Positions 1 through 64,000 of a stretch of DNA of 64,000 bases are shown in pieces. A program made the position numbers and the translations under genes. The notes under the pieces were generated by a model that worked only from the letters and a program-made list of their open reading frames with translations, was not told where the DNA came from and did not search any database. The DNA comes from a virus, in IMG/VR virus record IMGVR_UViG_3300032287_001974, positions 21,633-85,632 of that record; one strand, given 5' to 3'. The first letter of the stretch is position 1. Every line of letters begins with the position of its first letter.

Positions 1-164
1 CAGGCGCTGGACAGACAAGCTTTGCAGTTACTGCTGGTGTGACTCTTAACGCTACCCCACAAGCAACCGCAAACACCGCAAAGCTTCGTGCCCAATGGTC
101 CTCAGTAACCCTACTCAAGCGTGACACAAATATTTGGGTTGCCATGGGCGATTTGACGTTCTAA
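1..164 (+). CDS. C-terminal end of a structural protein (5' truncated)
   Basis: The reading frame is open from the left edge (first full codon at base 3) to TAA at 162-164. It gives about 53 residues rich in Ala, Thr and Val, ending in the peptide IWVAMGDLTF. Such sequence is common at the C-terminus of phage fibre or capsid-decoration proteins, where a final beta-strand reports on an image or scatter of small polar residues, but this identity is inferred from composition and from the downstream virion genes. The stop overlaps the next ATG by one base, so the two are probably translationally coupled. Confidence 0.6.
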   Translation, partial: GAGQTSFAVTAGVTLNATPQATANTAKLRAQWSSVTLLKRDTNIWVAMGDLTF

Positions 165-700
165 TGGCTATAAGTGGCGGTATTGCCGCGGGAGCAGGGA
201 AAGAGCCTGACAGGCCTACGTCTGTGTCAGCCACGGCCGGTAATGCCTCAGCAACCGTCTCCTTTACAGCTTCCACCCATAAGGGCAAAGGAAACTCAAT
301 TGCTACGTATGTAGCTACCTCTTCCCCTACAGGAATAACTGGCACTAGCTCAACTTCACCAGTTACTGTTAACGCTCTGTCTAACGGTACTGCCTATACT
401 TTTACTGTTGTAGCCAATGCAACCTACGGGGCTTCAACTATAACTAGTGCGGCATCAGTTGCAAGCAACTCTGTTACCCCAGTAGCCCCAACTACCACTA
501 CTACCACTACTACCACGACAACTACAACCACCACAACCACCACAACCACTGCGGGAACTACCGCAGCCCCTAACTACAAACGTTGTACTTCTGCCCAAGT
601 TTCTGTGGGTTGTTGTACGAGCACAAGCTGCTGTGTCGTAGGTGGTGGCGGTGTTTCTTGTGCTACCCCATCTTGTGGTGGTACGCTAACTTGTTTCTAA
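164..700 (+). CDS. Fibronectin type III protein with poly-Thr linker and Cys-rich tail
   Basis: The protein has three parts. Residues about 15-105 look like a fibronectin type III beta-sandwich (PTSVSATAGNASATVSF, then a YTFTVVA strand). A run of 20 consecutive Thr follows, encoded by mixed Thr codons. The last ~35 residues hold eight Cys, including two CC pairs, with Gly and Ser. Start ATG 164 is preferred because it overlaps the upstream TAA by one base; an in-frame ATG 30 bases earlier would overlap the preceding gene. Fn3 domains decorate many phage tails and capsids. The Thr run is a plausible O-glycosylation or extended-linker segment and the Cys tail could form disulfides or be modified; both are inferences. 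Genes for a radical SAM enzyme and a glycosyltransferase lie 0.6-1.7 kb downstream. Confidence 0.75.
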   Translation: MAISGGIAAGAGKEPDRPTSVSATAGNASATVSFTASTHKGKGNSIATYVATSSPTGITGTSSTSPVTVNALSNGTAYTFTVVANATYGASTITSAASVASNSVTPVAPTTTTTTTTTTTTTTTTTTTTAGTTAAPNYKRCTSAQVSVGCCTSTSCCVVGGGGVSCATPSCGGTLTCF

Positions 701-717
701 GATGTTAGGATTTATAT

Positions 718-1107
718 ATGCTTACTGATGCTGATCTAGAGTTTGTGCACCAAGGCACTAATGGGGTTGCACTAGTTTGGGTTATTGACGAACAGTGCCT
801 CTATGATTTGCCGCTATCTGTAGAGCACGCGTTTATCTTTCAAGAAGCGGACGAGGTGCTGGACGTATCGGAAGACTACTCAGACCACGACGGCATTACA
901 GTGGAGTTCCGTAAAAATGGCGTGACCCTAGAAACCCTGCAGACAGGTGAGTACTTCGGCAGTATTTTGCTAAGTAACCCTTTGGTATTAGACCTGCATC
1001 AGTACCCTTACGGACTGTACGTAAGCTCCCCAGACGCACTATTCCAAAACGGTGAGTTTGTTATACTTGACCACGACGTAACAGGAGAGGACCCTTTCTA
1101 TGAGTAA
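718..1107 (+). CDS. Conserved-looking phage protein, unknown function
   Basis: A 129-residue acidic protein starting at ATG 718, 17 bases after the Fn3 gene. It looks like an all-beta protein (VALVWVIDEQCLYDLP, ITVEFRKNGVTLETL, NGEFVILDHD). I do not recognise a family. Its end overlaps the start of the next gene by eight bases, placing it in the same operon as the zinc-ribbon, radical SAM and glycosyltransferase genes. Confidence 0.6.
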   Translation: MLTDADLEFVHQGTNGVALVWVIDEQCLYDLPLSVEHAFIFQEADEVLDVSEDYSDHDGITVEFRKNGVTLETLQTGEYFGSILLSNPLVLDLHQYPYGLYVSSPDALFQNGEFVILDHDVTGEDPFYE

Positions 1108-1330
1108 GAGTCGCTGGGAGCAGTACAAAGAAAAAAATGGCGTTACTCCTCTAGATTTGTTAAACCCTAAAACCATAAAAATTGATCTCACTGCCGCAAC
1201 CGCGCGAATGGATATCTGTAAAAGTTGTCCAGAACTTATAGGTCTTACCCACCAGTGCAAAAAGTGTGGGTGCTTCATGGACGTTAAAACTAAGCTAGAG
1301 GCGGCTAAATGCCCTCTCGGCAAGTGGTAG
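1100..1330 (+). CDS. Small zinc-ribbon phage protein (DUF6171-like)
   Basis: A 76-residue protein with the pattern CKSCPELI...CKKCGCFM...CPLGKW, giving two CxxC pairs plus further Cys that should bind zinc. The C-terminal half matches, as recalled, a family common in marine and freshwater phages (DUF6171-like). The N-terminus, SRWEQYKEKNGVTP, closely resembles the N-terminus of the next gene product. It overlaps both neighbours (8 and 22 bases), so the four genes are probably one transcript. Function is unknown; a partner or adaptor role for the radical SAM enzyme is only an inference. Confidence 0.7.
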   Translation: MSKSRWEQYKEKNGVTPLDLLNPKTIKIDLTAATARMDICKSCPELIGLTHQCKKCGCFMDVKTKLEAAKCPLGKW

Positions 1331-2376
1331 CGACTACTCGCTGGGACGAGTATAAAAAGAAGCACGGCGTTACGTCGCCTCTTAAGTACCCAATTGCAAT
1401 GGCGCAGATTGACCCTAATGGGCTCTGCAACGTTGGCTGTTGGTTTTGCCCTGTAGGCTACGCGCCTAACCCCGAAGTAGGCAAAAAGAACATGCCCATA
1501 GAGGTTCTTGACAGCATCCTTAAGCAGCTACACGAGGGCAAAGGTAGTTTTGTTTCTCGCGGCTTTGATTTTATATACACCGCTCATTACAACGAGGTCC
1601 TGCTGTACAGGCACTTTGAAGAGATGTTGGCCCTCTTTCGAAAGTACGGGTTTAAAACAATGATCCTTACTAATGGGACCCCCCTTACCCCGGCTAAGAC
1701 AGACATCATAAAACAGTACCCTGATGTCGTATATGGTATTTGCTTTAATACTCCCTCAGCAAACCAAGAACGCTGGTCCAAGGCTGTAGGAATGAACGAA
1801 AAGATATTTGCCAAGCTTCTTTCTAATATTAGCTACGCTATCGAACAACTCCCTGAGATGTTTGAGACCAAGCGCCTATCGATCCAAGTAAACGGCCTCA
1901 ATAAAATGTCGTTGTTTGAGTATGGTGGTTGGATAGATAAACTACAGAACGCTCCAGAAATAGACCTAGACCCAGAAACGGGCTCCCTTGCTACAGAGGT
2001 TGCTGAATTTGAATCCCTATTCCCAGGCATGCAGGTGTACGGTATGCCAAGCCTTATTGATCGAGCAGGGCACCTAGACAAACATGGGGTTATAACTAAC
2101 GCTCGTGCTATTGAGTCCTACAGCAAGGGCGACAAGACTCGTGTAGTGGGCTGTGGCAACGGCAAGGAGGTCGGCGGTAGACCTAATGGGTGGCTGCACG
2201 TAAACGCTAATGGTGACGTATTTATCTGCTGTAACGATTATGACTTTGAAAGTACATTTGCTAACGTTGCAGATAAGCCTTTAAAGGATATCTGGCACGG
2301 CTCAGAGCACACCACTATGATACAGCAAGCCTACGACACTATATGTAGGACCTGCTCAGCTGCAATTTGGGAGTAA
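1309..2376 (+). CDS. Radical SAM/SPASM-type enzyme
   Basis: A 355-residue protein with the radical SAM cluster motif C40-x3-C44-x2-C47 (CNVGCWFC), which binds the SAM-cleaving 4Fe-4S cluster. A C-terminal SPASM-like part has the typical GWLHVNANGDVFICC and ANVADKPLKDIWHGSE segments and a final CRTC, expected to hold auxiliary Fe-S clusters. SPASM enzymes modify peptides (thioether or C-C bonds) or sugars; the substrate here is unknown. ATG 1309 is chosen because AGAGG lies seven bases upstream; GTG 1324 is an alternative that overlaps the previous stop less. The N-terminus TTRWDEYKKKHGVT mirrors that of the upstream zinc protein. A glycosyltransferase follows one base later. Confidence 0.9.
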   Translation: MPSRQVVATTRWDEYKKKHGVTSPLKYPIAMAQIDPNGLCNVGCWFCPVGYAPNPEVGKKNMPIEVLDSILKQLHEGKGSFVSRGFDFIYTAHYNEVLLYRHFEEMLALFRKYGFKTMILTNGTPLTPAKTDIIKQYPDVVYGICFNTPSANQERWSKAVGMNEKIFAKLLSNISYAIEQLPEMFETKRLSIQVNGLNKMSLFEYGGWIDKLQNAPEIDLDPETGSLATEVAEFESLFPGMQVYGMPSLIDRAGHLDKHGVITNARAIESYSKGDKTRVVGCGNGKEVGGRPNGWLHVNANGDVFICCNDYDFESTFANVADKPLKDIWHGSEHTTMIQQAYDTICRTCSAAIWE

Positions 2377-2377
2377 C

Positions 2378-3349
2378 GTGGCAAGCATATTTATTCAACT
2401 AGCTTCATACCACGACTATGAGCTCCCCGGCACTATCTTAAACGCGCTAGAGATGTCATCGGGTAATCACCAGATTAACTTTGGGGTTCACCACAACTAC
2501 TACGAAGTAGACGATATCTTGATTCCAAATATCTCTAACGTAAAGGCCACTATAAGCAAGGCCCCCCACAATCTAGGTATGGGCATTAGCAGAGAGATAG
2601 CGCATAACTTCTACTGCGGTGAAGACTACTATATGCAAGTAGATGCTCACACTAGGTTCAGAGAGAACTGGGACAATAACTACATAGTCGAGATTGATTA
2701 CTACAGGTCATTAGGGTTTGAGAAGCCGCTGCTGACAACCTATCCCAGAAACTACTGGTACACAGACGGCAAGATGGAGCACGATGAGGGCTGGGCAATC
2801 AGCTGCATTAGCTTTGAGGAAGATAAAGAACGGTTTGCAACCTTAAGGGTTCCTTCTCAAATGGCCTGGAGCAACCCCAAGGGAAACGTATTTAGTCGGT
2901 CCGTGTCGGGCGGCTCCATATTTACTGTAGGGCCCTTCTTTGTCCCCAACAGGCGCACACACTCAGTTGGTGAAGAGATTTTAATAGCTGCAAGGGCTTA
3001 TACCCACGGGTATGACTTGCTCGTACCGAGACAGAACCAGTTGTCTCACCTTTATTACGACCACACTAAGGCGGGCGTAAACGGGCGACGTTTGGTTTGG
3101 CAAGACTTTCCTGAGAAGTCAAGTGACTTTGAAAAAATAGGGCTTGAGGAGGTTCAGTCCATATTTAAAAACAATGTCATAGGCGACCAAGGGTTTGGTA
3201 CTGAACGAACTCTAGAAGAGTTTGAGGTGTTTGCTGGGTTGGATTTTGCCTCGGGAGCAGTAATTGCTAGGGAGGACGCCGGGGTTGAGACCAGACTCGC
3301 TGAGCTTTCTTGCCCAGTAGGGTTTTGGAACCCACTCTTGCGTCAATAG
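2378..3349 (+). CDS. Glycosyltransferase (GlcNAc-type, GT-A fold)
   Basis: A 323-residue protein beginning at GTG 2378, one base after the radical SAM stop codon. The start FIQLASYHDYELPGTI, the DAH motif in YYMQVDAHTRF (nucleotide-sugar/metal site), the central FTVGPFF segment and the late EEILIAARAYTHGYDL segment resemble the Glycosyltransferase (GlcNAc) family, PF11397. Such enzymes transfer a sugar from a UDP donor to protein Ser/Thr. The poly-Thr protein at 164-700 is an attractive, unproven acceptor. The gene ends the operon, and a strong terminator follows about 100 bases downstream. Confidence 0.85.
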   Translation: MASIFIQLASYHDYELPGTILNALEMSSGNHQINFGVHHNYYEVDDILIPNISNVKATISKAPHNLGMGISREIAHNFYCGEDYYMQVDAHTRFRENWDNNYIVEIDYYRSLGFEKPLLTTYPRNYWYTDGKMEHDEGWAISCISFEEDKERFATLRVPSQMAWSNPKGNVFSRSVSGGSIFTVGPFFVPNRRTHSVGEEILIAARAYTHGYDLLVPRQNQLSHLYYDHTKAGVNGRRLVWQDFPEKSSDFEKIGLEEVQSIFKNNVIGDQGFGTERTLEEFEVFAGLDFASGAVIAREDAGVETRLAELSCPVGFWNPLLRQ

Positions 3350-3446
3350 CCCTGATTTTTTTGGCAATATGCGAGACACTATAAGTGATCAATAGACTTA
3401 CCTGGTAGCAGGTAGGAACAAAAAATACCCGACAAGGTACTAGGGT

Positions 3447-3477
3447 AAAGCCCCCAGCAGAGGTGACTGGGGGCTTT
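3447..3477 (+). terminator. Rho-independent terminator
   Basis: A perfect 11-bp stem (AAAGCCCCCAG / CTGGGGGCTTT) with a 9-base loop lies downstream of the glycosyltransferase gene. The run of T after the stem is short. It should end the operon that starts left of the window or at the Fn3 gene. Confidence 0.8.
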
Positions 3478-3490
3478 ACTAATTAATTAC

Positions 3491-3520
3491 CCGACAAAGA
3501 TAACAAAATACCAGTATACT
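3491..3520 (+). promoter_or_regulatory. Weak candidate promoter before the 3535 gene
   Basis: CCGACA at 3491-3496 and TATACT at 3515-3520 are 18 bases apart, just after a terminator. The predicted transcript would start only about eight bases before the ATG at 3535 and would miss the AAAGG ribosome site, so the call is tentative. The rest of 3350-3534 holds only the terminator. Confidence 0.3.
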
Positions 3521-3534
3521 AAAAAAAGGTAATC

Positions 3535-4125
3535 ATGAGAGCACATACACCTGGCGGTAGATTTGATGCGGACTTTGAGTCCGATCGTATCAGTGAGGGA
3601 ATCACTGAGGATTTAGCCAATCCCGCAGGTAACTCAGCGGACTGGTGGAAGTTCGACTCCGTGAACAACAAGGTAGACCCTATCTATGACGTAGAACCTA
3701 TCGGCACCGGAAGAACCTGGACCGGCCCGAGCGTTCTTCGAGTTATCCGCTCTACTATTACTGAGGGTTCTAACCCACTTAACCCACGTGGTTTCTACAA
3801 CACAGACACGTTGCACCTTACAGTCAACATTGATGACATGTACGATGTAAGTTCAGAGCTATTCTTTGATCGCTCTAAAATTAAACCGGCCCTTGACCTT
3901 GCAAACAAATACCGCGTTGTGTGGAAAGGGCAAGTTTACCGCCCAATCCGAACTCAACCAGCGGGCCTAGTGGCTACCCGCCACACCCTAATCGTTATTG
4001 ATCTTATACAGCTAGCTCCGGATGAGCTAGTCAATGACAGTCAGTTCCTTGACTACGCTGCACCTGGCGTAGTGGGAATAGGCTATGGTAATGCACCATT
4101 CGGAAACAACCCTTACGGAGATTAA
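3535..4125 (+). CDS. Putative virion-associated protein, unknown
   Basis: A 196-residue protein preceded by AAAAGG nine bases before the ATG. It has a likely beta-rich middle (DTLHLTVNIDDMYDV, YRVVWKGQVYRPIRT) and a Gly/Asn/Tyr-rich end (YGNAPFGNNPYGD). I do not recognise it. Position between head genes (inferred off the left edge) and tail genes fits a head-tail joining or decoration protein, but nothing in the sequence proves this. The next gene starts directly after its stop. Confidence 0.6.
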   Translation: MRAHTPGGRFDADFESDRISEGITEDLANPAGNSADWWKFDSVNNKVDPIYDVEPIGTGRTWTGPSVLRVIRSTITEGSNPLNPRGFYNTDTLHLTVNIDDMYDVSSELFFDRSKIKPALDLANKYRVVWKGQVYRPIRTQPAGLVATRHTLIVIDLIQLAPDELVNDSQFLDYAAPGVVGIGYGNAPFGNNPYGD

Positions 4126-4347
4126 ATGCCAGTTCCAAATAAACCTGTAGTTGGAGAAACCAACTGGGGAGACAAACTTAATACTGCTCTGGACTACTTA
4201 GATAATAAAGTAGGTCCTTGGGTAGCCGTTCCTGCAACTGCTACTTCCACCGGCACTGCCGGTCAGATAGCCTATGCTTCTGGATTTTTGTACGTATGCG
4301 TTGCTACTAACACCTGGCGTAGAACCGCCCTAACCACCTGGAGTTAA
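4126..4347 (+). CDS. Small phage fibre-like protein
   Basis: A 73-residue protein. The N-terminal half (PVVGETNWGDKLNTALDYL) resembles the start of phage tail-fibre proteins, and the C-terminal half (GQIAYASGFLYVCVATNTW) matches a short beta module that recurs at the ends of fibre and capsid-associated proteins in environmental phages. It is likely a virion component. It abuts the gene before it with no gap and sits 3 bases before the next. Confidence 0.6.
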   Translation: MPVPNKPVVGETNWGDKLNTALDYLDNKVGPWVAVPATATSTGTAGQIAYASGFLYVCVATNTWRRTALTTWS

Positions 4348-4350
4348 CCC

Positions 4351-4590
4351 ATGGCTAAAGTAAGAACTAAAGACGGCGTCGGGCACGTAGTCACTAAAAA
4401 GAAGTCTGACAAAGGTATTGGCAAGAAGGGCGACATTATTGTTGACCACACCGCCACCTCAAAAGGCAAGTACGACAAGATGAACTTGACCAAAGTAGCT
4501 AAGGCTAAAACTGTTAAAGAAGGCGTTGCTGGAACTCGTAAGTGGCACGCAGAGAACCCCCAGAAGAAAGCGAAGAAGAATGGCAAGTAA
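4351..4590 (+). CDS. Lysine-rich basic protein 1
   Basis: A 79-residue protein, strongly basic (VTKKKSDKGIGKKGD; end NPQKKAKKNGK). It is the first of a run of small, Lys-rich proteins between 4.35 and 6.3 kb. Such proteins could neutralise packaged DNA or sit in the capsid interior; this is an inference from charge and position. Its last 11 bases also encode the start of the next gene. Confidence 0.6.
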   Translation: MAKVRTKDGVGHVVTKKKSDKGIGKKGDIIVDHTATSKGKYDKMNLTKVAKAKTVKEGVAGTRKWHAENPQKKAKKNGK

Positions 4591-4756
4591 GAAGCCGGTC
4601 TGGGAAAAGCCAGACCCTACTAAAAAAGACAAGCCGCTCAGCAAAGGCCAAAAGTCCTCTGCTAAAGCTAAGGCTAAGGCTGCTGGTCGTCCGTACCCTA
4701 ATTTGATTGATAACATGGCTGCTGCCAAGAAGGCGAAGAAGAAAAATGGCAAGTGA
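4580..4756 (+). CDS. Lysine-rich basic protein 2
   Basis: A 58-residue basic protein (MASKKPVWEKPDPTKKDK; AKAKAKAAGRPYPNLID; end AKKAKKKNGK). ATG 4580 is chosen because the protein then begins MAS, exactly like the next gene, and overlaps the preceding gene end by 11 bases; a longer frame from 4526 lies almost wholly inside the previous gene. Family unknown. Confidence 0.6.
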   Translation: MASKKPVWEKPDPTKKDKPLSKGQKSSAKAKAKAAGRPYPNLIDNMAAAKKAKKKNGK

Positions 4757-5063
4757 AGCTTGGCAGAAAAAATCTGGCAAAAATGCTAAAGGCGGCCTGA
4801 ATGAAAAAGGCCGCAAGTCTTATGAGAGGGCTAACCCTGGCTCAGACCTAAAAGCCCCAGTAAAGTCTGGCGACAACCCTCGCCGCGCTTCGTTCCTAGC
4901 TCGAATGGGTGGAAACCCAGGCCCAGAACGTAAGCCCAACGGAGACCCTACCCGCCTGTTGCTATCGCTACAGGCGTGGGGAGCATCATCCAAAGCTGAC
5001 GCTAAAAAGAAAGCAGCCGCCATGTCTAAGCGTCTCGACAACAAGAAGAAAGGCACTAAGTAA
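4746..5063 (+). CDS. DUF6321-like basic phage protein
   Basis: A 105-residue protein whose pattern GLNEKGRKSYERANPGSDLK followed by NPRRASFLARMGG matches, as I recall it, the DUF6321 family seen in cyanophages and other environmental phages. Function is unknown. ATG 4746 gives MASEAW and overlaps the upstream NGK stop by 11 bases, repeating the junction layout at 4580. It is rich in Lys and Arg. Confidence 0.75.
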   Translation: MASEAWQKKSGKNAKGGLNEKGRKSYERANPGSDLKAPVKSGDNPRRASFLARMGGNPGPERKPNGDPTRLLLSLQAWGASSKADAKKKAAAMSKRLDNKKKGTK

Positions 5064-5287
5064 TGCCACTAGCACCAAAGGGCTCTAAGAGCTCAATCAA
5101 CAAGCAGTCAAACGCTGCTCCTAAGTACGCACCAAACAACCCTGTAGACCGCCAAGCAAAGAAGGCGTTGTCCAAGGGATCTGTGGCTAAGGGTGGTACA
5201 ATTAAAGCTCCAGGCGAGATCATTGCCATGGCATCTGATAAGACGCGTAACAAAGCAAACGCCATCTCACAGAAAAGAAATAAGTAA
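5063..5287 (+). CDS. Lysine-rich basic protein 4
   Basis: A 74-residue basic, Ser- and Asn-rich protein (PLAPKGSKSSINKQSN; end NKANAISQKRNK). Its ATG shares one base with the upstream TAA, and its own TAA shares one base with the ATG of the tiny Cys-rich gene. Unknown family; likely disordered. Confidence 0.55.
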   Translation: MPLAPKGSKSSINKQSNAAPKYAPNNPVDRQAKKALSKGSVAKGGTIKAPGEIIAMASDKTRNKANAISQKRNK

Positions 5288-5352
5288 TGTCTGATTGCAA
5301 GTGCGGCAACTGCGGTTGCGGAAAGAAGGACCCTAATGGCCCTAGTTCATAA
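5287..5352 (+). CDS. 21-residue metallothionein-like Cys peptide
   Basis: A very short frame encodes MSDCKCGNCGCGKKDPNGPS plus one Ser. Four Cys at residues 4, 6, 9 and 11 form CxCxxCxC, a metal-binding pattern like those in metallothioneins. The ATG overlaps the previous TAA (TAATG) and the 3' end overlaps the next gene by 17 bases, as its neighbours do, which supports it being translated. Metal binding is an inference. Confidence 0.45.
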   Translation: MSDCKCGNCGCGKKDPNGPSS

Positions 5353-5632
5353 CTCATATACCCTAGCGGCAACAACGCCTACCGCTATTGCTACCATCCC
5401 GTTGAACAACCCTAGAACCTCAGTTGTTGTTACTAACGTGGACACCGCCTCGGTATACCTTGGCGATTCTTCTGTTTCTACAGGAGCTAACGTAGACCGC
5501 GGAATTAGGGTTGCTACCAACACCAACCAGGAAATCTGGCTAAATGGTGGCGAGACCCTATATGCCGTTTCTCTAGCCGGAACCGCAGCCTACGCAGTTG
5601 CAGTTCTATACTCAACCGTTATCCCAGCGTAA
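5336..5632 (+). CDS. Small beta-rich virion-like protein
   Basis: A 98-residue protein (MALVHNSYTLAATTPTAIAT; VVVTNVDTASVYLGDSS; GETLYAVSLAGTAAYAVAVL). Short alternating hydrophobic strands and an Ala/Thr/Gly composition are typical of phage head-decoration or fibre-tip domains. It is the only non-basic protein in this run. Specific role unknown. Confidence 0.6.
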   Translation: MALVHNSYTLAATTPTAIATIPLNNPRTSVVVTNVDTASVYLGDSSVSTGANVDRGIRVATNTNQEIWLNGGETLYAVSLAGTAAYAVAVLYSTVIPA

Positions 5633-5641
5633 GGAACGTAA

Positions 5642-5941
5642 ATGAATAAGAAACCAGCGTACGAAAAAGGCAAGTACACCGAGGCCAAGGACGAGAAGAA
5701 GGACGCGGCAATGCTTAAGAAACGCGGCCTAACCTCTAAGTCTGACAAGTCTGAGTGGAAGAAGAAAGACGACGCCCACGCCGCTAAGAAGAAGCCAAAG
5801 ACTATGGCTGAAGACAAGAAGATTGACGCCAAGATGATGAACTCTATGGCTGCCAAGAAGCACTCTGCTCATGAGAAGGCTGAAGGCAAAAAAGGCGAAA
5901 AACTCGAAAACAGGATGGAAAAGAAGCCAGGCCGTAAGTAA
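5642..5941 (+). CDS. Lysine/glutamate-rich basic protein 5
   Basis: A 99-residue, highly charged protein (YEKGKYTEAKDEKKDA; DDAHAAKKKPKTMAEDKK; ENRMEKKPGRK). It is probably helical or disordered. A Shine-Dalgarno-like AAGGAA lies six bases before ATG 5642. Family unknown. Confidence 0.55.
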   Translation: MNKKPAYEKGKYTEAKDEKKDAAMLKKRGLTSKSDKSEWKKKDDAHAAKKKPKTMAEDKKIDAKMMNSMAAKKHSAHEKAEGKKGEKLENRMEKKPGRK

Positions 5942-5943
5942 CA

Positions 5944-6312
5944 ATGGCTAAAACCGACAAGGAACTTAGGCAGGTTAAGAAAGACTCTGCCACCTCTGCG
6001 CGCGTACTGCGCGTCAAGGTCCCTCAGCAACCTGGTTACAACGGCGTTGTTACCAAAAAAGAGGGTAAGAAGACGGTAAGCACTAACGCCGTAAGGGCTG
6101 TTAAGCGAACCGACGACCGCCTTGCGGACAACAGCGCTAAAGGCTTTGACCAGTCTCCTCGCGATAAGCAGTTATACAAGGCTATCGGCGCTGGTAGAAG
6201 TCAGCAGTTTAAGTCTGACTTGGAGCGCTCGCGGGTTGGAAAGCTAGAACGCGGGGTTGACATGCCAAGGAAAGGCATTGTAGGAGCACCCAAGGGCTCC
6301 GGCACAGTTTAA
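5944..6312 (+). CDS. Basic protein 6, end of the small-protein operon
   Basis: A 122-residue basic protein (KTDKELRQVKKDSATSARV; AVKRTDDRLADNSAKGFD; end GIVGAPKGSGTV). It starts two bases after the previous stop and is followed 13 bases later by a hairpin terminator. Unknown function; nucleic-acid or capsid binding would fit its charge. Confidence 0.55.
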   Translation: MAKTDKELRQVKKDSATSARVLRVKVPQQPGYNGVVTKKEGKKTVSTNAVRAVKRTDDRLADNSAKGFDQSPRDKQLYKAIGAGRSQQFKSDLERSRVGKLERGVDMPRKGIVGAPKGSGTV

Positions 6313-6325
6313 ATATAAAAGGTTT

Positions 6326-6353
6326 AGCCCTGCGAAAGCGGGGCTTTTCTTTT
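6326..6353 (+). terminator. Rho-independent terminator
   Basis: The stem AGCCCTGC / GCGGGGCT with a GAAA tetraloop is followed by TTTCTTTT. It closes the small basic-protein operon. Confidence 0.8.
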
Positions 6354-6425
6354 ATCCTGTAAGTGGCCCTATGCGGGGGCTGCACCAAACTTGCGCTGTA
6401 CCTTGCTTATTTAATGGAGACACTC

Positions 6426-6593
6426 ATGTCTAGCCTTGACAGAGACCAACACAGATCGGTCTCACAATTTTCCGAGATGGATTTCATCCGCGGAATGGCT
6501 GACAGCGCTACTAAGGGCCACGGCACAGCAAACTTGCTGGCGGGTCTAGCAATAGGGTTTCTAGTAAATAAAGCAGTACGGTGGTACAAGTAG
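6426..6593 (+). CDS. Small membrane protein
   Basis: A 55-residue protein starting at ATG 6426, with GGAGA six bases upstream. A single hydrophobic segment (LLAGLAIGFLVNKAV) lies near the C-terminus and ends in a basic WYK. Its stop overlaps the next start by one base. It might anchor or assist tail or capsid assembly; no family recognised. Confidence 0.5.
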   Translation: MSSLDRDQHRSVSQFSEMDFIRGMADSATKGHGTANLLAGLAIGFLVNKAVRWYK

Positions 6594-6919
6594 TGGCGAC
6601 AACTTTTAAAGATACCGCAGCCAACTCACTTAAGACTCTCCAGTCATCTTTGACTAAGGAGATACAGTCTGACGCCCTATCTGCCGGGTGGCCTAAAATG
6701 TACGCTAACTCGCTAAGTGTTCGAATCGATAAATCAAACATTTATATCGATTACCCAGAACAGCTAGCTCAAGACATCGAGGACTTGGAGTACGGGTCTG
6801 AGTCTCAGCCGCCTAAGCCGATCTTGCGCCTATTCATAGACCGCCACTCAGAGGACTTTCAAAACATTTTTGCCGAGTCCTCGGTCAACTATCTATTTGA
6901 TTCGGGGGTACTTCCTTGA
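6593..6919 (+). CDS. Putative neck or tail-completion protein
   Basis: A 108-residue protein read from GTG 6593, which overlaps the upstream TAG by one base; GTG 6581 is a possible earlier start and neither has a clear ribosome site. It has two probable helices (ANSLKTLQSSLTKEIQSDAL) followed by strands (SVRIDKSNIYIDYPEQLA). Two genes ahead of the sheath gene, contractile phages usually encode head-tail connector and tail terminator proteins, so a neck role is inferred from position only. Confidence 0.5.
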   Translation: MATTFKDTAANSLKTLQSSLTKEIQSDALSAGWPKMYANSLSVRIDKSNIYIDYPEQLAQDIEDLEYGSESQPPKPILRLFIDRHSEDFQNIFAESSVNYLFDSGVLP

Positions 6920-7527
6920 GTTTTCTATTTAGCGAAGATGAGGCCCTAAAGACTCGACTTAAGGGAATCATTGTTTACGACGAGAAGAACAACAACCGCG
7001 AAGTAGGCGTTTGGTTTGCTAACCCTGACATTGAACAGCGCGCCCAGTCTTACCCCTACATTACTGTTGAGCTAATTGACACTGTGTGGGCTAGCTACCG
7101 TCAGGCTTCTGGCTTGATTGTGGACAACGACGCCCAAGGAACAATTGCCCCAGTAGCTGGAAAGCTATACACCTACGAAGTACCGGTTGCTTGGGATTTA
7201 ACTTACCAAGTTACTACCTACGCCAGACACCCGCGACACGACCGCGCTATGCTGGCCCACCTGCTTAATAAGGTATTCCCGTCAAAGCGCGGGTACTTGC
7301 CTATTAAAAATGATCTGGGAACAGAAACGGGCTATCGCCACTTGTTCCTCGATGAATACACAAAGCGAGACACTATTGAGGATGGCCGTCGGCTATACCG
7401 CAACGTGTTCACTCTCACAGTTACAAGTGAGGGAGCTGCTCTGCTTCCAACGGATGCGCCGGAAGTTGAACAAGTACTCATTAACGACACTACACAAAAT
7501 ATCCCGACTGACCTACAACCTCTGTAA
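6916..7527 (+). CDS. Putative tail terminator
   Basis: A 203-residue protein starting at TTG 6916, overlapping the upstream TGA by four bases. The segment YEVPVAWDLTYQVTTYARHP with the following HDRAMLAHLLNKVFP resembles the beta-alpha core of tail terminator proteins that cap the tail tube. Its place directly before the sheath gene fits. The family match is from pattern memory, not a search. Confidence 0.55.
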   Translation: MSFLFSEDEALKTRLKGIIVYDEKNNNREVGVWFANPDIEQRAQSYPYITVELIDTVWASYRQASGLIVDNDAQGTIAPVAGKLYTYEVPVAWDLTYQVTTYARHPRHDRAMLAHLLNKVFPSKRGYLPIKNDLGTETGYRHLFLDEYTKRDTIEDGRRLYRNVFTLTVTSEGAALLPTDAPEVEQVLINDTTQNIPTDLQPL

Positions 7528-7562
7528 TATACCGCTACCTCTAACTATCAAGGAGAAAACTA

Positions 7563-9086
7563 ATGCCGTACCTACGTCCCGGTGTGTACATTGAGGAAAC
7601 CCTCAATCCAAACCCACCTATCGTCGGTCCTAACTCTGACTCAGTTGCAGCCTTTGTGGGCACTTCTGACAAGGGCCCAGTGGCCGCAACTCTAGTGACC
7701 TCATGGTCACAGTTCACAAGCCTTTATGGCTCATGGAGCACAACTGCTAGCCGTAACAAGCTAATTACAGCTGTATACATGTTCTTTGCAAACGGCGGAA
7801 GCCGCTGCTACGTCAAGCGCGTTACTGCTGGAACCCCTGTTGTTGCTACCAGCACCTTCCTAGACAGCACCTCTCCAACAGCAGCCAATACTTTAACCGT
7901 AAACGCGCTTAACGCTGGTGCTTGGGGCAACGACATCTGGATTGGTATCAACACCTCATCACTTGGCTCTAGCTACTTTGATCTAACTGTCTACTACAGC
8001 AGCACTGCCTCTGCAGGTAATGCAGTTGAGCGATTCACTGACATTACTATGCTAAACAGCGACCCACGTTACGCTATCTCAGTTATTAATGGAAGTTCTG
8101 CTTACATCACTGTAGTTGACGCAAGCCCATCGGACAGCCACACAGCGAGCGACAACCCAGCCCCTACTGGAGCTGGTGGAAGCGTTCCTGTAGAGCTAGC
8201 CTCTGGTGCAGATGGCACCGCCCCTACAGATGCTAACTTGGTTTCTGCGCTGACTGCTTTTGACACCATTACTCAGAGCCTAATCCTGAACCTTCCAGGT
8301 GTTACAGGCACAACTGATGTAAACGGTGCAATCACTTACGCAGCCGGCCGTGGAGACGTGTTTGTAGTTATCGACCCTCTTGTTGATACTGTGTCAGCTC
8401 AGCTAACTCGTGCGGCTGCTTACACCAGCACTTCGTACGCAGCCGTGTACTACCCTAGCTTGGTTATTCCAGACCCAGTTAGCTCTGCACCTAACGCAAT
8501 TACAACTGTCCCGACCGGAGCCGCTGTTATGGGCCGCTATGTTGCAACAGATGCTTCTCGCGGTATTTTCAAGTCTCCTGCTGGTCTAGATGCTCGTCTT
8601 TCTGGAGTTGTCTCAGTAGCACAGTTGACTAACAGCGACCTTGACGCACTAAACAGCGCCTCGGCTCCTGTAAACGCAATCCGCTACGTACCAGGTTCTG
8701 GCATCGTGGTTATGGGTGCCCGTACCCTAAAGCCAGGATACGCAGACCGTTATGTATCGGTACGCCGTAGCCTAATCTACTTAAAGAAGAGCTTGGAAGA
8801 CCTAACTGGTTTTGCAATCTTCGAGCCAAACGACGAGCGTCTATGGAATCGACTAACTTCTACAGTAGAAACTTTCCTCACCGACTTCTGGCAACAGGGC
8901 GGTCTCCGCGGTCTAACCCCGGCAGACTCGTTCTACGTCAAGTGTGACGAGGAGAACAACACTACCAACCAAATTGACAATGGAAACGTAGTGGTCGAGG
9001 TAGGCGTTGCTCTCCAGCGTCCTGCTGAATTCGTAGTTATCCGCATTAGCCAGTACGACAGCGGCGCTGTTGTAACTATTTCCTAG
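7563..9086 (+). CDS. Tail sheath protein
   Basis: The contractile sheath subunit that surrounds the tail tube. The 507-residue product starts YLRPGVYIEETLNPNPP, the hallmark opening of sheath proteins. It ends with the conserved C-terminal domain (FEPNDERLWNRLTSTVETF; GGLRGLTPADSFYVKCD; VVVEVGVALQRPAEFVV). Length is usual for the family. AAGGAG lies six bases before ATG 7563. This gene fixes the phage as myovirus-type. Confidence 0.97.
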   Translation: MPYLRPGVYIEETLNPNPPIVGPNSDSVAAFVGTSDKGPVAATLVTSWSQFTSLYGSWSTTASRNKLITAVYMFFANGGSRCYVKRVTAGTPVVATSTFLDSTSPTAANTLTVNALNAGAWGNDIWIGINTSSLGSSYFDLTVYYSSTASAGNAVERFTDITMLNSDPRYAISVINGSSAYITVVDASPSDSHTASDNPAPTGAGGSVPVELASGADGTAPTDANLVSALTAFDTITQSLILNLPGVTGTTDVNGAITYAAGRGDVFVVIDPLVDTVSAQLTRAAAYTSTSYAAVYYPSLVIPDPVSSAPNAITTVPTGAAVMGRYVATDASRGIFKSPAGLDARLSGVVSVAQLTNSDLDALNSASAPVNAIRYVPGSGIVVMGARTLKPGYADRYVSVRRSLIYLKKSLEDLTGFAIFEPNDERLWNRLTSTVETFLTDFWQQGGLRGLTPADSFYVKCDEENNTTNQIDNGNVVVEVGVALQRPAEFVVIRISQYDSGAVVTIS

Positions 9087-9097
9087 GAGGAACCTAA

Positions 9098-9697
9098 ATG
9101 GCAACCACCCAAAACGCCAAGAGTAGCATTCAACGCTTCTCTAAACTGGCTACTGATCCAATCCGTAATTTTAGATTCCTTGTGGAATTTCAGACTACCG
9201 CGGATGGCAACCCAGCTGCCAACACCTTCATGAACTTCAGTGGAGGCTTCACTCAGATTTCAGGTCTGAACATCACTACCCAGAGCATCAGCTACCGCGA
9301 AGGCGGCATGAACACGACTCTGCACCAGGTTCCTGGTCAGACCTCGTTCCAGCCAATCACCCTTCAGCGTGGTGTTATCTACGGTAAGGATGAGTCAATC
9401 AACTGGATGAAGACCCTGTTCGCAGCTGCTGCTGGCGAAGGTATCCCGGGTTCTGGCGGAAAGAACTTCCGTTGCAACCTAGTCATCTACGTCCTTGACC
9501 ACCCAATTACCGCTGACCCGCTAATCACGGCTAATGACATCGTGTCTACAAAGGCATTTAAGATGAAGTTTAAGGTACACAACGCTTGGATTCAGGCGCT
9601 GAACTTTACTGACCTTAACGCCCAAGACAACGCGCTTATGTACGAGACCATGACTCTTGTGCACGAGGGCCTTTCGGTATCTTTCGTAACTCAGTAA
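9098..9697 (+). CDS. Tail tube protein (gp19-like)
   Basis: The inner tube subunit. The 199-residue product has DPIRNFRFLVEF near the start, FTQISGLN, and the conserved FKVHNAWIQALNFTDLNAQD segment near the end, matching the T4 gp19-like / PF06841 tube family. AGGAGG lies seven bases before ATG 9098. It follows the sheath gene by 11 bases as in most contractile phages. Confidence 0.95.
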   Translation: MATTQNAKSSIQRFSKLATDPIRNFRFLVEFQTTADGNPAANTFMNFSGGFTQISGLNITTQSISYREGGMNTTLHQVPGQTSFQPITLQRGVIYGKDESINWMKTLFAAAAGEGIPGSGGKNFRCNLVIYVLDHPITADPLITANDIVSTKAFKMKFKVHNAWIQALNFTDLNAQDNALMYETMTLVHEGLSVSFVTQ

Positions 9698-9739
9698 TAA
9701 ATTCTGGTAAACTAATAAATAACTAATTAGGAGCATTAC

Positions 9740-10543
9740 ATGTCTGAAGAGATTTTCACAAGCAATACAACGGCAATTGAATCAGCTATCGCTGAGGTCA
9801 ATGATACGCCGGAAGTAGAGATCGAAACCGTTGCACCATCTAATACTGACGTGCTGCTCCCCGGCGGATTCATCGCCGGGGACGGCTCGGTAGTAAAGTA
9901 CGCAGAAGTGCGTGAACTTAACGGAGTTGACGAAGAGGCAATTGCCAAAACCGGAACTCCAGGCAAGGCTCTCATGGCTATGCTACAGCGAGGTCTAGTG
10001 TCTCTTGGCGGCGAAAAAGCTACCAAAGAGGACCTAGACAAGATGCTTAGCGGAGACCGTGACGCAGTGCTTATTGGTATTCGTCGAGTAACCTTCGGTG
10101 ACACTATTGACTTTGAGTTCCCTTGCGAAAACTGCAAGACAGACTTAAACGTAACCGTGAACTTAGGAACTGACGTCCCTTACAAGAATCTTGAGGACCC
10201 TCAAGAGGGACGCACGTTTGTGTACCAGTCTAAGACCAGCGGTGAAATTAAAGTCTCTTTGCCTACTGGCCTTGTGCAGCGAAAGCTTCTTGAGAACATT
10301 GATAAGAGCCGACCTGAACTAAACACCATCCTTTTGGCTGGCTGTGTAGATTCAATTAACGGCAATGGTTCTCTGGGAGCTAGCTCTGTTCTAAAGCTTG
10401 GTATGAAAGACCGAGAGCAACTTGTCACTGAGATCATTACCAGAACCCCAGGCCCACGCCTTGGGGAGGTGAAGACGACCTGTGAGGCATGTGGCGAGGA
10501 TATTCCTATGCCACTGTCGTTGGCAGATTTGTTTCGTCTATAG
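9740..10543 (+). CDS. Tail assembly chaperone, short form (T4 gp26-like)
   Basis: The 267-residue product lies between tube and tape-measure genes, where contractile and long-tailed phages encode the chaperone that coats the tape measure. RRVTFGDTIDFEFPCENC and a late CEACGEDIPMPLSLADLF give two CxxC pairs (near residues 129 and 248), as in the T4-baseplate/PF12322 type. The gene ends at TTG TTT CGT CTA TAG, and a second frame without a good start of its own follows. A longer fused product by frameshifting is proposed under the next entries. Confidence 0.8.
   Translation: MSEEIFTSNTTAIESAIAEVNDTPEVEIETVAPSNTDVLLPGGFIAGDGSVVKYAEVRELNGVDEEAIAKTGTPGKALMAMLQRGLVSLGGEKATKEDLDKMLSGDRDAVLIGIRRVTFGDTIDFEFPCENCKTDLNVTVNLGTDVPYKNLEDPQEGRTFVYQSKTSGEIKVSLPTGLVQRKLLENIDKSRPELNTILLAGCVDSINGNGSLGASSVLKLGMKDREQLVTEIITRTPGPRLGEVKTTCEACGEDIPMPLSLADLFRL
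10529..10538 (+). other. Candidate +1 frameshift site (TTG TTT CGT C)
   Basis: The upstream frame reads TTG TTT CGT CTA TAG. A +1 slip on TTT (Phe tRNA moving from UUU to UUC) continues as GTC TAT AGA GAC. UUU CGU C is the core of the known +1 site of influenza PA-X. The fused product would have about 316 residues. Programmed frameshifts between two chaperone forms are well known in tailed phages, usually -1; a +1 event here is inferred from the frames. Confidence 0.55.
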
Positions 10544-10691
10544 AGACGAAGATTACGAAGCACTACTCGACCAGTATGAAGCACTAACCAGATCATTTCC
10601 CGGATGGACGCTCTCTGACATCAGAGAGATGTCTGTAAGAGAACGTTTAAATTGGTTGTCTCGTGCATCCAGAAATAGGATAGGTCAGTAA
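10536..10691 (+). CDS. Tail assembly chaperone C-terminal extension (frameshift product part)
   Basis: This frame encodes about 51 residues (DEDYEALLDQYEALTRSFP; ERLNWLSRASRNRIGQ), a short helical domain like the second part of gpG-gpT chaperones. Its only upstream ATG, at 10482, lies deep inside the previous gene without a ribosome site, and an internal ATG at 10629 would leave only 20 residues. It is therefore best read as the extension made by +1 frameshifting at 10532-10538. Its TAA shares a base with the tape-measure ATG. Confidence 0.55.
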   Translation, partial: VYRDEDYEALLDQYEALTRSFPGWTLSDIREMSVRERLNWLSRASRNRIGQ

Positions 10692-13066
10692 TGTTAGGTT
10701 TACCGGTAGGCGGTAGCAGCCCTAAAAAGGCTAAGCTAGTCGCTGACCTTGCCGTTGAGTATACCAAGCTCAACGCTATCCTTGAAAAAACGGCAACGCT
10801 TTCTGGCACCATCTCTAAAAACCTTAAAAATTCTAAAGGTGGCGGCCCCGGCGGCGGCGCTATGCAATTTGGCAGCAGCCCGCCCCCTCCTATAGCCGGT
10901 GGCTCTCCTCCCCCAGGCAGCTCTGCTGTAGTCGGTACCGGCCCTGGTGGCGGTGGCTTAACCACTCCTGTAGGAAACACTCAATTTAAGAGCCCTGGCG
11001 CTAGCAGCATGAGCTGGAGCGAAGTAGGCAAGAATGCTATGCGCTCTGTTGCCGAGGGTATTCCCGGCGCACTTGCCGCAGGTGGCTCAGGATTTTTACA
11101 GGCTATTAACCCTAGCGATTTTGTTGCCAACGATATGGCTCGTCGATCAATGGCTTTTTACCAGGGAATGGGCGGACAAACAGGGGCCGATAAAGCCGGC
11201 AAGCAAATTGAAAATATGATGAACGCTGGAACCGCTACCAGCGCTCTAGATGGTGCTAACGCTGCCATGATGGGTGCCAGTAATGGCCTTATGCCAGGCA
11301 TAGGTGGTGGAGCATACAGTGGTGCTGCTGGCGTTTCTAACATTATGCCGGGTGTTGGCCTTGAGGGCGGTATGGAAGCTCAGGCTGCCCTTAATAAAGC
11401 TAGTTCTGTAAACAAGCTTCGTATGATCGGCATTCAAGTTCGTGACGCTAACGGTTTGCCTAGGGCCGTAGAGGATGTTGCACGTCAGCTTTGGGGCCAA
11501 CTAAAGGGCATGACCGGCGGCGACGGCCAGGGCTCTATTACTGAGGAAGACCTTACCTTTGCTTTGCAATCAGGTAACTCACTTGACTCAATGCTTAACC
11601 AATACTTTGGTAATGACCCAATTCTTCGTCAGTCAGTTATCCGCTACCTGTACCAGTTTGCTTCAGGAAAAGGCACAAGTAAAAAAGACCTAGAAAAAAC
11701 TAACGCTAACCCCGCTGTATCCCAATCAGCAGGTAGACGAAACGCTGCCGCTTACGGCGCTATTAATGCTTACACTACCAAGGGCGCGCAGGGGGTTACA
11801 GACGCTAACGATATGGTCGCTCAGCTAGCTAGAATCGCAACTTCTTTGGAATTCCTGCTGGGCCCTGTAGTCCAGTTTACTACGTTTATGCAGACGCTTA
11901 GCGGCGGAGCCAACGGCGGTATCGGAAACCTAATCGGTGGTCTTGGAAACCTAGTTGGTCCAGCCATTGGAATGGCGCTTACAAAAGCATTTGGGCCTGT
12001 AACTAACTTTTTTAAAGGCATGTTTGGCGGTGGCACGGCTGCTGCCGGAACAACTGCTGCGGGCACATCCGCTAAGGCTGGTACAGCTGCAGCCAGTAAA
12101 CTAGGCACTAGGGCAGCGGGTCTTGCGGCTGCGCCATTTATTACTAACGTCAGTAATATGATTGGCCTTGCTACTAGAGACAAGAATGTTCCGCTAACTG
12201 AAATCGAAAAAGCTACGCTACAGCATGAGTCTGGAATTAGAGCCGCAGATGCTATGTATATACCTTCGGGCAAAGATGGCAAGCCTTGGTGGGAAGACTT
12301 TGGCGGCGGCGAGGGCGGCGACGGCCAGCTTTACGGCATGGGCGATGGTGGCACCCTTGCAAGCCCTACCGATGGATACAGCAACAACATTACTAGTCGC
12401 TGGGGCGAGATCCGCCACCTAGTTATTGACGGCAAGAAGGTCACTACTAAGCCGCACGGCGGCATGGATATTGGTGTTCGTGAGGGTACATCTGTAAAGG
12501 CTGTTAAAGACGGAACAGTTATTCACACCGGATATAACCCAGACGGCTTTGGTAATAACGTTATTATTCAGCACGACGATGGTTACCAAACTGTTTACGC
12601 CCACCTTAGCTCTAAGTCAATGCAGAAGGGTGACAAGGTAACTGCTGGTCAACTTGTTGGGTTGAGCGGTAACACCGGTTTCTCTAGCGGCCCTCACTTG
12701 CACTTCCAGGTACAAAAGAACATTAATGGTAAAACTTATGACCCCGCTGCTTACCTATCCGGGTCTAAGGACGTAACGGCTTCTGGCGTACACTCAGGCA
12801 CTCCGGAAGACGCGGTTTCTAACGCGTTGTTCAGCTCTAGCGCCGGGTCTCTATTCTCTGGAGTAAAGCCCAAAGATGGCGGCGGTGGGTCTGAGTCTAG
12901 CGACCCTACTATCCTTCCAGTCGGGTCTGGCAGCCGTGGAGGAAATAACGTTACGGTAAACATCAACGTACCTGCCAGCGCTTCAATTAACGAGCAGACA
13001 CTGGCTCGGGAAGTAAAAAGAATTCTTCAGGAAGATGAACGAGTAAAGATGGCGGTAAATAGATAA
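10691..13066 (+). CDS. Tape measure protein with M23 peptidase domain
   Basis: The 791-residue product sets tail length. The first ~550 residues are Gly/Ala/Pro-rich with helical stretches and hydrophobic patches (IGNLIGGLGNLVGPAIGMAL). Residues about 570-690 form an M23 (LytM) endopeptidase: H589-x3-D593 (HGGMD), VYAHL, and H669-L-H671 (PHLHFQVQ), with the zinc-binding residues apparently intact. Peptidoglycan-cutting domains in tape measures help the tail tip through the cell wall. It starts at ATG 10691, overlapping the chaperone stop. The tape length is moderate, suggesting a tail in the 100-nm range (inference). Confidence 0.92.
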   Translation: MLGLPVGGSSPKKAKLVADLAVEYTKLNAILEKTATLSGTISKNLKNSKGGGPGGGAMQFGSSPPPPIAGGSPPPGSSAVVGTGPGGGGLTTPVGNTQFKSPGASSMSWSEVGKNAMRSVAEGIPGALAAGGSGFLQAINPSDFVANDMARRSMAFYQGMGGQTGADKAGKQIENMMNAGTATSALDGANAAMMGASNGLMPGIGGGAYSGAAGVSNIMPGVGLEGGMEAQAALNKASSVNKLRMIGIQVRDANGLPRAVEDVARQLWGQLKGMTGGDGQGSITEEDLTFALQSGNSLDSMLNQYFGNDPILRQSVIRYLYQFASGKGTSKKDLEKTNANPAVSQSAGRRNAAAYGAINAYTTKGAQGVTDANDMVAQLARIATSLEFLLGPVVQFTTFMQTLSGGANGGIGNLIGGLGNLVGPAIGMALTKAFGPVTNFFKGMFGGGTAAAGTTAAGTSAKAGTAAASKLGTRAAGLAAAPFITNVSNMIGLATRDKNVPLTEIEKATLQHESGIRAADAMYIPSGKDGKPWWEDFGGGEGGDGQLYGMGDGGTLASPTDGYSNNITSRWGEIRHLVIDGKKVTTKPHGGMDIGVREGTSVKAVKDGTVIHTGYNPDGFGNNVIIQHDDGYQTVYAHLSSKSMQKGDKVTAGQLVGLSGNTGFSSGPHLHFQVQKNINGKTYDPAAYLSGSKDVTASGVHSGTPEDAVSNALFSSSAGSLFSGVKPKDGGGGSESSDPTILPVGSGSRGGNNVTVNINVPASASINEQTLAREVKRILQEDERVKMAVNR

Positions 13067-14520
13067 TGTCTGACGCAGGACTATATAATCTTCAGAGCTC
13101 CGCAGCTAAAAGATCTGCTAACTCTAATGACAGGGACCTAAGCCCTGCACAGTACTACGCTAATCTTGGTGTAGATCCGTCGGTAAAGCCGGGAACTCCG
13201 CAGCCAAAGATTAAGGCGGGAACGATTATTACCACAGTCGGCCCGGCAAACAACTCTATTTGGGCACTCCAGACATCAAGACACGCCGCCGGCATTCCTG
13301 TAGTACCTGCCGCTTGCTACCCAAAGGGGCATAAACTTGCTGGCGGAGTCAGCATGGGAGTTACTAAGGTCCTGTCTTACGCTGACACGCAGAACCCTAG
13401 CGTCACTAAAAACTACACCTTTGTTAACCAGTCTGTTAAGATTAAGGGCCCTGACGGCGAGTGGCTGTACTACCGCGGTTACTACATTCCTAAAGTTAAG
13501 ACTGTTGTTGCCAAGCCGAGCGTAGACAATAAGCCTATTCCACTAAAGCCAAGCAGCCCTAATGAGTATAGGTGGAACTTACCGCCTCACAAGTGGAGCC
13601 TTCCTGTACTGCCGTCTAGTGACCCTAACTTTATGCCAACTGGTTACAACCGACCTCCGTCACAAGACCGATACCGTCGTGGCCGTTTGTGGTGGAAGTC
13701 TAGTGACCCTAACCTGTCTATCGGTACCAGCACTGACAATAGCAAAAACTCTAGTGTTGCAGGAAAAGACGACGCTCACAAATACGGGTTTCAGTTCCTG
13801 TGGAACCCGGAAAAGTTTACTACCTCAGTTCAAGTAAACATGGATGCTACCCCCTCTGCACAAGACCGTTTTATTGGTGGCCCTGGTTACTTCCCAGCTA
13901 CTGAAGTTCTCTCACTGACTATCAGGATTGACAGAACTAATGACTTTGCTTGCGCAGCTAGCATGTTTGATCGCCCCACCTGGTCGGCTCCTCCTACCCT
14001 ACTTAAAAGAGATTCGGGACTGTCTCAGGACATTATTAATTTAACCAACGCAGGGCTTCTTGCAAATAACTTTGCTAAACACCAAAACTTTGTCGATAAG
14101 TCACAAGTAGCGCAGTTTATTCAGTACTACCGCGTCAACGGCAGCTTTGCTCAAGACGAAACAAATGCGTCTATCGAAGCAAAACTTATTGACCTGTATC
14201 AGCGCGGCACTTTGGCTGATATTGAGTTTTTGCTTAGAGCTATTAACGGCTCTGGACCGGGTAGCGGTAGAAACGGTAAACCGGTTACGTGGGCCAATGG
14301 TCGAGGTATTTCTACCGCCGACATTGGGTTTCTTGTTCCTACCGTTCTAAACATTGACGTTGGTCCGTTGTCTTACCAAGGTTACGTAACTAGCTTGTCA
14401 ATCGAACACGGGGCTTTCACTCAGGACATGATTCCTATTCGTTCTGACCTTACTGTTTCATTTAACCTACTGGCTACAGTCGGCCTTACCGCACCTGAGT
14501 TGGCAGGAGGAACTAAATAA
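13066..14520 (+). CDS. Baseplate tube-initiator protein (CIS-tube-like)
   Basis: A 484-residue protein placed right after the tape measure. FQFLWNPEKFTTSVQVNMD in the middle and LSYQGYVTSLSIEHGAFTQD near the end resemble the contractile injection system tube-initiation proteins (PF19266-like), which join the tube to the hub. The first 200 residues are Pro/Lys-rich and may be a phage-specific extension (YYRGYYIPKVKTVVAKP). Overlaps neighbours by one base at each end. Confidence 0.65.
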   Translation: MSDAGLYNLQSSAAKRSANSNDRDLSPAQYYANLGVDPSVKPGTPQPKIKAGTIITTVGPANNSIWALQTSRHAAGIPVVPAACYPKGHKLAGGVSMGVTKVLSYADTQNPSVTKNYTFVNQSVKIKGPDGEWLYYRGYYIPKVKTVVAKPSVDNKPIPLKPSSPNEYRWNLPPHKWSLPVLPSSDPNFMPTGYNRPPSQDRYRRGRLWWKSSDPNLSIGTSTDNSKNSSVAGKDDAHKYGFQFLWNPEKFTTSVQVNMDATPSAQDRFIGGPGYFPATEVLSLTIRIDRTNDFACAASMFDRPTWSAPPTLLKRDSGLSQDIINLTNAGLLANNFAKHQNFVDKSQVAQFIQYYRVNGSFAQDETNASIEAKLIDLYQRGTLADIEFLLRAINGSGPGSGRNGKPVTWANGRGISTADIGFLVPTVLNIDVGPLSYQGYVTSLSIEHGAFTQDMIPIRSDLTVSFNLLATVGLTAPELAGGTK

Positions 14521-14801
14521 TGACTATTCACATTGGTTCTCGATACGAAGACTCAGTAGTAGATTTTGTAGCGTTCTCTCAAGACGGGGACGCCGCTCCT
14601 ATTGTCTTCTACGAGTTTTCTGACATCGGTCAGATTCAGTACGTTGAGTACACGTGGAAAGAGGGAGACCGCCTAGACCAGGTAGCAGCTAAGTTTTACC
14701 AGTACCCCGACCACTGGTGGATCATTGCTGAATATAACCCCAACGTTACTGACCCGCAAAATATTCCCGCTGGAACAAAGTTAAGGATACCTAGTGTCTA
14801 A
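14520..14801 (+). CDS. LysM-like baseplate protein (gp53-like)
   Basis: A 93-residue protein with a LysM-type core: YTWKEGDRLDQVAAKFYQY, PDHWWIIAEYNP and a closing IPAGTKLRIPSV. In contractile phages and injection systems a small LysM protein at this position joins the initiator ring to the wedges. It overlaps the hub gene by eight bases. Confidence 0.8.
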   Translation: MTIHIGSRYEDSVVDFVAFSQDGDAAPIVFYEFSDIGQIQYVEYTWKEGDRLDQVAAKFYQYPDHWWIIAEYNPNVTDPQNIPAGTKLRIPSV

Positions 14802-16107
14802 CTTTGTAAGGCTTGATTTGCCTAATAACCAGTTTAAATTTAAGCGTGTCTACAAACTTAGTTACATGCAGGAAAACTACCACCATGATTTTGCCCGTGT
14901 CTACTTTAGAGACTGGGCAATTAGCCCTACTCAACTGAGGTCCGGTTCTCCGATGGTAATTCAGTTGCACGGTAAAAAGTTCTATGGGTATGTGCACGAC
15001 GTGCGCTCCCACCAAGATAACAACAGCAACTTTACTGAGATCGGTTTTATTGGCGCATCTTGGGTGATGAGACAGGCTAGCCAGCAAGTATACAATGACG
15101 TTACAGCTGACCAGATCGTTGTGCAAATTGCTAAGAAATACAACTTTGGATACAAAGTTACTGCGCACCCACGCGTGTTCCCGCACATTTCTCAGGGCGG
15201 GTTAACTGACTGGGAGTTCATGGTAAAGCTAGCAAAGCAGTCTGGGTATTTCTTGCGCGCCGAAAACACAGTTCTGTACTTCCAGCCCCTGCTAGAGGAC
15301 TTTGACGGCCTGATCAACGAAGCTAAAGATTTTATTAAGGCTGACGCTGGTGTTAAGTCCGGCCCCCCTTTGTATTACTTTAAGCCAATTGTAGGGGAGA
15401 CACTGGTGCACCACGGTGCAGATAAGTCAGCTGTATCAATTGCAGGTGTTAACCCAGAGACTGGTAAACTATTTAAATACACTAAACAAACCCGATCAAA
15501 GTCCACCAGAGCAAAATCTAATCCTGAAATGTTTGATAAGCACGCCACCAACGTTGTAGCTAACAGCTATGAGGCCGCCGTGTCTGAGGCAGTAGCTGCC
15601 GACAATAAAAGCCTTTTTCCTTATCAGGCTGACGCTCAGGTTATCGGTACCCCATCTTTGCGCCCCGGCATGCCTATACACCTATCTAATTTAGGAAAAG
15701 ACTTCTCCGGCTATTGGACCATTCTTCGGGTAGAGCACGAGGTTCTTGAGGAATCTCTAAACGTTCAGGTTTACAGCACTACCCTGAGCCTAGGCACAGA
15801 CTCACTTGGAGAAACCTCTAAGCCTCAATACCCTAGGCGTCCGGCCGCTAAACCTGCCCGCAACATTGTCCCTAACGTTAGGAACACCAGACTTAAGCCA
15901 GAAACCAAACTTAAAAGCAGCGGGCTCCACGTGCAGCAAACTAAAACGACTGCTTTAGTCGGACGTGTTAACCGCGCTGACCTAAAATCTAAATCATTAG
16001 TTAAGGCGGCGTGGACCTCTGTTCAGGGAAATCTGAACACCAAACAGCCGTCTCCTACATCTCCAGTGCAAAGGTTTAAGGTGAACGCTAATGCAGCACG
16101 AGGTTAG
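14794..16107 (+). CDS. Baseplate hub protein (gpD/gp27-like)
   Basis: A 437-residue protein starting at GTG 14794. The regions FARVYFRDWAISPTQLRSG, FYGYVHDVRSHQDN, TADQIVVQIAKKYNF and LTDWEFMVKLAKQSGYFLR follow the late control gene D / hub fold. The GYFLR piece is typical of the second barrel. A Lys-rich tail of ~90 residues follows (residues 345-437). The hub sits under the tail tube and carries the spike. Confidence 0.8.
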   Translation: MSNFVRLDLPNNQFKFKRVYKLSYMQENYHHDFARVYFRDWAISPTQLRSGSPMVIQLHGKKFYGYVHDVRSHQDNNSNFTEIGFIGASWVMRQASQQVYNDVTADQIVVQIAKKYNFGYKVTAHPRVFPHISQGGLTDWEFMVKLAKQSGYFLRAENTVLYFQPLLEDFDGLINEAKDFIKADAGVKSGPPLYYFKPIVGETLVHHGADKSAVSIAGVNPETGKLFKYTKQTRSKSTRAKSNPEMFDKHATNVVANSYEAAVSEAVAADNKSLFPYQADAQVIGTPSLRPGMPIHLSNLGKDFSGYWTILRVEHEVLEESLNVQVYSTTLSLGTDSLGETSKPQYPRRPAAKPARNIVPNVRNTRLKPETKLKSSGLHVQQTKTTALVGRVNRADLKSKSLVKAAWTSVQGNLNTKQPSPTSPVQRFKVNANAARG

Positions 16108-16798
16108 GTATCCAGGTTTCTATCGGGCCGTTGTAGTAGACAATAACGACCCAAAAAACTTAGGCCGTATTAAAATGATGGTTCCGCAAGTCTCTGGCGA
16201 GAGCGTAACTGACTGGGCATGGCCTGTGCTAGGCGGCATTTCTGGGTTTAACCCTGTCTACGGTGAGTGGCAAGCAGACTACGCTCAGACGGCCGCGAGC
16301 ACTACTGCAGCCTACGCTGTGACCTTTGGGACTAATGATGGCGCATACGGCATAGACCTGGAAAACAACAGTGAAATTCACTTTAGTTTGGCCGGTATAT
16401 ACAATATCCAGTTCTCGTTTCAGTTTGAGAACACTGCTGCAGCTGACCACGATGTGACTATTTGGCTTCGTAAAAACGGCGCAGACGTGCAGGGCTCTGC
16501 CGGATTTGTAGCGGTACCCAGCAAACACGGCAGTATAAACGGGCACACAATTGCTGCGTGGAACTACGTGCTTGAGTTTGCCGCCAATGATTACTTTGAA
16601 ATTATGTGGCACGTAGATAATACTGCTGTGAGTATGCCGTACTACCCGCCCGGCACCTCGCCTACCCACCCTTCTGCAGCCAGCTCCATCCTTACCGTAG
16701 CTGCCGTAGGTAAGGTAACCCCAGCTGCCTCCGGCGGGGTTTGGGCGGCTTACGAAGGCGGAGACCCTAATTTCCCACTATGGATTGGAACATTTTAA
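16091..16798 (+). CDS. Baseplate spike protein (gp5-like OB fold) with inserted jelly-roll
   Basis: A 235-residue protein. The start YPGFYRAVVVDNNDPKNLGR and MVPQVSGESVTDWAWPV is the first part of the gp5 / Phage_base_V OB fold. The end GVWAAYEGGDPNFPLWIGTF is the OB-fold closing strand pair. Between them, residues ~58-200 read as a C1q/TNF-like jelly-roll (INFSLAG-like FSLAGIYNIQFSFQFEN; DVTIWLRKNGADV; AANDYFEIMW). The usual beta-helix needle is absent. Overlaps the hub gene by 17 bases. Confidence 0.75.
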   Translation: MQHEVRYPGFYRAVVVDNNDPKNLGRIKMMVPQVSGESVTDWAWPVLGGISGFNPVYGEWQADYAQTAASTTAAYAVTFGTNDGAYGIDLENNSEIHFSLAGIYNIQFSFQFENTAAADHDVTIWLRKNGADVQGSAGFVAVPSKHGSINGHTIAAWNYVLEFAANDYFEIMWHVDNTAVSMPYYPPGTSPTHPSAASSILTVAAVGKVTPAASGGVWAAYEGGDPNFPLWIGTF

Positions 16799-17205
16799 TG
16801 GCCGGATCAGTATTTACTATACCGTTTAGCTTTAACAACATTGGCCAGACCTCGGCCACTGAGGACCCAAAGCAGTACTGGAAACAGCGAATTGTTCTGG
16901 TCTTGGCTACCCGCTTTGGTGAGCGAGTGATGCGACCCGACTTTGGCAGTGACCTGTACACCGCCCTCTTTGAAAACGAGGCTATGGCCGCTGACATAGC
17001 CCAGAGAACTATTAATATCGCCTTTAATACTTGGCTCCGTGAATTACAATTAATAGAGGTTATACCTAGCTACGACTACACCACCGGCTACCTGGATGTT
17101 TATGTCAGATACAACTTGCCTACTGGGGACGAGGACAACGTATCTATTAGTACAGCTATATTCAACCGAACCGGAGACTTGATCCAGGAGATAACTAATG
17201 GCTAA
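16798..17205 (+). CDS. Baseplate wedge protein gp25-like
   Basis: A 135-residue GPW/gp25-family protein: LVLATRFGERVMRPDFGSDL is the signature, with LYTALFE and later LDVYVRYNLPTG. gp25 forms the wedge core with gpJ-like proteins and nucleates sheath assembly. ATG 16798 is chosen as it overlaps the spike stop by one base; an in-frame ATG at 16780 would lie inside the spike gene. Confidence 0.92.
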   Translation: MAGSVFTIPFSFNNIGQTSATEDPKQYWKQRIVLVLATRFGERVMRPDFGSDLYTALFENEAMAADIAQRTINIAFNTWLRELQLIEVIPSYDYTTGYLDVYVRYNLPTGDEDNVSISTAIFNRTGDLIQEITNG

Positions 17206-18904
17206 TTCTGTAAACTACATACCGCAGGTAGACTATACCTCCCGCGACTACTCCGCTATTCGTGACGATCTGCTTAATCTTATTAACCAGTACAATCCTG
17301 CGTGGACAAGCCGTGACCCATCTGATTTAGGTATGACACTTGTAGAACTGTTTGCCTACATGGGCGACCTTATGAACTTCTACACTGACCGTGCCGCAAA
17401 CGAGGGATTCCTAGCCACCGCTAGCCAACGTGACAGCATCTTGCAGATGGCTGCAATGTTGGGCTACGCGCCTACAAAAGCAGTAGCCGCTACTACTACA
17501 TTGACGCTTACTAACTCAACCGCCTCCGCAGTTACTTTTCCGGCCAAAACTCAAGTAGCTACTACGGCAGTAGTTAATGGTTTAAACACTCAAGTTGTGT
17601 TTGAAACAGACGTCGCAGTTACCGTTGCCGCTAAAGTTTCCGGAGTTAACGGAACCGCCTCAGTAGCGGCTACCGAAGGTGTCACTACTACTCTTGAAGA
17701 CCTGGGGCCATCTACTGGATCGCCAAGTCAGGTATTTAGACTTGCAAACACAGGTGTAATTAACGACAGTATCACTGTGACCGTTAACAATGTTGTTTAC
17801 ACTTACCTGACCTCAATGGTTGAGAGCAACAGCTTTGACACTGTGTTTACTACAATAAACGATGCCGATGAAAACACTTACATCATCTTTGGTGACGGAG
17901 TTATGGGACGAGTCCCAGCAGCTGGAAATACTGTCTACGCCACTTACCGCACCGGTAATGGGCACGCAGGAAACGTACCAGCACAGACGCTAAAAAGTTT
18001 CCTAACTAACTCTGCGGCTGGTGTTACCGTAACTAACGGTTCTGCGGCTACTGGCGGCGCTGATGAAGAGTCTTCTGACTCTATTCGACTGAACACCCCT
18101 AGGGCCCTTAAGTCCCTAAACCGAGCTGTATCGCTTAGGGACTACGCCTACCTAGCTTTGCAGGTTTCAGGCGTAGCAAAAGCAAGCGCGGACGCAAACT
18201 CGTTTAACAGCATTATCCTGTACATGGCTCCTTCCGGAGACCCTGGAGTAAGTGCGGGTGTTGCTACCCCAGCCTTTACTGCGTTAGCGGACAAGGTAGC
18301 GGCCTACTTCATGGACAAGACGGCTCCAAACGTATCGCTGACTATTCTTCCGCCTACTTACGTCCCTGTGAACTTAGAGATCACTGTGCGAGTGCTGCCT
18401 CAGTACCAACAGAGCGTTGTAGTTGGTCAGGTCAATACTGCGCTTTCACAGCTCGTTTCTACTGATAGCTCATTCTTTGCGGACTTGATTCCAGTGCAGT
18501 ACTTACTTACCAGCGCAAGCACAGTAAATGGCGTTGACTACATCACTGTAGAGCACCTACGCAAAAACACAAGCGAGCAATCTTTCACCGTCTCTAGCTA
18601 CACCAGAACATCTAACGTGGCACAGCTAACTACAAGTGCTACGCACAACATTACTGTTGGCCAGACAATTAAAGTCACCAACTCAGCTAACGGTGGAAAC
18701 AACGTAGATACCGCTGCAGCCGTAGTAACCGCTGTGGGCGCAACTACTATCTCGTTTGCAAACACAGGCGGCAACTTGGGCGCTACTACGCCAACAGTTA
18801 CATCCACTGTACGAGCCAACGTCGTTGAGACAATCTCGTGCGCAGTCAACGAAATCCCATCAAAGGGCACCTTCACCCTAACCGGTGTCGGTGGTATTCA
18901 GTAA
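17198..18904 (+). CDS. Baseplate wedge protein J-like (gp6-like)
   Basis: A 568-residue Baseplate_J-family protein: YTSRDYSAIRDDLLNLI and MTLVELFAYMGDLMNFYTDR near the start, FGDGVMGRVPAAGNTVYATY in the middle, and YLALQVSGVAKASADAN. It forms the baseplate ring around the hub. Residues after ~440 add an extra Thr/Val-rich domain (SSYTRTSNVAQLTTSATHNI) that may be a surface module. Follows gp25 with an eight-base overlap. Confidence 0.92.
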   Translation: MANSVNYIPQVDYTSRDYSAIRDDLLNLINQYNPAWTSRDPSDLGMTLVELFAYMGDLMNFYTDRAANEGFLATASQRDSILQMAAMLGYAPTKAVAATTTLTLTNSTASAVTFPAKTQVATTAVVNGLNTQVVFETDVAVTVAAKVSGVNGTASVAATEGVTTTLEDLGPSTGSPSQVFRLANTGVINDSITVTVNNVVYTYLTSMVESNSFDTVFTTINDADENTYIIFGDGVMGRVPAAGNTVYATYRTGNGHAGNVPAQTLKSFLTNSAAGVTVTNGSAATGGADEESSDSIRLNTPRALKSLNRAVSLRDYAYLALQVSGVAKASADANSFNSIILYMAPSGDPGVSAGVATPAFTALADKVAAYFMDKTAPNVSLTILPPTYVPVNLEITVRVLPQYQQSVVVGQVNTALSQLVSTDSSFFADLIPVQYLLTSASTVNGVDYITVEHLRKNTSEQSFTVSSYTRTSNVAQLTTSATHNITVGQTIKVTNSANGGNNVDTAAAVVTAVGATTISFANTGGNLGATTPTVTSTVRANVVETISCAVNEIPSKGTFTLTGVGGIQ

Positions 18905-18913
18905 GGAAATATA

Positions 18914-19399
18914 ATGCCATTAGCAAACGCTTATTACCCCGGGAACATTAAGACGGACTTTACTACAAAGGTAAACAACACCGACATCGTAGATGCGTCG
19001 CACCCTAACATCTTGCAGGATGAGGTGATCGCTATTGAGACATACCTTGGAGTTAACCCGCACGTAGGAACAAGAACCTACACCACGTCAGGCTTTACGA
19101 CTGGTACCAGCCACGCCTCCGTAGCGGCTCGCCTTACCAACCTTGAAGTTGGTATCACAGGAGACGTCCACACCCAGTACGTGAAGATTGTCGGCGGAAG
19201 CACAATTACTGCGGCTACTTCAGGTACTAAAGGTTTGGTAGTCAAAGCTGCAGCTAGCCAATCAGCTAACCTGTTGGAGTTCCAGCCTAGCGGGTCAACC
19301 ACTCCAATTGCTTACATCACCGCAGCTGGCGGGCTGGTGGACACACGAGTCACCGAAGACATCGACAACTTACACGTACTTACTTACGTATTTGGCTAA
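18914..19399 (+). CDS. Baseplate-associated or fibre-like protein
   Basis: A 161-residue protein with DIVDASHPNILQDEVIAIET and YLGVNPHVG, a pattern found at the N-terminus of phage fibre or baseplate-attached proteins, followed by Gly/Ser/Thr-rich beta segments. AAGGAAA lies before ATG 18914. Placed between gpJ and gpI-like genes. It probably forms a short fibre or trimer module. Confidence 0.6.
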   Translation: MPLANAYYPGNIKTDFTTKVNNTDIVDASHPNILQDEVIAIETYLGVNPHVGTRTYTTSGFTTGTSHASVAARLTNLEVGITGDVHTQYVKIVGGSTITAATSGTKGLVVKAAASQSANLLEFQPSGSTTPIAYITAAGGLVDTRVTEDIDNLHVLTYVFG

Positions 19400-19411
19400 T
19401 TAGGGATTTAA

Positions 19412-21421
19412 ATGGCGCTCTACGGCAGTAATTTTTATAACCTCTTCACCTATGGTGCGGAGACGCTCGCTGACTTTGACGCCAGACCTATCTTCTCTAA
19501 TCCTACTGATTACAAAACCATTTCTGTCTGGTGGACCAAACCGTCGGGTGACTGGTCACAGCTCGTTCTAGTTAGAAGCAGCTTGGGATTCCCAGTAACT
19601 CCAGATGATGGAATTACTCTTCTAACCACAACCTTTGCTAACCACGACTCTTTGCAGCTTCCGTTTGTAGACGTTGGTGCCGACTTTGTTGGCGGACAGG
19701 GATTGGCCGAAGGCCAGACGTACTACTACTCTGTATTTGTAAAGCGCACCTCAGATAGTTTGTGGTTTAGGGCCGGTAATACACTTTGCATTTCTGTAAA
19801 AGATTATGGAACTGCATCTTTGATGTACAACTACATACCGACACCATATAAAGTTACAGACTTTAATACTGCGTTGACCCCGTCACCAGGAACTAACAAC
19901 GACCTATATAACTTCCTAAAGGTCTTTGCTTTTGAGTACGACCTCATTAAGACAACCGCCGAGAACGTTAAAAACAGATACAACATCAGACTTTTGGATG
20001 GGCGACTTATCCCACTAATGATGGACCAGTTTGGCTGGACCTACGAGTCTGAGATGGGTATTGCCCAAGGTAGACGACTGCTTCAGTACGCAGCCCAAAT
20101 TTACATGACTAAGGGCTCAGTGTACGGAGTCAAAGCTTTTGCTAAAGCGTTCTCCGGCTACGGGGCTTCTTTGGGCACTGCTGTAAACCTCATGCTTACA
20201 CAGGATGACTCGTCGTTTGAAGACACAGTCGGCTCTTGGAACACCGTGACTAATGGAACAGCTACGGCTATTACTGGATTGGCTGAGTCGCCTGTAGTGC
20301 CTCCGTACGCAGAGTCAACTGCGCCTTCTAATTTCCCTAACCTGCAGACTGGTATTCTCAAGATTGCCGCCAGTGCTTCTGGCGGAACCGTATCTACTTC
20401 GTGCGGTGCGTCTGCGCCTGTTACTAAAGGCATTCCAGTAACGGCAAGCACAGCGTACACCTTTAGCATTTACGCTAGGTCTAAAACTACCGCCCGAGCA
20501 GTTTCTATAAATATTAACTGGTATGACAGAGACGGCACCCTCCTTGGCCAAGGCACGGCAGCTACCACTACTACTTCAACTAGCGCCTGGGCTCGATTGA
20601 CAAAGATCACGGCTACTGCCCCTAGCACTGCGCAGTTTGCCGTACCTACTATCTCTATCGCGAGCACCGCGGCTAACGAGGTTCACTACTTTGACGCAGC
20701 TCAGTTCCAGCTAGGGTCTTCCGCAACTGACTTTGTAGATGCCCGACGCGTAGATATTTACCTACAGCCTAACCGCATCAACTACATTAAAAACCCAAGC
20801 TTTGAGTCGGTGACTACTAACTGGTCTGTCTCTGACGCTACGGCTACTGTGTTTGCTGACGGTGCAACTACAGGAAGCACAAACTGCCTAAAACTTGCAG
20901 TAACAGCGGCAAGCCCTACGGCCACTACTTCTTCCTATAGCAACGTGACAGCCGGCAAAGACTACACCGCGAGCGCTTACGTTAAAGGCACAGCCGGAAG
21001 AACCTCTCACATACGAATTTATTGGTATGACTCGTCTAACACATTGTTAAGTTTTTCCGCGGGTAGCGACGTCACCTTAAGCGCTACGGCATGGCAAAGA
21101 GAAACGGTAACTGGCCTTGCGCCAACCGGTGCTGCTAAAGCTAAGGTATCTATTCGATACTCAGCAAGCACCGTGTCTGGAGACACAGTTTACGCAGACT
21201 CTGTTTTATTTGAGCCAGGTAACGTAGCTAACCCATATTTTGATGGCAGCAATGGGTACAAACAAGCCACTGATTTGTTATGGGAAAGTAACGACACGGT
21301 CAACGGTCTGTCTATGTACTACAAGAATAGGACTAACACTACCCTGCGTTTAAAGAACATTATGGGCGACTACATTGACGTCGGATCCCCGTGGGCACTA
21401 TTTACTGGAACCATTATTTGA
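19412..21421 (+). CDS. gpI-like tail protein with two carbohydrate-binding-like modules
   Basis: A 669-residue protein. Residues ~1-130 form beta domains. Residues ~135-255 contain a P2 gpI-like part (NDLYNFLKVFAFEYDLI; YAAQIYMTKGSVYGVKAFAK). Two related modules follow, each with SFE, a YTFSIYARSK / YTASAYVKG strand, and a WYDRDGTLLG / WYDSSNTLLS strand, ending in YFDAAQFQLG / YADSVLFEPG. These resemble CBM_4_9-type sugar-binding domains. It is a good candidate for host surface recognition. Confidence 0.75.
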   Translation: MALYGSNFYNLFTYGAETLADFDARPIFSNPTDYKTISVWWTKPSGDWSQLVLVRSSLGFPVTPDDGITLLTTTFANHDSLQLPFVDVGADFVGGQGLAEGQTYYYSVFVKRTSDSLWFRAGNTLCISVKDYGTASLMYNYIPTPYKVTDFNTALTPSPGTNNDLYNFLKVFAFEYDLIKTTAENVKNRYNIRLLDGRLIPLMMDQFGWTYESEMGIAQGRRLLQYAAQIYMTKGSVYGVKAFAKAFSGYGASLGTAVNLMLTQDDSSFEDTVGSWNTVTNGTATAITGLAESPVVPPYAESTAPSNFPNLQTGILKIAASASGGTVSTSCGASAPVTKGIPVTASTAYTFSIYARSKTTARAVSININWYDRDGTLLGQGTAATTTTSTSAWARLTKITATAPSTAQFAVPTISIASTAANEVHYFDAAQFQLGSSATDFVDARRVDIYLQPNRINYIKNPSFESVTTNWSVSDATATVFADGATTGSTNCLKLAVTAASPTATTSSYSNVTAGKDYTASAYVKGTAGRTSHIRIYWYDSSNTLLSFSAGSDVTLSATAWQRETVTGLAPTGAAKAKVSIRYSASTVSGDTVYADSVLFEPGNVANPYFDGSNGYKQATDLLWESNDTVNGLSMYYKNRTNTTLRLKNIMGDYIDVGSPWALFTGTII

Positions 21422-21473
21422 CAAACGTCCTGACTCGGACTTAGTATGGGATCTCCGTTCATAGGAGGCAAAC

Positions 21474-22058
21474 ATGAGACGAGTAACCATCGCGGTTATA
21501 GGTAACGCAAAAACAACCCGAGCCAACCTAGAGGCTCTAATCAGCGACGTAGTTGAGTCAGTAGATGAGGCTACCATCGTAACTGTGTACAACGAAGCTC
21601 CGTCTGAGGGGCTTATCTGGGCAACCCAGTACGCGCAGGACAAGGGCATAGAGTCCCTACAGTATCCAGACAACAACTATGAAACTCTAGTGGCTGACCA
21701 CAAGCGGGACGAACTTCGCTTTTTTATGCTTTGGTCCGATGAGGACCCTGAGTGCCAACTAGCTGCTTCTATGGCCCAGGAGCACAACATCCCAGCATAT
21801 GACCTAACTGATGGTCTTATGTTAATTTCCCTAAATCAAGCCCCAATCTCCAGGCCGGCTAAGACTGAACCGCCAGTTATTGAGGCTGTTGTAAACCCCG
21901 CACCAACCCAACAACCGGAGCCTGATGTAGAAGAACCTGTAGAGGAAGGGCTTGAAGAGTATGATCTCGGAGAGGTCATGACCCTGGCTCTTGAAGAGGC
22001 TGGTAAAATATTTGCTCGGTCATTTGCTGCCGAGTTCATGAGACTTCTAAAGAAGTAG
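21474..22058 (+). CDS. Rossmann-like (SLOG-type?) phage protein
   Basis: A 194-residue protein with an alpha/beta N-terminal domain (VTIAVIGNAKTTRANLEALI; RFFMLWSDEDPECQLAASMA). It may be a nucleotide- or ligand-binding SLOG/Rossmann fold; this is a tentative reading. A Pro/Glu-rich linker and a C-terminal helix (EAGKIFARSFAAEFMRLLKK) follow. AGGAGG lies seven bases before ATG 21474. It opens the replication module. Confidence 0.5.
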   Translation: MRRVTIAVIGNAKTTRANLEALISDVVESVDEATIVTVYNEAPSEGLIWATQYAQDKGIESLQYPDNNYETLVADHKRDELRFFMLWSDEDPECQLAASMAQEHNIPAYDLTDGLMLISLNQAPISRPAKTEPPVIEAVVNPAPTQQPEPDVEEPVEEGLEEYDLGEVMTLALEEAGKIFARSFAAEFMRLLKK

Positions 22059-22059
22059 C

Positions 22060-22941
22060 ATGGAAGAGCTAAGCACGTCAGCGCAACGCTGGCTACGTTT
22101 CTTTACCCAAAACCCAGAGCTGCCTTTAAATTACCTTACAATTATGAGCATGGACGTTAGTCGTGCTCGCAGTGTGGCAATCCTAAAAGAACTAAAGGAA
22201 TTTGGTTTTGTTCAGGTGGTCAAGCGTATTGGTGGAGGTTCTTCACTTAAGCTTGCACGCAACGGAGCTTCCAATGCGGTAGGCTCCGGAGCTTCCAATA
22301 CGGTAGGCTCTGGTTATAGCTATACAGCTAGTAGTGCTATTTCCAATAGCTATACAGCTAGTACTGCTAATAAAGCTACAAATAAATTCCTCGACGGGGT
22401 CGAGGGAGAGGAAAATAAAATGGGTGACGATTGGTTTGATAGAACCTACGGCTCTAGCGATGACCTTGCTCGTGACCGTAAGCGGCACATGGAGCAGAAG
22501 AAGGCCGAGTACACAGAGGCCCGCGAAGTCAAAGCAGCACAGCGCAAAGACAAGCACCGCTCAAACATTGATCCGGTCAGCTGGACTTGCAAAGACGTTG
22601 CGTACGAGTTCTCTGACCGCATGGCAAACATCTGGAGCATCAAGCCGTTTAGCGTTACCCAGTCTAGGTTTGTCCAGGCACTTGCAGTATTCCGCAAACA
22701 GCACGATACCGACGGCGCGCTAGAGCTTGCTATTGTAGATCTTTTCTTCAGCACCCTGCAGCACGACAAGTACACCGATGGCAACCACCTGTGGAGAGCG
22801 TTTTTGTACAAGGCTCCGTCTCTAATCCAGACAGCACGCGAGCGCACAATTTCAGTTGAACAGCGCGAGACCGATATCATTAAGGACCAAGAGCTAACTT
22901 CTAAGAAGCTTTCACTACTAGACGAGGACGACGATGTATAA
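22060..22941 (+). CDS. Winged-helix replication initiator-like protein (lambda O-like layout)
   Basis: A 293-residue protein. Residues ~1-68 look like a winged helix (YLTIMSMDVSRARSVAILKE, FGFVQVVKRIGGGSS). Residues ~68-110 form a Ser/Ala/Gly/Thr linker encoded by DNA repeats (see the repeat entry). Residues ~120-293 are a helical C-terminal part (VTQSRFVQALAVFRKQHDTD; LWRAFLYKAPSLIQTA). The layout of DNA-binding N-terminus, iterons in the coding sequence and partner-binding C-terminus is that of lambda O and relatives. A DnaC-like loader gene overlaps the end by eight bases. Assignment is by layout and context. Confidence 0.6.
   Translation: MEELSTSAQRWLRFFTQNPELPLNYLTIMSMDVSRARSVAILKELKEFGFVQVVKRIGGGSSLKLARNGASNAVGSGASNTVGSGYSYTASSAISNSYTASTANKATNKFLDGVEGEENKMGDDWFDRTYGSSDDLARDRKRHMEQKKAEYTEAREVKAAQRKDKHRSNIDPVSWTCKDVAYEFSDRMANIWSIKPFSVTQSRFVQALAVFRKQHDTDGALELAIVDLFFSTLQHDKYTDGNHLWRAFLYKAPSLIQTARERTISVEQRETDIIKDQELTSKKLSLLDEDDDV
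22264..22405 (+). repeat. Iteron-like direct repeats and hairpins, candidate replication origin
   Basis: Two tandem 24-bp repeats (22264-22287 and 22288-22311) differ at two bases (core CCAATRCGGTAGGCTC). Two 30-bp repeats (22316-22345, 22346-22375) share ATAGCTATACAGCTAGTA. Within them are dyads TAGCT-ATAC-AGCTA and GCTATT-TCC-AATAGC. An AT-rich stretch (about 22368-22388) and a perfect 7-bp hairpin CCTCGAC-GGG-GTCGAGG (22389-22405) follow. Repeats inside the initiator gene next to AT-rich DNA are what a lambda-type origin looks like; function is inferred. Confidence 0.55.
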
Positions 22942-23620
22942 GCCAGACGAACTTCCGGCCAGACGCCGTACCTGGGTAAAGATTGCCAGCCTTCCACCAG
23001 CCAAAATTGGCTGGACTCTAGAGGACTGCAAGGATGTGCCCGCAGAAACACTTGGCCATATAAACAAGTGGATGAAAGCTGTAAGCGCCGATAAGGTAAT
23101 TCGTGCTGAGGGCAAAGAGACCTGTGGTCTTGGATTGATGCTGTACGGCCTTCCAGGGCGCGGTAAGACCACGGTTGCCAATACCATACTCCAGGAGGTT
23201 ATCCGCACCATAGACCCCGCTGTGCTCGGTATGGAGCCGGGGAAGGCCGTTTCTCGTCCTTGCTACTTCATCACCTACAACGGCCTACTGGACCTAAAAG
23301 GTTCCATTATGGAGAACCACGACAACACTGAGGAACTGCTGTACAACAGCATTTTGGGTGAGGCTGAGGATGACGCCTACAATGTCAGGCTGCTAGTTCT
23401 AGATGATGTAGGCAAGGAGCACGCCAGCGCATCAGGGTGGCAAAAGAACATGCTGCACCACGTATTGCGTACTAGGTTTAACAATGGTTTGCCAACTATT
23501 GTGACTACCAACATCCGCCTTGATGACTGGGAGGCCCACTACGGGTCCGCTACCCAATCGTTTGTTCATGAGGCGTTTCTGTACATCAATATGGACTCAA
23601 TTACGGATCTGAGGAAGTAA
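22934..23620 (+). CDS. DnaC/IstB-like AAA+ helicase loader
   Basis: A 228-residue ATPase. Walker A is GLPGRGKT (residues 72-79), Walker B LLVLDDVG near residue 157, with a sensor segment GLPTIVTTNIRLDDW. DnaC-type loaders place the replicative helicase at the origin. It follows the initiator gene and precedes the helicase gene, the same order as lambda O-P. It overlaps the initiator by eight bases and the next gene by one. Confidence 0.9.
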   Translation: MYKPDELPARRRTWVKIASLPPAKIGWTLEDCKDVPAETLGHINKWMKAVSADKVIRAEGKETCGLGLMLYGLPGRGKTTVANTILQEVIRTIDPAVLGMEPGKAVSRPCYFITYNGLLDLKGSIMENHDNTEELLYNSILGEAEDDAYNVRLLVLDDVGKEHASASGWQKNMLHHVLRTRFNNGLPTIVTTNIRLDDWEAHYGSATQSFVHEAFLYINMDSITDLRK

Positions 23621-23916
23621 TGACTGTCAGACTTATTCAAGTCTTTCTTAGCCACAAGTCAGATGCCCCAGGGCCAGGGATATTCGAGGTCAGCGCGGAT
23701 GAGGATAGAAACCTAACTTGCACTTGCCCTGGGTTTATGTCTAAGTCTGTGTGCAAACATACAAAGCTTGTTACTGAGCGGATTGAACGAAACAACGGCA
23801 TGTACCCATTTGATTTTGTTGACGAGACTAACCAAAAAGAAATTAAGCTAGCGATGACAGACGAAAACCTTTTTAGGGAGTTCATAATTAAACACGCTAA
23901 GATCGAGGTCTACTAA
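23620..23916 (+). CDS. SWIM zinc-finger protein
   Basis: A 98-residue protein with C34-x-C36-x8-C45-x-H47 (CTCPGFMSKSVCKH), the SWIM zinc-binding motif used for DNA or protein contacts. In phages such small SWIM proteins lie in replication clusters; their role is unknown. Overlaps neighbours by one base at each end. Confidence 0.8.
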   Translation: MTVRLIQVFLSHKSDAPGPGIFEVSADEDRNLTCTCPGFMSKSVCKHTKLVTERIERNNGMYPFDFVDETNQKEIKLAMTDENLFREFIIKHAKIEVY

Positions 23917-24323
23917 TGCAGAACGGCGATATTAGCAATGCAATGCCTAAGCGCATACTAGTAACGACTGACGTTATTACCGATGAATATGAGGACAAGA
24001 AAAAAGTGCTAGGATTTGTCCCAGTAAGGTCTAAGAAGATTGAGTACAACAGGCTCGTTCTTAGTCATCTGTATATGACCACGTTAAAGCGCGGCATTAC
24101 TATGGAGTTAATCAGCTATACTCGCTCTGAAAAAGAGATGGTAGATTTGATGCTCTACTTAGACAAGATCGGTACGAACCCGTTTCGTTATGGATCTGCT
24201 TACAAGTCGGTCGACAAGTTAGTTGCAGAACTACCTTTTAGACCAGAGGTTATCGGTGTAATAGATATCCCAACGCGACTACTTCGGTATGGTCGTTGGG
24301 GATTGGACTTTCCTTCATTATGA
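23916..24323 (+). CDS. Unknown protein of the replication operon (HAD-like end?)
   Basis: A 135-residue alpha/beta protein (RILVTTDVITDEYEDKKKV; LSHLYMTTLKRGITMELISY). The end RPEVIGVIDIPTRLLRYG looks like the tail of phage HAD-like proteins, but no catalytic DxD is seen, so the match is weak. Its TGA overlaps the helicase ATG. Confidence 0.5.
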   Translation: MQNGDISNAMPKRILVTTDVITDEYEDKKKVLGFVPVRSKKIEYNRLVLSHLYMTTLKRGITMELISYTRSEKEMVDLMLYLDKIGTNPFRYGSAYKSVDKLVAELPFRPEVIGVIDIPTRLLRYGRWGLDFPSL

Positions 24324-25546
24324 GTACAGAAGCAAAACTACTAAGTGCGGTCATAGCCGTCCGCGACTTATCCCCGCTTTTTGAGCGCAATGTCGCAGAT
24401 CAGTGGTTCCCCGACGAAGAAGACCGCCGTGTGTGGACCTTTATGCGTACGCACTTCTCTAAATATGCAGAGTGCCCAAGCGCAGAGGTCATATCGGCTA
24501 ACTTCCCTACCTACGTTCTTCAGCCAATCACCGACTCGATTGACTATCTGCTTGACGACCTGCTAGATAAGCGACGTAAGAACTCGATTACGACGACGCT
24601 ACGTGCTGCTGTAGACGAGATTCAAAACAATAAGAACCACGAGTCTGCGCTGATGATTATGCAGGGCGGCCTTATCCGCCTTGAAGAAGAGGGACTTAAC
24701 AACACCTCTGACGTTAACCTTATCCAGACCACAGAGTCTCGATGGGAAGACTACATCTTCCGTAAGAACAACCCAGGTTTGCTGGGCGTTGCTACCGGCT
24801 TCCCTACTATTGATGCTGTGACTAACGGGCTACAAAAGGGCCAGTTGATTGTGGTAGTCGCCACACCAAAGACCGGTAAGTCAACTCTGGCCTTGCAGAT
24901 TGCAAATAACATTCACAAGCAGGGGCTATCACCAATGTTCCAGTCGTTTGAGATGACTAACCGTGAACAGCAAGACCGTTACGACTCTATGCGCGCCTTG
25001 GTTTCGCACAATCGACTTATTACTGGTGCTCTTACTTCAGACGAAGAAAAACGATACAAAGAGTCGCTAGACAAAATGTCTGAGGATGAGGCTAATTTTT
25101 GGCTAGTGGACTCGGCACACGGCATTACTACCTCAGCCATCCACAGCAAGATTCAGACTCTACAGCCAGACGTTATCTTTATTGACGGTGTGTACTTAAT
25201 GCTTGACGAGCAGACTGGTGAGTCAAACACTCCACAGGCCCTTACTGGAATCACCCGTTCCCTAAAGCGACTAGCCCAGAAAACAAATAAGCCAGTTGTA
25301 ATCACTACACAAGCACTTAACTGGAAGTCTAAAAAGGGAAAGGTAACCACTGACTCGATCGGTTACTCATCCTCATTCCTCCAAGACGCAGACGTTGTGT
25401 TTGGCCTTGAGCGCGAAGATGAGAACGTAGATGATACCCGTATCCTAAAGGTCATGGCAGCCCGTAATAGCGGTAACGTAGAGGCTACACTTATGTGGGA
25501 TTGGGCATCAGGTCTATTCCGTGAAATGAACAGCGACGACGTATGA
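24320..25546 (+). CDS. DnaB-like replicative helicase
   Basis: A 408-residue helicase. The N-terminal part is helical; the C-terminal RecA-type core has Walker A TPKTGKST in LIVVVATPKTGKSTLAL, FQSFEMTNREQQDR, Walker B VIFIDGVYLM, and the sensor KPVVITTQALNWKSKKG. It unwinds DNA at the phage fork with the neighbouring loader and primase. ATG 24320 overlaps the upstream TGA (ATGA). Confidence 0.92.
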   Translation: MSTEAKLLSAVIAVRDLSPLFERNVADQWFPDEEDRRVWTFMRTHFSKYAECPSAEVISANFPTYVLQPITDSIDYLLDDLLDKRRKNSITTTLRAAVDEIQNNKNHESALMIMQGGLIRLEEEGLNNTSDVNLIQTTESRWEDYIFRKNNPGLLGVATGFPTIDAVTNGLQKGQLIVVVATPKTGKSTLALQIANNIHKQGLSPMFQSFEMTNREQQDRYDSMRALVSHNRLITGALTSDEEKRYKESLDKMSEDEANFWLVDSAHGITTSAIHSKIQTLQPDVIFIDGVYLMLDEQTGESNTPQALTGITRSLKRLAQKTNKPVVITTQALNWKSKKGKVTTDSIGYSSSFLQDADVVFGLEREDENVDDTRILKVMAARNSGNVEATLMWDWASGLFREMNSDDV

Positions 25547-26496
25547 GACTAGAAGAAATGGAGCGCGTACTAGAACGCCTCAACATTGACCCTATAAACA
25601 TCCGCGGGTCAGAGATTCTTGCACTATGCCCAGGCCACAAGGAGATGACCGGCAAAGAAGACCACCACCCATCTTGGTGGATTAACGCTGAGACAGGTGC
25701 GCACATCTGCTTTTCCTGCGGGTTCAAGGGAAACATCTGGTCGCTAATTGCTTCAGTGCAGGGTCTCAAGGACGCCAACGGGCTTCTAGACTACGCAGAT
25801 GCTAAGGACTGGCTATACCTTTCATTCGACAACATTTTACTTGGCTCACCTGACGAAGAAGAAACTGAAGAGTCAATCTTTAAAGAGGTAGTCGAGGTTG
25901 GTGAATCTAGACTAGCTTTGTTTACTATGCCGCCCGCTAGCGCACTAAAAGCTAGAGGCTTTACGCAGGAAGCTGCTCAGAAGTACGGGCTTATGTGGGA
26001 CCCTAAGTATTCAAACTGGATAACCCCAATTCGCAACCCCTATTCAAATAAATTGCTCGGTTGGCAGGAGAAGGGCTACAAGCGACGTTATTTTAATAAC
26101 TACCCGCAAGGCGTGGAAAAATCGACTACATTATTTGGGTTCAAGCAATATACAGGCGGTCGCATGATTGTGGTCGAGTCTCCGCTCGATGTGGTTCGCT
26201 TAGAGGCCGTCGGTATCACTGGCGGAGTATCCACCTACGGTTCCATTATTTCCGCTACTCAGGTAGGCTTGATCAGAGAAGCAGACGAGATTGTGTTTGC
26301 TTTGGACAACGACGAGTCAGGAATCAACTCATCTAAGAAAATGCTGGAACTTAGCATCAAGCTCGGATTTGAGGCCTGGTTCTTTAGCTACTCACACACT
26401 GAAATGAAAGATGTAGGCGGCATGAGCCGTAGCGAAATACTTATGGGGCTAGACAACGCTAAGCACTCCGTACACGGATTAGGAGCTATTCAATGA
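25543..26496 (+). CDS. DnaG-like primase
   Basis: A 317-residue primase. The zinc site is C29/H32 (LCPGH) and C56/C59 (CFSCG). A TOPRIM domain is at about 205-290 (MIVVESPLDVVRLEAVG; IVFALDNDESGINS), with Glu and the D-x-D pair present. It lacks a long C-terminal helicase-binding domain, being short for DnaG. It overlaps the helicase by four bases, so the two are likely made together. Confidence 0.9.
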   Translation: MRLEEMERVLERLNIDPINIRGSEILALCPGHKEMTGKEDHHPSWWINAETGAHICFSCGFKGNIWSLIASVQGLKDANGLLDYADAKDWLYLSFDNILLGSPDEEETEESIFKEVVEVGESRLALFTMPPASALKARGFTQEAAQKYGLMWDPKYSNWITPIRNPYSNKLLGWQEKGYKRRYFNNYPQGVEKSTTLFGFKQYTGGRMIVVESPLDVVRLEAVGITGGVSTYGSIISATQVGLIREADEIVFALDNDESGINSSKKMLELSIKLGFEAWFFSYSHTEMKDVGGMSRSEILMGLDNAKHSVHGLGAIQ

Positions 26497-26789
26497 GCGC
26501 ACCAGATTATATGGCACAGGTTGAAAAAAACGCCAATGAGGAATGGGTAGGCGCAGCTGCCGACATTGTAGCGCGCCTAGCCGCCGCTAAAAAAACATTT
26601 ACCACAGACGACGTGTGGGAAGAACTAGCCAAACTAGATGTTAGAACGCACGAGCCGCGGGCTATGGGCGCAGTCATGTCAGCCGCAAAACGTATGAAAA
26701 TGGTCTCATCAACATCAACTTACGTCATTAGCACTAGACCTGAATGCCACAGCCGACCAATACGTGTTTGGGAATCATTAGTAATATGA
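26493..26789 (+). CDS. Small helix-turn-helix-like phage protein
   Basis: A 98-residue protein with a helical middle that resembles a winged helix (FTTDDVWEELAKLDVRTHEP; AMGAVMSAAKRMKMV) and an end STRPECHSRPIRVWESL seen in several actinophage proteins. May bind DNA. Overlaps both neighbours by four bases. Confidence 0.6.
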   Translation: MSAPDYMAQVEKNANEEWVGAAADIVARLAAAKKTFTTDDVWEELAKLDVRTHEPRAMGAVMSAAKRMKMVSSTSTYVISTRPECHSRPIRVWESLVI

Positions 26790-28369
26790 GTTTTGTAGGC
26801 ACGCTACTTCCATACCAGCCCGAGGCCGTAGACAAAATGTGCGAACGAGGCAAGATGTTGGTCGCCTACGACCTAGGACTTGGCAAGACTGTTTTGACTA
26901 TTGCCGCTGTAGAACGCCTAATGGACGAACAAAAGGTTACAGAACCCGGTCTAATTATTTGCTTGTCTAGCCTTAAGTACCAGTGGGCAGCTTCTATTAA
27001 GAAGTTTACTAATGGCTCTAACCCAATTGTGATTGATGGCTCTCCTGAACAGCGTAAGCGCCAGTACGACCGCGCTATGAAGTGGCGCACTACCGGAATC
27101 GACTACATCATTATGAATTACGAGCAGGTAGTAAATGATTGGGAGTTTGTCAGCAAACTACCTCGCGGATTTGTAGTCTTAGACGAGGCAACAGCCATTA
27201 AGTCATTTAGATCTAAGCGAGCCAAGGCCGCTAAAAAGCTTGCAACTTGTGAGTACCGGTTTGCTTTGACGGGTACCCCTGTCGAGAATGGCAAGCCAGA
27301 AGAGCTTTACAGCATTATGCAGTTTGTTGACGACAGCGTGCTCGGCAGGTTTGACAAATTTGACGCAACTTTTATTGTACGTAACGCTTGGGGCGGCGTA
27401 GACCGCTACCGTAACCTGCCTACTCTTCATGAGCGTATGAAAGAAGCTTCTGTGCGTAAAGCTCAGAAAGACGCAGACGTAGCGCCGTTCCTTCCCGGGA
27501 CAATTCATAAAGACCCTGTCTATGTGACGTTAGACAGAAAAGCAGCTAAGTTATACAAGCGCATCTCTGACGATCTTTTGCTAGACCTAGACAACGCCCA
27601 GACATTGTTCGGTGGTTCGTTTAACATTATGGCGCACTACGGGTTTGAGAAATCATGGGGCGGCCCTGAAGATGAGCTGCGCGGTCAAGTAATGTCAAAG
27701 GTTGGCGCACTTAAGATGCTTGCTTGTTCTCCACAGTTGCTTAAGACTAGCGCTAAGAAATTCCACAGCGGTAATGGCGAAGGTTCTGCTTATGCCGCTC
27801 AATTGGATGACGAAGGGTTGCTAGAGGCAATGCCCAATACAAAGCTAGACGTTTTTACTGCTTATGTAAAAGACTTTTTAGAACAAGACGAGAAGAATAA
27901 GCTGGTGGTATTTTGTTCCTACGTAGACATGGTGGATCTTATAGCAGACCGCGTTGGACGCGATATAACCGTTACCTACACTGGTCAATTAGACGCTAAG
28001 ACAAAGGAGAAGCATAAGAATGCTCTTAATAACGACCCTTCTGTTCGTGTTTTCGTCAGTTCTGATGCTGGCGGCTACGGTGTTGATTTACCAGCGGCGA
28101 ATATGCTCATTAACTATGATCTCCCTTGGTCTTCTGGTCTTGCTACTCAGCGTAACGGCCGTATTCGTCGGGCTTCTTCTGAGTGGAAAACTATAGTTAT
28201 CCAGGACTTCCTAATTGCCGGCTCAGTAGAAGTTAGGCAATTTGAGGCACTTCAGCAGAAAAATGCTATTGCAGCCGCTGTTATAGACGGCGAGGGAATC
28301 AATAAAAACGGCGGGGTAGACCTAACTATTGGCTCACTACGCGGATTTTTGCTAGACACATCGGTATAG
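26786..28369 (+). CDS. SNF2-family DNA helicase/ATPase
   Basis: A 528-residue superfamily 2 ATPase. Walker A is in MLVAYDLGLGKTVLTIAA, motif Ia/Ib follows, the DEAT box is in FVVLDEATAIKSF, motif III FALTGTPVENG, and the helicase C part has VFVSSDAGGYGVDLPAAN and the arginine-rich motif VI (NGRIRRASS). ATG 26786 overlaps the previous TGA (ATGA). SNF2-like proteins move on double-stranded DNA and in phages support replication or repair. A very similar shape is common in actinophages. Confidence 0.92.
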   Translation: MSFVGTLLPYQPEAVDKMCERGKMLVAYDLGLGKTVLTIAAVERLMDEQKVTEPGLIICLSSLKYQWAASIKKFTNGSNPIVIDGSPEQRKRQYDRAMKWRTTGIDYIIMNYEQVVNDWEFVSKLPRGFVVLDEATAIKSFRSKRAKAAKKLATCEYRFALTGTPVENGKPEELYSIMQFVDDSVLGRFDKFDATFIVRNAWGGVDRYRNLPTLHERMKEASVRKAQKDADVAPFLPGTIHKDPVYVTLDRKAAKLYKRISDDLLLDLDNAQTLFGGSFNIMAHYGFEKSWGGPEDELRGQVMSKVGALKMLACSPQLLKTSAKKFHSGNGEGSAYAAQLDDEGLLEAMPNTKLDVFTAYVKDFLEQDEKNKLVVFCSYVDMVDLIADRVGRDITVTYTGQLDAKTKEKHKNALNNDPSVRVFVSSDAGGYGVDLPAANMLINYDLPWSSGLATQRNGRIRRASSEWKTIVIQDFLIAGSVEVRQFEALQQKNAIAAAVIDGEGINKNGGVDLTIGSLRGFLLDTSV

Positions 28370-28376
28370 TAATAGA
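28365..28376 (+). promoter_or_regulatory. Candidate leaderless promoter (-10 TATAGT, N6, ATG)
   Basis: TATAGT at 28365-28370 is exactly six bases before the FmdB-like ATG at 28377. TANNNT-N6-ATG is the common arrangement for leaderless transcripts in actinobacteria. It lies in the stop region of the SNF2 gene, so it could simply be coincidence. Confidence 0.4.
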
Positions 28377-28550
28377 ATGCCAACTTATCAATACAAATGC
28401 CCGCTCTGCCAGGCGGCTCTAGAGGTTACCAGGAGTATTCACGAGGACGACCCAGGCTACGAGTGCAGCAACTGTAAAGTTCCGTTTACCCAGGTGCTCA
28501 GCGGCATCTCACTATCATTTAAGGGGTCAGGGTGGGCGCACAAGGAGTAA
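28377..28550 (+). CDS. FmdB-family zinc ribbon protein
   Basis: A 57-residue protein too short for most gene callers. MPTYQYKCPLCQ at the start, ECSNCK in the middle and FKGSGWAHKE at the end are the FmdB pattern (C8, C11, C30, C33). FmdB-like proteins are small putative regulatory or zinc-binding proteins found across bacteria. Its position between SNF2 and a metallopeptidase-like gene is tight. Confidence 0.85.
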   Translation: MPTYQYKCPLCQAALEVTRSIHEDDPGYECSNCKVPFTQVLSGISLSFKGSGWAHKE

Positions 28551-28555
28551 TAAAG

Positions 28556-28894
28556 ATGCCAACTAAAATTAAGGTTGGCTCCCAGATTTGGGATATAGTA
28601 GAAAAACCTCGTAAGGGTGACCTAAGCCTTTCCGAAGACAGCTTTGGCTACACTTTGGCTCGTGAAAATCTAATAATCCTAGATAACAGCATGTCAAACA
28701 GCCGTAAGCGCCAGACTCTCTTGCATGAGATTCTTCACGCAATTAAGTTTTCTTTTGGCAGCCCGGTCACACCAAAAAAGACTGACGAAGCCGAAATTTG
28801 GGAGCACTACTACATAGCAATGTACGAAGAAGGGCTGCTTTTAGTTCTTCGGGATAACCCGGGGTTACTTGCATACCTATTAAAGGAAGATTAA
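28556..28894 (+). CDS. HExxH metallopeptidase-like protein (ImmA/IrrE-type)
   Basis: A 112-residue protein with H57-E58-x-x-H61 in LLHEILHAI, the zinc-binding motif of ImmA/IrrE-like and related peptidases. Such proteins cleave repressors in mobile elements, but the short form here may have another role. AAGGAG lies eight bases before ATG 28556. The third zinc ligand is not certain. Confidence 0.75.
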   Translation: MPTKIKVGSQIWDIVEKPRKGDLSLSEDSFGYTLARENLIILDNSMSNSRKRQTLLHEILHAIKFSFGSPVTPKKTDEAEIWEHYYIAMYEEGLLLVLRDNPGLLAYLLKED

Positions 28895-28903
28895 GGTTAA
28901 ACA

Positions 28904-29161
28904 ATGGCAGCAGGAGAATCATTTAAAATGACATTTGATGAATGGCTACAGATTGGCCTTGACAACGCCTGGGTAGGGCCATCCGTGTGCTCTACGCACG
29001 ACGGCATTCCAATGACTGGTGAAGAGGAAGAAGAAATGTACGAAGGGGACCCTTGCGTACACATTCTTAGACTTTACGAGGACGAGGAAACTAAGAAAGC
29101 TGTAGAGGAAAACCACTCTCCTAGCGTCTGGCGTGCAACCAACTCCGGTTTTAGTGTATAG
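28904..29161 (+). CDS. Conserved acidic actinophage protein
   Basis: An 85-residue acidic protein. CSTHDGIPMTGEEEEEMYEG and DPCVHILRLYEDEE form a pattern repeatedly seen in actinophage genomes (from memory); the function is unknown. The conserved Cys, His and Asp might bind metal. Ends 12 bases before a tRNA gene. Confidence 0.7.
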   Translation: MAAGESFKMTFDEWLQIGLDNAWVGPSVCSTHDGIPMTGEEEEEMYEGDPCVHILRLYEDEETKKAVEENHSPSVWRATNSGFSV

Positions 29162-29173
29162 TTGTACCTACAT

Positions 29174-29247
29174 CGCGGTGTGGGGCAGCTCGGTAGTCCG
29201 CTAGGCTCATAACCTAGAGATCGCAGGTTCAAATCCTGCCACCGCAA
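29174..29247 (+). tRNA. tRNA-Met (CAT), initiator-like
   Basis: A 74-base cloverleaf. The acceptor arms are CGCGGTG and CACCGCA, so position 1-72 is C:A unpaired, the hallmark of bacterial initiator tRNA. The anticodon loop is CTCATAA, the T arm GCAGG-TTCAAAT-CCTGC. The anticodon stem is CTAGG/CCTAG, not the usual three G:C pairs next to the loop. The 3' end is ACGA, so CCA is not encoded. Confidence 0.9.
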
Positions 29248-29263
29248 CGAAAGAAAGTGCAAT

Positions 29264-29401
29264 ATGGCAAAAGGAAAGGGCGGAGGCCCAAAGCCACCTG
29301 TTAAGGGCGGTAACTCAGACCGCAAGAACGGTAAAGCTGACAAGAAGTCTCCAAAAGTCTTTGACCCAGTAAAGCGCCGTCTTGTAACTAAAACTAAATA
29401 G
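29264..29401 (+). CDS. Small basic Gly/Lys-rich protein
   Basis: A 45-residue frame (MAKGKGGGPKPPVKGG; end KRRLVTKTK) lying between the tRNA-Met and the tmRNA. It is strongly basic and has no detected homology by eye. A short upstream AAAG run is a weak ribosome site. It may be a real small protein like those at 4.4-6.3 kb. Confidence 0.45.
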   Translation: MAKGKGGGPKPPVKGGNSDRKNGKADKKSPKVFDPVKRRLVTKTK

Positions 29402-29407
29402 TGACTA

Positions 29408-29738
29408 GGGGATGATCGGTTTCGACGGTCATTCGTAAATTGGTGAAGCAAGCAGAGATAGCGGAGTCTCTTAAAACCGCTAAAAAAATAAATGCTGAAT
29501 CTCGTTCTGCATTCGCACTAGCTGCCTGATCGTAGTTAGTACCCCCAGGAAAGCAGCAGTTCTAGCTGGGCACTTGGGTTTTAAATAAATAGAACAACTT
29601 GTATCACGTCCATGCTGGAGACGTAAAACTGAAGCACCACAGGATGTGGCAGTTCGGTCCTGGAAATATAAACTGCCTAAGCTTGTAGAAGAACAACACA
29701 CTAATGATCGGACCGGGGTTCAATTCCCCGCATCTCCA
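29408..29738 (+). ncRNA. ssrA: tmRNA (ssrA) with proteolysis tag
   Basis: A 331-base transfer-messenger RNA that rescues stalled ribosomes. The 5' end GGGGATGATCGGTTTCGACG and the 3' T arm GGGGTTCAATTCCCC with acceptor CATCTCC are typical. The tag frame (29479-29529) reads AKKINAESRSAFALAA and then TGA, ending in the degradation signal ALAA. It lies inside a tRNA cluster. Phage tmRNAs are known, for example in cluster C mycobacteriophages such as Bxz1. Confidence 0.95.
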
Positions 29739-29800
29739 CGCTTGCAGATAAAGGGAGCGCCCAGCGGTCTGCCCGTCCTAGGCAACGGAATTCTCCCAAT

Positions 29801-29872
29801 TGATCACTAGCTCAACGGCAGAGCAACGAGCTGTTAACTCGAAGGTTCCTGGTTCGAATCCAGGGTGGTCAG
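29801..29872 (+). tRNA. tRNA-Asn (GTT)
   Basis: A 72-base cloverleaf with acceptor TGATCAC/GTGGTCA (one G-T pair), D arm GCTC/GAGC, anticodon loop CTGTTAA and T arm CCTGG-TTCGAAT-CCAGG. The anticodon stem has one A-A mismatch at its outer end. CCA is not encoded. Confidence 0.92.
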
Positions 29873-29874
29873 CC

Positions 29875-29948
29875 CGCGGGGTAGGGTAGTTAGGTAATCC
29901 GCCAGCTCGACTAGCTGGAAATCGTGGGTTCAAATCCCACCCCCGCAA
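29875..29948 (+). tRNA. tRNA-like gene, isotype undetermined
   Basis: A 74-base cloverleaf: acceptor CGCGGGG/CCCCGCA (again C1:A72 unpaired), D stem GGGT/ATCC, T arm GTGGG-TTCAAAT-CCCAC. The anticodon arm is CCAGC-TCGACTA-GCTGG: by position the anticodon would be GAC (Val), but the loop lacks T33 and has T at position 37, and a 6-bp stem with a 5-base loop is possible. It may be a derivative of an initiator tRNA or a decayed tRNA. Confidence 0.55.
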
Positions 29949-29949
29949 C

Positions 29950-29984
29950 AAAAAAGCCCCAGGCTATAAACCTGGGGCTTTTTT
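29950..29984. terminator. Bidirectional terminator
   Basis: A perfect 14-bp stem AAAAAAGCCCCAGG / CCTGGGGCTTTTTT with a 7-base loop. A-run and T-run flanks on both strands make it fit the plus-strand RNA cluster and the minus-strand lysis cassette meeting here. Confidence 0.92.
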
Positions 29985-29993
29985 ATTTAGTTA

Positions 29994-30347
29994 TTACTTG
30001 ACGTTGTCGTCGTCATCAAATAGATCAGAGAGGTCTCCGAAGTCGTCTAGCTCTGAGGTTTCTTTGGCTGAGGCTTTTACAGCTTCTGCAACATCCTTAT
30101 TGTCAGCGGCTTGTTTAGCAACAGCAGCGCGGAAGCCTTTTTCGATGTCTTCGTCTGAGATATTTGCATCCCAAGCTAGCTGAACACCGAAGAAGATAAT
30201 AATTGATGAGAACACTGTTGCAACACCGATAAGACCACCAGCAACCCATCCAACTGACGAGCTACCACCAACGGCAGCACCAGGGATAAACGCAAACATG
30301 ACTACACCAATGGAGCGAACAATAATTTGTTTTAATTGCTTAAGCAA
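29994..30347 (-). CDS. Holin-like membrane protein 3
   Basis: A 117-residue protein with two hydrophobic segments (IGVVMFAFIPGAAVGG; WVAGGLIGVATVFSSIIIFF) and an acidic C-terminus rich in Asp (LSDLFDDDDNVK). TTG 30347 overlaps the endolysin stop by eight bases. Membrane topology and place directly after the endolysin suggest a holin or antiholin. Three such proteins occur in this cassette. Confidence 0.6.
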   Translation of the reverse strand: MLKQLKQIIVRSIGVVMFAFIPGAAVGGSSSVGWVAGGLIGVATVFSSIIIFFGVQLAWDANISDEDIEKGFRAAVAKQAADNKDVAEAVKASAKETSELDDFGDLSDLFDDDDNVK

Positions 30348-30873
30348 GCGGGGTCTCCTTCTTAGGGGCTTTAGAAGTTGGAGCAGGAGCAACTACTGGA
30401 GCTTCTGCAGGGGCAGCGGTTTTTGCAGCAGCTTTAGCTGCAGCGGCTTCGCTCTTAATCATTTTTTCTAGGAAAGTGTGGGCGTCGTATACCTTGCCAG
30501 TAATGCCTCCACCGCTGGTTAGCGATAGGGTAAAGTGCAGGTGAACCCCGCTACTGGCGCTTCCAGATGTTCCAGCCCCACCAACTGAAGCACCAGACTT
30601 AACTTTGGTGCCTACTTTAAGAGGAGACTGCTTGTCCATGTGGCAGTAGATGAAATAGTGCTTCCCAACCTTAAGCTCAACAACCCAACCAAGGACGTCA
30701 GTCCATTTGTTTAGGGTAATCTGACCATCTCCAACAGCTGGCAGCGGTGTGCCAGCTTTGAAGCCGTTGTAGTCCACGCCTCGGTGAGGGCCTAGGCCCA
30801 TAGCCTTGCGCTGAGGTGAGTGCGAGCCAAATGGGTCAGCAACCTTTTTGAACGGCAAACGGTAGTTGTACAT
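30340..30873 (-). CDS. M23 (LytM) endolysin
   Basis: A 177-residue zinc endopeptidase. Zinc ligands are H30-x3-D34 (HRGVD) and H111-L-H113 (VHLHF), with YFIYCHMDK between. It cuts peptide bridges in peptidoglycan. No signal peptide is seen, so it needs a holin. The C-terminal 35 residues are Ala/Pro/Lys-rich. AAAGGA lies seven bases before the ATG at 30873. Flanked by membrane proteins in the same operon. Confidence 0.9.
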   Translation of the reverse strand: MYNYRLPFKKVADPFGSHSPQRKAMGLGPHRGVDYNGFKAGTPLPAVGDGQITLNKWTDVLGWVVELKVGKHYFIYCHMDKQSPLKVGTKVKSGASVGGAGTSGSASSGVHLHFTLSLTSGGGITGKVYDAHTFLEKMIKSEAAAAKAAAKTAAPAEAPVVAPAPTSKAPKKETPLA

Positions 30874-30904
30874 TGTAGTCCTTTCAGTACTTGTCTATTG
30901 TCTC

Positions 30905-31072
30905 TTATTCGTCGTGGTTTCGCAGGGGAAACGTAACGACCCAAGCAATAATTGCACCAATAATGGCCCAACCAACTACCGACTTAGCCGAGCCCTCAAG
31001 TACGATCCAGGCCACAAACATACCCAGAAGGGTCCATAGTTGGCCCAGCATGTCGTTAAAAAACTTTTTCAT
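30905..31072 (-). CDS. Holin-like membrane protein 2
   Basis: A 55-residue protein (MKKFFNDMLGQLWTLLGMFV; SVVGWAIIGAIIAWVV) with two probable membrane helices and a basic N-terminus, ending LRNHDE. Its ATG overlaps the TAA of the gene upstream (31072). The size and layout fit a small holin. Confidence 0.6.
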   Translation of the reverse strand: MKKFFNDMLGQLWTLLGMFVAWIVLEGSAKSVVGWAIIGAIIAWVVTFPLRNHDE

Positions 31073-31308
31073 TAGTCCTCATCCTCCTTACTGTTCTTAT
31101 TAGATGCCTTAGCGCCAAAATAGCCGCCGAGAATACCTATGATTCCACCTAGGGCAGTCTGCACCAAGGTCATAACGTCCGAGGAGACCTCTACAGGTTC
31201 CCCAGTGGTTTGGGTCTCAATGGCTGCTACAACATAGTCGCCAACGATTGCAAATAGAATTGCAACCATAACGCCAGCCGCAAGGATTAGCATTGTTTTT
31301 TCTTTCAT
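31072..31308 (-). CDS. Holin-like membrane protein 1
   Basis: A 78-residue protein with two hydrophobic stretches (MLILAAGVMVAILFAIV; LVQTALGGIIGILGGYFGA) and a charged tail (KNSKEDED). Typical of holins, which pierce the inner membrane and release the endolysin. It precedes the endolysin in transcription order. Confidence 0.65.
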   Translation of the reverse strand: MKEKTMLILAAGVMVAILFAIVGDYVVAAIETQTTGEPVEVSSDVMTLVQTALGGIIGILGGYFGAKASNKNSKEDED

Positions 31309-31310
31309 TG

Positions 31311-33152
31311 TTAGTTCTTTCTACTAGAAACGGAACTGGCAGCAGCGGCTGCTGCGCTAGTGGCTGCTCCCGTTGCCGCTTGTACTGCTGCTCCAACAGC
31401 AACTACAGCCACAACTACTTGCTTTTCCGCTAATTCACGGACTGCGGGGGACATATCAGAACCGACGTTGCCCATAAAGTTAATGGCGTCAGTAAGGGCG
31501 ACTACGGCGGCTCCAAGTACAGGAACAGCAGCCAGTTCAGGATCTACCTCAATGTCGTCTGCTTGGGCAGCCACAAATAGGGCTTCAAGAGCCTGAGTAT
31601 ATTCAGGAGAGCCTTGTTCAGTATTTTCAAGTACCGTGTAAGCGGCTTCTACTAGCTCTTCTACCTGAGCTTCGCTAAGTTCTTGCGGATCAATCTCAGT
31701 TAGGTTTTCCATTACAGCTAAAGATTCTTCGGTGGCTGCTGCTTCGTCTGGAGGCTGTACCGGTTCGGGCTGTACCGGTGTTGGCTCTTCAACAGGTTCC
31801 TCGCTAGGCGAAGGTTCAGATGCTGGCTCTTCCTCAGATGGAACGGGGTCAACTGGCTCCTCTACTGGGGTAGCGTCTATTACCGCCTGAGTAAGGGCAG
31901 GGATAGCCGCCACAGCTGTGTTTAATCTATTGTCCGCGTTTTCTTGGTCAATAACTGCTGAATCATAAATAGATTTAGATGCTAATTCCGCCGCTACTTT
32001 ATCAATTAAAATGGCCTGAAGTGTAGGGTCATGGATCAAAGGGGCCGTGGCATCCATCACCGGTTCTTCGGTAAAGAACGTTTCTGTTTCCCAAACGGTG
32101 ATGTCTTCGGACGTAACCACGTCCTCGTACGTGACGACGTCTACCCAAACAATTACCTCTTCAAACGTAGTCTCAGTAACCCAAGTGACAACATCTTCGT
32201 AAGTTGTTACCGCCTCATACGTAGTCTCTGTTATAGTCTGCTCACCAAACCAGCTTGGCGGGACAATAGTGTTGGCTGTGCCAGCGGTTGAATAAAACAG
32301 CTGTACCCATGCGCCACCGCCATTTTCGTAGTAGTACAGGGTAGTTGGGTAAAGAATGCCCGCTCTAATCCACATTGGCTCAGAGATAGTTCCACCGCCA
32401 CCTTTGTCGTACCAGTCATTAATAAGCGACATACCAGCGATGGTTAGTTTGATCCCATCGTCGCCCGGGGCGTAAAACGTGTACCAACCGTCGGAAGGGA
32501 CCATAATATTGCCCTCAAATGCGACAAGAACGTCCTCTGCCTTGCCCGAGTTAAGCACCAAACCGCCGCCCCACTGGAAGTCAATGTTTTGTACATTTTG
32601 TACAGAAAGCGGGGTCTCGTTAGCCGTTGGTAGCGGCGGAGCATTGTTGTACCCCTGGCGATTATAGGACTTAGCCATTAATCCGCCAGGAACTACTGTT
32701 GTTGTAGTGCGGGGAACATAGGTCGTAGTAGCAACTTGAGTCACTACCGGAACTTCCTGTGTGTGCGTCACAATCTCTGTGTGCGGGGTAGGAGTAACAT
32801 GCTCAACAGTTGTGGTCGTAGTAATGGTTTCAATGTGTGAAACCTCACGAGTGTGGGCTACCTGCTCAGTAGGCCTTACCCAAGCAGGGTCAGGTATTAA
32901 CTCGTTGTCGTATTCGCTTTGGGCGTTTGCACGGTTAACTTGAGACGCCTCATACTCAGCAAGGGTTGAGGATACTTTTTGATCTGCGGTTTCTTTTGCT
33001 AGGGTAGCGTCAGTTACCTCTTGCTGACCTGCAGCAAGAGCTAATTGTGCCTCTTCAAAACTTTGGGCGTAGGCTGGTGACTGAAATAGTAGCGGACTAA
33101 AGGCTACAAAGACTATTCCGATTGATGCTGCGATTTTTCGCAGTTTTTGCAA
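31311..33152 (-). CDS. Secreted PA14-domain surface protein
   Basis: A 613-residue protein starting at TTG with AAGGA five bases upstream. Residues 1-30 are a signal peptide (SIGIVFVAFSPLLF...AYAQS). After a helical part, Thr/Val/Glu-rich repeats (TTTYVPRTTTTVVPG) lead to a PA14-like sugar-binding domain (DGWYTFYAPGDDGIKLTIAG), followed by imperfect repeats of the TYEDVVTWV type, a Pro/Glu-rich segment and a hydrophobic Ala/Val end. It should be exported; role in lysis, adhesion or superinfection blocking is unknown. Confidence 0.75.
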   Translation of the reverse strand: MQKLRKIAASIGIVFVAFSPLLFQSPAYAQSFEEAQLALAAGQQEVTDATLAKETADQKVSSTLAEYEASQVNRANAQSEYDNELIPDPAWVRPTEQVAHTREVSHIETITTTTTVEHVTPTPHTEIVTHTQEVPVVTQVATTTYVPRTTTTVVPGGLMAKSYNRQGYNNAPPLPTANETPLSVQNVQNIDFQWGGGLVLNSGKAEDVLVAFEGNIMVPSDGWYTFYAPGDDGIKLTIAGMSLINDWYDKGGGGTISEPMWIRAGILYPTTLYYYENGGGAWVQLFYSTAGTANTIVPPSWFGEQTITETTYEAVTTYEDVVTWVTETTFEEVIVWVDVVTYEDVVTSEDITVWETETFFTEEPVMDATAPLIHDPTLQAILIDKVAAELASKSIYDSAVIDQENADNRLNTAVAAIPALTQAVIDATPVEEPVDPVPSEEEPASEPSPSEEPVEEPTPVQPEPVQPPDEAAATEESLAVMENLTEIDPQELSEAQVEELVEAAYTVLENTEQGSPEYTQALEALFVAAQADDIEVDPELAAVPVLGAAVVALTDAINFMGNVGSDMSPAVRELAEKQVVVAVVAVGAAVQAATGAATSAAAAAASSVSSRKN

Positions 33153-33296
33153 TCAAATCCTTTTAGATAAGGGGGGTAGCTCAATTATCGCCGATATGCT
33201 AGCATTTTTCTCTATAAACCGACCGTAGCTCCCAAGAAGCTCTCTCGGGTTGTGTTATAGTGGCTCTTACAACTAAATAGTGGTAACAATGTCACT

Positions 33297-33324
33297 TTGA
33301 CAATAAACGACCGAGTACTAACTA
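33297..33324 (+). promoter_or_regulatory. Candidate promoter for the NlpC/P60 gene
   Basis: TTGACA at 33297-33302 matches the -35 consensus exactly; the best -10 partner is TAACTA 16 bases later. It sits in the 194-base gap between divergent genes, 45 bases before the ATG at 33347. Confidence 0.4.
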
Positions 33325-33346
33325 CCAAGGAAAGGTAGGTCGCTAA

Positions 33347-33916
33347 ATGAAGAAGATCATTGCAATCGGTGCTATCGCACTAGTAATGACAAGCTGCAGT
33401 TCATCAGCATCTGCAGTGGAAACAAAGGCTAGTGCAGTAGCCGTCGTACGGGTTGTGGAACCCGTCAGCTTTCTAACGAAAGTTAAGCACAAGCAGTTGG
33501 ACTTTAAAAAAGAAATCAAACTGCGCGGCATAACTAACAAAATGGAAAGTGTAGTAAACCAGGTAAAGAGCCGTGTCGGCAAGACATGGTACGTTTTCTC
33601 TGGCGCATCGCCTAGAGGCTGGGATTGTTCCGGCCTTACATACTGGGCGTATGAACAATTAGGAATAGAAATCCCTCACTCTGCTAATAAGCAGGGCCAC
33701 CTTAATAAGGGTGTAAAAGACCCAAAGGTTGGCGATATCGTGCTGTTCGGTTACAAAGGAACACGCACTTACTACCATGCCGCACTCTACATCGGTAACG
33801 GAAAAATAATCCATGCAGGATTCCGAAAGGGTACATCTACACAGATATTAGATCTGAATGACCCTTCACTCAAAGGCAGCAAAGTTAAATTTGTTCGTCT
33901 CGTAGAAACACTATAA
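33347..33916 (+). CDS. NlpC/P60 endopeptidase, lipoprotein-like
   Basis: A 189-residue cell-wall peptidase. The N-terminus is a secretion signal with a lipobox-like MTSC17. Catalytic Cys94 is in WDCSGLTYWAYEQ, His144 in YYHAALYIG and His about 156 in IIHAG, with PKVGDIVLFG between. It cleaves D-gamma-glutamyl bonds in peptidoglycan. It faces the lysis cassette and may act from outside the membrane in host entry, lysis or exclusion. AAAGG lies before the ATG. Confidence 0.88.
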   Translation: MKKIIAIGAIALVMTSCSSSASAVETKASAVAVVRVVEPVSFLTKVKHKQLDFKKEIKLRGITNKMESVVNQVKSRVGKTWYVFSGASPRGWDCSGLTYWAYEQLGIEIPHSANKQGHLNKGVKDPKVGDIVLFGYKGTRTYYHAALYIGNGKIIHAGFRKGTSTQILDLNDPSLKGSKVKFVRLVETL

Positions 33917-33933
33917 ACTAGACCAGTAACGGC

Positions 33934-33960
33934 TGGGGGCGTGCGTAAAGTGCGCCCCCA
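33934..33960 (+). terminator. Rho-independent terminator
   Basis: The stem TGGGGGCG / CGCCCCCA with an 11-base loop lies 17 bases after the NlpC/P60 stop, followed by ACTTTAAT. The T-run is short, so termination may be partial and the tRNA-Thr may be co-transcribed. Confidence 0.65.
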
Positions 33961-33968
33961 ACTTTAAT

Positions 33969-34041
33969 GCCTCAATAGCTCAGTTGGTAGAGCGCCATAC
34001 TTGTAATATGGATGTCGCGGGTTCGATTCCTGCTTGGGGCT
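33969..34041 (+). tRNA. tRNA-Thr (TGT)
   Basis: A 73-base cloverleaf: acceptor GCCTCAA/TTGGGGC (one T-G pair), D arm GCTC/GAGC, anticodon arm CCATA-CTTGTAA-TATGG, T arm GCGGG-TTCGATT-CCTGC. CCA is not encoded. It lies apart from the other tRNAs. Confidence 0.93.
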
Positions 34042-34061
34042 CTCAATAACTAAGGAGAACC

Positions 34062-34292
34062 ATGTCTGTCGTTGTTTACAGCAACCCTAACTGTGTCCAG
34101 TGTGAGCAAACTAAAAGATTCTTAACCCTTAAGGGCATTGAGTTTGAGTCTAAGATGATTACCGATAGCCCGGAGGTCATGCCAATTATTGAGGAGAACG
34201 GCTACAAGTCCGCCCCAGTAGTAGTGGCTGGAGACAACAGCTGGTCCGGATTTAGACTTGACAAGTTAAGCTCGCTTGTCAACGTTAAGTAG
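34062..34292 (+). CDS. nrdH: NrdH-like glutaredoxin/thioredoxin
   Basis: A 76-residue redoxin with the CVQC active site (residues 11-14) after YSNP and the end SWSGFRLDKLSSLV, the NrdH pattern. NrdH supplies electrons to ribonucleotide reductases. The only reductase in the window is the class II enzyme at 54.3 kb, which would need a reductant. AAGGAG lies seven bases before the ATG. Confidence 0.88.
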   Translation: MSVVVYSNPNCVQCEQTKRFLTLKGIEFESKMITDSPEVMPIIEENGYKSAPVVVAGDNSWSGFRLDKLSSLVNVK

Positions 34293-34336
34293 TGTATCCT
34301 TGACATAGACACGCCAATCGGGTGTCCTATAAAAAT

Positions 34337-34395
34337 ACTGTGCTGCGGGCAGTTATATAACTAACTAAGGCACAGTTGTCGTCTAAGGAGACAAC
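34337..34395 (+). promoter_or_regulatory. Structured leader hiding the Hsp20 ribosome site
   Basis: An outer stem ACTGTGC (34337-34343) / GCACAGT (34370-34376) encloses an AGTTATATAACT dyad. It competes with a second stem GTTGTC (34375-34380) / GACAAC (34390-34395) whose loop contains the AAGGA ribosome site and which ends at the ATG. Small heat-shock genes such as ibpA are controlled by RNA thermometers; a thermometer role here is inferred from the layout. Confidence 0.45.
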
Positions 34396-34941
34396 ATGAG
34401 TAGAAATCCGTACGAAGAGTACGATAACTTCAAAAAGGGCAAGGGACAATTCCCGCCAAACCCCTACGAGCCACATGATCCGTGGCCAAAGCATCCGGAA
34501 TGGAAAATTCCGGAAAAACCAAAAGTAATTACCATTTCCGACCTATTCCCGCGCATTGACCGCTGGGGTATTGGCTATCTCCCACTGCTAGAGCAGCTCA
34601 AGCAAATCGCTAATGAAAAGCCGTCGTACCCTCCGTATGACATCATTGACAATAAAAACGACACCACTACGGTATCAGTTGCTGTTGCCGGCTTTACCAA
34701 GAAAGAGCTTGAGGTCAGCATCCACGAAGGTGTGCTAAAGATCGAAGGTAAGAAGAAGGCCAAGAAAGAAACTGGCGAGGTTGTCTACCAAGGCATCGCT
34801 GCCCGTGACTTTACGCTGACCTTCGCGCTTGCAGAGTACTTCGAGGCCCAATCAGCTTCGGTAGAGGACGGCATGCTAACTATCACGCTCTTTAAGAACG
34901 TGCCTGATGAAAAGAAACCAAAGGTAATTGACATCAGCTAG
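34396..34941 (+). CDS. Hsp20-family small heat-shock protein
   Basis: A 181-residue chaperone. Residues 75-175 match the alpha-crystallin domain of IbpA-like proteins: YPPYDIIDNKNDTTTVSVAV, GFTKKELEVSIHEGVLKIEG, DFTLTFALAEYFEAQSA and a late GMLTITLFKNVPDEKKP. The first 70 residues are Pro/Lys-rich and unusually long (NPYEPHDPWPKHPEWKIP). It should hold misfolded proteins during infection. Its leader is structured. Confidence 0.92.
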   Translation: MSRNPYEEYDNFKKGKGQFPPNPYEPHDPWPKHPEWKIPEKPKVITISDLFPRIDRWGIGYLPLLEQLKQIANEKPSYPPYDIIDNKNDTTTVSVAVAGFTKKELEVSIHEGVLKIEGKKKAKKETGEVVYQGIAARDFTLTFALAEYFEAQSASVEDGMLTITLFKNVPDEKKPKVIDIS

Positions 34942-34961
34942 GTAATTTGGTAACCTAGAAC

Positions 34962-34999
34962 AAAGCCCGGGATACACAGATGATGCGTCCCGGGCTTTT
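34962..34999 (+). terminator. Rho-independent terminator
   Basis: An 11-bp stem AAAGCCCGGGA / TCCCGGGCTTT with a 15-base loop, followed by T and G. It ends the Hsp20 transcript 21 bases after the stop. Confidence 0.85.
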
Positions 35000-35001
35000 G
35001 C

Positions 35002-35013
35002 TATACTTGGTAT
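35002..35013 (+). promoter_or_regulatory. Candidate leaderless promoter (TATACT, N6, ATG)
   Basis: TATACT at 35002-35007 lies exactly six bases before ATG 35014, directly after a terminator and with no ribosome site, which is the actinobacterial leaderless layout. The -35 region would overlap the terminator and is not clear. Confidence 0.5.
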
Positions 35014-35178
35014 ATGCCTAACGCACCTAAAACCCCAACCAGGACCATTCGTGTTTCTGATGACCTATGGACCGCCGCTCAAGCTCAGGCCGCCGAGCAG
35101 GGGATCACGGTAACTAGTGTGCTCATTGAGGCCCTAGAAAAATTTGTTTATCCTGAACTTGACAACCGGGAGAAATAA
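35014..35178 (+). CDS. Ribbon-helix-helix-like small protein
   Basis: A 54-residue protein. A strand TRTIRVSDDLWTAAQAQA and the helix GITVTSVLIEALEKFV form the ribbon-helix-helix shape of phage and plasmid repressors. No ribosome site is present; the ATG may be the first base of the mRNA. A transcriptional role is inferred. Confidence 0.65.
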   Translation: MPNAPKTPTRTIRVSDDLWTAAQAQAAEQGITVTSVLIEALEKFVYPELDNREK

Positions 35179-35206
35179 CCTTACGTTTGTATTGCTAAGA
35201 GTTAGC

Positions 35207-35223
35207 AAACCCCAAGGGGTTTT
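35207..35223 (+). terminator. Hairpin terminator
   Basis: AAACCCC-AA-GGGGTTT with following T lies after the RHH gene, and a smaller hairpin GCTAA-GAG-TTAGC (35194-35206) precedes it. The two-base loop is tight, so the true loop is probably larger. Confidence 0.55.
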
Positions 35224-35240
35224 AGACTAATAAGGAATAC

Positions 35241-35675
35241 ATGCCAATCATCACTAACGAGCCAGCACCAGATCTGGACCCAATCCGCCGCGAAGTTCAG
35301 CAGTACGTTACCCTAAAGGACGAGGCTGAAGCAATCACTGAGCGTGTTAACACCATCAAGAAGCGCCTAACTGGTTACATCGAAGACCTAGGCGAGCCAA
35401 ACGAAAAAGGCAGCATTGTTCTTACGGTTGATGATGACCGCACCGGAACCCGCTCAATCGTAAAGCAACGTCGAGTCTCAAAGCAGTTTGACGAGGACAA
35501 GGCAAACACCATACTCCAGTCAAAAGGTGTTTTTGAAACCTGCACCAAGACCATCACCGTTCTAGATCAAGACGCAGTAATGGCCGCCTACTACGAGGGC
35601 AAGCTTACCGATGACGACATTGACACCATGTTCCCTGAAAAGGTGACCTGGGCTATCGTTTTGGAGAAGAAGTAA
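35241..35675 (+). CDS. Conserved phage protein with coiled-coil start
   Basis: A 144-residue protein. EVQQYVTLKDEAEAITERVN TIKKR at the start predicts a helix or coiled coil, followed by a beta part (GSIVLTVDDDRTGTRSIVKQ) and helices. Frequent in environmental phages upstream of polymerase modules; function unknown. AAGGAA lies six bases before ATG 35241. It starts the second replication operon. Confidence 0.65.
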   Translation: MPIITNEPAPDLDPIRREVQQYVTLKDEAEAITERVNTIKKRLTGYIEDLGEPNEKGSIVLTVDDDRTGTRSIVKQRRVSKQFDEDKANTILQSKGVFETCTKTITVLDQDAVMAAYYEGKLTDDDIDTMFPEKVTWAIVLEKK

Positions 35676-35887
35676 TGTCCAAAATGGCCGAGCTACATGC
35701 TCGTGGCATCTCCAACCTGCGCGACTACGTTCTTGGTCGCCAGGACGAGCGCGAGGAACTGCTACGCATTTTGGAACAGGAGCTAACTGCCGCTGACAAA
35801 ATGTACGACACCGACATGGTGGAGATATGCACTCACCTAATTCAGGCGCTTAACGTTTTCCCTGTTGAAACAGAGGAGCCGGTATGA
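35675..35887 (+). CDS. Small helical protein
   Basis: A 70-residue predominantly helical protein (HARGISNLRDYVLGRQDERE; DTDMVEICTHLIQALNVF). The ATG shares one base with the previous TAA and its end overlaps the next gene by four bases. No family recognised. Confidence 0.55.
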   Translation: MSKMAELHARGISNLRDYVLGRQDEREELLRILEQELTAADKMYDTDMVEICTHLIQALNVFPVETEEPV

Positions 35888-36120
35888 GCAAATCATTTTC
35901 AGAAATTTTTGCAAAGTTTAACCCTCTAGAGATACTTAAAGAAGAAATGCGGGTAGACATAAATAACCCGTCTCCGGCCGTTGAAGAGATACTTGCATTA
36001 GGAGCACAGGCAGAACGTGTGCGAATCCACAATGCAGTATCTAAGCTTAATGTCGACTCGTTTGATGACATCTGTTACAAAGCAGACGTGCTCGCGCTTC
36101 TAGAGGCAGACAAGAAATGA
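35884..36120 (+). CDS. Small acidic protein
   Basis: A 78-residue protein with helical regions (NPLEILKEEMRVDINNP; ILALGAQAERVRIHNAVSKL). Part of the chain of short overlapping genes between 35.2 and 36.5 kb. Function unknown. Confidence 0.55.
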   Translation: MSKSFSEIFAKFNPLEILKEEMRVDINNPSPAVEEILALGAQAERVRIHNAVSKLNVDSFDDICYKADVLALLEADKK

Positions 36121-36293
36121 ACGAAGACATAACTAAGCAAGAGATACTTGTTTTTGTGGCTATTTTTCTTGTTATGATTGGCACCCTAGTTTATGGTTTC
36201 TTTTTTGCTGGGGTCGGAAAAGTAGATAGCTGCTGGGATAAGTACTCTACGGAAGAAGAAGCCATACTTAATTGTGAGGGAGAAAACAAGTGA
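36117..36293 (+). CDS. Small single-pass membrane protein
   Basis: A 58-residue protein with one hydrophobic segment (ILVFVAIFLVMIGTLVYGFF) followed by an acidic C-terminus with two Cys. ATG 36117 overlaps the upstream TGA (ATGA). Function unknown. Confidence 0.5.
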   Translation: MNEDITKQEILVFVAIFLVMIGTLVYGFFFAGVGKVDSCWDKYSTEEEAILNCEGENK

Positions 36294-36457
36294 GCATTAT
36301 TGCTTATGACGCAGGTCTTAAAGACGGCAAATCTGAAACCATCCAAAAAGTGCTTGACAAAATCAGCGATATGATGGTTGACCCGCCCATGCGCGGGGAC
36401 ATAGCGCTGTCAGATCTTCGCCGGTTCATTGACTCCGAGTTTTTAAAAGATAAGTAA
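36290..36457 (+). CDS. Small protein, unknown
   Basis: A 55-residue protein (MSIIAYDAGLKDGKSETIQ; DIALSDLRRFIDSEFLKD) starting at GTG 36290, overlapping the upstream TGA by four bases, and ending 10 bases before the next gene. Short and acidic; function unknown. Confidence 0.5.
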   Translation: MSIIAYDAGLKDGKSETIQKVLDKISDMMVDPPMRGDIALSDLRRFIDSEFLKDK

Positions 36458-36467
36458 CAGGTTCACC

Positions 36468-36938
36468 ATGGCATCAGACTTTTTTGACGAAACATTCGCT
36501 GACTTGGATAAGTTCTATCCAAACAGCAAGCGTAAGCGCCGTGAACCTGTCGCACCTAAAGCACCAGTTGTAACTAGCTGGGAAGACACATACTTTGAAA
36601 AAACTTTGCCAAATGGTAGACAACTTCAAATGTATACACTAGGCTCTTTAGCTAAGGCCCTAGGACGTTCAACCAAAACCATGAGGCAATGGTTGGACAA
36701 AGGAATACTTCCATCATCTCCTTACCGACTCCCCTCCAAGCAGGGAGCCAATGGTAAGGAGTATGCTGGGAGGCGCTTGTACAGCAAGGCTATGGTGGAG
36801 GCCGCGGTAGTGATTTTTGCTAACGCTGGACTTATGGACACAGATCGTGTAGACTGGTCTATACACCGGAATCTTGTTGACAAGATCGCCGAGGCGTGGG
36901 AAACTATCCGCGCAAAAGAAATGCAAACAACTAATTAA
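36468..36938 (+). CDS. MerR-like helix-turn-helix protein
   Basis: A 156-residue protein. The centre MYTLGSLAKALGRSTKTMRQ W followed by GILPSSPYRLPS reads as a MerR-like DNA-binding domain in which a regulator turns the recognition helix onto DNA. The N-terminus is basic. Its role may be regulation of the polymerase operon. Precedes the SSB-like gene by eight bases. Confidence 0.7.
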   Translation: MASDFFDETFADLDKFYPNSKRKRREPVAPKAPVVTSWEDTYFEKTLPNGRQLQMYTLGSLAKALGRSTKTMRQWLDKGILPSSPYRLPSKQGANGKEYAGRRLYSKAMVEAAVVIFANAGLMDTDRVDWSIHRNLVDKIAEAWETIRAKEMQTTN

Positions 36939-36946
36939 GGAAAAAC

Positions 36947-37606
36947 ATGCCAGTACAGCAAAATGCCCCAGATGCCGCCAGCTACGTTGCCGACGACATT
37001 GACAACCGTCCAGAGCAGAACACTGCTACATCGACCTCAGTCCTTTCGGGCTGGGATGCCGCGGACAGCATTACCACTACGAGCGATTACCCAACTGAGG
37101 TAAAGTTCGAAGAGAACAAGCACCAGGTTTTTAAATTCCTGGACGAGAGTGGCCCATTCGCCATCTACAAGCAGCACTTCCTAAAGCAGAAGACAAGCGG
37201 TAAGCGCTCGTACGTCTGCATCGGTGCTGATTGCCCACTATGCGTTAAGCTCCAGGACCGCCCGGAGAACAAGCGCGCATTCACCGTTGTTACCCTCAAC
37301 TCACCAGAGGGAATGCAGCGTCAGATGCTCATCTCAGGTGCACGCCTTTACCAGGCTTTGCACGCAGCTCACTACTCACCACAGGGCCCGCTTACCAAGG
37401 GCTACTGGGCGATTGTGCGCCTCGGTAAGGGTCCACAGACCACTTACACGGTAACTCCTATCAAGGAGCGCGACCTCGACGAAGACTGGAGCATCAGCCA
37501 GGAAAAGGCTGCCTCAGTAGTCTCTTCTTCAGAGGTTTACACTCGCGGACTCATCAAGGAACACTCGCTAGAGGAACTTGACGAGATCGCGGACTCGCTT
37601 ATCTAG
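36947..37606 (+). CDS. Putative single-stranded DNA-binding protein
   Basis: A 219-residue protein. YVCIGADCPLCVKLQD holds a CxC-like zinc site, and the surrounding strands (HQVFKFLDESGPFAIYKQHF; GYWAIVRLGKGPQTTYTVTP) suggest a beta-barrel. The Cys pattern and place between a regulator and DNA polymerase resemble gp32-type or zinc SSB proteins. The acidic C-terminus (HSLEELDEIADSLI) also fits SSBs. No search was done. Confidence 0.5.
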   Translation: MPVQQNAPDAASYVADDIDNRPEQNTATSTSVLSGWDAADSITTTSDYPTEVKFEENKHQVFKFLDESGPFAIYKQHFLKQKTSGKRSYVCIGADCPLCVKLQDRPENKRAFTVVTLNSPEGMQRQMLISGARLYQALHAAHYSPQGPLTKGYWAIVRLGKGPQTTYTVTPIKERDLDEDWSISQEKAASVVSSSEVYTRGLIKEHSLEELDEIADSLI

Positions 37607-37620
37607 ATAACCCAGCGATT

Positions 37621-37648
37621 GGCGGGGGACTAACCTCCCCCGCCTTTT
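37621..37648 (+). terminator. Rho-independent terminator
   Basis: A perfect 9-bp stem GGCGGGGGA / TCCCCCGCC with a 6-base loop followed by TTTT, just after the SSB-like stop and before the polymerase ATG. It should separate expression levels of the two. Confidence 0.88.
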
Positions 37649-37670
37649 GCGTCAATGCCAGGATGCCAAA

Positions 37671-39653
37671 ATGAATATCATCACCACTGCTGAACAACTA
37701 TCCGAGATGGTAGACCACTACCTAACTCAAGACGCGTTTGCGTTTGACGTAGAGACCGTAGGACCACGCCGAGGCATGACCCCGGTGAACGAGGTCTTAT
37801 GGATCACACTAGCCACACATGGCCGATGCGATGTTATCCCTATGGGTCACCCTAATGGTGATTTTGTAGAAGAGGTATTTCCGCTCACCGGCCAGGGTGA
37901 AATAAGAAAGCAAAAAGGGCTGCCACTGCGCCCTAGCGACTACAGCCGAGACAGCAAGAAAGCCACTAAGGTTTTTGGTCCTGCCCCCCAACAGCTTTAC
38001 CCAGCTGAAGTCTTTAAGGCCCTAGAGCCTCTCATGTTCAACGAACAGATTTTAACTATTGGTCACAACCTTGTGTTTGATGTCACGTCTATCTCTAAGT
38101 ACTACGCCGGTCGCATACCTACCGCACCCTACTTCGACACCATGGTTGCCTCATTTGTAGTAGACAACAGAAACAAGAACAAGTGCGGACTTGCAGACTG
38201 TCTTAAGCGCGAGTTTGGTTACGAAATGGAAAAGGGCGTTGGTAAGGAAGTTGAGGTCTACGACTTTGACACTGTAGCCAAGTACGCTTACCTAGACTCT
38301 AAATACACGTTCTTGCTATGGAAGTCCTTAGTGCCAAAGCTACAGGTTGCTGATCTTGACCGAGTTATGTCACTTGAGATGGATGTGCTAGGTGTGCTTT
38401 GCGACATGAAGCTTACCGGCGCAACGATTGACATCGAGTCTCTCAAGCAACTCAAGGAAGACCTAGAGGCAAAGGTAGAAGAAGCCAAGGGCAACATCTA
38501 CAGGGCTGCTGGGCGTGAGTTTAACATTAACTCTAACCAAGAAAAGCAAGCCCTACTGTATGGGGCTAAAGAAGACGGCGGTCGCGGACTAAAGGCTAAG
38601 GTCCTTACCCCAAAGGGTAACCAGAAAGACCGAGACAACGTAGACCTATCATCCTCCGACTACTCTGTGTCAGCTGAGGCACTGGAGCCCTATCGTGACA
38701 AAGACCCGTTGGTAACCGCACTTCTGGAATACGCAGATTACAACAAACTTTTGTCTACCTACGTTATCCCATACCTAGGCGGCGACATCGAGAGAACTAC
38801 AGCGGGAAAGACCCGAACTGAGACCAAAGAGACCATGCTGATTAATGGGCGACTCCACGGTGACTTTATTCAGATCGGTGCTGAGACCGGACGCTTCTCT
38901 AGCCGAAACCCTAACCTACAGAACGTCCCTGCTCCGCACACGCCTCACGGTAAAGCGATTCGTAACTTGTTCGTAGCCCCTCCAGGTCACAAGCTAGTGG
39001 TCGCCGACTACTCGCAGATTGAGCCTCGCGTTATCGCCTCGTTCTCAGAAGACCCAATTATGATGGACAACTATCTAAACGGTAAAGACATCTACACCAC
39101 CGTGGGTGAGACTATGGGCGTAGATCGCAAGGCTGGCAAGGTGCTTGTCCTGGCAATGGCTTATGGGGTTGGCCCAGACAAAATTGCCGCAAGCATCGGG
39201 TGTACTAAGACTGAGGCTAAGGACCTACTGGACCGATTTGCGCATGAGTTTAGCTCAATATCTAAATACCGAGCAAAGGTACTAGGCGCAACTCGTCAAG
39301 GTAAGCCTGTCCCACACATCAAGACCATCACAGGACGCCGCCGTTATTTACCAGAGATCCTGTCTAGGGATAACGGGTTCAGGGCCGGTGCAGAGCGCCA
39401 AGCGTTCAACACCAAGATTCAGGGCAGTGCTGCAGACATCATCAAGATAGCCATGGTCCGTGCGCACAAAATGATTCCAAAAGGTACTAAGATTATTCTT
39501 ACGGTCCACGATGAGTTGGTACTCACCACTCCAGCAGAGACCGCTGATCAAGCAGCAGAAGCGCTGCGCGAAGCGATGGAGGACATCCAAGTGCTAAAAG
39601 TACCGTTGATTGCAGACGTAAAGGTAGTAGATAGATGGGGCGAGGCAAAGTAA
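37671..39653 (+). CDS. Family A DNA polymerase (PolA-like) with 3'-5' exonuclease
   Basis: A 660-residue replicative polymerase. Exonuclease motifs: FAFDVETVGPRRG, IGHNLVFDV and YAYLDSKYTFLLW. Polymerase motif A DYSQIEPRV, the LQNVP / SSRNPN segment, motif B near KAGKVLVLAMAYGVG and motif C TVHDELVL. ATG 37671 is chosen over a TTG 24 bases upstream because AGGA lies seven bases before it. The next ATG overlaps its stop (TAATG). Confidence 0.95.
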   Translation: MNIITTAEQLSEMVDHYLTQDAFAFDVETVGPRRGMTPVNEVLWITLATHGRCDVIPMGHPNGDFVEEVFPLTGQGEIRKQKGLPLRPSDYSRDSKKATKVFGPAPQQLYPAEVFKALEPLMFNEQILTIGHNLVFDVTSISKYYAGRIPTAPYFDTMVASFVVDNRNKNKCGLADCLKREFGYEMEKGVGKEVEVYDFDTVAKYAYLDSKYTFLLWKSLVPKLQVADLDRVMSLEMDVLGVLCDMKLTGATIDIESLKQLKEDLEAKVEEAKGNIYRAAGREFNINSNQEKQALLYGAKEDGGRGLKAKVLTPKGNQKDRDNVDLSSSDYSVSAEALEPYRDKDPLVTALLEYADYNKLLSTYVIPYLGGDIERTTAGKTRTETKETMLINGRLHGDFIQIGAETGRFSSRNPNLQNVPAPHTPHGKAIRNLFVAPPGHKLVVADYSQIEPRVIASFSEDPIMMDNYLNGKDIYTTVGETMGVDRKAGKVLVLAMAYGVGPDKIAASIGCTKTEAKDLLDRFAHEFSSISKYRAKVLGATRQGKPVPHIKTITGRRRYLPEILSRDNGFRAGAERQAFNTKIQGSAADIIKIAMVRAHKMIPKGTKIILTVHDELVLTTPAETADQAAEALREAMEDIQVLKVPLIADVKVVDRWGEAK

Positions 39654-40129
39654 TGTGGCCGTTCTCTAAAGGGCCTTCAGACGAAGGCGACGATTCAGAG
39701 CAAGGGGTCGAATACGTCATGGATAAAATTCCACTGACTACACTTTTTCGTTGGTACATGTACGACATGAATGTAGATGAGCCAAACAAGCACACTAAAG
39801 TTTTTGATCTTACTCCAGTAAGCCCAGAGGGTGACGAAAAAGAAAGACAAGAGTCTGAGGCTCGCTCTGACCAGATAGAGCCTCTATTGTCGTTTCTAAA
39901 CTTGTACGCTAATATGAACGCCCGATACATATTTGAAATGCAAAAAGCTGACCTATTAGATGCTCCCGACATGACTGAAGCAAAGCTTAAAAACGAGTCT
40001 GCAACGATTCAAGCATTTTATAGGCAAATCACTTTTGCTGGATTAGTGACTACTTTTTCAAGCGCATTAGAACTCGGGCTGGTTACAATTAACGGCTCGT
40101 ACACAGAGATAGATGAAGGAATCCTATGA
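39653..40129 (+). CDS. Unknown protein downstream of DNA polymerase
   Basis: A 158-residue protein with acidic N-terminus (PSDEGDDSEQGVEYVMD) and helical C-terminal part (YANMNARYIFEMQKADLLD; FYRQITFAGLVTTFSSALEL). ATG 39653 overlaps the polymerase stop; ATG 39635 is an alternative. No family recognised. Confidence 0.55.
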   Translation: MWPFSKGPSDEGDDSEQGVEYVMDKIPLTTLFRWYMYDMNVDEPNKHTKVFDLTPVSPEGDEKERQESEARSDQIEPLLSFLNLYANMNARYIFEMQKADLLDAPDMTEAKLKNESATIQAFYRQITFAGLVTTFSSALELGLVTINGSYTEIDEGIL

Positions 40130-40509
40130 GTAACTCATGGTGGGCTGACAAGCTCGGAAATCAACAAGCACCTGCACAGAGACCGGCAGCACAGCCCTAC
40201 GCAGCTCCCCCAAGCTATCCGTCGCAGACACCGCCGCCAATCGCTCAGGCGACTGCTGAGGGCCACAGGCTTCCAGCTAGCGCTGTGTCGTACGACCGCT
40301 GCCCAAACTGTTCTAGCGGTAACTACGGCAAGATGCCTGGCATGCCTGAAGCTAAGGCACGCTGCTACGACTGCGGATATCCAATTACTCAGTCAGGGTC
40401 TGGCATGCCCGGAATGCACATCCCATCTAACGGTAATACCGAAGCTGCAAAACAAATCAGCACCAGCAATAACTTCAACCCCGGAACTATCATTGATCGG
40501 ATTGGCTAA
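40126..40509 (+). CDS. Zinc-ribbon protein with Pro-rich N-terminus
   Basis: A 127-residue protein: Pro/Ala/Gln-rich first half, then CPNCSSGNYG and CYDCGYPI, giving a four-Cys zinc ribbon. It sits between a polymerase-linked gene and RecA. Likely binds nucleic acid or another protein. Overlaps both neighbours. Confidence 0.65.
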   Translation: MSNSWWADKLGNQQAPAQRPAAQPYAAPPSYPSQTPPPIAQATAEGHRLPASAVSYDRCPNCSSGNYGKMPGMPEAKARCYDCGYPITQSGSGMPGMHIPSNGNTEAAKQISTSNNFNPGTIIDRIG

Positions 40510-41528
40510 TGTCTAAAGCAGTAGAAGCCCTAGCGGCAAAGTTAAATAAAAAACTGGGCGACAACACTATTGTCAGAGCTTCTGAGATTGTACCTATGAC
40601 TCGGTTTACATCCGGCTCACTATCACTCGATATGATTTTGGGCGGAGGCTGGCCAACGAACCAGTGGCATGAAATTATTGGCGAGGCAAGCAACGGTAAG
40701 ACTGCGCTAGCCCTAAAGACTATTGCAGCCAATCAAAAACTTAACCCTGACTTTACTACTATTTGGGTCGCCGCAGAAGAATGGGTGCCCGAGTACGCAG
40801 AGATGTGTGGCGTAGACGCCAGTCGTGTCCACGTGTTTACTAGCAATGTCATGGAGATTGCCTTGAGTGCGGTCCTAGAGTTTGTAGAAACCAAAGAGGT
40901 AGACTGCGTAGTTATTGACTCCCTACCCGCTCTAGTACCTGCTGCGGAAGACGAGAAAGAAATGGACGAGTTCACTGTCGGTCGTGGCGCTATGCTCATG
41001 GGCAAGTTCTTCCGTAAGATGGAGAAGGCTGGTAAGCGTAGCATGCTAGGCGAAGACCGACCATTTATCGGTCTAATCATCAATCAGTTCCGTATGAAGA
41101 TCGGCGTAATGTACGGCGACCCACGCACCACCCCTGGCGGAGAAGCTAAGAACTACTTTTTCTTCACACGCATTGACGTAAAGCGCGATGAGTGGATTGA
41201 GGTCGGTACTGGCCAGGACAAGAAAAAAGTCGGCCAAACTATTAAGTTCCAAACCCGTAAGAACAAGTCATCCCCTCCGGGGCAGTCAGCGTTCGTAGAC
41301 TTCTACTTTGACGACGGTTCGGGCATTGACAAAGGCGAGTACGACTTTGCTAAAGAGATTGTATCCCTAGCCATCATTAACAAGCTAGTTACTCGTGCAG
41401 GTGCTTACTATCGGTACGCTGATCGACAGTGGCAGGGCGCAGACGCGCTGCTTAATTCCATTCGCGAAGAGGTAGATTTGCAGGAGCAGTTAACTACCGA
41501 CGTTATGGGTACACTTAAGCTGGCATAA
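40509..41528 (+). CDS. RecA-like recombinase
   Basis: A 339-residue protein with Walker A GEASNGKT (residues 58-65) after NQWHEIIGEASN, Walker B VDCVVIDSLPALVP, and FIGLIINQFRMKIGV, plus GGEAKNYFFFTR typical of RecA cores. It forms filaments on single-stranded DNA for recombination-dependent replication. Nuclease and resolvase genes follow. Confidence 0.93.
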   Translation: MSKAVEALAAKLNKKLGDNTIVRASEIVPMTRFTSGSLSLDMILGGGWPTNQWHEIIGEASNGKTALALKTIAANQKLNPDFTTIWVAAEEWVPEYAEMCGVDASRVHVFTSNVMEIALSAVLEFVETKEVDCVVIDSLPALVPAAEDEKEMDEFTVGRGAMLMGKFFRKMEKAGKRSMLGEDRPFIGLIINQFRMKIGVMYGDPRTTPGGEAKNYFFFTRIDVKRDEWIEVGTGQDKKKVGQTIKFQTRKNKSSPPGQSAFVDFYFDDGSGIDKGEYDFAKEIVSLAIINKLVTRAGAYYRYADRQWQGADALLNSIREEVDLQEQLTTDVMGTLKLA

Positions 41529-41740
41529 TGCAACGGGCAAAGAGGAACGTACAAGCTGTATGCAACACTTGCGATAGGCCTTTTTATTCTAAAGGGATGT
41601 GTAAAAGATGCTACATGGCATTGTACAGAAGCCAATTAAGCAAACCAAAGCCAGACCGAATCACAAACCGCAATTATGTACCAGAAACTGATGCAGAAGA
41701 CCTCTGGCTATTTGTAAAGAAAGAGTTAAATATTGGCTAA
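41528..41740 (+). CDS. Small zinc-finger protein
   Basis: A 70-residue protein with CNTCDRPFYSKGMCKRCYMAL, two CxxC pairs, resembling HNH-associated or ribosomal-type zinc ribbons, and a helical end. ATG 41528 shares one base with the RecA TAA. Function unknown. Confidence 0.65.
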   Translation: MQRAKRNVQAVCNTCDRPFYSKGMCKRCYMALYRSQLSKPKPDRITNRNYVPETDAEDLWLFVKKELNIG

Positions 41741-42077
41741 GTCAGAGGGGCAAAAACAATCCCTTAAGCACGAGAAAAGACTAGCTAAGGCAGTCGGAGG
41801 TCAGCGTAATGTTGCCTCCGGCGCGTTTTGGTTTCGCAAAGGCGACGTCCGCTCTCAGGACCTGTTGATTGAGCATAAGTGGACGGGTAAGAAGTCGTTT
41901 ACCCTTAAGTCTGACGTCTTAGAGAAGATCACTACCGAGGCCCTTCTTGACAGCCGTACGCCAGTCCTGGGGATTAGCCTAAACAACGTAAACTACGTGG
42001 TCATGGACGAAAATGACTTCTTGACTATTCGCGAATATTTGATAGACTGTTTAGAGGAGCACACCGGAGAGAAGTAG
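41733..42077 (+). CDS. PD-(D/E)XK nuclease-like (Holliday-resolvase fold)
   Basis: A 114-residue protein from TTG 41733. KRLAKAVGGQRNVASGAF WF, KGDVRSQDLLIEHKWT and the conserved Asp plus E-x-K (IEHK) fit the PD-(D/E)XK fold of phage-encoded Holliday junction resolvases/endonucleases. It lies in the recombination cluster between RecA and Cas4-like genes. Overlaps the previous stop by eight bases. Confidence 0.7.
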   Translation: MAKSEGQKQSLKHEKRLAKAVGGQRNVASGAFWFRKGDVRSQDLLIEHKWTGKKSFTLKSDVLEKITTEALLDSRTPVLGISLNNVNYVVMDENDFLTIREYLIDCLEEHTGEK

Positions 42078-42099
42078 GCCCGACTATTTTTGGAGCCAC

Positions 42100-42462
42100 T
42101 TGTCTGACGACGACTTTCAATTCCAGTACTTTCCATGGATGGATGACGCTAAATGCGCCGAGACTGTCCCAGGTACTAAGCCCCCGGTATCTAAGTACGA
42201 TCCAGACATCTGGTTTCCCCCTCGCGATAAGAACTTGTACAAACCTATCGCTGATAAAGCTAAGTCCATTTGCTTTGGTAAAGACGGCAAGGGCGAATGC
42301 CCTGTTCGTATGCAGTGTCTATTGAGCGCAGATGAGCGAGACGAAGTCCACGGCATCTGGGGCGGCATGAGCCACCGCGAGCGCGCTGCCTTAAAACGCA
42401 AGGCTATTAGGCAGGGAACTACCTTAGAAGAGTTGGCAAAAAAGACGAGTAGACAACCGTAA
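42100..42462 (+). CDS. WhiB-family transcription regulator
   Basis: A 120-residue protein starting at TTG with GGAG five bases upstream. It has C19, C58, C67 and C73 for the 4Fe-4S cluster and GIWGGMSHRERAALKRKAI, the WhiB G(V/I)WGG turn and basic tail. WhiB proteins are found in actinobacteria and their phages and alter sigma-factor-driven transcription. The middle Cys spacing is C-x8-C-x5-C instead of the usual C-x2-C-x5-C, so an insertion exists. Confidence 0.93.
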   Translation: MSDDDFQFQYFPWMDDAKCAETVPGTKPPVSKYDPDIWFPPRDKNLYKPIADKAKSICFGKDGKGECPVRMQCLLSADERDEVHGIWGGMSHRERAALKRKAIRQGTTLEELAKKTSRQP

Positions 42463-42498
42463 AATTATGTGCTACGTTCTTACTAAAGGACGGAATAC

Positions 42499-43374
42499 AT
42501 GCCAGATAAAAAACTAAAAAAGATACCAGCCGGCGCACTAAAGAACTTTGTGAGCGCAGGGAAGTCAACTAGCCGAGTGATCGGTAAGGTAGAGCGACAC
42601 GTTCTATCTCAGCCTATCGACAACAGCAGATCATTTGATGGGCTTCACCCATCAGCCATGGTGAGTAAGTACTGGTGCCATCGTGCATCTTATTTCCACC
42701 TACAAGGAAATCACCCAACCGCAGAAGACCGCAACTTTAAGCGCGAGCTTATTTTTGCTCAGGGCCACGCTATCCACGACACGTGGCAAAACTGGTTCCG
42801 AGACATGGGCAAGCTTTACGGTGTGTGGGAGTGTAAGTCGTGCAAGACTCGCGAGTGGAGCACCAGCCCACAGGGTTGCAATTCCTGCGGCACCGAGTTT
42901 TCTATGCGATACAAAGAGGTGCCGGTAGAGCACGCCCCACTTATGGTCACAGGCCACGCAGACGGCTGGCTAAAGGGATTTGACGATGACCTGATGCTAG
43001 AGATTAAGTCAGTCGGCGCAGGTACATTTATGTGGCTAGACAAGAGCACATGGTTTGCTAATGACGGTGATTTTGATAAAACATGGCGAGCACTTAAGTC
43101 GCCATTCGAGTCACACGTGGCCCAGGTGCAGTTGTACATGAAGATTCTAGAGCTATCTGGTCGCACAGACGTGCCACAGGAAGCCGTGCTTATCTACGAG
43201 GCAAAGCCTACGCAGGAAGTAAAAGAGTTTTTTGTGCGCAAGGACGATTGGGCAATTCAGCCGATCATTGACGGCGCACAACTTGTGGTAGACTCATTAT
43301 CCAAGAATGTAGCGCCTGACTGCAATGTCGGTGGAGCGCTAAAGTGCAAACAATGCGAAGGGTTTAACGAATGA
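42499..43374 (+). CDS. Cas4/RecB-like PD-(D/E)XK exonuclease with zinc ribbon
   Basis: A 291-residue nuclease. HPSAMVSKYWCHRASYFHL is the N-terminal Cys region; GHADGWLKG and MLEIKSVG give the D and ExK catalytic residues; CKQC at the end completes Fe-S-type cysteines. An inserted zinc ribbon (CKSCKTREW...CNSCG) lies in the middle. Phage Cas4-like proteins process DNA ends in recombination. Overlaps the next gene by four bases. Confidence 0.82.
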   Translation: MPDKKLKKIPAGALKNFVSAGKSTSRVIGKVERHVLSQPIDNSRSFDGLHPSAMVSKYWCHRASYFHLQGNHPTAEDRNFKRELIFAQGHAIHDTWQNWFRDMGKLYGVWECKSCKTREWSTSPQGCNSCGTEFSMRYKEVPVEHAPLMVTGHADGWLKGFDDDLMLEIKSVGAGTFMWLDKSTWFANDGDFDKTWRALKSPFESHVAQVQLYMKILELSGRTDVPQEAVLIYEAKPTQEVKEFFVRKDDWAIQPIIDGAQLVVDSLSKNVAPDCNVGGALKCKQCEGFNE

Positions 43375-43871
43375 GAGCCGAACTAATCACCAACAGCGTC
43401 AGCAAGTACGTGCTAGACGAGATGGACAAGCAGGGCCTACTGGTCGACCGTGAGGTAGAGCTAGACCGCCCATCCATGCCCGCCGACATCACAGACATTA
43501 ACGACGAAGACTTAATGATTTTGTACACTAGGTTTTCCGCGTACAGCGACTTTGTTAACACCCAGCTGTCGTGCGCAATCGTAGACGAAAAGGACCTAGA
43601 GCGCCAAGTTGACTACGAAGAGTCAATGTCTATGCTTCGCCTACAGGCGAACAACCCTAAGACCACAGTGACCGCGCTAAAGGCAATGGTTGACTCAGAC
43701 GACAAGATCCGCAACTTGAAGCAAGACCACCTGAACAAGTACGCCTACCGCAAGATGCTGGAGACTATGGCAAACAACTGTGAACGTAGCAGTTCCGTGT
43801 GCAGTCGAGAACTGACGCGCCGCACTTCTGGCGACAACTTCAAGACTAGAACGAGGAAGTTCACCATCTAA
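43371..43871 (+). CDS. Conserved helical actinophage protein
   Basis: A 166-residue, mostly helical protein (ELITNSVSKYVLDEMDKQG; LMILYTRFSAYSDFVNTQLS) ending in a basic segment (ELTRRTSGDNFKTRTRKFTI). Sits between an exonuclease and RuvC-like gene, so it may bind DNA in recombination. Function unknown. Confidence 0.6.
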   Translation: MRAELITNSVSKYVLDEMDKQGLLVDREVELDRPSMPADITDINDEDLMILYTRFSAYSDFVNTQLSCAIVDEKDLERQVDYEESMSMLRLQANNPKTTVTALKAMVDSDDKIRNLKQDHLNKYAYRKMLETMANNCERSSSVCSRELTRRTSGDNFKTRTRKFTI

Positions 43872-44458
43872 TGGCTGCTAAGAAGGGGCCAAAAGTATTT
43901 GGCAAGCCACTACCCGCCACAGTAAAGCGCGTAGCAATTGGTATTGACCAGTCATACTCGGGCTTTGGCGTGACCCTAATGGATATGGATTCAGACGCAT
44001 ATCACACCACAGTATTTAAAGGCGAAGGCATTGGCGTAGATCGACTGCTGGATATCCAAGAAAAGCTGTGGGCAATTATTGAAGCGGTAGCCGCCACACC
44101 CTCCGAAGTAAAGGTAGCTATGGAAGGCTACGCCTTCGGATCACAGATGGCAAACATGGCCGGAGAACTGGGGGCAGTTGTAAAACTAACCCTGCACGAT
44201 CTACTATATAAGTACAACGGAAAATACCCGTACATTATTCCCCCAACAGTACTAAAAAAGTATGTCACCGGTAAGGGAAGCGGTGTACAAAAGAACCAGA
44301 TACTGCTCCAGGTGTACAAGAACTGGGGCGTAGAGTTTAACGATGACAACGCCGCTGACTCATACTCCCTCGCACACCTAGTGTCAGGTAAAGGAACACT
44401 TACGCACCAGCGCGAAATTTACCACAACATTCAAGACCCTAAGTACCGCGAAGCATGA
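43871..44458 (+). CDS. RuvC-like Holliday junction resolvase
   Basis: A 195-residue RNase H-fold nuclease. Acidic residues are D26 in AIGIDQSYSGFGV, E in VAMEGYAFGS, and the DDNAADSYSLAHL end motif (two Asp). It cuts four-way junctions made during replication and recombination. The start overlaps the previous TAA by one base. Confidence 0.9.
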   Translation: MAAKKGPKVFGKPLPATVKRVAIGIDQSYSGFGVTLMDMDSDAYHTTVFKGEGIGVDRLLDIQEKLWAIIEAVAATPSEVKVAMEGYAFGSQMANMAGELGAVVKLTLHDLLYKYNGKYPYIIPPTVLKKYVTGKGSGVQKNQILLQVYKNWGVEFNDDNAADSYSLAHLVSGKGTLTHQREIYHNIQDPKYREA

Positions 44459-44538
44459 TCTACGGGTACCAGGAACCAAAACAGTCCCGCTTTACCAGAC
44501 TAAAAAGAAAGATAAGAAGATGGTTGAGATGCTACTAA
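44455..44538 (+). CDS. Tiny basic peptide (uncertain)
   Basis: A 27-residue frame MIYGYQEPKQSRFTRLKR followed by RRWLRCY-type basic residues, starting at ATG 44455 which overlaps the RuvC stop (ATGA). It is short and overlaps the next frame; may be chance. Confidence 0.3.
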   Translation: MIYGYQEPKQSRFTRLKRKIRRWLRCY

Positions 44539-44654
44539 TAGCTATCGCTGTATTGTTTGTACTTGTTTTCCTAGCCGTTGTCACAATAATTGTTTTGCTC
44601 GGCTCCGCTATGCAGCTAGACCTGCACGATATGGACTACAACTACGATGACTAG
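44520..44654 (+). CDS. Small membrane protein
   Basis: A 44-residue frame with one strong hydrophobic helix (IAIAVLFVLVFLAVVTIIVL) and an acidic tail (LHDMDYNYDD). A typical phage small membrane protein; function unknown. Confidence 0.45.
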   Translation: MVEMLLIAIAVLFVLVFLAVVTIIVLLGSAMQLDLHDMDYNYDD

Positions 44655-44802
44655 ATTTATGATCAAGTGCATTGGTGTCGGGGTGCTGTTCGTTGGCCTA
44701 GGGGGTATGGTAATTAATGGGCTAACCCTGACTAATCTAATATTAGACGCCGTAGGTATTGCCTTTATTATTATCGGAAGAGACGCGCCGGATGGGGACT
44801 AA
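44647..44802 (+). CDS. Small membrane protein
   Basis: A 51-residue frame with two hydrophobic segments (IGVGVLFVGLGGMVI; ILDAVGIAFIIIGR). It overlaps the previous gene by eight bases and the next by 11. Function unknown. Confidence 0.45.
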   Translation: MTRFMIKCIGVGVLFVGLGGMVINGLTLTNLILDAVGIAFIIIGRDAPDGD

Positions 44803-44950
44803 CCACTCAGGATGGTGCATGACCAACTACCACAGCACCTGCCCTCACAAGTTCACCGACCACACCTGTGGGTGCCCGTGCCACAGCAATGAGATTCCAG
44901 AAGCCACCCCTACAATCCCAACCCCTAAGAAACCACGAGGTAAAAAATAA
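44792..44950 (+). CDS. Cys/His-rich small protein
   Basis: A 52-residue protein. HSTCPHKFTDHTCGCPCH is rich in Cys and His and should bind zinc; the end is Pro/Lys-rich. A common actinophage type from memory. ATG 44819 is an alternative start with AGGATGG nearby. Function unknown. Confidence 0.55.
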   Translation: MGTNHSGWCMTNYHSTCPHKFTDHTCGCPCHSNEIPEATPTIPTPKKPRGKK

Positions 44951-45285
44951 TGCTAGAAACAGAACGACTAAAGCAAATAGTAATTGATGCCGATTTTGAA
45001 GCCGCGCTCGCCGAACGGTTTAAAGAGGCCGAGGAACTGCTAGTTAAGAAGCACCGAGATTACGGGCCAAAGAACATCAGCCACAGCCCTGGCGGACCAC
45101 TAAATGGGCTACGAGTCCGCATGCACGACAAGCTAGCCCGGATTAACCACCTGTACGACAGCAACGTAGCCCCTGCAAACGAGAGCCTCCGAGACAGCTT
45201 TATCGACATGGCTAACTACGCAATCATCGGGCTAATGGTTCTGGACGAAGTCTGGGAAAAAGAATTCCCACCATTTAAGGCGTAA
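44950..45285 (+). CDS. DUF1599 / Nmad1-like nucleotide modification-associated protein
   Basis: A 111-residue helical protein. KHRDYGPKNISHSPGGPLNG, VRMHDKLARINHLYD and FIDMANYAIIGLMVLDEVW match the DUF1599/Nmad1 domain often found near DNA-base-modification genes in phages and resembling all-alpha NTP pyrophosphatases. Its presence hints at modified nucleotides, but no modification enzyme was identified here. ATG 44950 overlaps the previous stop. Confidence 0.75.
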   Translation: MLETERLKQIVIDADFEAALAERFKEAEELLVKKHRDYGPKNISHSPGGPLNGLRVRMHDKLARINHLYDSNVAPANESLRDSFIDMANYAIIGLMVLDEVWEKEFPPFKA

Positions 45286-45346
45286 ATAAGTATTAACTAC
45301 CTTTATAGTAATAGTATCGGGAGATCCGTATACAAATAGAGGTATT

Positions 45347-45628
45347 ATGTCTGAAACACCAGAAGAGCAATTCCTACGCGTAGGAGCAGGAAGTAACCCA
45401 CAGTCGGTTGCCTCGGCTATTGCGCACGCCATTTATGAGAATGGCACCTGTAAACTACGCGCTGTAGGCGCGGGAGCAGTAAACCAGGCGGTAAAGGCTA
45501 TAGCCATTGCCAGCGGGTACACAGCCCCTCGCGGAATTAGCCTAGTTTGCATCCCAGGCTTCGCATCCGTAGAAAGCAACGGAGACACAATCAGCGCGAT
45601 TGTGTTTAAAGTAAATTCAGTTAGCTAA
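45347..45628 (+). CDS. SpoVS-family protein
   Basis: A 93-residue protein matching stage V sporulation protein S: FLRVGAGSNPQSVASAIAHA, CKLRAVGAGAVNQAVKAIAI, and GISLVCIPGFASVE. SpoVS is an Alba-like small DNA/RNA-binding protein known from spore formers and some other bacteria. In a phage it could alter host development or nucleoid structure. TATAGT at 45304-45309 and AGAGG at 45334-45340 may be its -10 and ribosome site. Confidence 0.9.
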   Translation: MSETPEEQFLRVGAGSNPQSVASAIAHAIYENGTCKLRAVGAGAVNQAVKAIAIASGYTAPRGISLVCIPGFASVESNGDTISAIVFKVNSVS

Positions 45629-45690
45629 GACTAACGGGGCTTACACGCTGTATCGTTGAAGTACTAACCCTTTAGGCCAAAGAGGTAATC

Positions 45691-46008
45691 ATGGACCAAC
45701 CAAAAAGCAAGTTCCCTACCATGGGAACCAGCTCAGCTAACGCTAAGAACGCGTCGGCTGAGGGAACCACAGGCAAGATGATGAAGAAGACCGGTAACGC
45801 TAAGGGTGGAACTGACCCTTACGTACAGGCAAAACCATCTCGTGCCAACGTCAAGGCTACTGGCGGTGCCGCATACGGCATCAAGACCAAAATGCCTTCA
45901 TACGTAGACCCACAGATCGGTGCCACACAGGGCAACGGTCGCCTGTTTACTGCAGCAGTTAACCGCACGAAGCCAAACTTCGAAGCTGGAATGACCAACT
46001 ATAACTAA
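45691..46008 (+). CDS. Basic Gly/Ala/Lys-rich protein
   Basis: A 105-residue protein with low-complexity Ala/Gly/Lys segments (KNASAEGTTGKMMKKTGNAK; SRANVKATGGAAYGIK). Likely disordered. AGAGG lies before the ATG. A terminator follows. Unknown; may be a virion or DNA-binding protein. Confidence 0.5.
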   Translation: MDQPKSKFPTMGTSSANAKNASAEGTTGKMMKKTGNAKGGTDPYVQAKPSRANVKATGGAAYGIKTKMPSYVDPQIGATQGNGRLFTAAVNRTKPNFEAGMTNYN

Positions 46009-46026
46009 ATAGTTTTAAGCAAATAG

Positions 46027-46050
46027 CCCGCCAGAAATGGCGGGTTTTTT
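46027..46050 (+). terminator. Rho-independent terminator
   Basis: Stem CCCGCCA / TGGCGGG with loop GAAA, followed by six T, 18 bases after the previous stop. Confidence 0.9.
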
Positions 46051-46056
46051 GTTGCC

Positions 46057-46085
46057 TTGACAAGATAGAATTATTGCCGGATAAT
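46057..46085 (+). promoter_or_regulatory. Strong sigma70-type promoter
   Basis: TTGACA at 46057-46062 and GATAAT at 46080-46085 with a 17-base spacer, directly after a terminator and about 75 bases before the next coding start. A perfect dyad GTGGCA-TT-TGCCAC (46125-46138) follows in the leader and could be an operator or RNA hairpin. Confidence 0.75.
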
Positions 46086-46157
46086 CGTGTCATAGCGCGA
46101 TAATGCGTGTTACAGTATAACTAAGTGGCATTTGCCACCCTATGAGGAGAGACCATA

Positions 46158-46400
46158 GTGCTACTAGACGAACTAAAGGACCTGGTCAAAAGGTCAGAAC
46201 TACAAGGATGCGTAGTCGGTGTATGGGTAGTCACCCAAGAGCCCGAATTTCAAGAGGTGTTTAGCCTGTTGCGCCACAGGCCCAATTTAAATCTAACCGA
46301 GGCGCTAAACCTAATTAAAAAGTACCAGTCAGATCTACCATTCAAACGAACGTCGTTTGTAATGCACATGAGAGGAAGCTGCACTTGTCCGATAGCTTAG
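46158..46400 (+). CDS. Unknown small protein
   Basis: An 80-residue protein starting at GTG 46158 with AGGAGA upstream. VGVWVVTQEPEFQEVF and LNLTEALNLIKKYQSDL suggest an alpha/beta domain; the end SFVMHMRGSCTCPIA has two Cys. Starts the 46-54 kb operon. Function unknown. Confidence 0.55.
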   Translation: MLLDELKDLVKRSELQGCVVGVWVVTQEPEFQEVFSLLRHRPNLNLTEALNLIKKYQSDLPFKRTSFVMHMRGSCTCPIA

Positions 46401-47395
46401 CCGCCCAATTAAAGGCGTTACTGCAAGAAGATCCATACGCACCATTCCCAATTCGCCAGGCTGAGAAGATGACAATCAAGCCATCTACCACCAAGCCTAG
46501 CAAAAGTAAGAACGGCTGGAAGTTAGCAGCGTTGCTACCCGACACCCAGATTGGTTACCGCGTTTACGAAGACGGTTCGGTAATTGAGTTCCACTCAGAG
46601 CCAGCAATTGATATCGCCCTACAAATTGTTAAGTACGCGAACGAAGAGTTTGGCGTAGACACGATTGTAAACTTGGGCGACACCCTTGACCTACCGGCGC
46701 AGAGCCGCCACCACCAGGAGATCGCGTTTCAGAACTCGACTAACTTGGCAATCCAGCGTGCGTACGAGTACCTAGCAGCCCAGCGAGCCACCGCTCCGGA
46801 TGCTCAAATCGTATTTTTGGAGGGAAACCACGATTGCCGTATTTATAAATACTTGTCAGAGAACGCCCCGGCCGTAGCAAACATGCGTCAGGCCGGTACT
46901 ACTTCAAGTGATTGGCCGGTTAACAGCCTACCGCACCTACTGCGCATGGACGAATTAAAAGTAGACTACGCCAGTGGTTACCCGGCCGGCGAGTTCTGGC
47001 TGAACGAGAACCTACGTTGCATCCACGGCGACCGCGTTAATTCCGCAGGTAGCACAGCCATGAAGTACATCAATTCTAACCACCACGTATCCGTAATTTA
47101 CGGGCACATCCACCGTATTGAGATGCTATACCACACGAATCATACAAGCACAGGCCCCGCTAGAAACGCCGCGTTCAGCCCTGGTTGCCTGTGTAGAGTA
47201 GATGGGTCAGTTCCAAGTGTAAAGGGTGGCATCACCCCTAATGAGAAACCAGTCAAGTATTGGGAGAACTGGCAGCAGGGCGTCGGCTTCGCGTGGTATA
47301 AAGACACAGGCGAATTTACCCTTCTGTCAGTCCCAATCCTTGACGATTGGGCAGTATTTATGGGACGCGAGTTTACCGCAAATAATCTTAAATAA
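46385..47395 (+). CDS. Calcineurin-like metallophosphoesterase
   Basis: A 336-residue protein from TTG 46385. Motifs: LLPDTQIGY (D-x-Q in place of D-x-H), GDTLD, EGNHD, HGD and GHIHR, the two-metal phosphoesterase centre. It may cleave phosphodiesters in DNA or nucleotides; the substrate is unknown. It overlaps the previous gene by 16 bases. Confidence 0.88.
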   Translation: MSDSLAAQLKALLQEDPYAPFPIRQAEKMTIKPSTTKPSKSKNGWKLAALLPDTQIGYRVYEDGSVIEFHSEPAIDIALQIVKYANEEFGVDTIVNLGDTLDLPAQSRHHQEIAFQNSTNLAIQRAYEYLAAQRATAPDAQIVFLEGNHDCRIYKYLSENAPAVANMRQAGTTSSDWPVNSLPHLLRMDELKVDYASGYPAGEFWLNENLRCIHGDRVNSAGSTAMKYINSNHHVSVIYGHIHRIEMLYHTNHTSTGPARNAAFSPGCLCRVDGSVPSVKGGITPNEKPVKYWENWQQGVGFAWYKDTGEFTLLSVPILDDWAVFMGREFTANNLK

Positions 47396-47412
47396 CTAAC
47401 TACACTGGACTT

Positions 47413-47940
47413 ATGTCCAATCCAAATCAGAATACCCAGAGCCTAGGTGCAGGTGGCCTTTACGGTACCTACACTAACTACGGTGGTGGCGGTACTCCAG
47501 TTGCGCGTTCTGAGATGGACTTCATGCGCATGGGTGTTGGCCGCGAGCCTAGCGCAGAGTACCCAAACGGTTATCTAGGTACAATTCGTTCACGCCGTGA
47601 CGACCGTGGTCGCCCTAACAGCGTATCTGAACAGGTATTGCAGGGCCTAAAGGTTCGCCAAACCCAGCGTGGTTACCAGCGCGGTGTTCACCGTGGTGAG
47701 CGAATTGATCAGAACGATTACTACCTACCAACAGAACTAAGTGCTGACCGCGGAATCCGCAGACAAATGTCAGCTGCACGCAAGGGCGTGCCAACCCCAA
47801 GATTTGCACCAGTGTTTGCGCTTGCCCCTGCCCCACACCTAGTGAATGACGGCAAGGCAAACATGCGTTCAAATGAGCCGTTTGAGATGAACAAAGTTCG
47901 TCAGTCACAGCTCGCCAACATGAAACCAAACTGGAGGTAA
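47413..47940 (+). CDS. Unknown Gly/Asn-rich protein
   Basis: A 175-residue protein with a Gly-rich start (LGAGGLYGTYTNYGGGGT), a charged middle (IRSRRDDRGRPNSVSEQ; VHRGERIDQNDYYLP) and end SQLANMKPNWR. May be a minor virion protein. Its stop is followed in the same frame by an open frame (see the next entry). Confidence 0.55.
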   Translation: MSNPNQNTQSLGAGGLYGTYTNYGGGGTPVARSEMDFMRMGVGREPSAEYPNGYLGTIRSRRDDRGRPNSVSEQVLQGLKVRQTQRGYQRGVHRGERIDQNDYYLPTELSADRGIRRQMSAARKGVPTPRFAPVFALAPAPHLVNDGKANMRSNEPFEMNKVRQSQLANMKPNWR

Positions 47941-47961
47941 ATAGTCCCAGCATTAGTAGGA

Positions 47962-48225
47962 TTGCTAGCACGAGGTGCAGCAGCAGTAGGACTCCGTGGC
48001 GCAGCCGCAGGAGGAGGAGCAGCCGCGGGCGGAGCAGCTGCAGGTGGCGGAGCCGCATCTGCAATCGGTACTGCGTCACGCGTCGCTATGTTTTCCAGCG
48101 CGCTTGGCGGCGGAGACGATAAGGAATCAAAAGCCCCGCCCTCAGATGCGGAACAGTACACAGCATCGGAACAAAACTCGGCAATTAGCCGTTCATCAGA
48201 GTTTAAAACGGGCGGAACTTATTAA
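47962..48225 (+). CDS. Gly/Ala-rich low-complexity protein
   Basis: An 87-residue protein beginning with Ala/Gly repeats (GAAAGGGAAAGGAAAGGG) then a charged tail. TTG 47962 is the best standard start. The frame is open back to 47941 right after the upstream TAA, in the same reading frame, with GGAGG at 47933-47937 placed for a start at or near the ATA at 47941; see findings. Hydrophobic Ala/Gly stretch could be a membrane or wall segment. Confidence 0.5.
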   Translation: MLARGAAAVGLRGAAAGGGAAAGGAAAGGGAASAIGTASRVAMFSSALGGGDDKESKAPPSDAEQYTASEQNSAISRSSEFKTGGTY

Positions 48226-48581
48226 TGCCTAATACCCCAAACGGTAAGTATGGAATGCGTGCCTGGGACAAGCCAGTAGGCGTCCCAGCTCAAGCTGCAT
48301 ACCCGCCCCAGGCATACATCGGTCCTTTTGCGTCTAACCAAGAGCGTTTATTGTCACAATCAATGGAGATTGGTAATATGACCGCAGCAGAAATACAGCA
48401 ATACGTACGACCACCGCTGCCACAGGTGGAGCTATTCCCGGATCGTTATGGCTATACCCCGTTTGAGTACAGCATTGACGACATTGTAAAGGTAACTGGT
48501 CGTTCTAACGAGCGCACGGATTACTCGCAGATCCCAAACCCGTTGCAGTCTACTAGCCGCAACACGCTGGGTCAGGTGTAA
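48225..48581 (+). CDS. Unknown protein
   Basis: A 118-residue Pro/Tyr-rich protein (PAQAAYPPQAYIGPFASN; YGYTPFEYSIDDIVKVTG). The ATG shares one base with the previous TAA. Could be a virion or scaffold-related protein; no family recognised. Confidence 0.5.
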   Translation: MPNTPNGKYGMRAWDKPVGVPAQAAYPPQAYIGPFASNQERLLSQSMEIGNMTAAEIQQYVRPPLPQVELFPDRYGYTPFEYSIDDIVKVTGRSNERTDYSQIPNPLQSTSRNTLGQV

Positions 48582-48590
48582 AATATTTAA

Positions 48591-48803
48591 ATGGTCCAGT
48601 TAAATTACGTAGATCCAACAGGCGACGGTACGCCGTACCCTACACCATACCCAGCCGGCCTGGACAAGACGATTTACAACGGGTCAGCCAACTGTAACGG
48701 CTGCGGAATCATCATGAACCCAGTTCAAGTATTAAATTCGGACATTTGCCCATCGTGCTCGCGCGAAAAAGCAGCCCGACGAGTCGCCAACAAGATGGCA
48801 TAA
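48591..48803 (+). CDS. Small zinc-ribbon protein
   Basis: A 70-residue protein: Pro/Tyr-rich start (TPYPTPYPAGLDK), then CNGCG and CPSCS making a four-Cys zinc ribbon and a basic end (EKAARRVANKMA). Unknown; probably nucleic-acid or protein binding. Confidence 0.65.
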   Translation: MVQLNYVDPTGDGTPYPTPYPAGLDKTIYNGSANCNGCGIIMNPVQVLNSDICPSCSREKAARRVANKMA

Positions 48804-48811
48804 GGAGAATT

Positions 48812-48970
48812 ATGGCAGCCCCAGACCGCGCTAAAGACCCAAAGCGTACGTTTAATCACCCACTTGACGCCCTGCGTTACCACGTTTCTGGTGCCGTAGA
48901 GCGCGGGGAAAAAGAACCTATCGTCGAGGTTCCCGTTTCAAAGAGCCCGAAAGGGAAAAAGGACAAATAA
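48812..48970 (+). CDS. Small basic protein
   Basis: A 52-residue protein (DRAKDPKRTFNHPLDALRYH; end SKSPKGKKDK). AAGGAG lies six bases before ATG 48812, which is preferred over an ATG 66 bases upstream inside the previous gene. Unknown. Confidence 0.6.
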   Translation: MAAPDRAKDPKRTFNHPLDALRYHVSGAVERGEKEPIVEVPVSKSPKGKKDK

Positions 48971-48972
48971 TC

Positions 48973-49179
48973 ATGGCAGTAAACAAGTCGCGTTCGGAGA
49001 ACGCAAGCCTACTAGAAGGCGCAACTGACGGTAAGTACCGCAAGGCACGCCCTAACACTACTGTCGCACCAGGAATGGGCGACCAGCTAGTTAAGCAAGA
49101 TCGCTCGGGCCTACACCCGTACTGGAACTACGGTTTTGTAAACAGCGAAGCACCAGACAAGCGCAACCCAGGAAAGTAA
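48973..49179 (+). CDS. Small protein, unknown
   Basis: A 68-residue protein (NKSRSENASLLEGATDGKYR; LHPYWNYGFVNSEAP) in the run of short genes at 48-50 kb. Unknown; starts two bases after the previous stop. Confidence 0.55.
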   Translation: MAVNKSRSENASLLEGATDGKYRKARPNTTVAPGMGDQLVKQDRSGLHPYWNYGFVNSEAPDKRNPGK

Positions 49180-49181
49180 TT

Positions 49182-49547
49182 GTGGAGCCCCAAGAACCTC
49201 AGCTAGACCCTAATAGCAAGGACAAACGGGCACAACCTGATCCAATTACAATGAGGTTTGAGAAACCAGAGCCAACAACTTTAGCAGACCTAAAAGTTGA
49301 TTCTGTTACAGGCAACTACAAGGGAACCAAGTCTACTGAGGCCGGAAAAGAAGTTGATACTAAGGCTGAAATTTCTAAAATTAGGGCAGATAGAACAAGA
49401 AACGCCGAGGCTTCTGCATCGGCTAGACAATTTATTCAGGAACACTCAGACGAAATAACAGCAATGCGAGCCCCTAAACCAAGCAAAAGATATGTTAACT
49501 ACATGAAAAAGAAACTTGCCGCAGAAAAAGCGGCACGTGAGAAGTAA
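49182..49547 (+). CDS. Charged helical protein
   Basis: A 121-residue protein starting at GTG 49182, rich in Lys, Glu and Ala (AGKEVDTKAEISKIRADRTR; NYMKKKLAAEKAAREK). Possible coiled coil at the end. Unknown. Confidence 0.55.
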   Translation: MEPQEPQLDPNSKDKRAQPDPITMRFEKPEPTTLADLKVDSVTGNYKGTKSTEAGKEVDTKAEISKIRADRTRNAEASASARQFIQEHSDEITAMRAPKPSKRYVNYMKKKLAAEKAAREK

Positions 49548-49579
49548 ACTGAATAAGCACCAAATAAAGGAAAGTAATC

Positions 49580-50272
49580 ATGCCACAGCCAGGTAGACAA
49601 GAATTAAGCCGCGTAGAAGTTAACAAGGCTAAAGCGGACGGAACTAAAGACAACCGTCGTAAGAGCCCGCTTCGTGTTGAAACCCAGACTAAGACCGCCG
49701 CTGAAAAAGTAATTAAGGCCGGTAAAAAGCGCGCTGAAATGACTGTCGATCCTAATCTGGGGTTGGACCTACAGCCAGCTAAGCAAATGAGTGCCGCTGC
49801 CGCTGCTAAAGCCGACATGAAAGCCGCTGGCTGGACACGCGTTACAACACGCGAAGCCGTAGCAAAGACCATGGCAGACACCGCTGCATCAAAACCAAAA
49901 CGCGTTACAGAAGCCGCTGACATGGTACAGATGCGCGAACTACAAGGCCGTCAAGTAGGCCACCTTGAGCAAGCCCAGAAGCGTTTTGAGTCGGCCCCGG
50001 CTGGCGCAGACAAAGAAAAATTGCGCAGACAAATTGGTCGTTCCATGCAGTCGGGAATTGTCCCTCACACCTCAAGCATCACCCAACTAGCGTGCCAAAC
50101 CCCTAATTGTGATAAAAGCGTTAAACTTGCTGGAGACATTAACGACCAGCCTAACGGCGACGTGGTATGTAATGACTGCTACAACAAGGGCGACAAGGCC
50201 GGTGCAGAGTACCGTGACCGCCCTGAGAACGTAGCCGGCAGCGTCAGTGGATCACGCCGTAGCCGCGGCTAA
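49580..50272 (+). CDS. Lys/Ala-rich protein with zinc-binding end
   Basis: A 230-residue protein. The first ~150 residues are helical and basic (SRVEVNKAKADGTKDNRR; RQVGHLEQAQKRFESA). The end CQTPNCDKSV and CNDCYNKG supply four Cys for a zinc site. AAGGAA lies before ATG 49580. Unknown; DNA binding is possible. Confidence 0.6.
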   Translation: MPQPGRQELSRVEVNKAKADGTKDNRRKSPLRVETQTKTAAEKVIKAGKKRAEMTVDPNLGLDLQPAKQMSAAAAAKADMKAAGWTRVTTREAVAKTMADTAASKPKRVTEAADMVQMRELQGRQVGHLEQAQKRFESAPAGADKEKLRRQIGRSMQSGIVPHTSSITQLACQTPNCDKSVKLAGDINDQPNGDVVCNDCYNKGDKAGAEYRDRPENVAGSVSGSRRSRG

Positions 50273-50327
50273 CATTACAATTAAAACAATTATGATAGGC
50301 TAAACACCTATTTACTAGGAGCATTAT

Positions 50328-50840
50328 ATGAGCAACCTTGCTGAACAAGAACCGCATTTCCGCTTACTCGTTTGCCGTACCTGCAGCACCATCGAAGAGC
50401 TACCAGGTGCAGACGAAGACCCAGGCGATACCCTGCTAACCATAGCAGCAGAGCGTCACAGCGACACCCACTACGGAGTTCTATGGAACGTGCCAAAGGG
50501 TATTTGGATGGCCCCAAAGATGAAAGAAGCCGTAATCGAGCAGATTCACGGCAAGATTGGTTCGGGCCTTGATTCGTTTGGAACTAAGTTCTATGAAACA
50601 AAGAGTCAGTTTAGCGAAGACGCTATGACCTGTTTCAGCCTCCACAATCGTCCTGCTGGTCAGTGCTATGACTACAAGACTGAGAAGAAGTGGCTATCCC
50701 CAAAGACCGAACAAGAGCGCCGCGCTGCGGGCCTACCGGTAGAAGCACGCGGCCCTAAGATTTATCTATGCGACTTCTGCCCAGTTAAATCCTTTAATAT
50801 GAAAAAACACAACGAAGCAACAGGAGCGTACAACGACTAA
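50328..50840 (+). CDS. Conserved actinophage zinc protein
   Basis: A 170-residue protein. CRTCSTIEELPGADEDPG, HYGVLWNVPKGIWM and CDFCPVKSFNMKKHNE have two Cys pairs plus a third Cys/His region. I recall the same shape in actinophage genomes of unknown function. AGGAG lies seven bases before the ATG. A short 5-bp hairpin (ATAGG/CCTAT) precedes it in the leader. Confidence 0.65.
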   Translation: MSNLAEQEPHFRLLVCRTCSTIEELPGADEDPGDTLLTIAAERHSDTHYGVLWNVPKGIWMAPKMKEAVIEQIHGKIGSGLDSFGTKFYETKSQFSEDAMTCFSLHNRPAGQCYDYKTEKKWLSPKTEQERRAAGLPVEARGPKIYLCDFCPVKSFNMKKHNEATGAYND

Positions 50841-51139
50841 TGGAACACGAAAACACCCCCGAAGAGGCAGTAGAAACTTTCGAAACCGCCTTTATCCTTA
50901 TGAAGTCGGCCGACGGTAACTGGCGCGTGACCAGCGACCTGGCCACACCCTTTGCCATTTCAGAGAGCCCAAGCCGGTCAGATGTTCGAATCGGGTGCCT
51001 AGAGATTGCCAGAATCATTGACCAGCAGGACATGGCTACTTTGGTTCTAGAAGCGCTTGAGCAAAATTCGATGACGGATAGCCAGCGGATCAGTGCCTCA
51101 ATGAGAGATGCTGTATCTAGGAGAACTTCCACCGAATAA
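50840..51139 (+). CDS. Small acidic protein
   Basis: A 99-residue protein (EDENTPEEAVETF-like; FILMKSADGNWRVTSD), acidic and helical. Its ATG shares one base with the previous TAA; no conserved features recognised. Confidence 0.55.
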   Translation: MEHENTPEEAVETFETAFILMKSADGNWRVTSDLATPFAISESPSRSDVRIGCLEIARIIDQQDMATLVLEALEQNSMTDSQRISASMRDAVSRRTSTE

Positions 51140-51149
51140 GGAGTCCACG

Positions 51150-51353
51150 ATGTTTGTTGAAATGTCATGCGCATGCGGCGCTGCACTGCAGGTTGATGGG
51201 CTTGAAGACACTTACATAATGCTTATGGGCAATCGATTCGCAGAATCACACACCGGGTGTGGGTTTGTAACTCCGCTAAACGGAGATGGGCCCAAAGTTA
51301 CCCGACGTGAGCCAATCAGGCCACGAATTTTTTTAGAAGACGACGAGGATTAA
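51150..51353 (+). CDS. Small Cys-containing protein
   Basis: A 67-residue protein (MFVEMSCACGAALQVDGLED; SHTGCGFVTPL) with Cys pairs possibly forming a zinc ribbon and an acidic end (FLEDDED). AAGGAG lies seven bases before ATG 51150. Unknown. Confidence 0.6.
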   Translation: MFVEMSCACGAALQVDGLEDTYIMLMGNRFAESHTGCGFVTPLNGDGPKVTRREPIRPRIFLEDDED

Positions 51354-52244
51354 ATGTTAGAACCAGCAGAAACTTCCTATTTCAGCCGCCCGTCGGCCGG
51401 ATTAGACCCGCGCCTGTTCAAAAGCGGAAGGTTAGATTCATCTATTAGATCCGCTATCCTACAATTGCTATTAAACCACTTAAATAGCCTCTATACGGGC
51501 GCTGAAGGCTGGTCTGAGGCATGGTTGGCCGGATCTGGTGTGTCGTATCAGTGGGCCGCTCAGCGCGAGCCTGGTGACCTTGACTGCTTGGTGGGTGTTA
51601 ACTTCCCTCGGTTCAGAGAATCAAATACACAATACCGAGGACTAAGCGATAAAGAAATTGCTGAAACCATAAATGAGGGGTTCAGAGACAGCCTACAGTC
51701 AAAGACTGAGCTATTTATGGGTACATTTGAGCTTACTTTCTATGTCAATGTCAGTTCAAATATTATCGACATCAAGCCGTATGCAGCGTACTCCTTGACA
51801 AATGACGACTGGGTTGTTACACCAAGCCCATTTGGTCAGGAAGTAGTGCCTGAGTGGGAAAAAGCCGTTGAGCGTGACCGCATGGATGCAATCGACATCC
51901 TAACTAGGTACACAACTGCTAAGAATCGCTACGAACAAGCCACAAATGACGCACTAAAAGCCAACGCACGCTCAGAAATGCGGGTAGCACAGGCTCAAGG
52001 CGTAACTTTATACGAGGGAATCCACTCAGAAAGAGCCAACGCGTTCAGTTCTAGTGGTGAGGGCTATGGCGACTTCTATAATTACCGCTGGCAATCAGGT
52101 AAAAGAACAGGCGTTGTTCAGTCACTTCGCAGCCTTAAAAAGGAAATGGAAGAGCAAGACCAAGAAATGCTATCTAAGACGTATGGTGTTGAGCTACCGG
52201 ATGCTAACACGCTCATACGTCGTGCCGCACTGCGTAAAAATTAA
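51354..52244 (+). CDS. Nucleotidyltransferase-like protein
   Basis: A 296-residue protein. LAGSGVSYQWAAQREPGD LD reads as the GS-x9-DxD motif of minimal nucleotidyltransferases, with a third acidic site near NIIDIKPYAAYSL. The C-terminal half is helical. These enzymes transfer nucleotides to proteins or RNA; many antitoxin/toxin or phage forms exist. Substrate unknown. Starts directly after the previous TAA. Confidence 0.65.
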   Translation: MLEPAETSYFSRPSAGLDPRLFKSGRLDSSIRSAILQLLLNHLNSLYTGAEGWSEAWLAGSGVSYQWAAQREPGDLDCLVGVNFPRFRESNTQYRGLSDKEIAETINEGFRDSLQSKTELFMGTFELTFYVNVSSNIIDIKPYAAYSLTNDDWVVTPSPFGQEVVPEWEKAVERDRMDAIDILTRYTTAKNRYEQATNDALKANARSEMRVAQAQGVTLYEGIHSERANAFSSSGEGYGDFYNYRWQSGKRTGVVQSLRSLKKEMEEQDQEMLSKTYGVELPDANTLIRRAALRKN

Positions 52245-52260
52245 TTAGAAGGACTATATC

Positions 52261-52722
52261 GTGGCAATTGTCGTATTTATGGACGGCGTACTTCGCTCAG
52301 AACACCGTGTGCCGATCTTTGAAGGCATCATGTTATACAAGTCTGTCAATGTCAATGGCATTGTCATGGTTGCGTGTGATGACCAGGAGGAAGCGGCGCG
52401 CTGGTGCAAAGAGCACCGTATGAACGACATAGATGGGTTTATATCTAATAAAACCGTCGGAGAATACGAAAATAAAGATTTTTTAAAGGTACAGCACCAG
52501 CAGTCTACGGGCCCAGTGCACCTGGTTATCACGGCCGACGTAGAACTAGCCAAAACTTTGCTAGAAAAAGGTATTAAAACACTACTATTCCTGCACCCTA
52601 TTTATTTAAGTGCTAAGTTTAGACCTGATGGTAGAAGCGGGCGCAAGAGTTGGGGCGACTTGGTCGGTGAACTAGACCACCAAGTAGAAATGCTATTAGA
52701 CGACAAACGAATCGATAACTAA
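52261..52722 (+). CDS. HAD-like protein (degenerate)
   Basis: A 153-residue protein from GTG 52261. The start VVFMDGVLR resembles the HAD motif DxDGTL but the first Asp is replaced by Phe/Met residues, so catalysis is doubtful. The rest is alpha/beta with EKGIKTLLFLHPIYLSA. Could be a pseudoenzyme. Unknown role. Confidence 0.55.
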   Translation: MAIVVFMDGVLRSEHRVPIFEGIMLYKSVNVNGIVMVACDDQEEAARWCKEHRMNDIDGFISNKTVGEYENKDFLKVQHQQSTGPVHLVITADVELAKTLLEKGIKTLLFLHPIYLSAKFRPDGRSGRKSWGDLVGELDHQVEMLLDDKRIDN

Positions 52723-54173
52723 TGAACATTGTTTATCTGGGCGCAGATGTGCCTAGCAATCGCCTCATCTTAGAGAATATGTCGGCCACCCATGTTGCAG
52801 TAAGTGTTTGGGGTTTGATTCGCCGAGGGCTACCTAAAAATAAAAAATACCTGCTAGAAAACTATTTTCTAGACGGAGTTGAGATACATGTATACCCAGG
52901 CATCCCGGCGGCCAGCAAGCTCAGCGCGCAGGAACTGGAGGACTTTTGTGTCGAATACGAGTCATTTATTGCGGATAATCTGCACAGAATAGCATTATTT
53001 AGCGAAATTCAGCGCCCAGACCTACCTGAAGGGTTCGTAGATGCGCAGCGGATGAGCTGCTGGTCGGAAGTTCCAGAGGAAAAGTTTGCGGCGGTGTATG
53101 TAGATGGCGATTTAGAAAGCCTTGCTACCCGCTACTTAAATGTTTGTATACCGGGTGCTACCTTAGAGGCGCGGCCTGAACTTATCAGCCAGATCCGTCG
53201 CTTCGCGGACAGGCACGGAACTAAATTCCACGCTCTCGGGGTCGCTAAACCCGATTTAATGCGTAATACGCCATTTGAAACCATGTCTACCCTTGCTTGG
53301 CTGTCGCCTATGATGAGGGGCGAAACTATCGTGTGGCACGCAAACACCCTTACTCGCTACCCTAAACGCATGAAAGAGCAAGCGCGCTCGCGGTATAAGG
53401 CTGTTTACGAGCAAGCAAACTTAGACTTTGATAAGATTCTGGCTGATGACGCTACCGAGATAACTAAACTTGCTATCTGGTCGTATCAGCAGTTAGAAGC
53501 ATGGAATAACCGAACGGACGTAGTAACTATGAGTGAGCAATCATTACCCCCCGAAAATGCGGAAACACCCCCCTCTGATGTTGCTACGAGTGGTACTAAC
53601 ATGCGGAAACTTCAGGCACGAAACCCTGACGAAATTCGCACACTTCCAGTCTTAGGTGTCGAACTAACTAGGTCAATTGAAACCGACGAGAACGGCGTTG
53701 ATGTTCTGCGTGATGTGCCGATTATTAAGTCAAACAGCACTAGCCTACGAGTGTGCAACACTTGCTTTGTTAAGGATAACTGTCCTGCGTTCAAACCCGA
53801 CAACGCCTGTGCGTTTAATCTACCTGTCGAACTAAAGACCAAGGAACAATACAAGGCGTTTATTAACGCTTTCCTTGAAATGCAAGGGCAACGGGTGGCA
53901 TTCGCTAAGTTTACAGAGGACTTAAACGGCGGATATCCCGATCCTAACGTGGGTCAAGAGATGGACCGTTTCTTTAAAATGCTCAAGACAATTAAGGAAC
54001 TAGACGATTCTAAAGAAATGATTAGGATGACTGTCGAACGCTCTGGCTCGTCTGGTGTGCTGTCTGCTTTGTTCGGAGAAAGGGCCCAAAACCTTAACGA
54101 ACTTCCTAACGGCGGAGTGTCCGAAGAACAGCAAAAACAAATGTTTAAACGCATAGAACCAGACGACTCGTAG
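52722..54173 (+). CDS. Large conserved actinophage protein with Fe-S-like Cys cluster
   Basis: A 483-residue protein. The first ~260 residues are an alpha/beta domain (TIVWHANTLTRYPKRMK), perhaps a TIM barrel. The middle CNTCFVKDNCPAFKPDNAC has four Cys in C-x2-C-x5-C-x8-C spacing, suitable for an Fe-S cluster or zinc. The last ~90 residues are helical. Seen in actinophages by memory; the enzyme activity is not known. Its stop lies within a terminator hairpin. Confidence 0.6.
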   Translation: MNIVYLGADVPSNRLILENMSATHVAVSVWGLIRRGLPKNKKYLLENYFLDGVEIHVYPGIPAASKLSAQELEDFCVEYESFIADNLHRIALFSEIQRPDLPEGFVDAQRMSCWSEVPEEKFAAVYVDGDLESLATRYLNVCIPGATLEARPELISQIRRFADRHGTKFHALGVAKPDLMRNTPFETMSTLAWLSPMMRGETIVWHANTLTRYPKRMKEQARSRYKAVYEQANLDFDKILADDATEITKLAIWSYQQLEAWNNRTDVVTMSEQSLPPENAETPPSDVATSGTNMRKLQARNPDEIRTLPVLGVELTRSIETDENGVDVLRDVPIIKSNSTSLRVCNTCFVKDNCPAFKPDNACAFNLPVELKTKEQYKAFINAFLEMQGQRVAFAKFTEDLNGGYPDPNVGQEMDRFFKMLKTIKELDDSKEMIRMTVERSGSSGVLSALFGERAQNLNELPNGGVSEEQQKQMFKRIEPDDS

Positions 54174-54194
54174 TTACTACGAGTGCTGTTTTTT
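54166..54194 (+). terminator. Terminator overlapping the stop codon
   Basis: Perfect 8-bp stem ACTCGTAG-TTA-CTACGAGT whose 5' arm contains the TAG stop of the preceding gene, followed by GCTGTTTTTT. Confidence 0.88.
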
Positions 54195-54237
54195 ATATGA
54201 AACGGCATAGTCGCAAATTTATCCTCCAGAACAGGCC

Positions 54238-54264
54238 GCTGAGCCGCAGCTCAGCCGGTATACT
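54238..54264 (+). promoter_or_regulatory. Dyad operator candidate next to a -10 box
   Basis: GCTGAGC (54238-54244) and GCTCAGC (54249-54255) form a perfect 7-bp dyad with a 4-base spacer, immediately before TATACT (54259-54264). A clear -35 is missing. A regulator or attenuator in front of the reductase gene is plausible. The surrounding 54195-54300 holds nothing else. Confidence 0.45.
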
Positions 54265-54315
54265 AAATCTTCTACCCCCGCCAAAAACCCCAAAAAAGAA
54301 TAGGATGTGCTATTA

Positions 54316-56352
54316 ATGCCATTATCATTTAAATTAACCACCGACTTTGTAGACGGATACCGAGGTAAAAAAGTACCGTGGGGATACGCGGATGCTGCGG
54401 GAAACTCGGTGGGCGAGATTACCTTTATGAGAACCTACTCCCGTAAAAAAGAAGACGGAACTAAAGAAACTTGGGTAGAAGTATGCGAGCGTGTTATCAA
54501 CGGCATGTATTCGCTACAAAAAGACCACTGTAAGAACGCTCGACTCCCTTGGAATGACGCTAAGGCTCAAGCCTCTGCTAAAGAAGCATTTGACCGCCTG
54601 TTTAACCTGAAGTGGACTCCCCCTGGCCGCGGGCTCTGGGTGATGGGTACTCCGCTTGTAAATGAGCAAAAGAATAGCGCCGCTTTGCAGAACTGTGCAT
54701 TTGTTTCTACTAATGAAATGAATAAGAACAACCCTGCCAAGCCATTTGCGTTCCTTATGGAAGCGTCGATGCTGGGTGTAGGCGTTGGCTTTGACGACAA
54801 GGGCGCAGATAAAGGTTTTACTATCTACGAACCACAGGGCTTCCAGGAATACGTGATCCCAGACACGCGTGAAGGCTGGGCTGAATCTACTTCGGCTCTA
54901 ATCAATTCCTTTTTAAAGCCCGAACAACCAATTTGGGAGTTCAACTACGACCAGATTCGCCCCTTCGGAGCTCCTATCTCGACCTTTGGCGGCACAGCAG
55001 CGGGTCACGAACCGCTATTTAAATTGCATACTCTTATTAGAAACCTGTTTTGTAAGCGTGCTGGAGAATCTCTCACTCGTAAAGACATCGCCGACATCGG
55101 TAACATGATTGGTGTCTGCGTGGTATCGGGTAATGTTCGCCGTTCGGCTGAACTCTTGCTTGGTCGAATTGACGACAAAGACTTCTTGAATCTCAAGAAC
55201 CCTGCTGTGTTCCCAGAGCGTAACTCGTACGACCCAGAGAACCCAGGCTGGGCTTGGATGTCTAACAACTCGGTAGAGGTATCTGTCGGAACTGACTTTG
55301 ACCCAATCGTAGAGGGTATCGCTCTAAATGGTGAGCCTGGGGTTATCTGGATGGACACCACACGCAAGTATGGTCGTCTAGCCGACCAACCTAACAATAA
55401 AGACTGGCGTGCTGCGGGCTATAACCCATGTGCCGAGCAATCGCTTGAGTCATTCGAAATGTGCACTCTCGTAGAAACCTACCTGAACCGCCACGATTCT
55501 CTAGAGGACTACAAACGAACCCTTAAGTTTGCTTATCTCTACGCTAAGACAGTAACTCTACTGCCTACGCATTGGGAGGAAACAAATGCTATTATGCAAC
55601 GAAACCGCCGTATTGGTACTTCGATGTCTGGCGTTGCGAACTTTGCCGATCTAAACGGGCTTCCTGTACTGCGTGACTGGATGGATTCTGGCTACGCTAC
55701 TGTAATCAATTACGATAAAACCTATTCCGAGTGGCTAGGTATTCGTGAATCTATTAAGACAACCACAATTAAACCATCGGGAACTGTGTCGATTCTCTCT
55801 GGAGAGAGCCCTGGCGTGCACTGGACACCGGGCGGAGAATTCTTCCTGCGTGCCATCCGCTTTGCTAATGATGACGCTATGTTGCCTCTCTTTAAAATGG
55901 CTAACTACCGCGTAGAACCTGCGAGTGAATCTCCAAATACTACATCTGTGGTCTTTTTCCCTATTAAATCTCTCGCAAAACGCTCTGAGAAAGATGTTTC
56001 TATCTTCGAGAAGGCTTCTCTCGCAGCGACGGCTCAGCGTTACTGGTCAGATAACTCTGTTTCTGTTACAGTTTCGTTCGATTCAAATACAGAAAAAGAC
56101 TCTGTTGGAACTGTGCTACACATGTTCGACGGCCAGCTCAAGACTGTATCTTTCTTGCCTATGGGTAACCATGTGTATCCTCAAATGCCATACACGCAAA
56201 TAACTGGCGAGGAATACGAGGAATACGCTAAGGAACTGTTCCCTATCGACTTCGCTGGTATCTACGCTGGCTTGGGTAGTGACGCTATCGGCGAGGCTTA
56301 TTGTACGACTGACGCTTGCGAGATTAAACTAATCACCGAGAACCAAAAGTAA
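54316..56352 (+). CDS. Class II (B12-dependent) ribonucleoside-triphosphate reductase
   Basis: A 678-residue monomeric RTPR-type enzyme that makes dNTPs using adenosylcobalamin. Motifs: LQNCAFV (first redox Cys), NPCAEQSLESFEMCTL (active-site Cys, Glu and second redox Cys), SGVANFADLNG and TTIKPSGTVSILSGESPG. The C-terminus has CTTDACEIKL with a Cys pair that passes electrons. ATG 54316 follows AGGATG. Long for a phage gene; it raises nucleotide supply during replication. NrdH at 34.1 kb may be the electron donor. Confidence 0.95.
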   Translation: MPLSFKLTTDFVDGYRGKKVPWGYADAAGNSVGEITFMRTYSRKKEDGTKETWVEVCERVINGMYSLQKDHCKNARLPWNDAKAQASAKEAFDRLFNLKWTPPGRGLWVMGTPLVNEQKNSAALQNCAFVSTNEMNKNNPAKPFAFLMEASMLGVGVGFDDKGADKGFTIYEPQGFQEYVIPDTREGWAESTSALINSFLKPEQPIWEFNYDQIRPFGAPISTFGGTAAGHEPLFKLHTLIRNLFCKRAGESLTRKDIADIGNMIGVCVVSGNVRRSAELLLGRIDDKDFLNLKNPAVFPERNSYDPENPGWAWMSNNSVEVSVGTDFDPIVEGIALNGEPGVIWMDTTRKYGRLADQPNNKDWRAAGYNPCAEQSLESFEMCTLVETYLNRHDSLEDYKRTLKFAYLYAKTVTLLPTHWEETNAIMQRNRRIGTSMSGVANFADLNGLPVLRDWMDSGYATVINYDKTYSEWLGIRESIKTTTIKPSGTVSILSGESPGVHWTPGGEFFLRAIRFANDDAMLPLFKMANYRVEPASESPNTTSVVFFPIKSLAKRSEKDVSIFEKASLAATAQRYWSDNSVSVTVSFDSNTEKDSVGTVLHMFDGQLKTVSFLPMGNHVYPQMPYTQITGEEYEEYAKELFPIDFAGIYAGLGSDAIGEAYCTTDACEIKLITENQK

Positions 56353-56374
56353 GCCCAACCTAACAAGACGCAAA

Positions 56375-56404
56375 AGAGCCCCTAGCAAAACTGCTAGGGG
56401 CTCT
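56375..56404. terminator. Strong bidirectional terminator
   Basis: A perfect 13-bp stem AGAGCCCCTAGCA / TGCTAGGGGCTCT with loop AAAC. It lies between the plus-strand reductase gene and the minus-strand block and should stop both. Confidence 0.9.
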
Positions 56405-56441
56405 CTGCCTTTTCTATCTCTCTACTTACAGAATAAGTTTA

Positions 56442-56870
56442 TTAAACAGGCCAGTAGTATTCCATGTCGTCAGGCACTCCAGCAAATAGGCTCTCATAAT
56501 GCTCGGGTAGTTTCCTAATAAGATTGCTCTGGTGCGACAAATGGACTCTCTCGTCGGCGATCCAGTCTGGCGGCAGGGCTGAGCATGCGTCGAAACTCTC
56601 TCTCATTTCGCCGATTTTAATTAGGCAAGTGTCCTTATAACCTCTTTTAATCCACTCTCTACAAACGGCTTGTCCGTAGTCGATTAACGCGAGTTCGTGA
56701 CCTCTCCACATCTTAACCGCAGGGTGGCTCTGCCAGCCGTTAGTAATCCCAGCCAGCACTCTTAGAATCTGGTAGGTTTCTACTCTCTGCTTGCCAAGCC
56801 TTTTATTGTCTAGCGATTCGGCTGACTTGTCGTAGTCAGCGTAGGGCAGGAATGTCTGAATCTCACTCAC
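56442..56870 (-). CDS. MSMEG_6728-like pyrimidine dimer glycosylase-related protein
   Basis: A 142-residue protein. IQTFLPYADYDKSAESLDNK, LGKQRVETYQILRVLAG and WQSHPAVKMWRGHELALIDY match the MSMEG_6728 family, related to the T4 pyrimidine dimer DNA glycosylase. GTG 56870 is chosen because it overlaps the upstream TGA; longer in-frame starts lie within the previous gene. It may repair UV damage. Last gene of the minus-strand operon. Confidence 0.85.
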   Translation of the reverse strand: MSEIQTFLPYADYDKSAESLDNKRLGKQRVETYQILRVLAGITNGWQSHPAVKMWRGHELALIDYGQAVCREWIKRGYKDTCLIKIGEMRESFDACSALPPDWIADERVHLSHQSNLIRKLPEHYESLFAGVPDDMEYYWPV

Positions 56871-57048
56871 CGCCAATCTCAAAGGCGGTCGCCTCGGTCG
56901 TGCCACAACTCTCGGTGTCGTAGGAATGGTCAGCCGTTTCGTTCATCACGACATCATAGGCTTTCTCAATCGCACTCTCTCGGTCGTCAGCCTCAACCTC
57001 TACTGTGTGTTGTAGCGTTTCGTAGACATTAACAAGATACTTAGGCAT
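56863..57048 (-). CDS. Small DpnD/PcfM-like protein
   Basis: A 61-residue acidic protein (MPKYLVNVYETLQHTVEVEA; DDRESAIEKAYDVVMNE). Two strands followed by a helix fit the DpnD/PcfM-like small family of unknown function. Similar in layout to the proteins at 57244, 57587 and 61910. It overlaps the glycosylase-like gene by eight bases. Confidence 0.6.
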   Translation of the reverse strand: MPKYLVNVYETLQHTVEVEADDRESAIEKAYDVVMNETADHSYDTESCGTTEATAFEIGGE

Positions 57049-57243
57049 TTAATCCCACTCTCCGTTCTCTATCTCCTCTAGGTATTGCCCGAGAATCTCG
57101 TCTAGGAAGTTGGCGGTTCTGCCGTCAATCTCGTCTACGAGGCGTTCCCATAGGTCGTCAGTCAGGGCAACGCTCGGTAATGCTCGCTGTATGTCCTCTC
57201 GGGTGAATACGAGCGACTCCATAGCCTTTAGTTCTTTAGACAT
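57049..57243 (-). CDS. Small acidic helical protein
   Basis: A 64-residue protein (ELKAMESLVFTREDIQRALP; LDEILGQYLEEIENGEWD). Acidic and helical; part of the minus-strand cluster of tiny genes, abutting its neighbours directly. Confidence 0.55.
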   Translation of the reverse strand: MSKELKAMESLVFTREDIQRALPSVALTDDLWERLVDEIDGRTANFLDEILGQYLEEIENGEWD

Positions 57244-57414
57244 TTACTTTTCTACTTCCTCTAGGATTTCGACATCAAGGTCGCTCTCGGCAAACTCGCT
57301 GTCGAAGTATTTATCGATACTAGCCTTGATAACTTCTCTGGGGCTCATGGGCTCAGCGGAAAACTCGACAATCAGGGTGCGTGATACTTTTACAATGTAG
57401 GTGTAGTTAGGCAT
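57244..57414 (-). CDS. Small acidic protein, beta-alpha layout
   Basis: A 56-residue protein (MPNYTYIVKVSRTLIVEFSA; SPREVIKASIDKYFDSEF). Resembles the DpnD/PcfM-like small proteins nearby, with two strands and a helix. Too short for most gene callers. Function unknown. Confidence 0.5.
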   Translation of the reverse strand: MPNYTYIVKVSRTLIVEFSAEPMSPREVIKASIDKYFDSEFAESDLDVEILEEVEK

Positions 57415-57418
57415 TTGA

Positions 57419-57586
57419 TTACTCCTCGTCTATCTTGTTTAGCATGGTAACGACTATCGCGTATGCGTCTGTGAGCCCCTCGTAGTAGTCGTAGTCGTTG
57501 TCGCCGTCAGCCTCGGCTCGTTCCATAGCCTCGCTGTGGTCGATAAGGCGTTGCTCTAGTTCGGCTTTGATTTCGTCAATGGTCAT
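57419..57586 (-). CDS. Small acidic helical protein
   Basis: A 55-residue protein (MTIDEIKAELEQRLIDHSEA; DNDYDYYEGLTDAYAIVVTM). Very acidic. No gene family recognised. Confidence 0.5.
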   Translation of the reverse strand: MTIDEIKAELEQRLIDHSEAMERAEADGDNDYDYYEGLTDAYAIVVTMLNKIDEE

Positions 57587-57766
57587 TTAACTATCCTGTT
57601 CTGTTTCGATTTCGATTACATCTATGCTGACCCATTCGTCAGCGTTGTTGGGCTGGTCAGCGAATCGCTGGTCAAGCATGCGTGAGGCTTGGTTGAGGTC
57701 GTCAGCCTCAACCTCACCTACCTCTAGTTCGACACACTTGACGGCTCGGAATACGAATCGGCTCAC
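57587..57766 (-). CDS. Small DpnD/PcfM-like acidic protein
   Basis: A 59-residue protein from GTG 57766, overlapping the vWA gene stop (GTGA). MSRFVFRAVKCVELEVGEVE followed by ADDLNQASRML gives strand-strand-helix, similar to the proteins at 56863 and 61910. Function unknown. Confidence 0.5.
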   Translation of the reverse strand: MSRFVFRAVKCVELEVGEVEADDLNQASRMLDQRFADQPNNADEWVSIDVIEIETEQDS

Positions 57767-59826
57767 GACCGCACCACGCCTTTAATCTGGGCACGCACCA
57801 CATCTTTAGCGACCTTAACAAGATCGATAGGTTGTGTAATGGCTCGGAAGTCGTGAGCACCATGAGCGTAGGCGTTTTGCTGTTCCTCGTCTGCGAGAAG
57901 TTGCTCAATCCAACGCTCGCTACCAAGGAATACGACCGACACATAGACACCCGAGTTCTTGAGTTGCTCAATCACTAGGTCGTTGCCCTTGTCGAATCCG
58001 CCGTCAGTCAGCAGGAATACCAACTTAGTCTTGGCTTGCGACTGGCTCATAATGCGAGCCGTTTCGACCAAGGCGTAGTAAGGGTCAGTTCCGCCGTTAG
58101 CCTCTACAATGTTCACCTCGCCAGCGAGAGCCCTGTCGTCACGCTCGTAGAGCATGCGACTGACTGTGCTAAAGGTCATAACCGACACCTTGCCGTTGAT
58201 ACGCTCAATGCCACGCTTGATTACCCAAGCCGAGCGACATGCCGAGCCTATTTCGCTATACATAGAGCCCGAGCGGTCAATCAGGATACTCGCCTCAATG
58301 TCGTAGTCGTCATTCCCAAGTTCCCAGCGGTCGAACAACTTACCAATCTCATTAACATCAGCGTTCATGGCTCGGCGAACATTCAGTTTGCCAGTCGGCT
58401 TTTCGAGATTCCAAGCAGGGTCGCTATCAATCCTGATACGCTCTAGTTCCTGACCGAACAGACGGCTTGCCGTAATCTCGGTCTGCGTAGGCGTTTCTTT
58501 CGACCGAGCAGACTTGCCGAGAATCGACTTGGTAGAGCCGTCTTTCAGAATCGCCTTGCCTGTGTCTTGGACTTTCTTGCGTAGGGCAGGGTCGGCTTTC
58601 GCACGCTGAACCGCTTGCTCAAGGGTGTCGGCTAGTTCTTTATTTGTTTCGGTATTAAAATCCTTTGTATCAGGATTGATAATACCTGTATTGCTGTCGC
58701 CCTCGTTCGACCAGCCGAGCACCGAATCGCTGTCGTTAGTCTTGTCGTTCTTACCAGCCTTGTTATCGGGATCGTTGCCCAGCAGGGTGTCCTGCTCCTT
58801 TTCGCTTAGGGGCTTGCCGTTACGCATGACTGGTCTGTGACCGCACCCATTCGGGCTGTTCACGCTGTCTGGCAGAATGGTCATAAATTTCTCAATGAGT
58901 TCTTGAGCCCGAGAGTAATCCCGAGGGAATACCAGCGTGCGATACTCGTTCGTGATGTTGTAAACGAGTTCGGCTTGCTCACGCCCATACTGCTTTTCGT
59001 AGAGAGCACCCGACATACGCCGAGCGTTGAGCGAGAAGTATCGGCGACCAGCGAGCAGGGTGAAGTTCTCGTTCATCTGTTCAGGGTGCTCAATGAGATA
59101 CTGACCAATCAGGCTTACCAAGAATGGTCGCACGCTCGGATACTTGAGGGTCAGGTAATACTCGGCACGACAGTCCTCAAGAATGTTAAACGCTTGCTGG
59201 CGTTTCTGGTCTGGCATGTCCTTAGTTTCCCAAGTCTGCGTGGTCGTAGTTCCGTCAGGCAGGTCGTAGGTATGCTCGTTCGTAACAGTCTTGCGTTCTG
59301 CTACCCACTTGCCCAATGCCGTTCCCACTCTCGGCGTGAATAGCAGGTGAGCGATTTCGTGGTAGTTGAGCCCATGTAGCGATTCGATAGTCGATTCGTC
59401 AATGGTCTTAATAGCCTTGGCATTAAAGGTAATGTTTTTGCCGTCATTCCACGCTGGGGCTTGCTCTTGCCCCTCAACCTCGTCATTCAGGTAAACGACT
59501 ACTGGTAAGCCTGTTAGGATTCGGTCGGCTCGCTGATACACCGAGCACGCACTATCTAGTTCGTTGTTACGAATCAGTAGCACCTGTTCCTTATCAGCCT
59601 TGACGACATTCATGTCCTCGCTGAATCGCTCACGCATGGCGTAGTAAGCCTGATAACGCTCGGACTGGACTTCATCTCTGGGGCGACCAGTTTCCTTAAC
59701 AAGCCTATCGATCGTTGCTGACGAGGTATCCCACTCGCTCTGCTCAATCTGGTTGTCGGCAAGCCACTTGTTCCATGTGGCGTGGTAGTCGTAGTTCCAC
59801 TCGGTAACTCTGTTGTGTTTAGCCAT
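57763..59826 (-). CDS. von Willebrand A domain protein with HExxH (CobT-like)
   Basis: A 687-residue protein. The N-terminal part carries HEIAH in LNYHEIAHLLF, a zinc-peptidase-like motif. The middle has Lys/Asp-rich linkers. Residues ~515-660 form a vWA domain with the MIDAS motif DRSGS in ASILIDRSGSMYSE and a later GGTDPYYAL and LLTDGG. With the AAA+ gene upstream it makes a CobS/CobT- or MoxR/vWA-like pair, which in bacteria remodels proteins or inserts metals. Role in phages unknown. Confidence 0.8.
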   Translation of the reverse strand: MAKHNRVTEWNYDYHATWNKWLADNQIEQSEWDTSSATIDRLVKETGRPRDEVQSERYQAYYAMRERFSEDMNVVKADKEQVLLIRNNELDSACSVYQRADRILTGLPVVVYLNDEVEGQEQAPAWNDGKNITFNAKAIKTIDESTIESLHGLNYHEIAHLLFTPRVGTALGKWVAERKTVTNEHTYDLPDGTTTTQTWETKDMPDQKRQQAFNILEDCRAEYYLTLKYPSVRPFLVSLIGQYLIEHPEQMNENFTLLAGRRYFSLNARRMSGALYEKQYGREQAELVYNITNEYRTLVFPRDYSRAQELIEKFMTILPDSVNSPNGCGHRPVMRNGKPLSEKEQDTLLGNDPDNKAGKNDKTNDSDSVLGWSNEGDSNTGIINPDTKDFNTETNKELADTLEQAVQRAKADPALRKKVQDTGKAILKDGSTKSILGKSARSKETPTQTEITASRLFGQELERIRIDSDPAWNLEKPTGKLNVRRAMNADVNEIGKLFDRWELGNDDYDIEASILIDRSGSMYSEIGSACRSAWVIKRGIERINGKVSVMTFSTVSRMLYERDDRALAGEVNIVEANGGTDPYYALVETARIMSQSQAKTKLVFLLTDGGFDKGNDLVIEQLKNSGVYVSVVFLGSERWIEQLLADEEQQNAYAHGAHDFRAITQPIDLVKVAKDVVRAQIKGVVRS

Positions 59827-59830
59827 TTGA

Positions 59831-61216
59831 TTATGCCTCTACTTCTGATTCGTCTGCTTGGAAAATAGTGGTTTCGACTTCGATACCGAATCCCTGACCG
59901 ATACCATGCTTGGCGGTGTCCATGACCAACTTGACTGCCTCACGCTCGTCATCTAAGAATCCGTTGATGTAGGACTTAATAGCGTAGTCAAGACTTACAT
60001 TCTCAACATTCTTGACGAACGACATGAGCCCTCGGGTTGAGATAGGCGTGTCGATTTCGCCCTTGTCGGCACTCGCACGCAACTTGTCGGCGACCTCAAG
60101 CAACGCCGAGTTCTTAATAAGTTTGCGTTCGATTGTCTTGTCGTAGTCGAATTCTAACTTGTGAGCGAATCGGTCTTTCCACGCTTGGTTCATAGGGCGA
60201 GCACCTCGGTAGTTCGGGTTGTGGTCGCCGATTACAACTAGGTCAGGGTGAGCCTTGATTACCTCGCCACCATTCTCTAGCAACTGGATTTCTCGGCGGT
60301 CGTCTAGCAAGCCAAACAAGACTGTTGTGATACGCTCTGGCATGAAGTCGATTTCGTTGAGCAAGAGCACGCCACCATGTCTTACCAAGTCTGTTACAGG
60401 TCCGTCTTGCCAGCGGAACACACCAGCGGTTTCGGTCGGTGTCCAAGCACCGAACAGGTGGCTCGGCTCAAGCCCGACATTCGCCGAGATGTTGTAGTAG
60501 CGGTAGCCACGACTGCTTGCCCATGCGAGAACACACATGGTCTTACCCGAGCCAGCGTGACCACGAATCAGAACATTCTGGTTCTGGCTCATGGCGACAT
60601 CAAGAATGTCGAAGTCGGTTTTCTTGCCGTCAATCTTGCGGTTGAGGTAGGTGTCTGCCCACTTGCGGTCAGGCACGCATGCGAGTTCGGTCGGCATTAG
60701 AGCCGAGGTTGGGGTTACTGGTAGCGGAACAACCTTGTTATCGGTGATCGATTGGTTCTCTACTGCTGGTGCGGTGGCAGGGTAGAACGCTGGCTCAAGG
60801 GTCTTAATCGGCTTGAGGATTACAGGGTTAGAGCGTCTGCCGTCACGAACATAGCGGTTGAGGTCTGAATCACCAGCGAACAACTGCTCACGCAAGCGAG
60901 CGACCAAGGCGTAGTGCGGTAGGTCGAAGTCGGCAGGGATAGCAGGGTTGGTAAGAGCCTTGACCGACAGGTTGGTAATGTTGCCGATTGAGGCGTTGGC
61001 GACATCACGCTCGGTGATAAGAACGCCGTTTGGCTGACTGGTAACAGGATAGTCAGGCAGGGTATCAACATCAGATACGAGTTGCCATGCTTGACCACGA
61101 CCACGCTGTCCGTTGGATAGGCGGTGGAACATCAGAACATCACTCTCGCTTGGAACGAGAAGTGTTTGGGCTTTACCTGAATCGGTAACGCTTTCTACGA
61201 ATAGAGAGATAGACAT
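59831..61216 (-). CDS. MoxR/CobS-like AAA+ ATPase
   Basis: A 461-residue AAA+ protein starting at ATG 61216. Walker A is GHAGSGKT in VLIRGHAGSGKTMCVLA, Walker B GVLLLNEIDFMPE, and sensor LVVIGDHNPNYRG. The N-terminal ~200 residues are a separate domain. Only 4 bases separate it from the vWA gene, so they are co-made and likely form a complex. Confidence 0.85.
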   Translation of the reverse strand: MSISLFVESVTDSGKAQTLLVPSESDVLMFHRLSNGQRGRGQAWQLVSDVDTLPDYPVTSQPNGVLITERDVANASIGNITNLSVKALTNPAIPADFDLPHYALVARLREQLFAGDSDLNRYVRDGRRSNPVILKPIKTLEPAFYPATAPAVENQSITDNKVVPLPVTPTSALMPTELACVPDRKWADTYLNRKIDGKKTDFDILDVAMSQNQNVLIRGHAGSGKTMCVLAWASSRGYRYYNISANVGLEPSHLFGAWTPTETAGVFRWQDGPVTDLVRHGGVLLLNEIDFMPERITTVLFGLLDDRREIQLLENGGEVIKAHPDLVVIGDHNPNYRGARPMNQAWKDRFAHKLEFDYDKTIERKLIKNSALLEVADKLRASADKGEIDTPISTRGLMSFVKNVENVSLDYAIKSYINGFLDDEREAVKLVMDTAKHGIGQGFGIEVETTIFQADESEVEA

Positions 61217-61315
61217 GTGTATTGCTTTCTGTGAGATGTGCCTCGGGCTTGTCCGTTGGCTACCCCTCAATTCTATACCCCATGCCTGACCAGACTAAAT
61301 AGCATTTCCCTATTT

Positions 61316-61680
61316 GTTACCAATCCGTTATCAAAAAATAGGGTCGCATGCGTAGCGGATTACCCGCAAAAAATCGGGGCTTGACTGATTCGACCTCTAC
61401 ACCTCATAGAGAGTAATCCTATTAGAGAGAGTTCTATTGGTTGTAGCGGAACAAGCCTGATAGTAACTACTTCCAGCGAGCATGCCTCTCACATCTGGGC
61501 GTATCCCTGCGTGCTTAATGGGCTTATTAGGCAGTAGCCTAAACGGGGCTTAGCATAGTTCTCTCTCTAGCACAATAGGCGTTACCAGATCGTTATACTC
61601 TCCTCTCTCTATGCTTCCTTAGCAGAAACCAAGCAAACAGTCAAGGCCGGCTCTCTCTTCGTTACGCAATCGTTATAATC
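61316..61680 (+). repeat. Three copies of an 11-bp-spaced CGTTA element
   Basis: Copies lie at 61316-61336, 61580-61600 and 61660-61680. The last two read CGTTAC-N3-ATCGTTATA with A or C then TC, and the first is GTTACCAATCCGTTATC. Each holds two GTTA half sites 11 bases apart, one helical turn. The last two end in TATACT or TATAAT and TCTCC, so they may be plus-strand promoters with built-in operators. A fourth related copy is at 63393. Confidence 0.6.
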
Positions 61681-61690
61681 TCCTAATAGG

Positions 61691-61780
61691 CTTGTTGGGT
61701 TGGTAGCCTTTAGCCTATATAGCTATTCGGGAAATCCGTCCGTCCGGCCGGCTTAGGCTAAAGGCTACCAACCCAACAAG
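61691..61780. repeat. Long inverted repeat IR1 (27-bp perfect stem)
   Basis: Left arm 61691-61717 and right arm 61754-61780 are perfectly complementary over 27 bp, separated by 36 bases. The arms start CTTGTTGGGTTGG. The element lies about 12 bases after the TATAAT of the third CGTTA copy, so a plus-strand RNA starting there would begin with this hairpin. A related element with different stem sequence is at 63423. Confidence 0.8.
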
Positions 61781-61808
61781 TTTGCTAAGATTGTCGCCAA
61801 AAATGGGG

Positions 61809-61903
61809 AAAGCCCCGAGCGGATGATGACTCGGGGCTTTCAGCAGGGCACAGAAAGGGGAAGAAGCCCTGCTTGTTGGCGGGTGGGAAGGAGATCCCGC
61901 CAA
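61809..61903. other. Cluster of three hairpins downstream of the 61910 gene
   Basis: Stem 1: AAAGCCCCGAG / CTCGGGGCTTT at 61809-61840. Stem 2: AGCAGGGC (61842-61849) / GCCCTGCT (61866-61873). Stem 3: TTGGCGGG (61876-61883) / CCCGCCAA (61896-61903). Stem 1 with following T can end minus-strand transcripts and plus-strand ones; the others may protect or shape the RNA. Confidence 0.65.
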
Positions 61904-61909
61904 GTTTAT

Positions 61910-62113
61910 TTAGTCGTCTAGGGCTTCCGCAATGGTATCTACCTCTATGAACTCAACATCTGCGTCTAAGTCCGTGAAGTCATACCCTTTTCCCTCGTAT
62001 TCATCCTCGTCTGTGTGACCATTAGCCACGTGGAACTTCGCAAGAGCCTCATCCTCGCTGCGTGCCTCTACCTCAAAGGCTTCACCCGATAGAATTCTGT
62101 ATTTCTTTGGCAT
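61910..62113 (-). CDS. Small acidic protein (DpnD/PcfM-like layout)
   Basis: A 67-residue acidic protein (KKYRILSGEAFEVEARSEDE; ALAKFHVANGHTDEDEYE) with an ideal AAGGAGG six bases before its ATG. The beginning matches the strand-strand-helix layout of the minus-strand small proteins. Unknown. Confidence 0.6.
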   Translation of the reverse strand: MPKKYRILSGEAFEVEARSEDEALAKFHVANGHTDEDEYEGKGYDFTDLDADVEFIEVDTIAEALDD

Positions 62114-62155
62114 TTTATGCCTCCTTTTCTTTATTTGATTGTAGCACAGGTAGCA

Positions 62156-62281
62156 CTACTTGTTTTTCTTTGCCTGGAACATAATGAGCCAAGCCTGGAA
62201 TGACGCGAGAGCCATAATAAGTTTGCTTAGTGTTCGTATAGACGACCCTAGGAACGTAATAGGCTTACGGTGTTTAGACAT
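62156..62281 (-). CDS. Small amphipathic protein
   Basis: A 41-residue frame (MSKHRKPITFLGSSIRTLS; ALASFQAWLIMFQAKKNK) with a hydrophobic C-terminal half and basic ends, possibly membrane-active. The ATG overlaps the stop of the upstream gene, with GAGG nearby. Short, so not certain. Confidence 0.45.
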   Translation of the reverse strand: MSKHRKPITFLGSSIRTLSKLIMALASFQAWLIMFQAKKNK

Positions 62282-63056
62282 TCTCCGCCTCAATCCCAGC
62301 CGTGGCTGACACTAAACAGCCTAGTTCCTCTCTGTGTTCCTCTAGGTCAGGGTCAGCCATAGCACCCTCACCCTCGTCACACGCCCAGCAGTAGCCTCGC
62401 AGGTCCACATAGACCTCGTGGGTGATAGGCAAGTCAAGGTCGTAAGACCGCTCTCCGCTTGTCCAGCCTATTTCGCACGCAAAGCACGAGTTCTCGTCAA
62501 GGCTCTTGATAAGGAATGTTAGGGTTGGATACTGCTTAGCAAGACTATCTATTGCTGATACAGGTGGCGACCACGCACTCTCGAACTCATAGGTTAGTTC
62601 CCTATCAGTCCTGCTAACGTGAGCCTCGCTGATTTCCCATTTTGTGCCCCAGTTACGCACATTCCAGTTATACCAGTCCATACCGACAGCCATTTCAGCC
62701 ATAATGCTCGCCATACTGTCTTGGAACTGCTCTGAACCCAATGGTGGCATTTCAGAGATAGCCTCTTTGATTTTCTCCACAACTACCTCTGGGGTGAGTT
62801 TGTTCTCATCCTCAATAGGATTGTTGCGGTCGGCTATGCGTTGTTCGGTCTCGGCACGCTGGTAGTAGGTGTCAAGGTCAATCGGGCGAATGGCGTTCCA
62901 CAAAAGGAACTCTCCCGAAGTGATCGACTTATCAACCCTATTTTCTACATAGTTGTAGTGTTCAGAGTCATAAGGCGTAGCCATTTGGGCTTGGAGTTCA
63001 TCTAGGGTCTCTTTGTCACCAGAGATAACAAGTCTGTTAGTTACCCAGTTAGGCAT
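62274..63056 (-). CDS. DUF1281/Api92-like protein
   Basis: A 260-residue protein. MPNWVTNRLVISGDKE at the start, WYNWNVRNWGTKWEIS and FESAWSPPVSAIDSLAK match the DUF1281/Api92-like pattern of plasmids and phages (ferredoxin-like fold). The unit has a Cys region at the end (CFACEIGW...CWAC). Function unknown. Confidence 0.85.
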   Translation of the reverse strand: MPNWVTNRLVISGDKETLDELQAQMATPYDSEHYNYVENRVDKSITSGEFLLWNAIRPIDLDTYYQRAETEQRIADRNNPIEDENKLTPEVVVEKIKEAISEMPPLGSEQFQDSMASIMAEMAVGMDWYNWNVRNWGTKWEISEAHVSRTDRELTYEFESAWSPPVSAIDSLAKQYPTLTFLIKSLDENSCFACEIGWTSGERSYDLDLPITHEVYVDLRGYCWACDEGEGAMADPDLEEHREELGCLVSATAGIEAENV

Positions 63057-63180
63057 TGGTGTCCTCGCCGTCCTCGTAGTAAGAGATGAAGTTGTCTAGG
63101 CAGTTGTCCAACGCACTACACAAGTCCTCCCACTTGTCGTCTGACCAGCCCTCGGGCTTGTCGAAAAGGTATTGTTCCAT
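63049..63180 (-). CDS. Small acidic protein
   Basis: A 43-residue protein (MEQYLFDKPEGWSDDKWEDL; NCLDNFISYYEDGED). Acidic, aromatic-rich. Its start overlaps the next gene and its end overlaps the DUF1281-like start. Unknown. Confidence 0.5.
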   Translation of the reverse strand: MEQYLFDKPEGWSDDKWEDLCSALDNCLDNFISYYEDGEDTNA

Positions 63181-63326
63181 TATGATGCCCTTCCATCTAG
63201 TTTGGTTAGTTCTCTCTCAAACCAATCGTCGAACGAGTGCTCGCACGATTCGCATAGAGGGTGAACAGTTGTGATGTCAGCGACTTCCATTTCGGCTTGA
63301 CATTTGTAGCACTCTGTCTTTTCCAT
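63180..63326 (-). CDS. Small zinc-ribbon protein
   Basis: A 48-residue protein: CYKCQAEMEV and CESCEHSFDDWFEREL give two CxxC pairs. AAGGAGAG lies six bases before the ATG. May bind nucleic acid or a protein partner. Unknown. Confidence 0.65.
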   Translation of the reverse strand: MEKTECYKCQAEMEVADITTVHPLCESCEHSFDDWFERELTKLDGRAS

Positions 63327-63392
63327 AATCTCTCCTTCCAAAGAGGTAATACCAGACTACAGGATAGCCTCTCTCTCCTGCACCACTCTAGA

Positions 63393-63408
63393 TAACATTT
63401 GAATAACG
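63393..63408 (-). repeat. Fourth CGTTA-type spaced element
   Basis: The plus strand reads TAACATTTGAATAACG, two TAAC sites 11 bases apart, the complement of the GTTA layout at 61316-61680. On the minus strand TTATCT follows it and could be a -10 for the small minus-strand genes. Confidence 0.45.
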
Positions 63409-63422
63409 ATTGCCTATCAGGC

Positions 63423-63506
63423 TTGTTGGGTTGGAAGCCTAATAGCCTATGCGGGATAGATCCGCATAAAACAGCTGCTTAGGCTATTAGGCTTCCAACC
63501 TAACAA
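63423..63506. repeat. Long inverted repeat IR2 (related to IR1)
   Basis: Left arm 63423-63449 and right arm 63480-63506 pair over 27 positions with a single G-T. Outer sequence matches IR1 (TTGTTGGGTTGG), but inner stem bases differ on both arms so that pairing is kept. The 30-base loop has a second stem TGCGGG/TCCGCA. Confidence 0.8.
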
Positions 63507-63511
63507 AACAA

Positions 63512-63609
63512 ATAAGCCCCAACACCTCACGCACAACCTTCGCACGAGGTCAGGAACCAAAATGGGCTGAGCGTCTGCTCGGGGCTGTGTGGCGGGTGTT
63601 GGGGCTTAT
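63512..63609. other. Structured element IR3 (15-bp stem, branched interior)
   Basis: Left arm 63512-63526 (ATAAGCCCCAACACC) pairs with right arm 63595-63609. The 68-base interior contains a GAGC-GTCT-GCTC hairpin and a CCTC/GAGG region. It follows the stop of the 63620 gene on the minus strand and precedes T-rich DNA on that strand, so it may act as its terminator or as part of an RNA. Confidence 0.55.
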
Positions 63610-63619
63610 CTGGGTCTTG

Positions 63620-63760
63620 TTAGTCGTCTATGTCTTGACCGCACTTGGAACAGGTAGCGAAGTCATGGTCATCACCAGACACCTCGCACTCGTCACAGGT
63701 TAGCCATAGATACGGCTCGGAACAACAGGGGGATAATGGCCTTGCGGTTTTCCCGTTCAT
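63620..63760 (-). CDS. Small Cys-rich protein
   Basis: A 46-residue protein (SPCCSEPYLWLTCDECEVSG; CSKCGQDIDD) with CxxC pairs, likely zinc binding. Its start overlaps the upstream gene by four bases. Unknown. Confidence 0.6.
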   Translation of the reverse strand: MNGKTARPLSPCCSEPYLWLTCDECEVSGDDHDFATCSKCGQDIDD

Positions 63761-63960
63761 TGCTCCTCCTCCCACTCATCTAGGGGTTCGCCAGCCATAA
63801 TAGCCTTGACATAGTCAAGCCGGCTGTTGTCACCCAAGTTGCTGAGCGTTTCGTGTTGCTGTTCGGTCAAGTCGTCATAATCAAATAGGATTACCTCGCT
63901 TGTTCCGTATGAGCCGTCAGTTTCTACCCACGACACATTCTTGTAAACTTTCATTGCCAT
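63757..63960 (-). CDS. Small acidic protein
   Basis: A 67-residue protein (MAMKVYKNVSWVETDGSYGT; LDYVKAIMAGEPLDEWEEEQ) with AGGAGG six bases before the ATG. Acidic, alpha/beta; unknown. First gene of a minus-strand transcript starting near the right edge. Confidence 0.6.
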   Translation of the reverse strand: MAMKVYKNVSWVETDGSYGTSEVILFDYDDLTEQQHETLSNLGDNSRLDYVKAIMAGEPLDEWEEEQ

Positions 63961-64000
63961 TGTTCCTCCTAATAGACTTGTTATCGGTGAGGCGTATCAC

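Follow-up and report, generated by a model that had tools for sequence, protein, structure and literature searches.

Two long inverted repeats in a phage genome belong to a family of elements that share the outer motif TTGTTNNGTTGG, of which we collected 64 distinct copies from ~20 related phage contigs, with 3–11 per array. The anatomy of these elements, taken alone, is close to certain. As to their function, our tentative proposal, held with somewhat less than even confidence, is that each element is a DNA-level hairpin that bounds an early transcription unit, has its arms maintained by template switching, and may insulate the next regulated promoter.

Two inverted repeats and further copies in the same genome

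The window analyzed here, a 64-kb stretch corresponding to bases 21633–85632 of an 85,632-base IMG/VR phage contig, contains two of these elements:

61691–61780, no strand assigned: IR1, type A, with outer motif TTGTTGGGTTGG, a 27-bp perfect stem and a 36-nt loop
63423–63506, no strand assigned: IR2, type A, with a 27-pair stem including one G-T pair and a 30-nt loop containing an inner hairpin

The preliminary description had placed two related repeats at exactly these positions, with 26–27 kept pairs and compensated differences between the inner stems, and we recovered all of these features. The arms of IR1 (61691–61717 and 61754–61780) are complementary at 27 of 27 positions, those of IR2 (63423–63449 and 63480–63506) form 26 Watson-Crick pairs out of 27 plus one G·T pair that lies inside the outer motif, and wherever the inner stems of IR1 and IR2 differ, the opposite arm carries the matching change. 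A small hairpin had been reported in both loops; that of IR2 is clear (TGCGGGATAGATCCGCA), but that of IR1 is weak. Likewise, both repeats are real, but the genome holds at least four copies rather than two: a further two (G000:C1:601-670 and 1560-1647) lie beyond the window, and the contig start cuts into one more. Orthologues of IR1 are present in G001, G003–G007 and others. The stem scores of 27 for IR1 and 24 for IR2 compare with a best score of 14 when the whole window was dinucleotide-shuffled 20 times, and the folding z-scores of the two repeats range from -10.4 to -11.6 on either strand; chance does not account for these stems.

The element family in related actinophages

Relatives were collected via the AAA-ATPase gene and DNA patterns, elements being retained when at least 8 of 12 inner bases matched; going by the IMG sample numbers, the relatives are presumably mostly of freshwater origin. 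Genes for PolA, RecA, a Cas4-like exonuclease, a RuvC-like resolvase and a WhiB protein, together with an AAA-ATPase nearest to those of Gordonia and Brevibacterium phages, lead us to infer that the host is probably actinobacterial; a weakly KorA-like protein is also encoded. The genome further carries a tmRNA gene (window 29408–29739, tag AESRSAFALAA), tRNAs for Met, Asn, Val and Thr (window 29174–29949 and 33969–34042) and a gene for a SpoVS-family protein (window 45347–45628, Pfam E 3.7e-28).

The 12-bp outer motif is conserved between genomes and nearly constant inside one genome, its middle two letters (GA, GG or AG) being mostly fixed per genome and differing between genomes. It reads TTGTTGAGTTGG inward in type A and CCAACTCAACAA inward in type B elements. 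Stems are 25–45 bp long, loops span 26–40 nt, and the spacing between the two dodecamers ranges from ~39 to 74 bp; lone dodecamers elsewhere in the genomes are scattered, mostly intragenic, and lack a hairpin. The distal copies, class C, keep the paired dodecamers, and most of their interiors form two hairpins, yielding a three-way junction in which hardly any base is left unpaired, so that what is conserved is a fold and not one sequence. The last hairpin of class C has a bulged A on the gene-sense strand in 8 of 8 cases (including two from elements truncated at a contig end), and one sense-strand G-U pair occurs in this class. The bulge suggests that a folded strand may be recognized and weighs most heavily against a purely symmetric cruciform; together with the G-U pair, it fits a folded RNA or one-strand DNA better.

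Toward the AAA-ATPase gene, arrays run from class C through type B to type A, with no exception seen among arrays many of which are cut by contig ends; this fixed order was observed in G004, G005, G006, G011, L094, L100 and L104. Orthologous slots can be occupied by type A in one phage and type B in another.

Our searches identified no matching described element, in line with the preliminary description, which knew of none. At the elements, Rfam 15 yielded no covariance-model match above the gathering score, which excludes a known Rfam family; the sub-threshold matches were to miRNA precursors only, as long hairpins tend to give. A DNA-level search of a phage collection returned no match, and a host origin was rejected, 84,980 bacterial genomes having produced one match (Bifidobacterium) with an imperfect stem, at about chance level. 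Among cultured relatives identified by the AAA-ATPase (ChisanaKitsune, GMA6, DalanDe, Cantare), scanning of 20–54 kb around and beyond the gene revealed no such repeats, the only find being one 18-bp palindrome in GMA6.

An assembly artefact was likewise discarded: the elements of G005 recur identically in three assemblies, and therefore the perfect arms were not produced by assembly. About 12 contigs (G000, G001, G004, G006, G007, G011, L024, L096, L100, L104, L105 and L109) end inside an element or within about 25 bases of one, as would be expected where perfect repeats exceed the assembler word size. Assemblers thus seem to break at these repeats, and the early arrays of such phages in public data are probably under-assembled.

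Pairing and covariation

Across the 64 elements, counting 24 pairs from the outside inward, pairs 8–20 are Watson-Crick in every element (64/64), with G-U in 0 of 832 inner pairs, compared to 7.8% G-U in the terminator regions adjoining the elements. The 31 non-Watson-Crick cells (13 A·C, 10 G·U and 8 other) lie nearly all in pairs 1–7 or at the loop end, and the numbers of surviving A-C and G-U mismatches indicate no strand preference for wobble. Inner-match counts are bimodal, with 60 elements at 12/12, which under a filter of 8/12 implies that the perfection of the stems is not filter-made. We aligned 34 elements of type A, having excluded one with a short stem, and 29 of type B, and counted 133 and 149 two-sided changes, respectively (282 in total). 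One-sided changes and unpaired cells were confined to outer columns 1–7, with none from the ninth pair inward in either alignment, and the covariation score was reached by 0 of 500 shuffles. Relatives thus keep the paired changes, a point on which the preliminary description had made its interpretation depend.

Probable copying between the arms

Comparison of G005 with G006 showed that 3 of 5 orthologous elements have altered inner stems, by several bases each, and that the figures for left and right inner-arm divergence are equal (0.72/0.72, 0.71/0.71 and 0.78/0.78), with 0.84–0.97 for the flanks (84–97% identical). Among type A loops, similar pairs were found 23 times in forward and 11 times in inverted orientation, versus 0 with shuffled loops; the clearest inversion is between the orthologues G004:4559 and L100:4572, whose flanks are conserved on both sides. 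Arm homogenization and spacer inversion are the recognized outcomes of template switching between inverted repeats (PMC8604942), and the block changes without wobble intermediates, along with the inverted type A loops, match template switching between arms in DNA. The compensation points to self-folding of a strand at the DNA level and, alone, would not prove an RNA function. Kept pairing, which had been regarded as strong evidence for a conserved RNA or DNA structure, is therefore no proof by itself, as template switching yields the same pattern.

Under the proposed mechanism, the strand would fold back on itself in vivo, as the joint change of the arms and the loop inversion suggest, and, when the DNA is replicated, template switching would let one arm serve as the template for the other. 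The hairpin would either be extruded as a cruciform, through the negative supercoiling that builds up behind the neighboring promoter, or form in an exposed strand. The RecA, Cas4-like exonuclease and RuvC-like resolvase encoded by the phage count in favor of such a DNA hairpin, whereas the kinetic difficulty of cruciform extrusion with 26–40-nt loops counts against it.

The slot between terminator and promoter

The neighborhoods of IR1 and IR2 contain the following features:

61808–61841, minus strand: intrinsic terminator ending the operon upstream of IR1, with 13 pairs followed by CCCATTTTTG
61660–61677, minus strand: operator-like 11-bp direct repeat TATAACGATTGCGTAACG, a short distance downstream of IR1
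61580–61597, minus strand: second operator-like copy TATAACGATCTGGTAACG
61316–61332, minus strand: third operator-like copy GATAACGGATTGGTAAC, assigned from the sequence
61616–61644, minus strand: candidate promoter TTGACT-N17-TAAGGA, proposed from relatives and scoring under the promoter-scan threshold
59831–61216, minus strand: AAA-ATPase (CobS-like) gene, downstream of IR1, whose operon is the proximal end of the array
61910–62113, minus strand: small gene ending upstream of the IR1 terminator
63512–63609, minus strand: terminator-like hairpin adjoining IR2, ATAAGCCCCAACACC / GGTGTTGGGGCTTAT
63180–63326, minus strand: gene that opens the operon downstream of IR2, 48 aa, RBS GGAAGGAGAG
63620–63760, minus strand: gene that closes the operon upstream of IR2

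Read in the direction of the genes, the end of an operon is followed by a terminator, the element, 11-bp direct repeats, the promoter region and the start codon. The adjoining hairpins mentioned in the preliminary description correspond to the terminator at 61808–61841 and the stem at 63512–63609, and in relatives a terminator occupies the same position upstream of the elements as it does for IR1. Direct repeats equivalent to the operator-like sites of IR1 lie downstream of most relatives' elements; almost all early promoters are preceded by such operators, whose versions differ from genome to genome (TATAACGATTTGATAACG; GTTCACCTGTTGTTCACC; CCTGTGAATTCCCTGTGAA), and the GTTCACC and TCACAG forms look similar to actinobacterial PhoP boxes. 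The median distance from an element to the next ATG is 116 bp (quartiles 104–127); the leader between IR1 and the AAA-ATPase gene, at 475 bp, is longer than the others and includes three operator-like repeats. Perfect stems of 36–45 bp engulf the operator repeats, mirror-imaging the operator in the other arm, at G000:C1:1560-1647, in L094 (6571-6662 and 7375-7476) and in L108 (1171-1256).

The related phage arrays contain one element per early transcription unit, right after the terminator, and the near-complete genomes have no elements outside early-operon slots, the other long palindromes there being terminators. This distribution is a poor fit to the replication or packaging role entertained earlier, since elements of that kind would not appear exactly once for each early operon and be missing everywhere else. 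Nor are the elements themselves intrinsic terminators: they are not followed by a T run, and a distinct terminator precedes them. A small RNA or a protected terminator, also among the earlier suggestions, fits poorly with copies that sit after the terminator and before the next promoter. According to our proposal, a hairpin in this position, with the dodecamer duplex at its base, could insulate the regulated promoter from read-through and supercoiling originating in the neighboring operon.

Several competing explanations bear on this arrangement. The elements might act in RNA, as stems in read-through transcripts that are cut by RNase III or bound by a protein, thereby separating the mRNAs, with template switching merely keeping the stem perfect. 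Perfect stems of 25–31 bp are good RNase III substrates, the three-way junction of class C has its conserved bulged A on the gene-sense strand, and RNA hairpin stems, too, are known to be maintained by template switching (PMC8794818). As template switching could equally maintain an RNA stem here, the absence of G-U pairs does not decide between DNA and RNA function. Nevertheless, we regard an RNA element as unlikely, because little RNA is expected in a slot between terminator and promoter, type A loops occur in both orientations, and RNase III would not need a conserved dodecamer; the lack of G-U among the inner pairs, and of any G-U excess over A-C on either strand in the outer motif, also counts against it.

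Alternatively, the early promoters could all be controlled by a phage regulator whose operator is the dodecamer, and the palindrome inside would then have arisen passively, through template switching between the paired inverted sites. Like phage repressor sites, the motif is near-constant per genome and variable between genomes; it adjoins the promoter, and the WhiB-like and weakly KorA-like proteins of the phage would be available. The spacing of ~39 to 74 bp in combination with two relative orientations (types A and B) would, however, hardly be tolerable for one dimer, the separate 11-bp direct-repeat operator is already present, and class C retains the dodecamer pair around two inner hairpins, which makes this explanation decidedly improbable. 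Least probable among these, in our estimate, are selfish or neutral hairpins, that is, REP- or MITE-like repeats spreading between intergenic slots and kept perfect by template switching. Inner tips and loops are indeed shared by non-orthologous elements in G004, G005 and G006 (for example, GCCCGA-AGCCCC(C)TAATAAA(A)GA-TCGGGC), but the pattern is too regular, with one copy per unit, always between terminator and operator, and none elsewhere. Moreover, orthologous slots are filled even among phages with ~60–70% identical AAA-ATPase, and no transposase was seen among the scanned proteins.

Relation to known repeats and possible exchange of early operons

Extended start-associated sequences (ESAS) of cluster K mycobacteriophages resemble the elements in being inverted repeats with a group-specific consensus upstream of some early actinophage genes (PMC3203893). 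They are 17-bp imperfect repeats with a 4–13 bp spacer whose departures do not support base pairing, and they contain a SigA-like promoter and adjoin a SAS (PMC3203893, PMC11373665). Unlike ESAS, the elements described here have perfect stems of 25–45 bp with fully compensated departures and a candidate promoter downstream, and the 13-bp SAS GGGATAGGAGCCC was not found at a start codon downstream of any element when the sequence was read by eye. The 282 two-sided changes and perfect inner pairing set the elements apart from ESAS, which we rejected as an identification. The stoperators of actinophages are single 13-bp sites, a short asymmetric motif repeated at early-gene boundaries in phage-specific variants; the elements share these traits with stoperators and other repeated operators, but here the motif is an inverted pair closing a hairpin.

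Promoter-early stem-loop (PeSL) cassettes of T4-like phages join a stem-loop to an early promoter, lie among small genes where the genome is plastic, and are linked to modular shuffling (cited in PMC4503421). The elements, too, occur among small genes of a plastic region, with terminator, hairpin and operator/promoter region all present. In PeSL cassettes the stem-loop reportedly doubles as the terminator; here, the terminator is a distinct structure ahead of the hairpin, the dodecamer is conserved, the perfect arms are much longer, and there is no conserved loop. On these features, PeSL cassettes are the nearest functional analogue.

The order of operons varies between phages, and there is one hybrid junction, the element IR1287 of G006, whose upstream flank is that of G005 IR44051 and whose downstream flank is that of G005 IR44694. 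Gene neighbors across elements were the same in 33 and different in 43 cases, versus 41 and 42 elsewhere, in crude ORF calls, and clustering of upstream and downstream parts across elements is confounded by divergence of the downstream part. Because neighbor conservation is not clearly lower at the elements, the recombination-joint part of the proposal rests on few cases; a role as cassette joints is possible, and the same hairpin could, judging from the one clear hybrid junction, serve for whole-operon exchange between phages.

A related explanation sees in each element a folded single-strand site for a recombinase or nickase, so that early operons would be swapped as cassettes by an integron-like logic. 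Like integron attC sites, the elements are foldable, separate cassettes (one element per cassette) and keep pairing in a variable inner part, and class C has bulged bases. The outer boxes of attC are GTTRRRY and RYYYAAC; GTTGAGT, GTTGGGT and GTTAGGT in most arms fit this consensus, type B in the attC order, an agreement that may be coincidence. In contrast to attC, the cassettes here have their own promoters and the outer motif occurs in two relative orientations. Extrahelical bases characterize attC sites (PMC3053210), and the perfect A and B stems contain none, whereas the class C bulges lie in two separate hairpins. No tyrosine recombinase (PF00589) was detected in the nine phage records to which the search was confined (0/9; positive controls 14/14); a host integrase would be conceivable. 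Integron attC sites served by the phage's own integrase were rejected on the basis of these nine records, and a dedicated recombination joint appears improbable.

A more far-reaching possibility, which we consider just as improbable at present, is that the elements constitute a new class of phage cis-element, in which a protein would recognize a folded single DNA strand, insulate early operons and also recombine them as cassettes, following the logic of integrons without an integron integrase. The fold-back dodecamer duplex would sit either on a single long hairpin or, in a three-way junction, on a pair of bulged hairpins, and the candidate recognizing protein would come from the phage or the host.

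Compensated changes in a stem are usually regarded as the strongest sign of a functional RNA, and these elements show near-perfect compensation in dozens of copies. With wobble absent, arms changing in blocks and loops inverted, all signs of copying in DNA, the family offers a natural test case for template switching as both maker and keeper of hairpins. Small early operons are often sources of host-takeover and anti-defense genes. If the boundary or recombination role is true, the elements would help to explain how such operons of freshwater actinophages can be independently regulated and exchanged.
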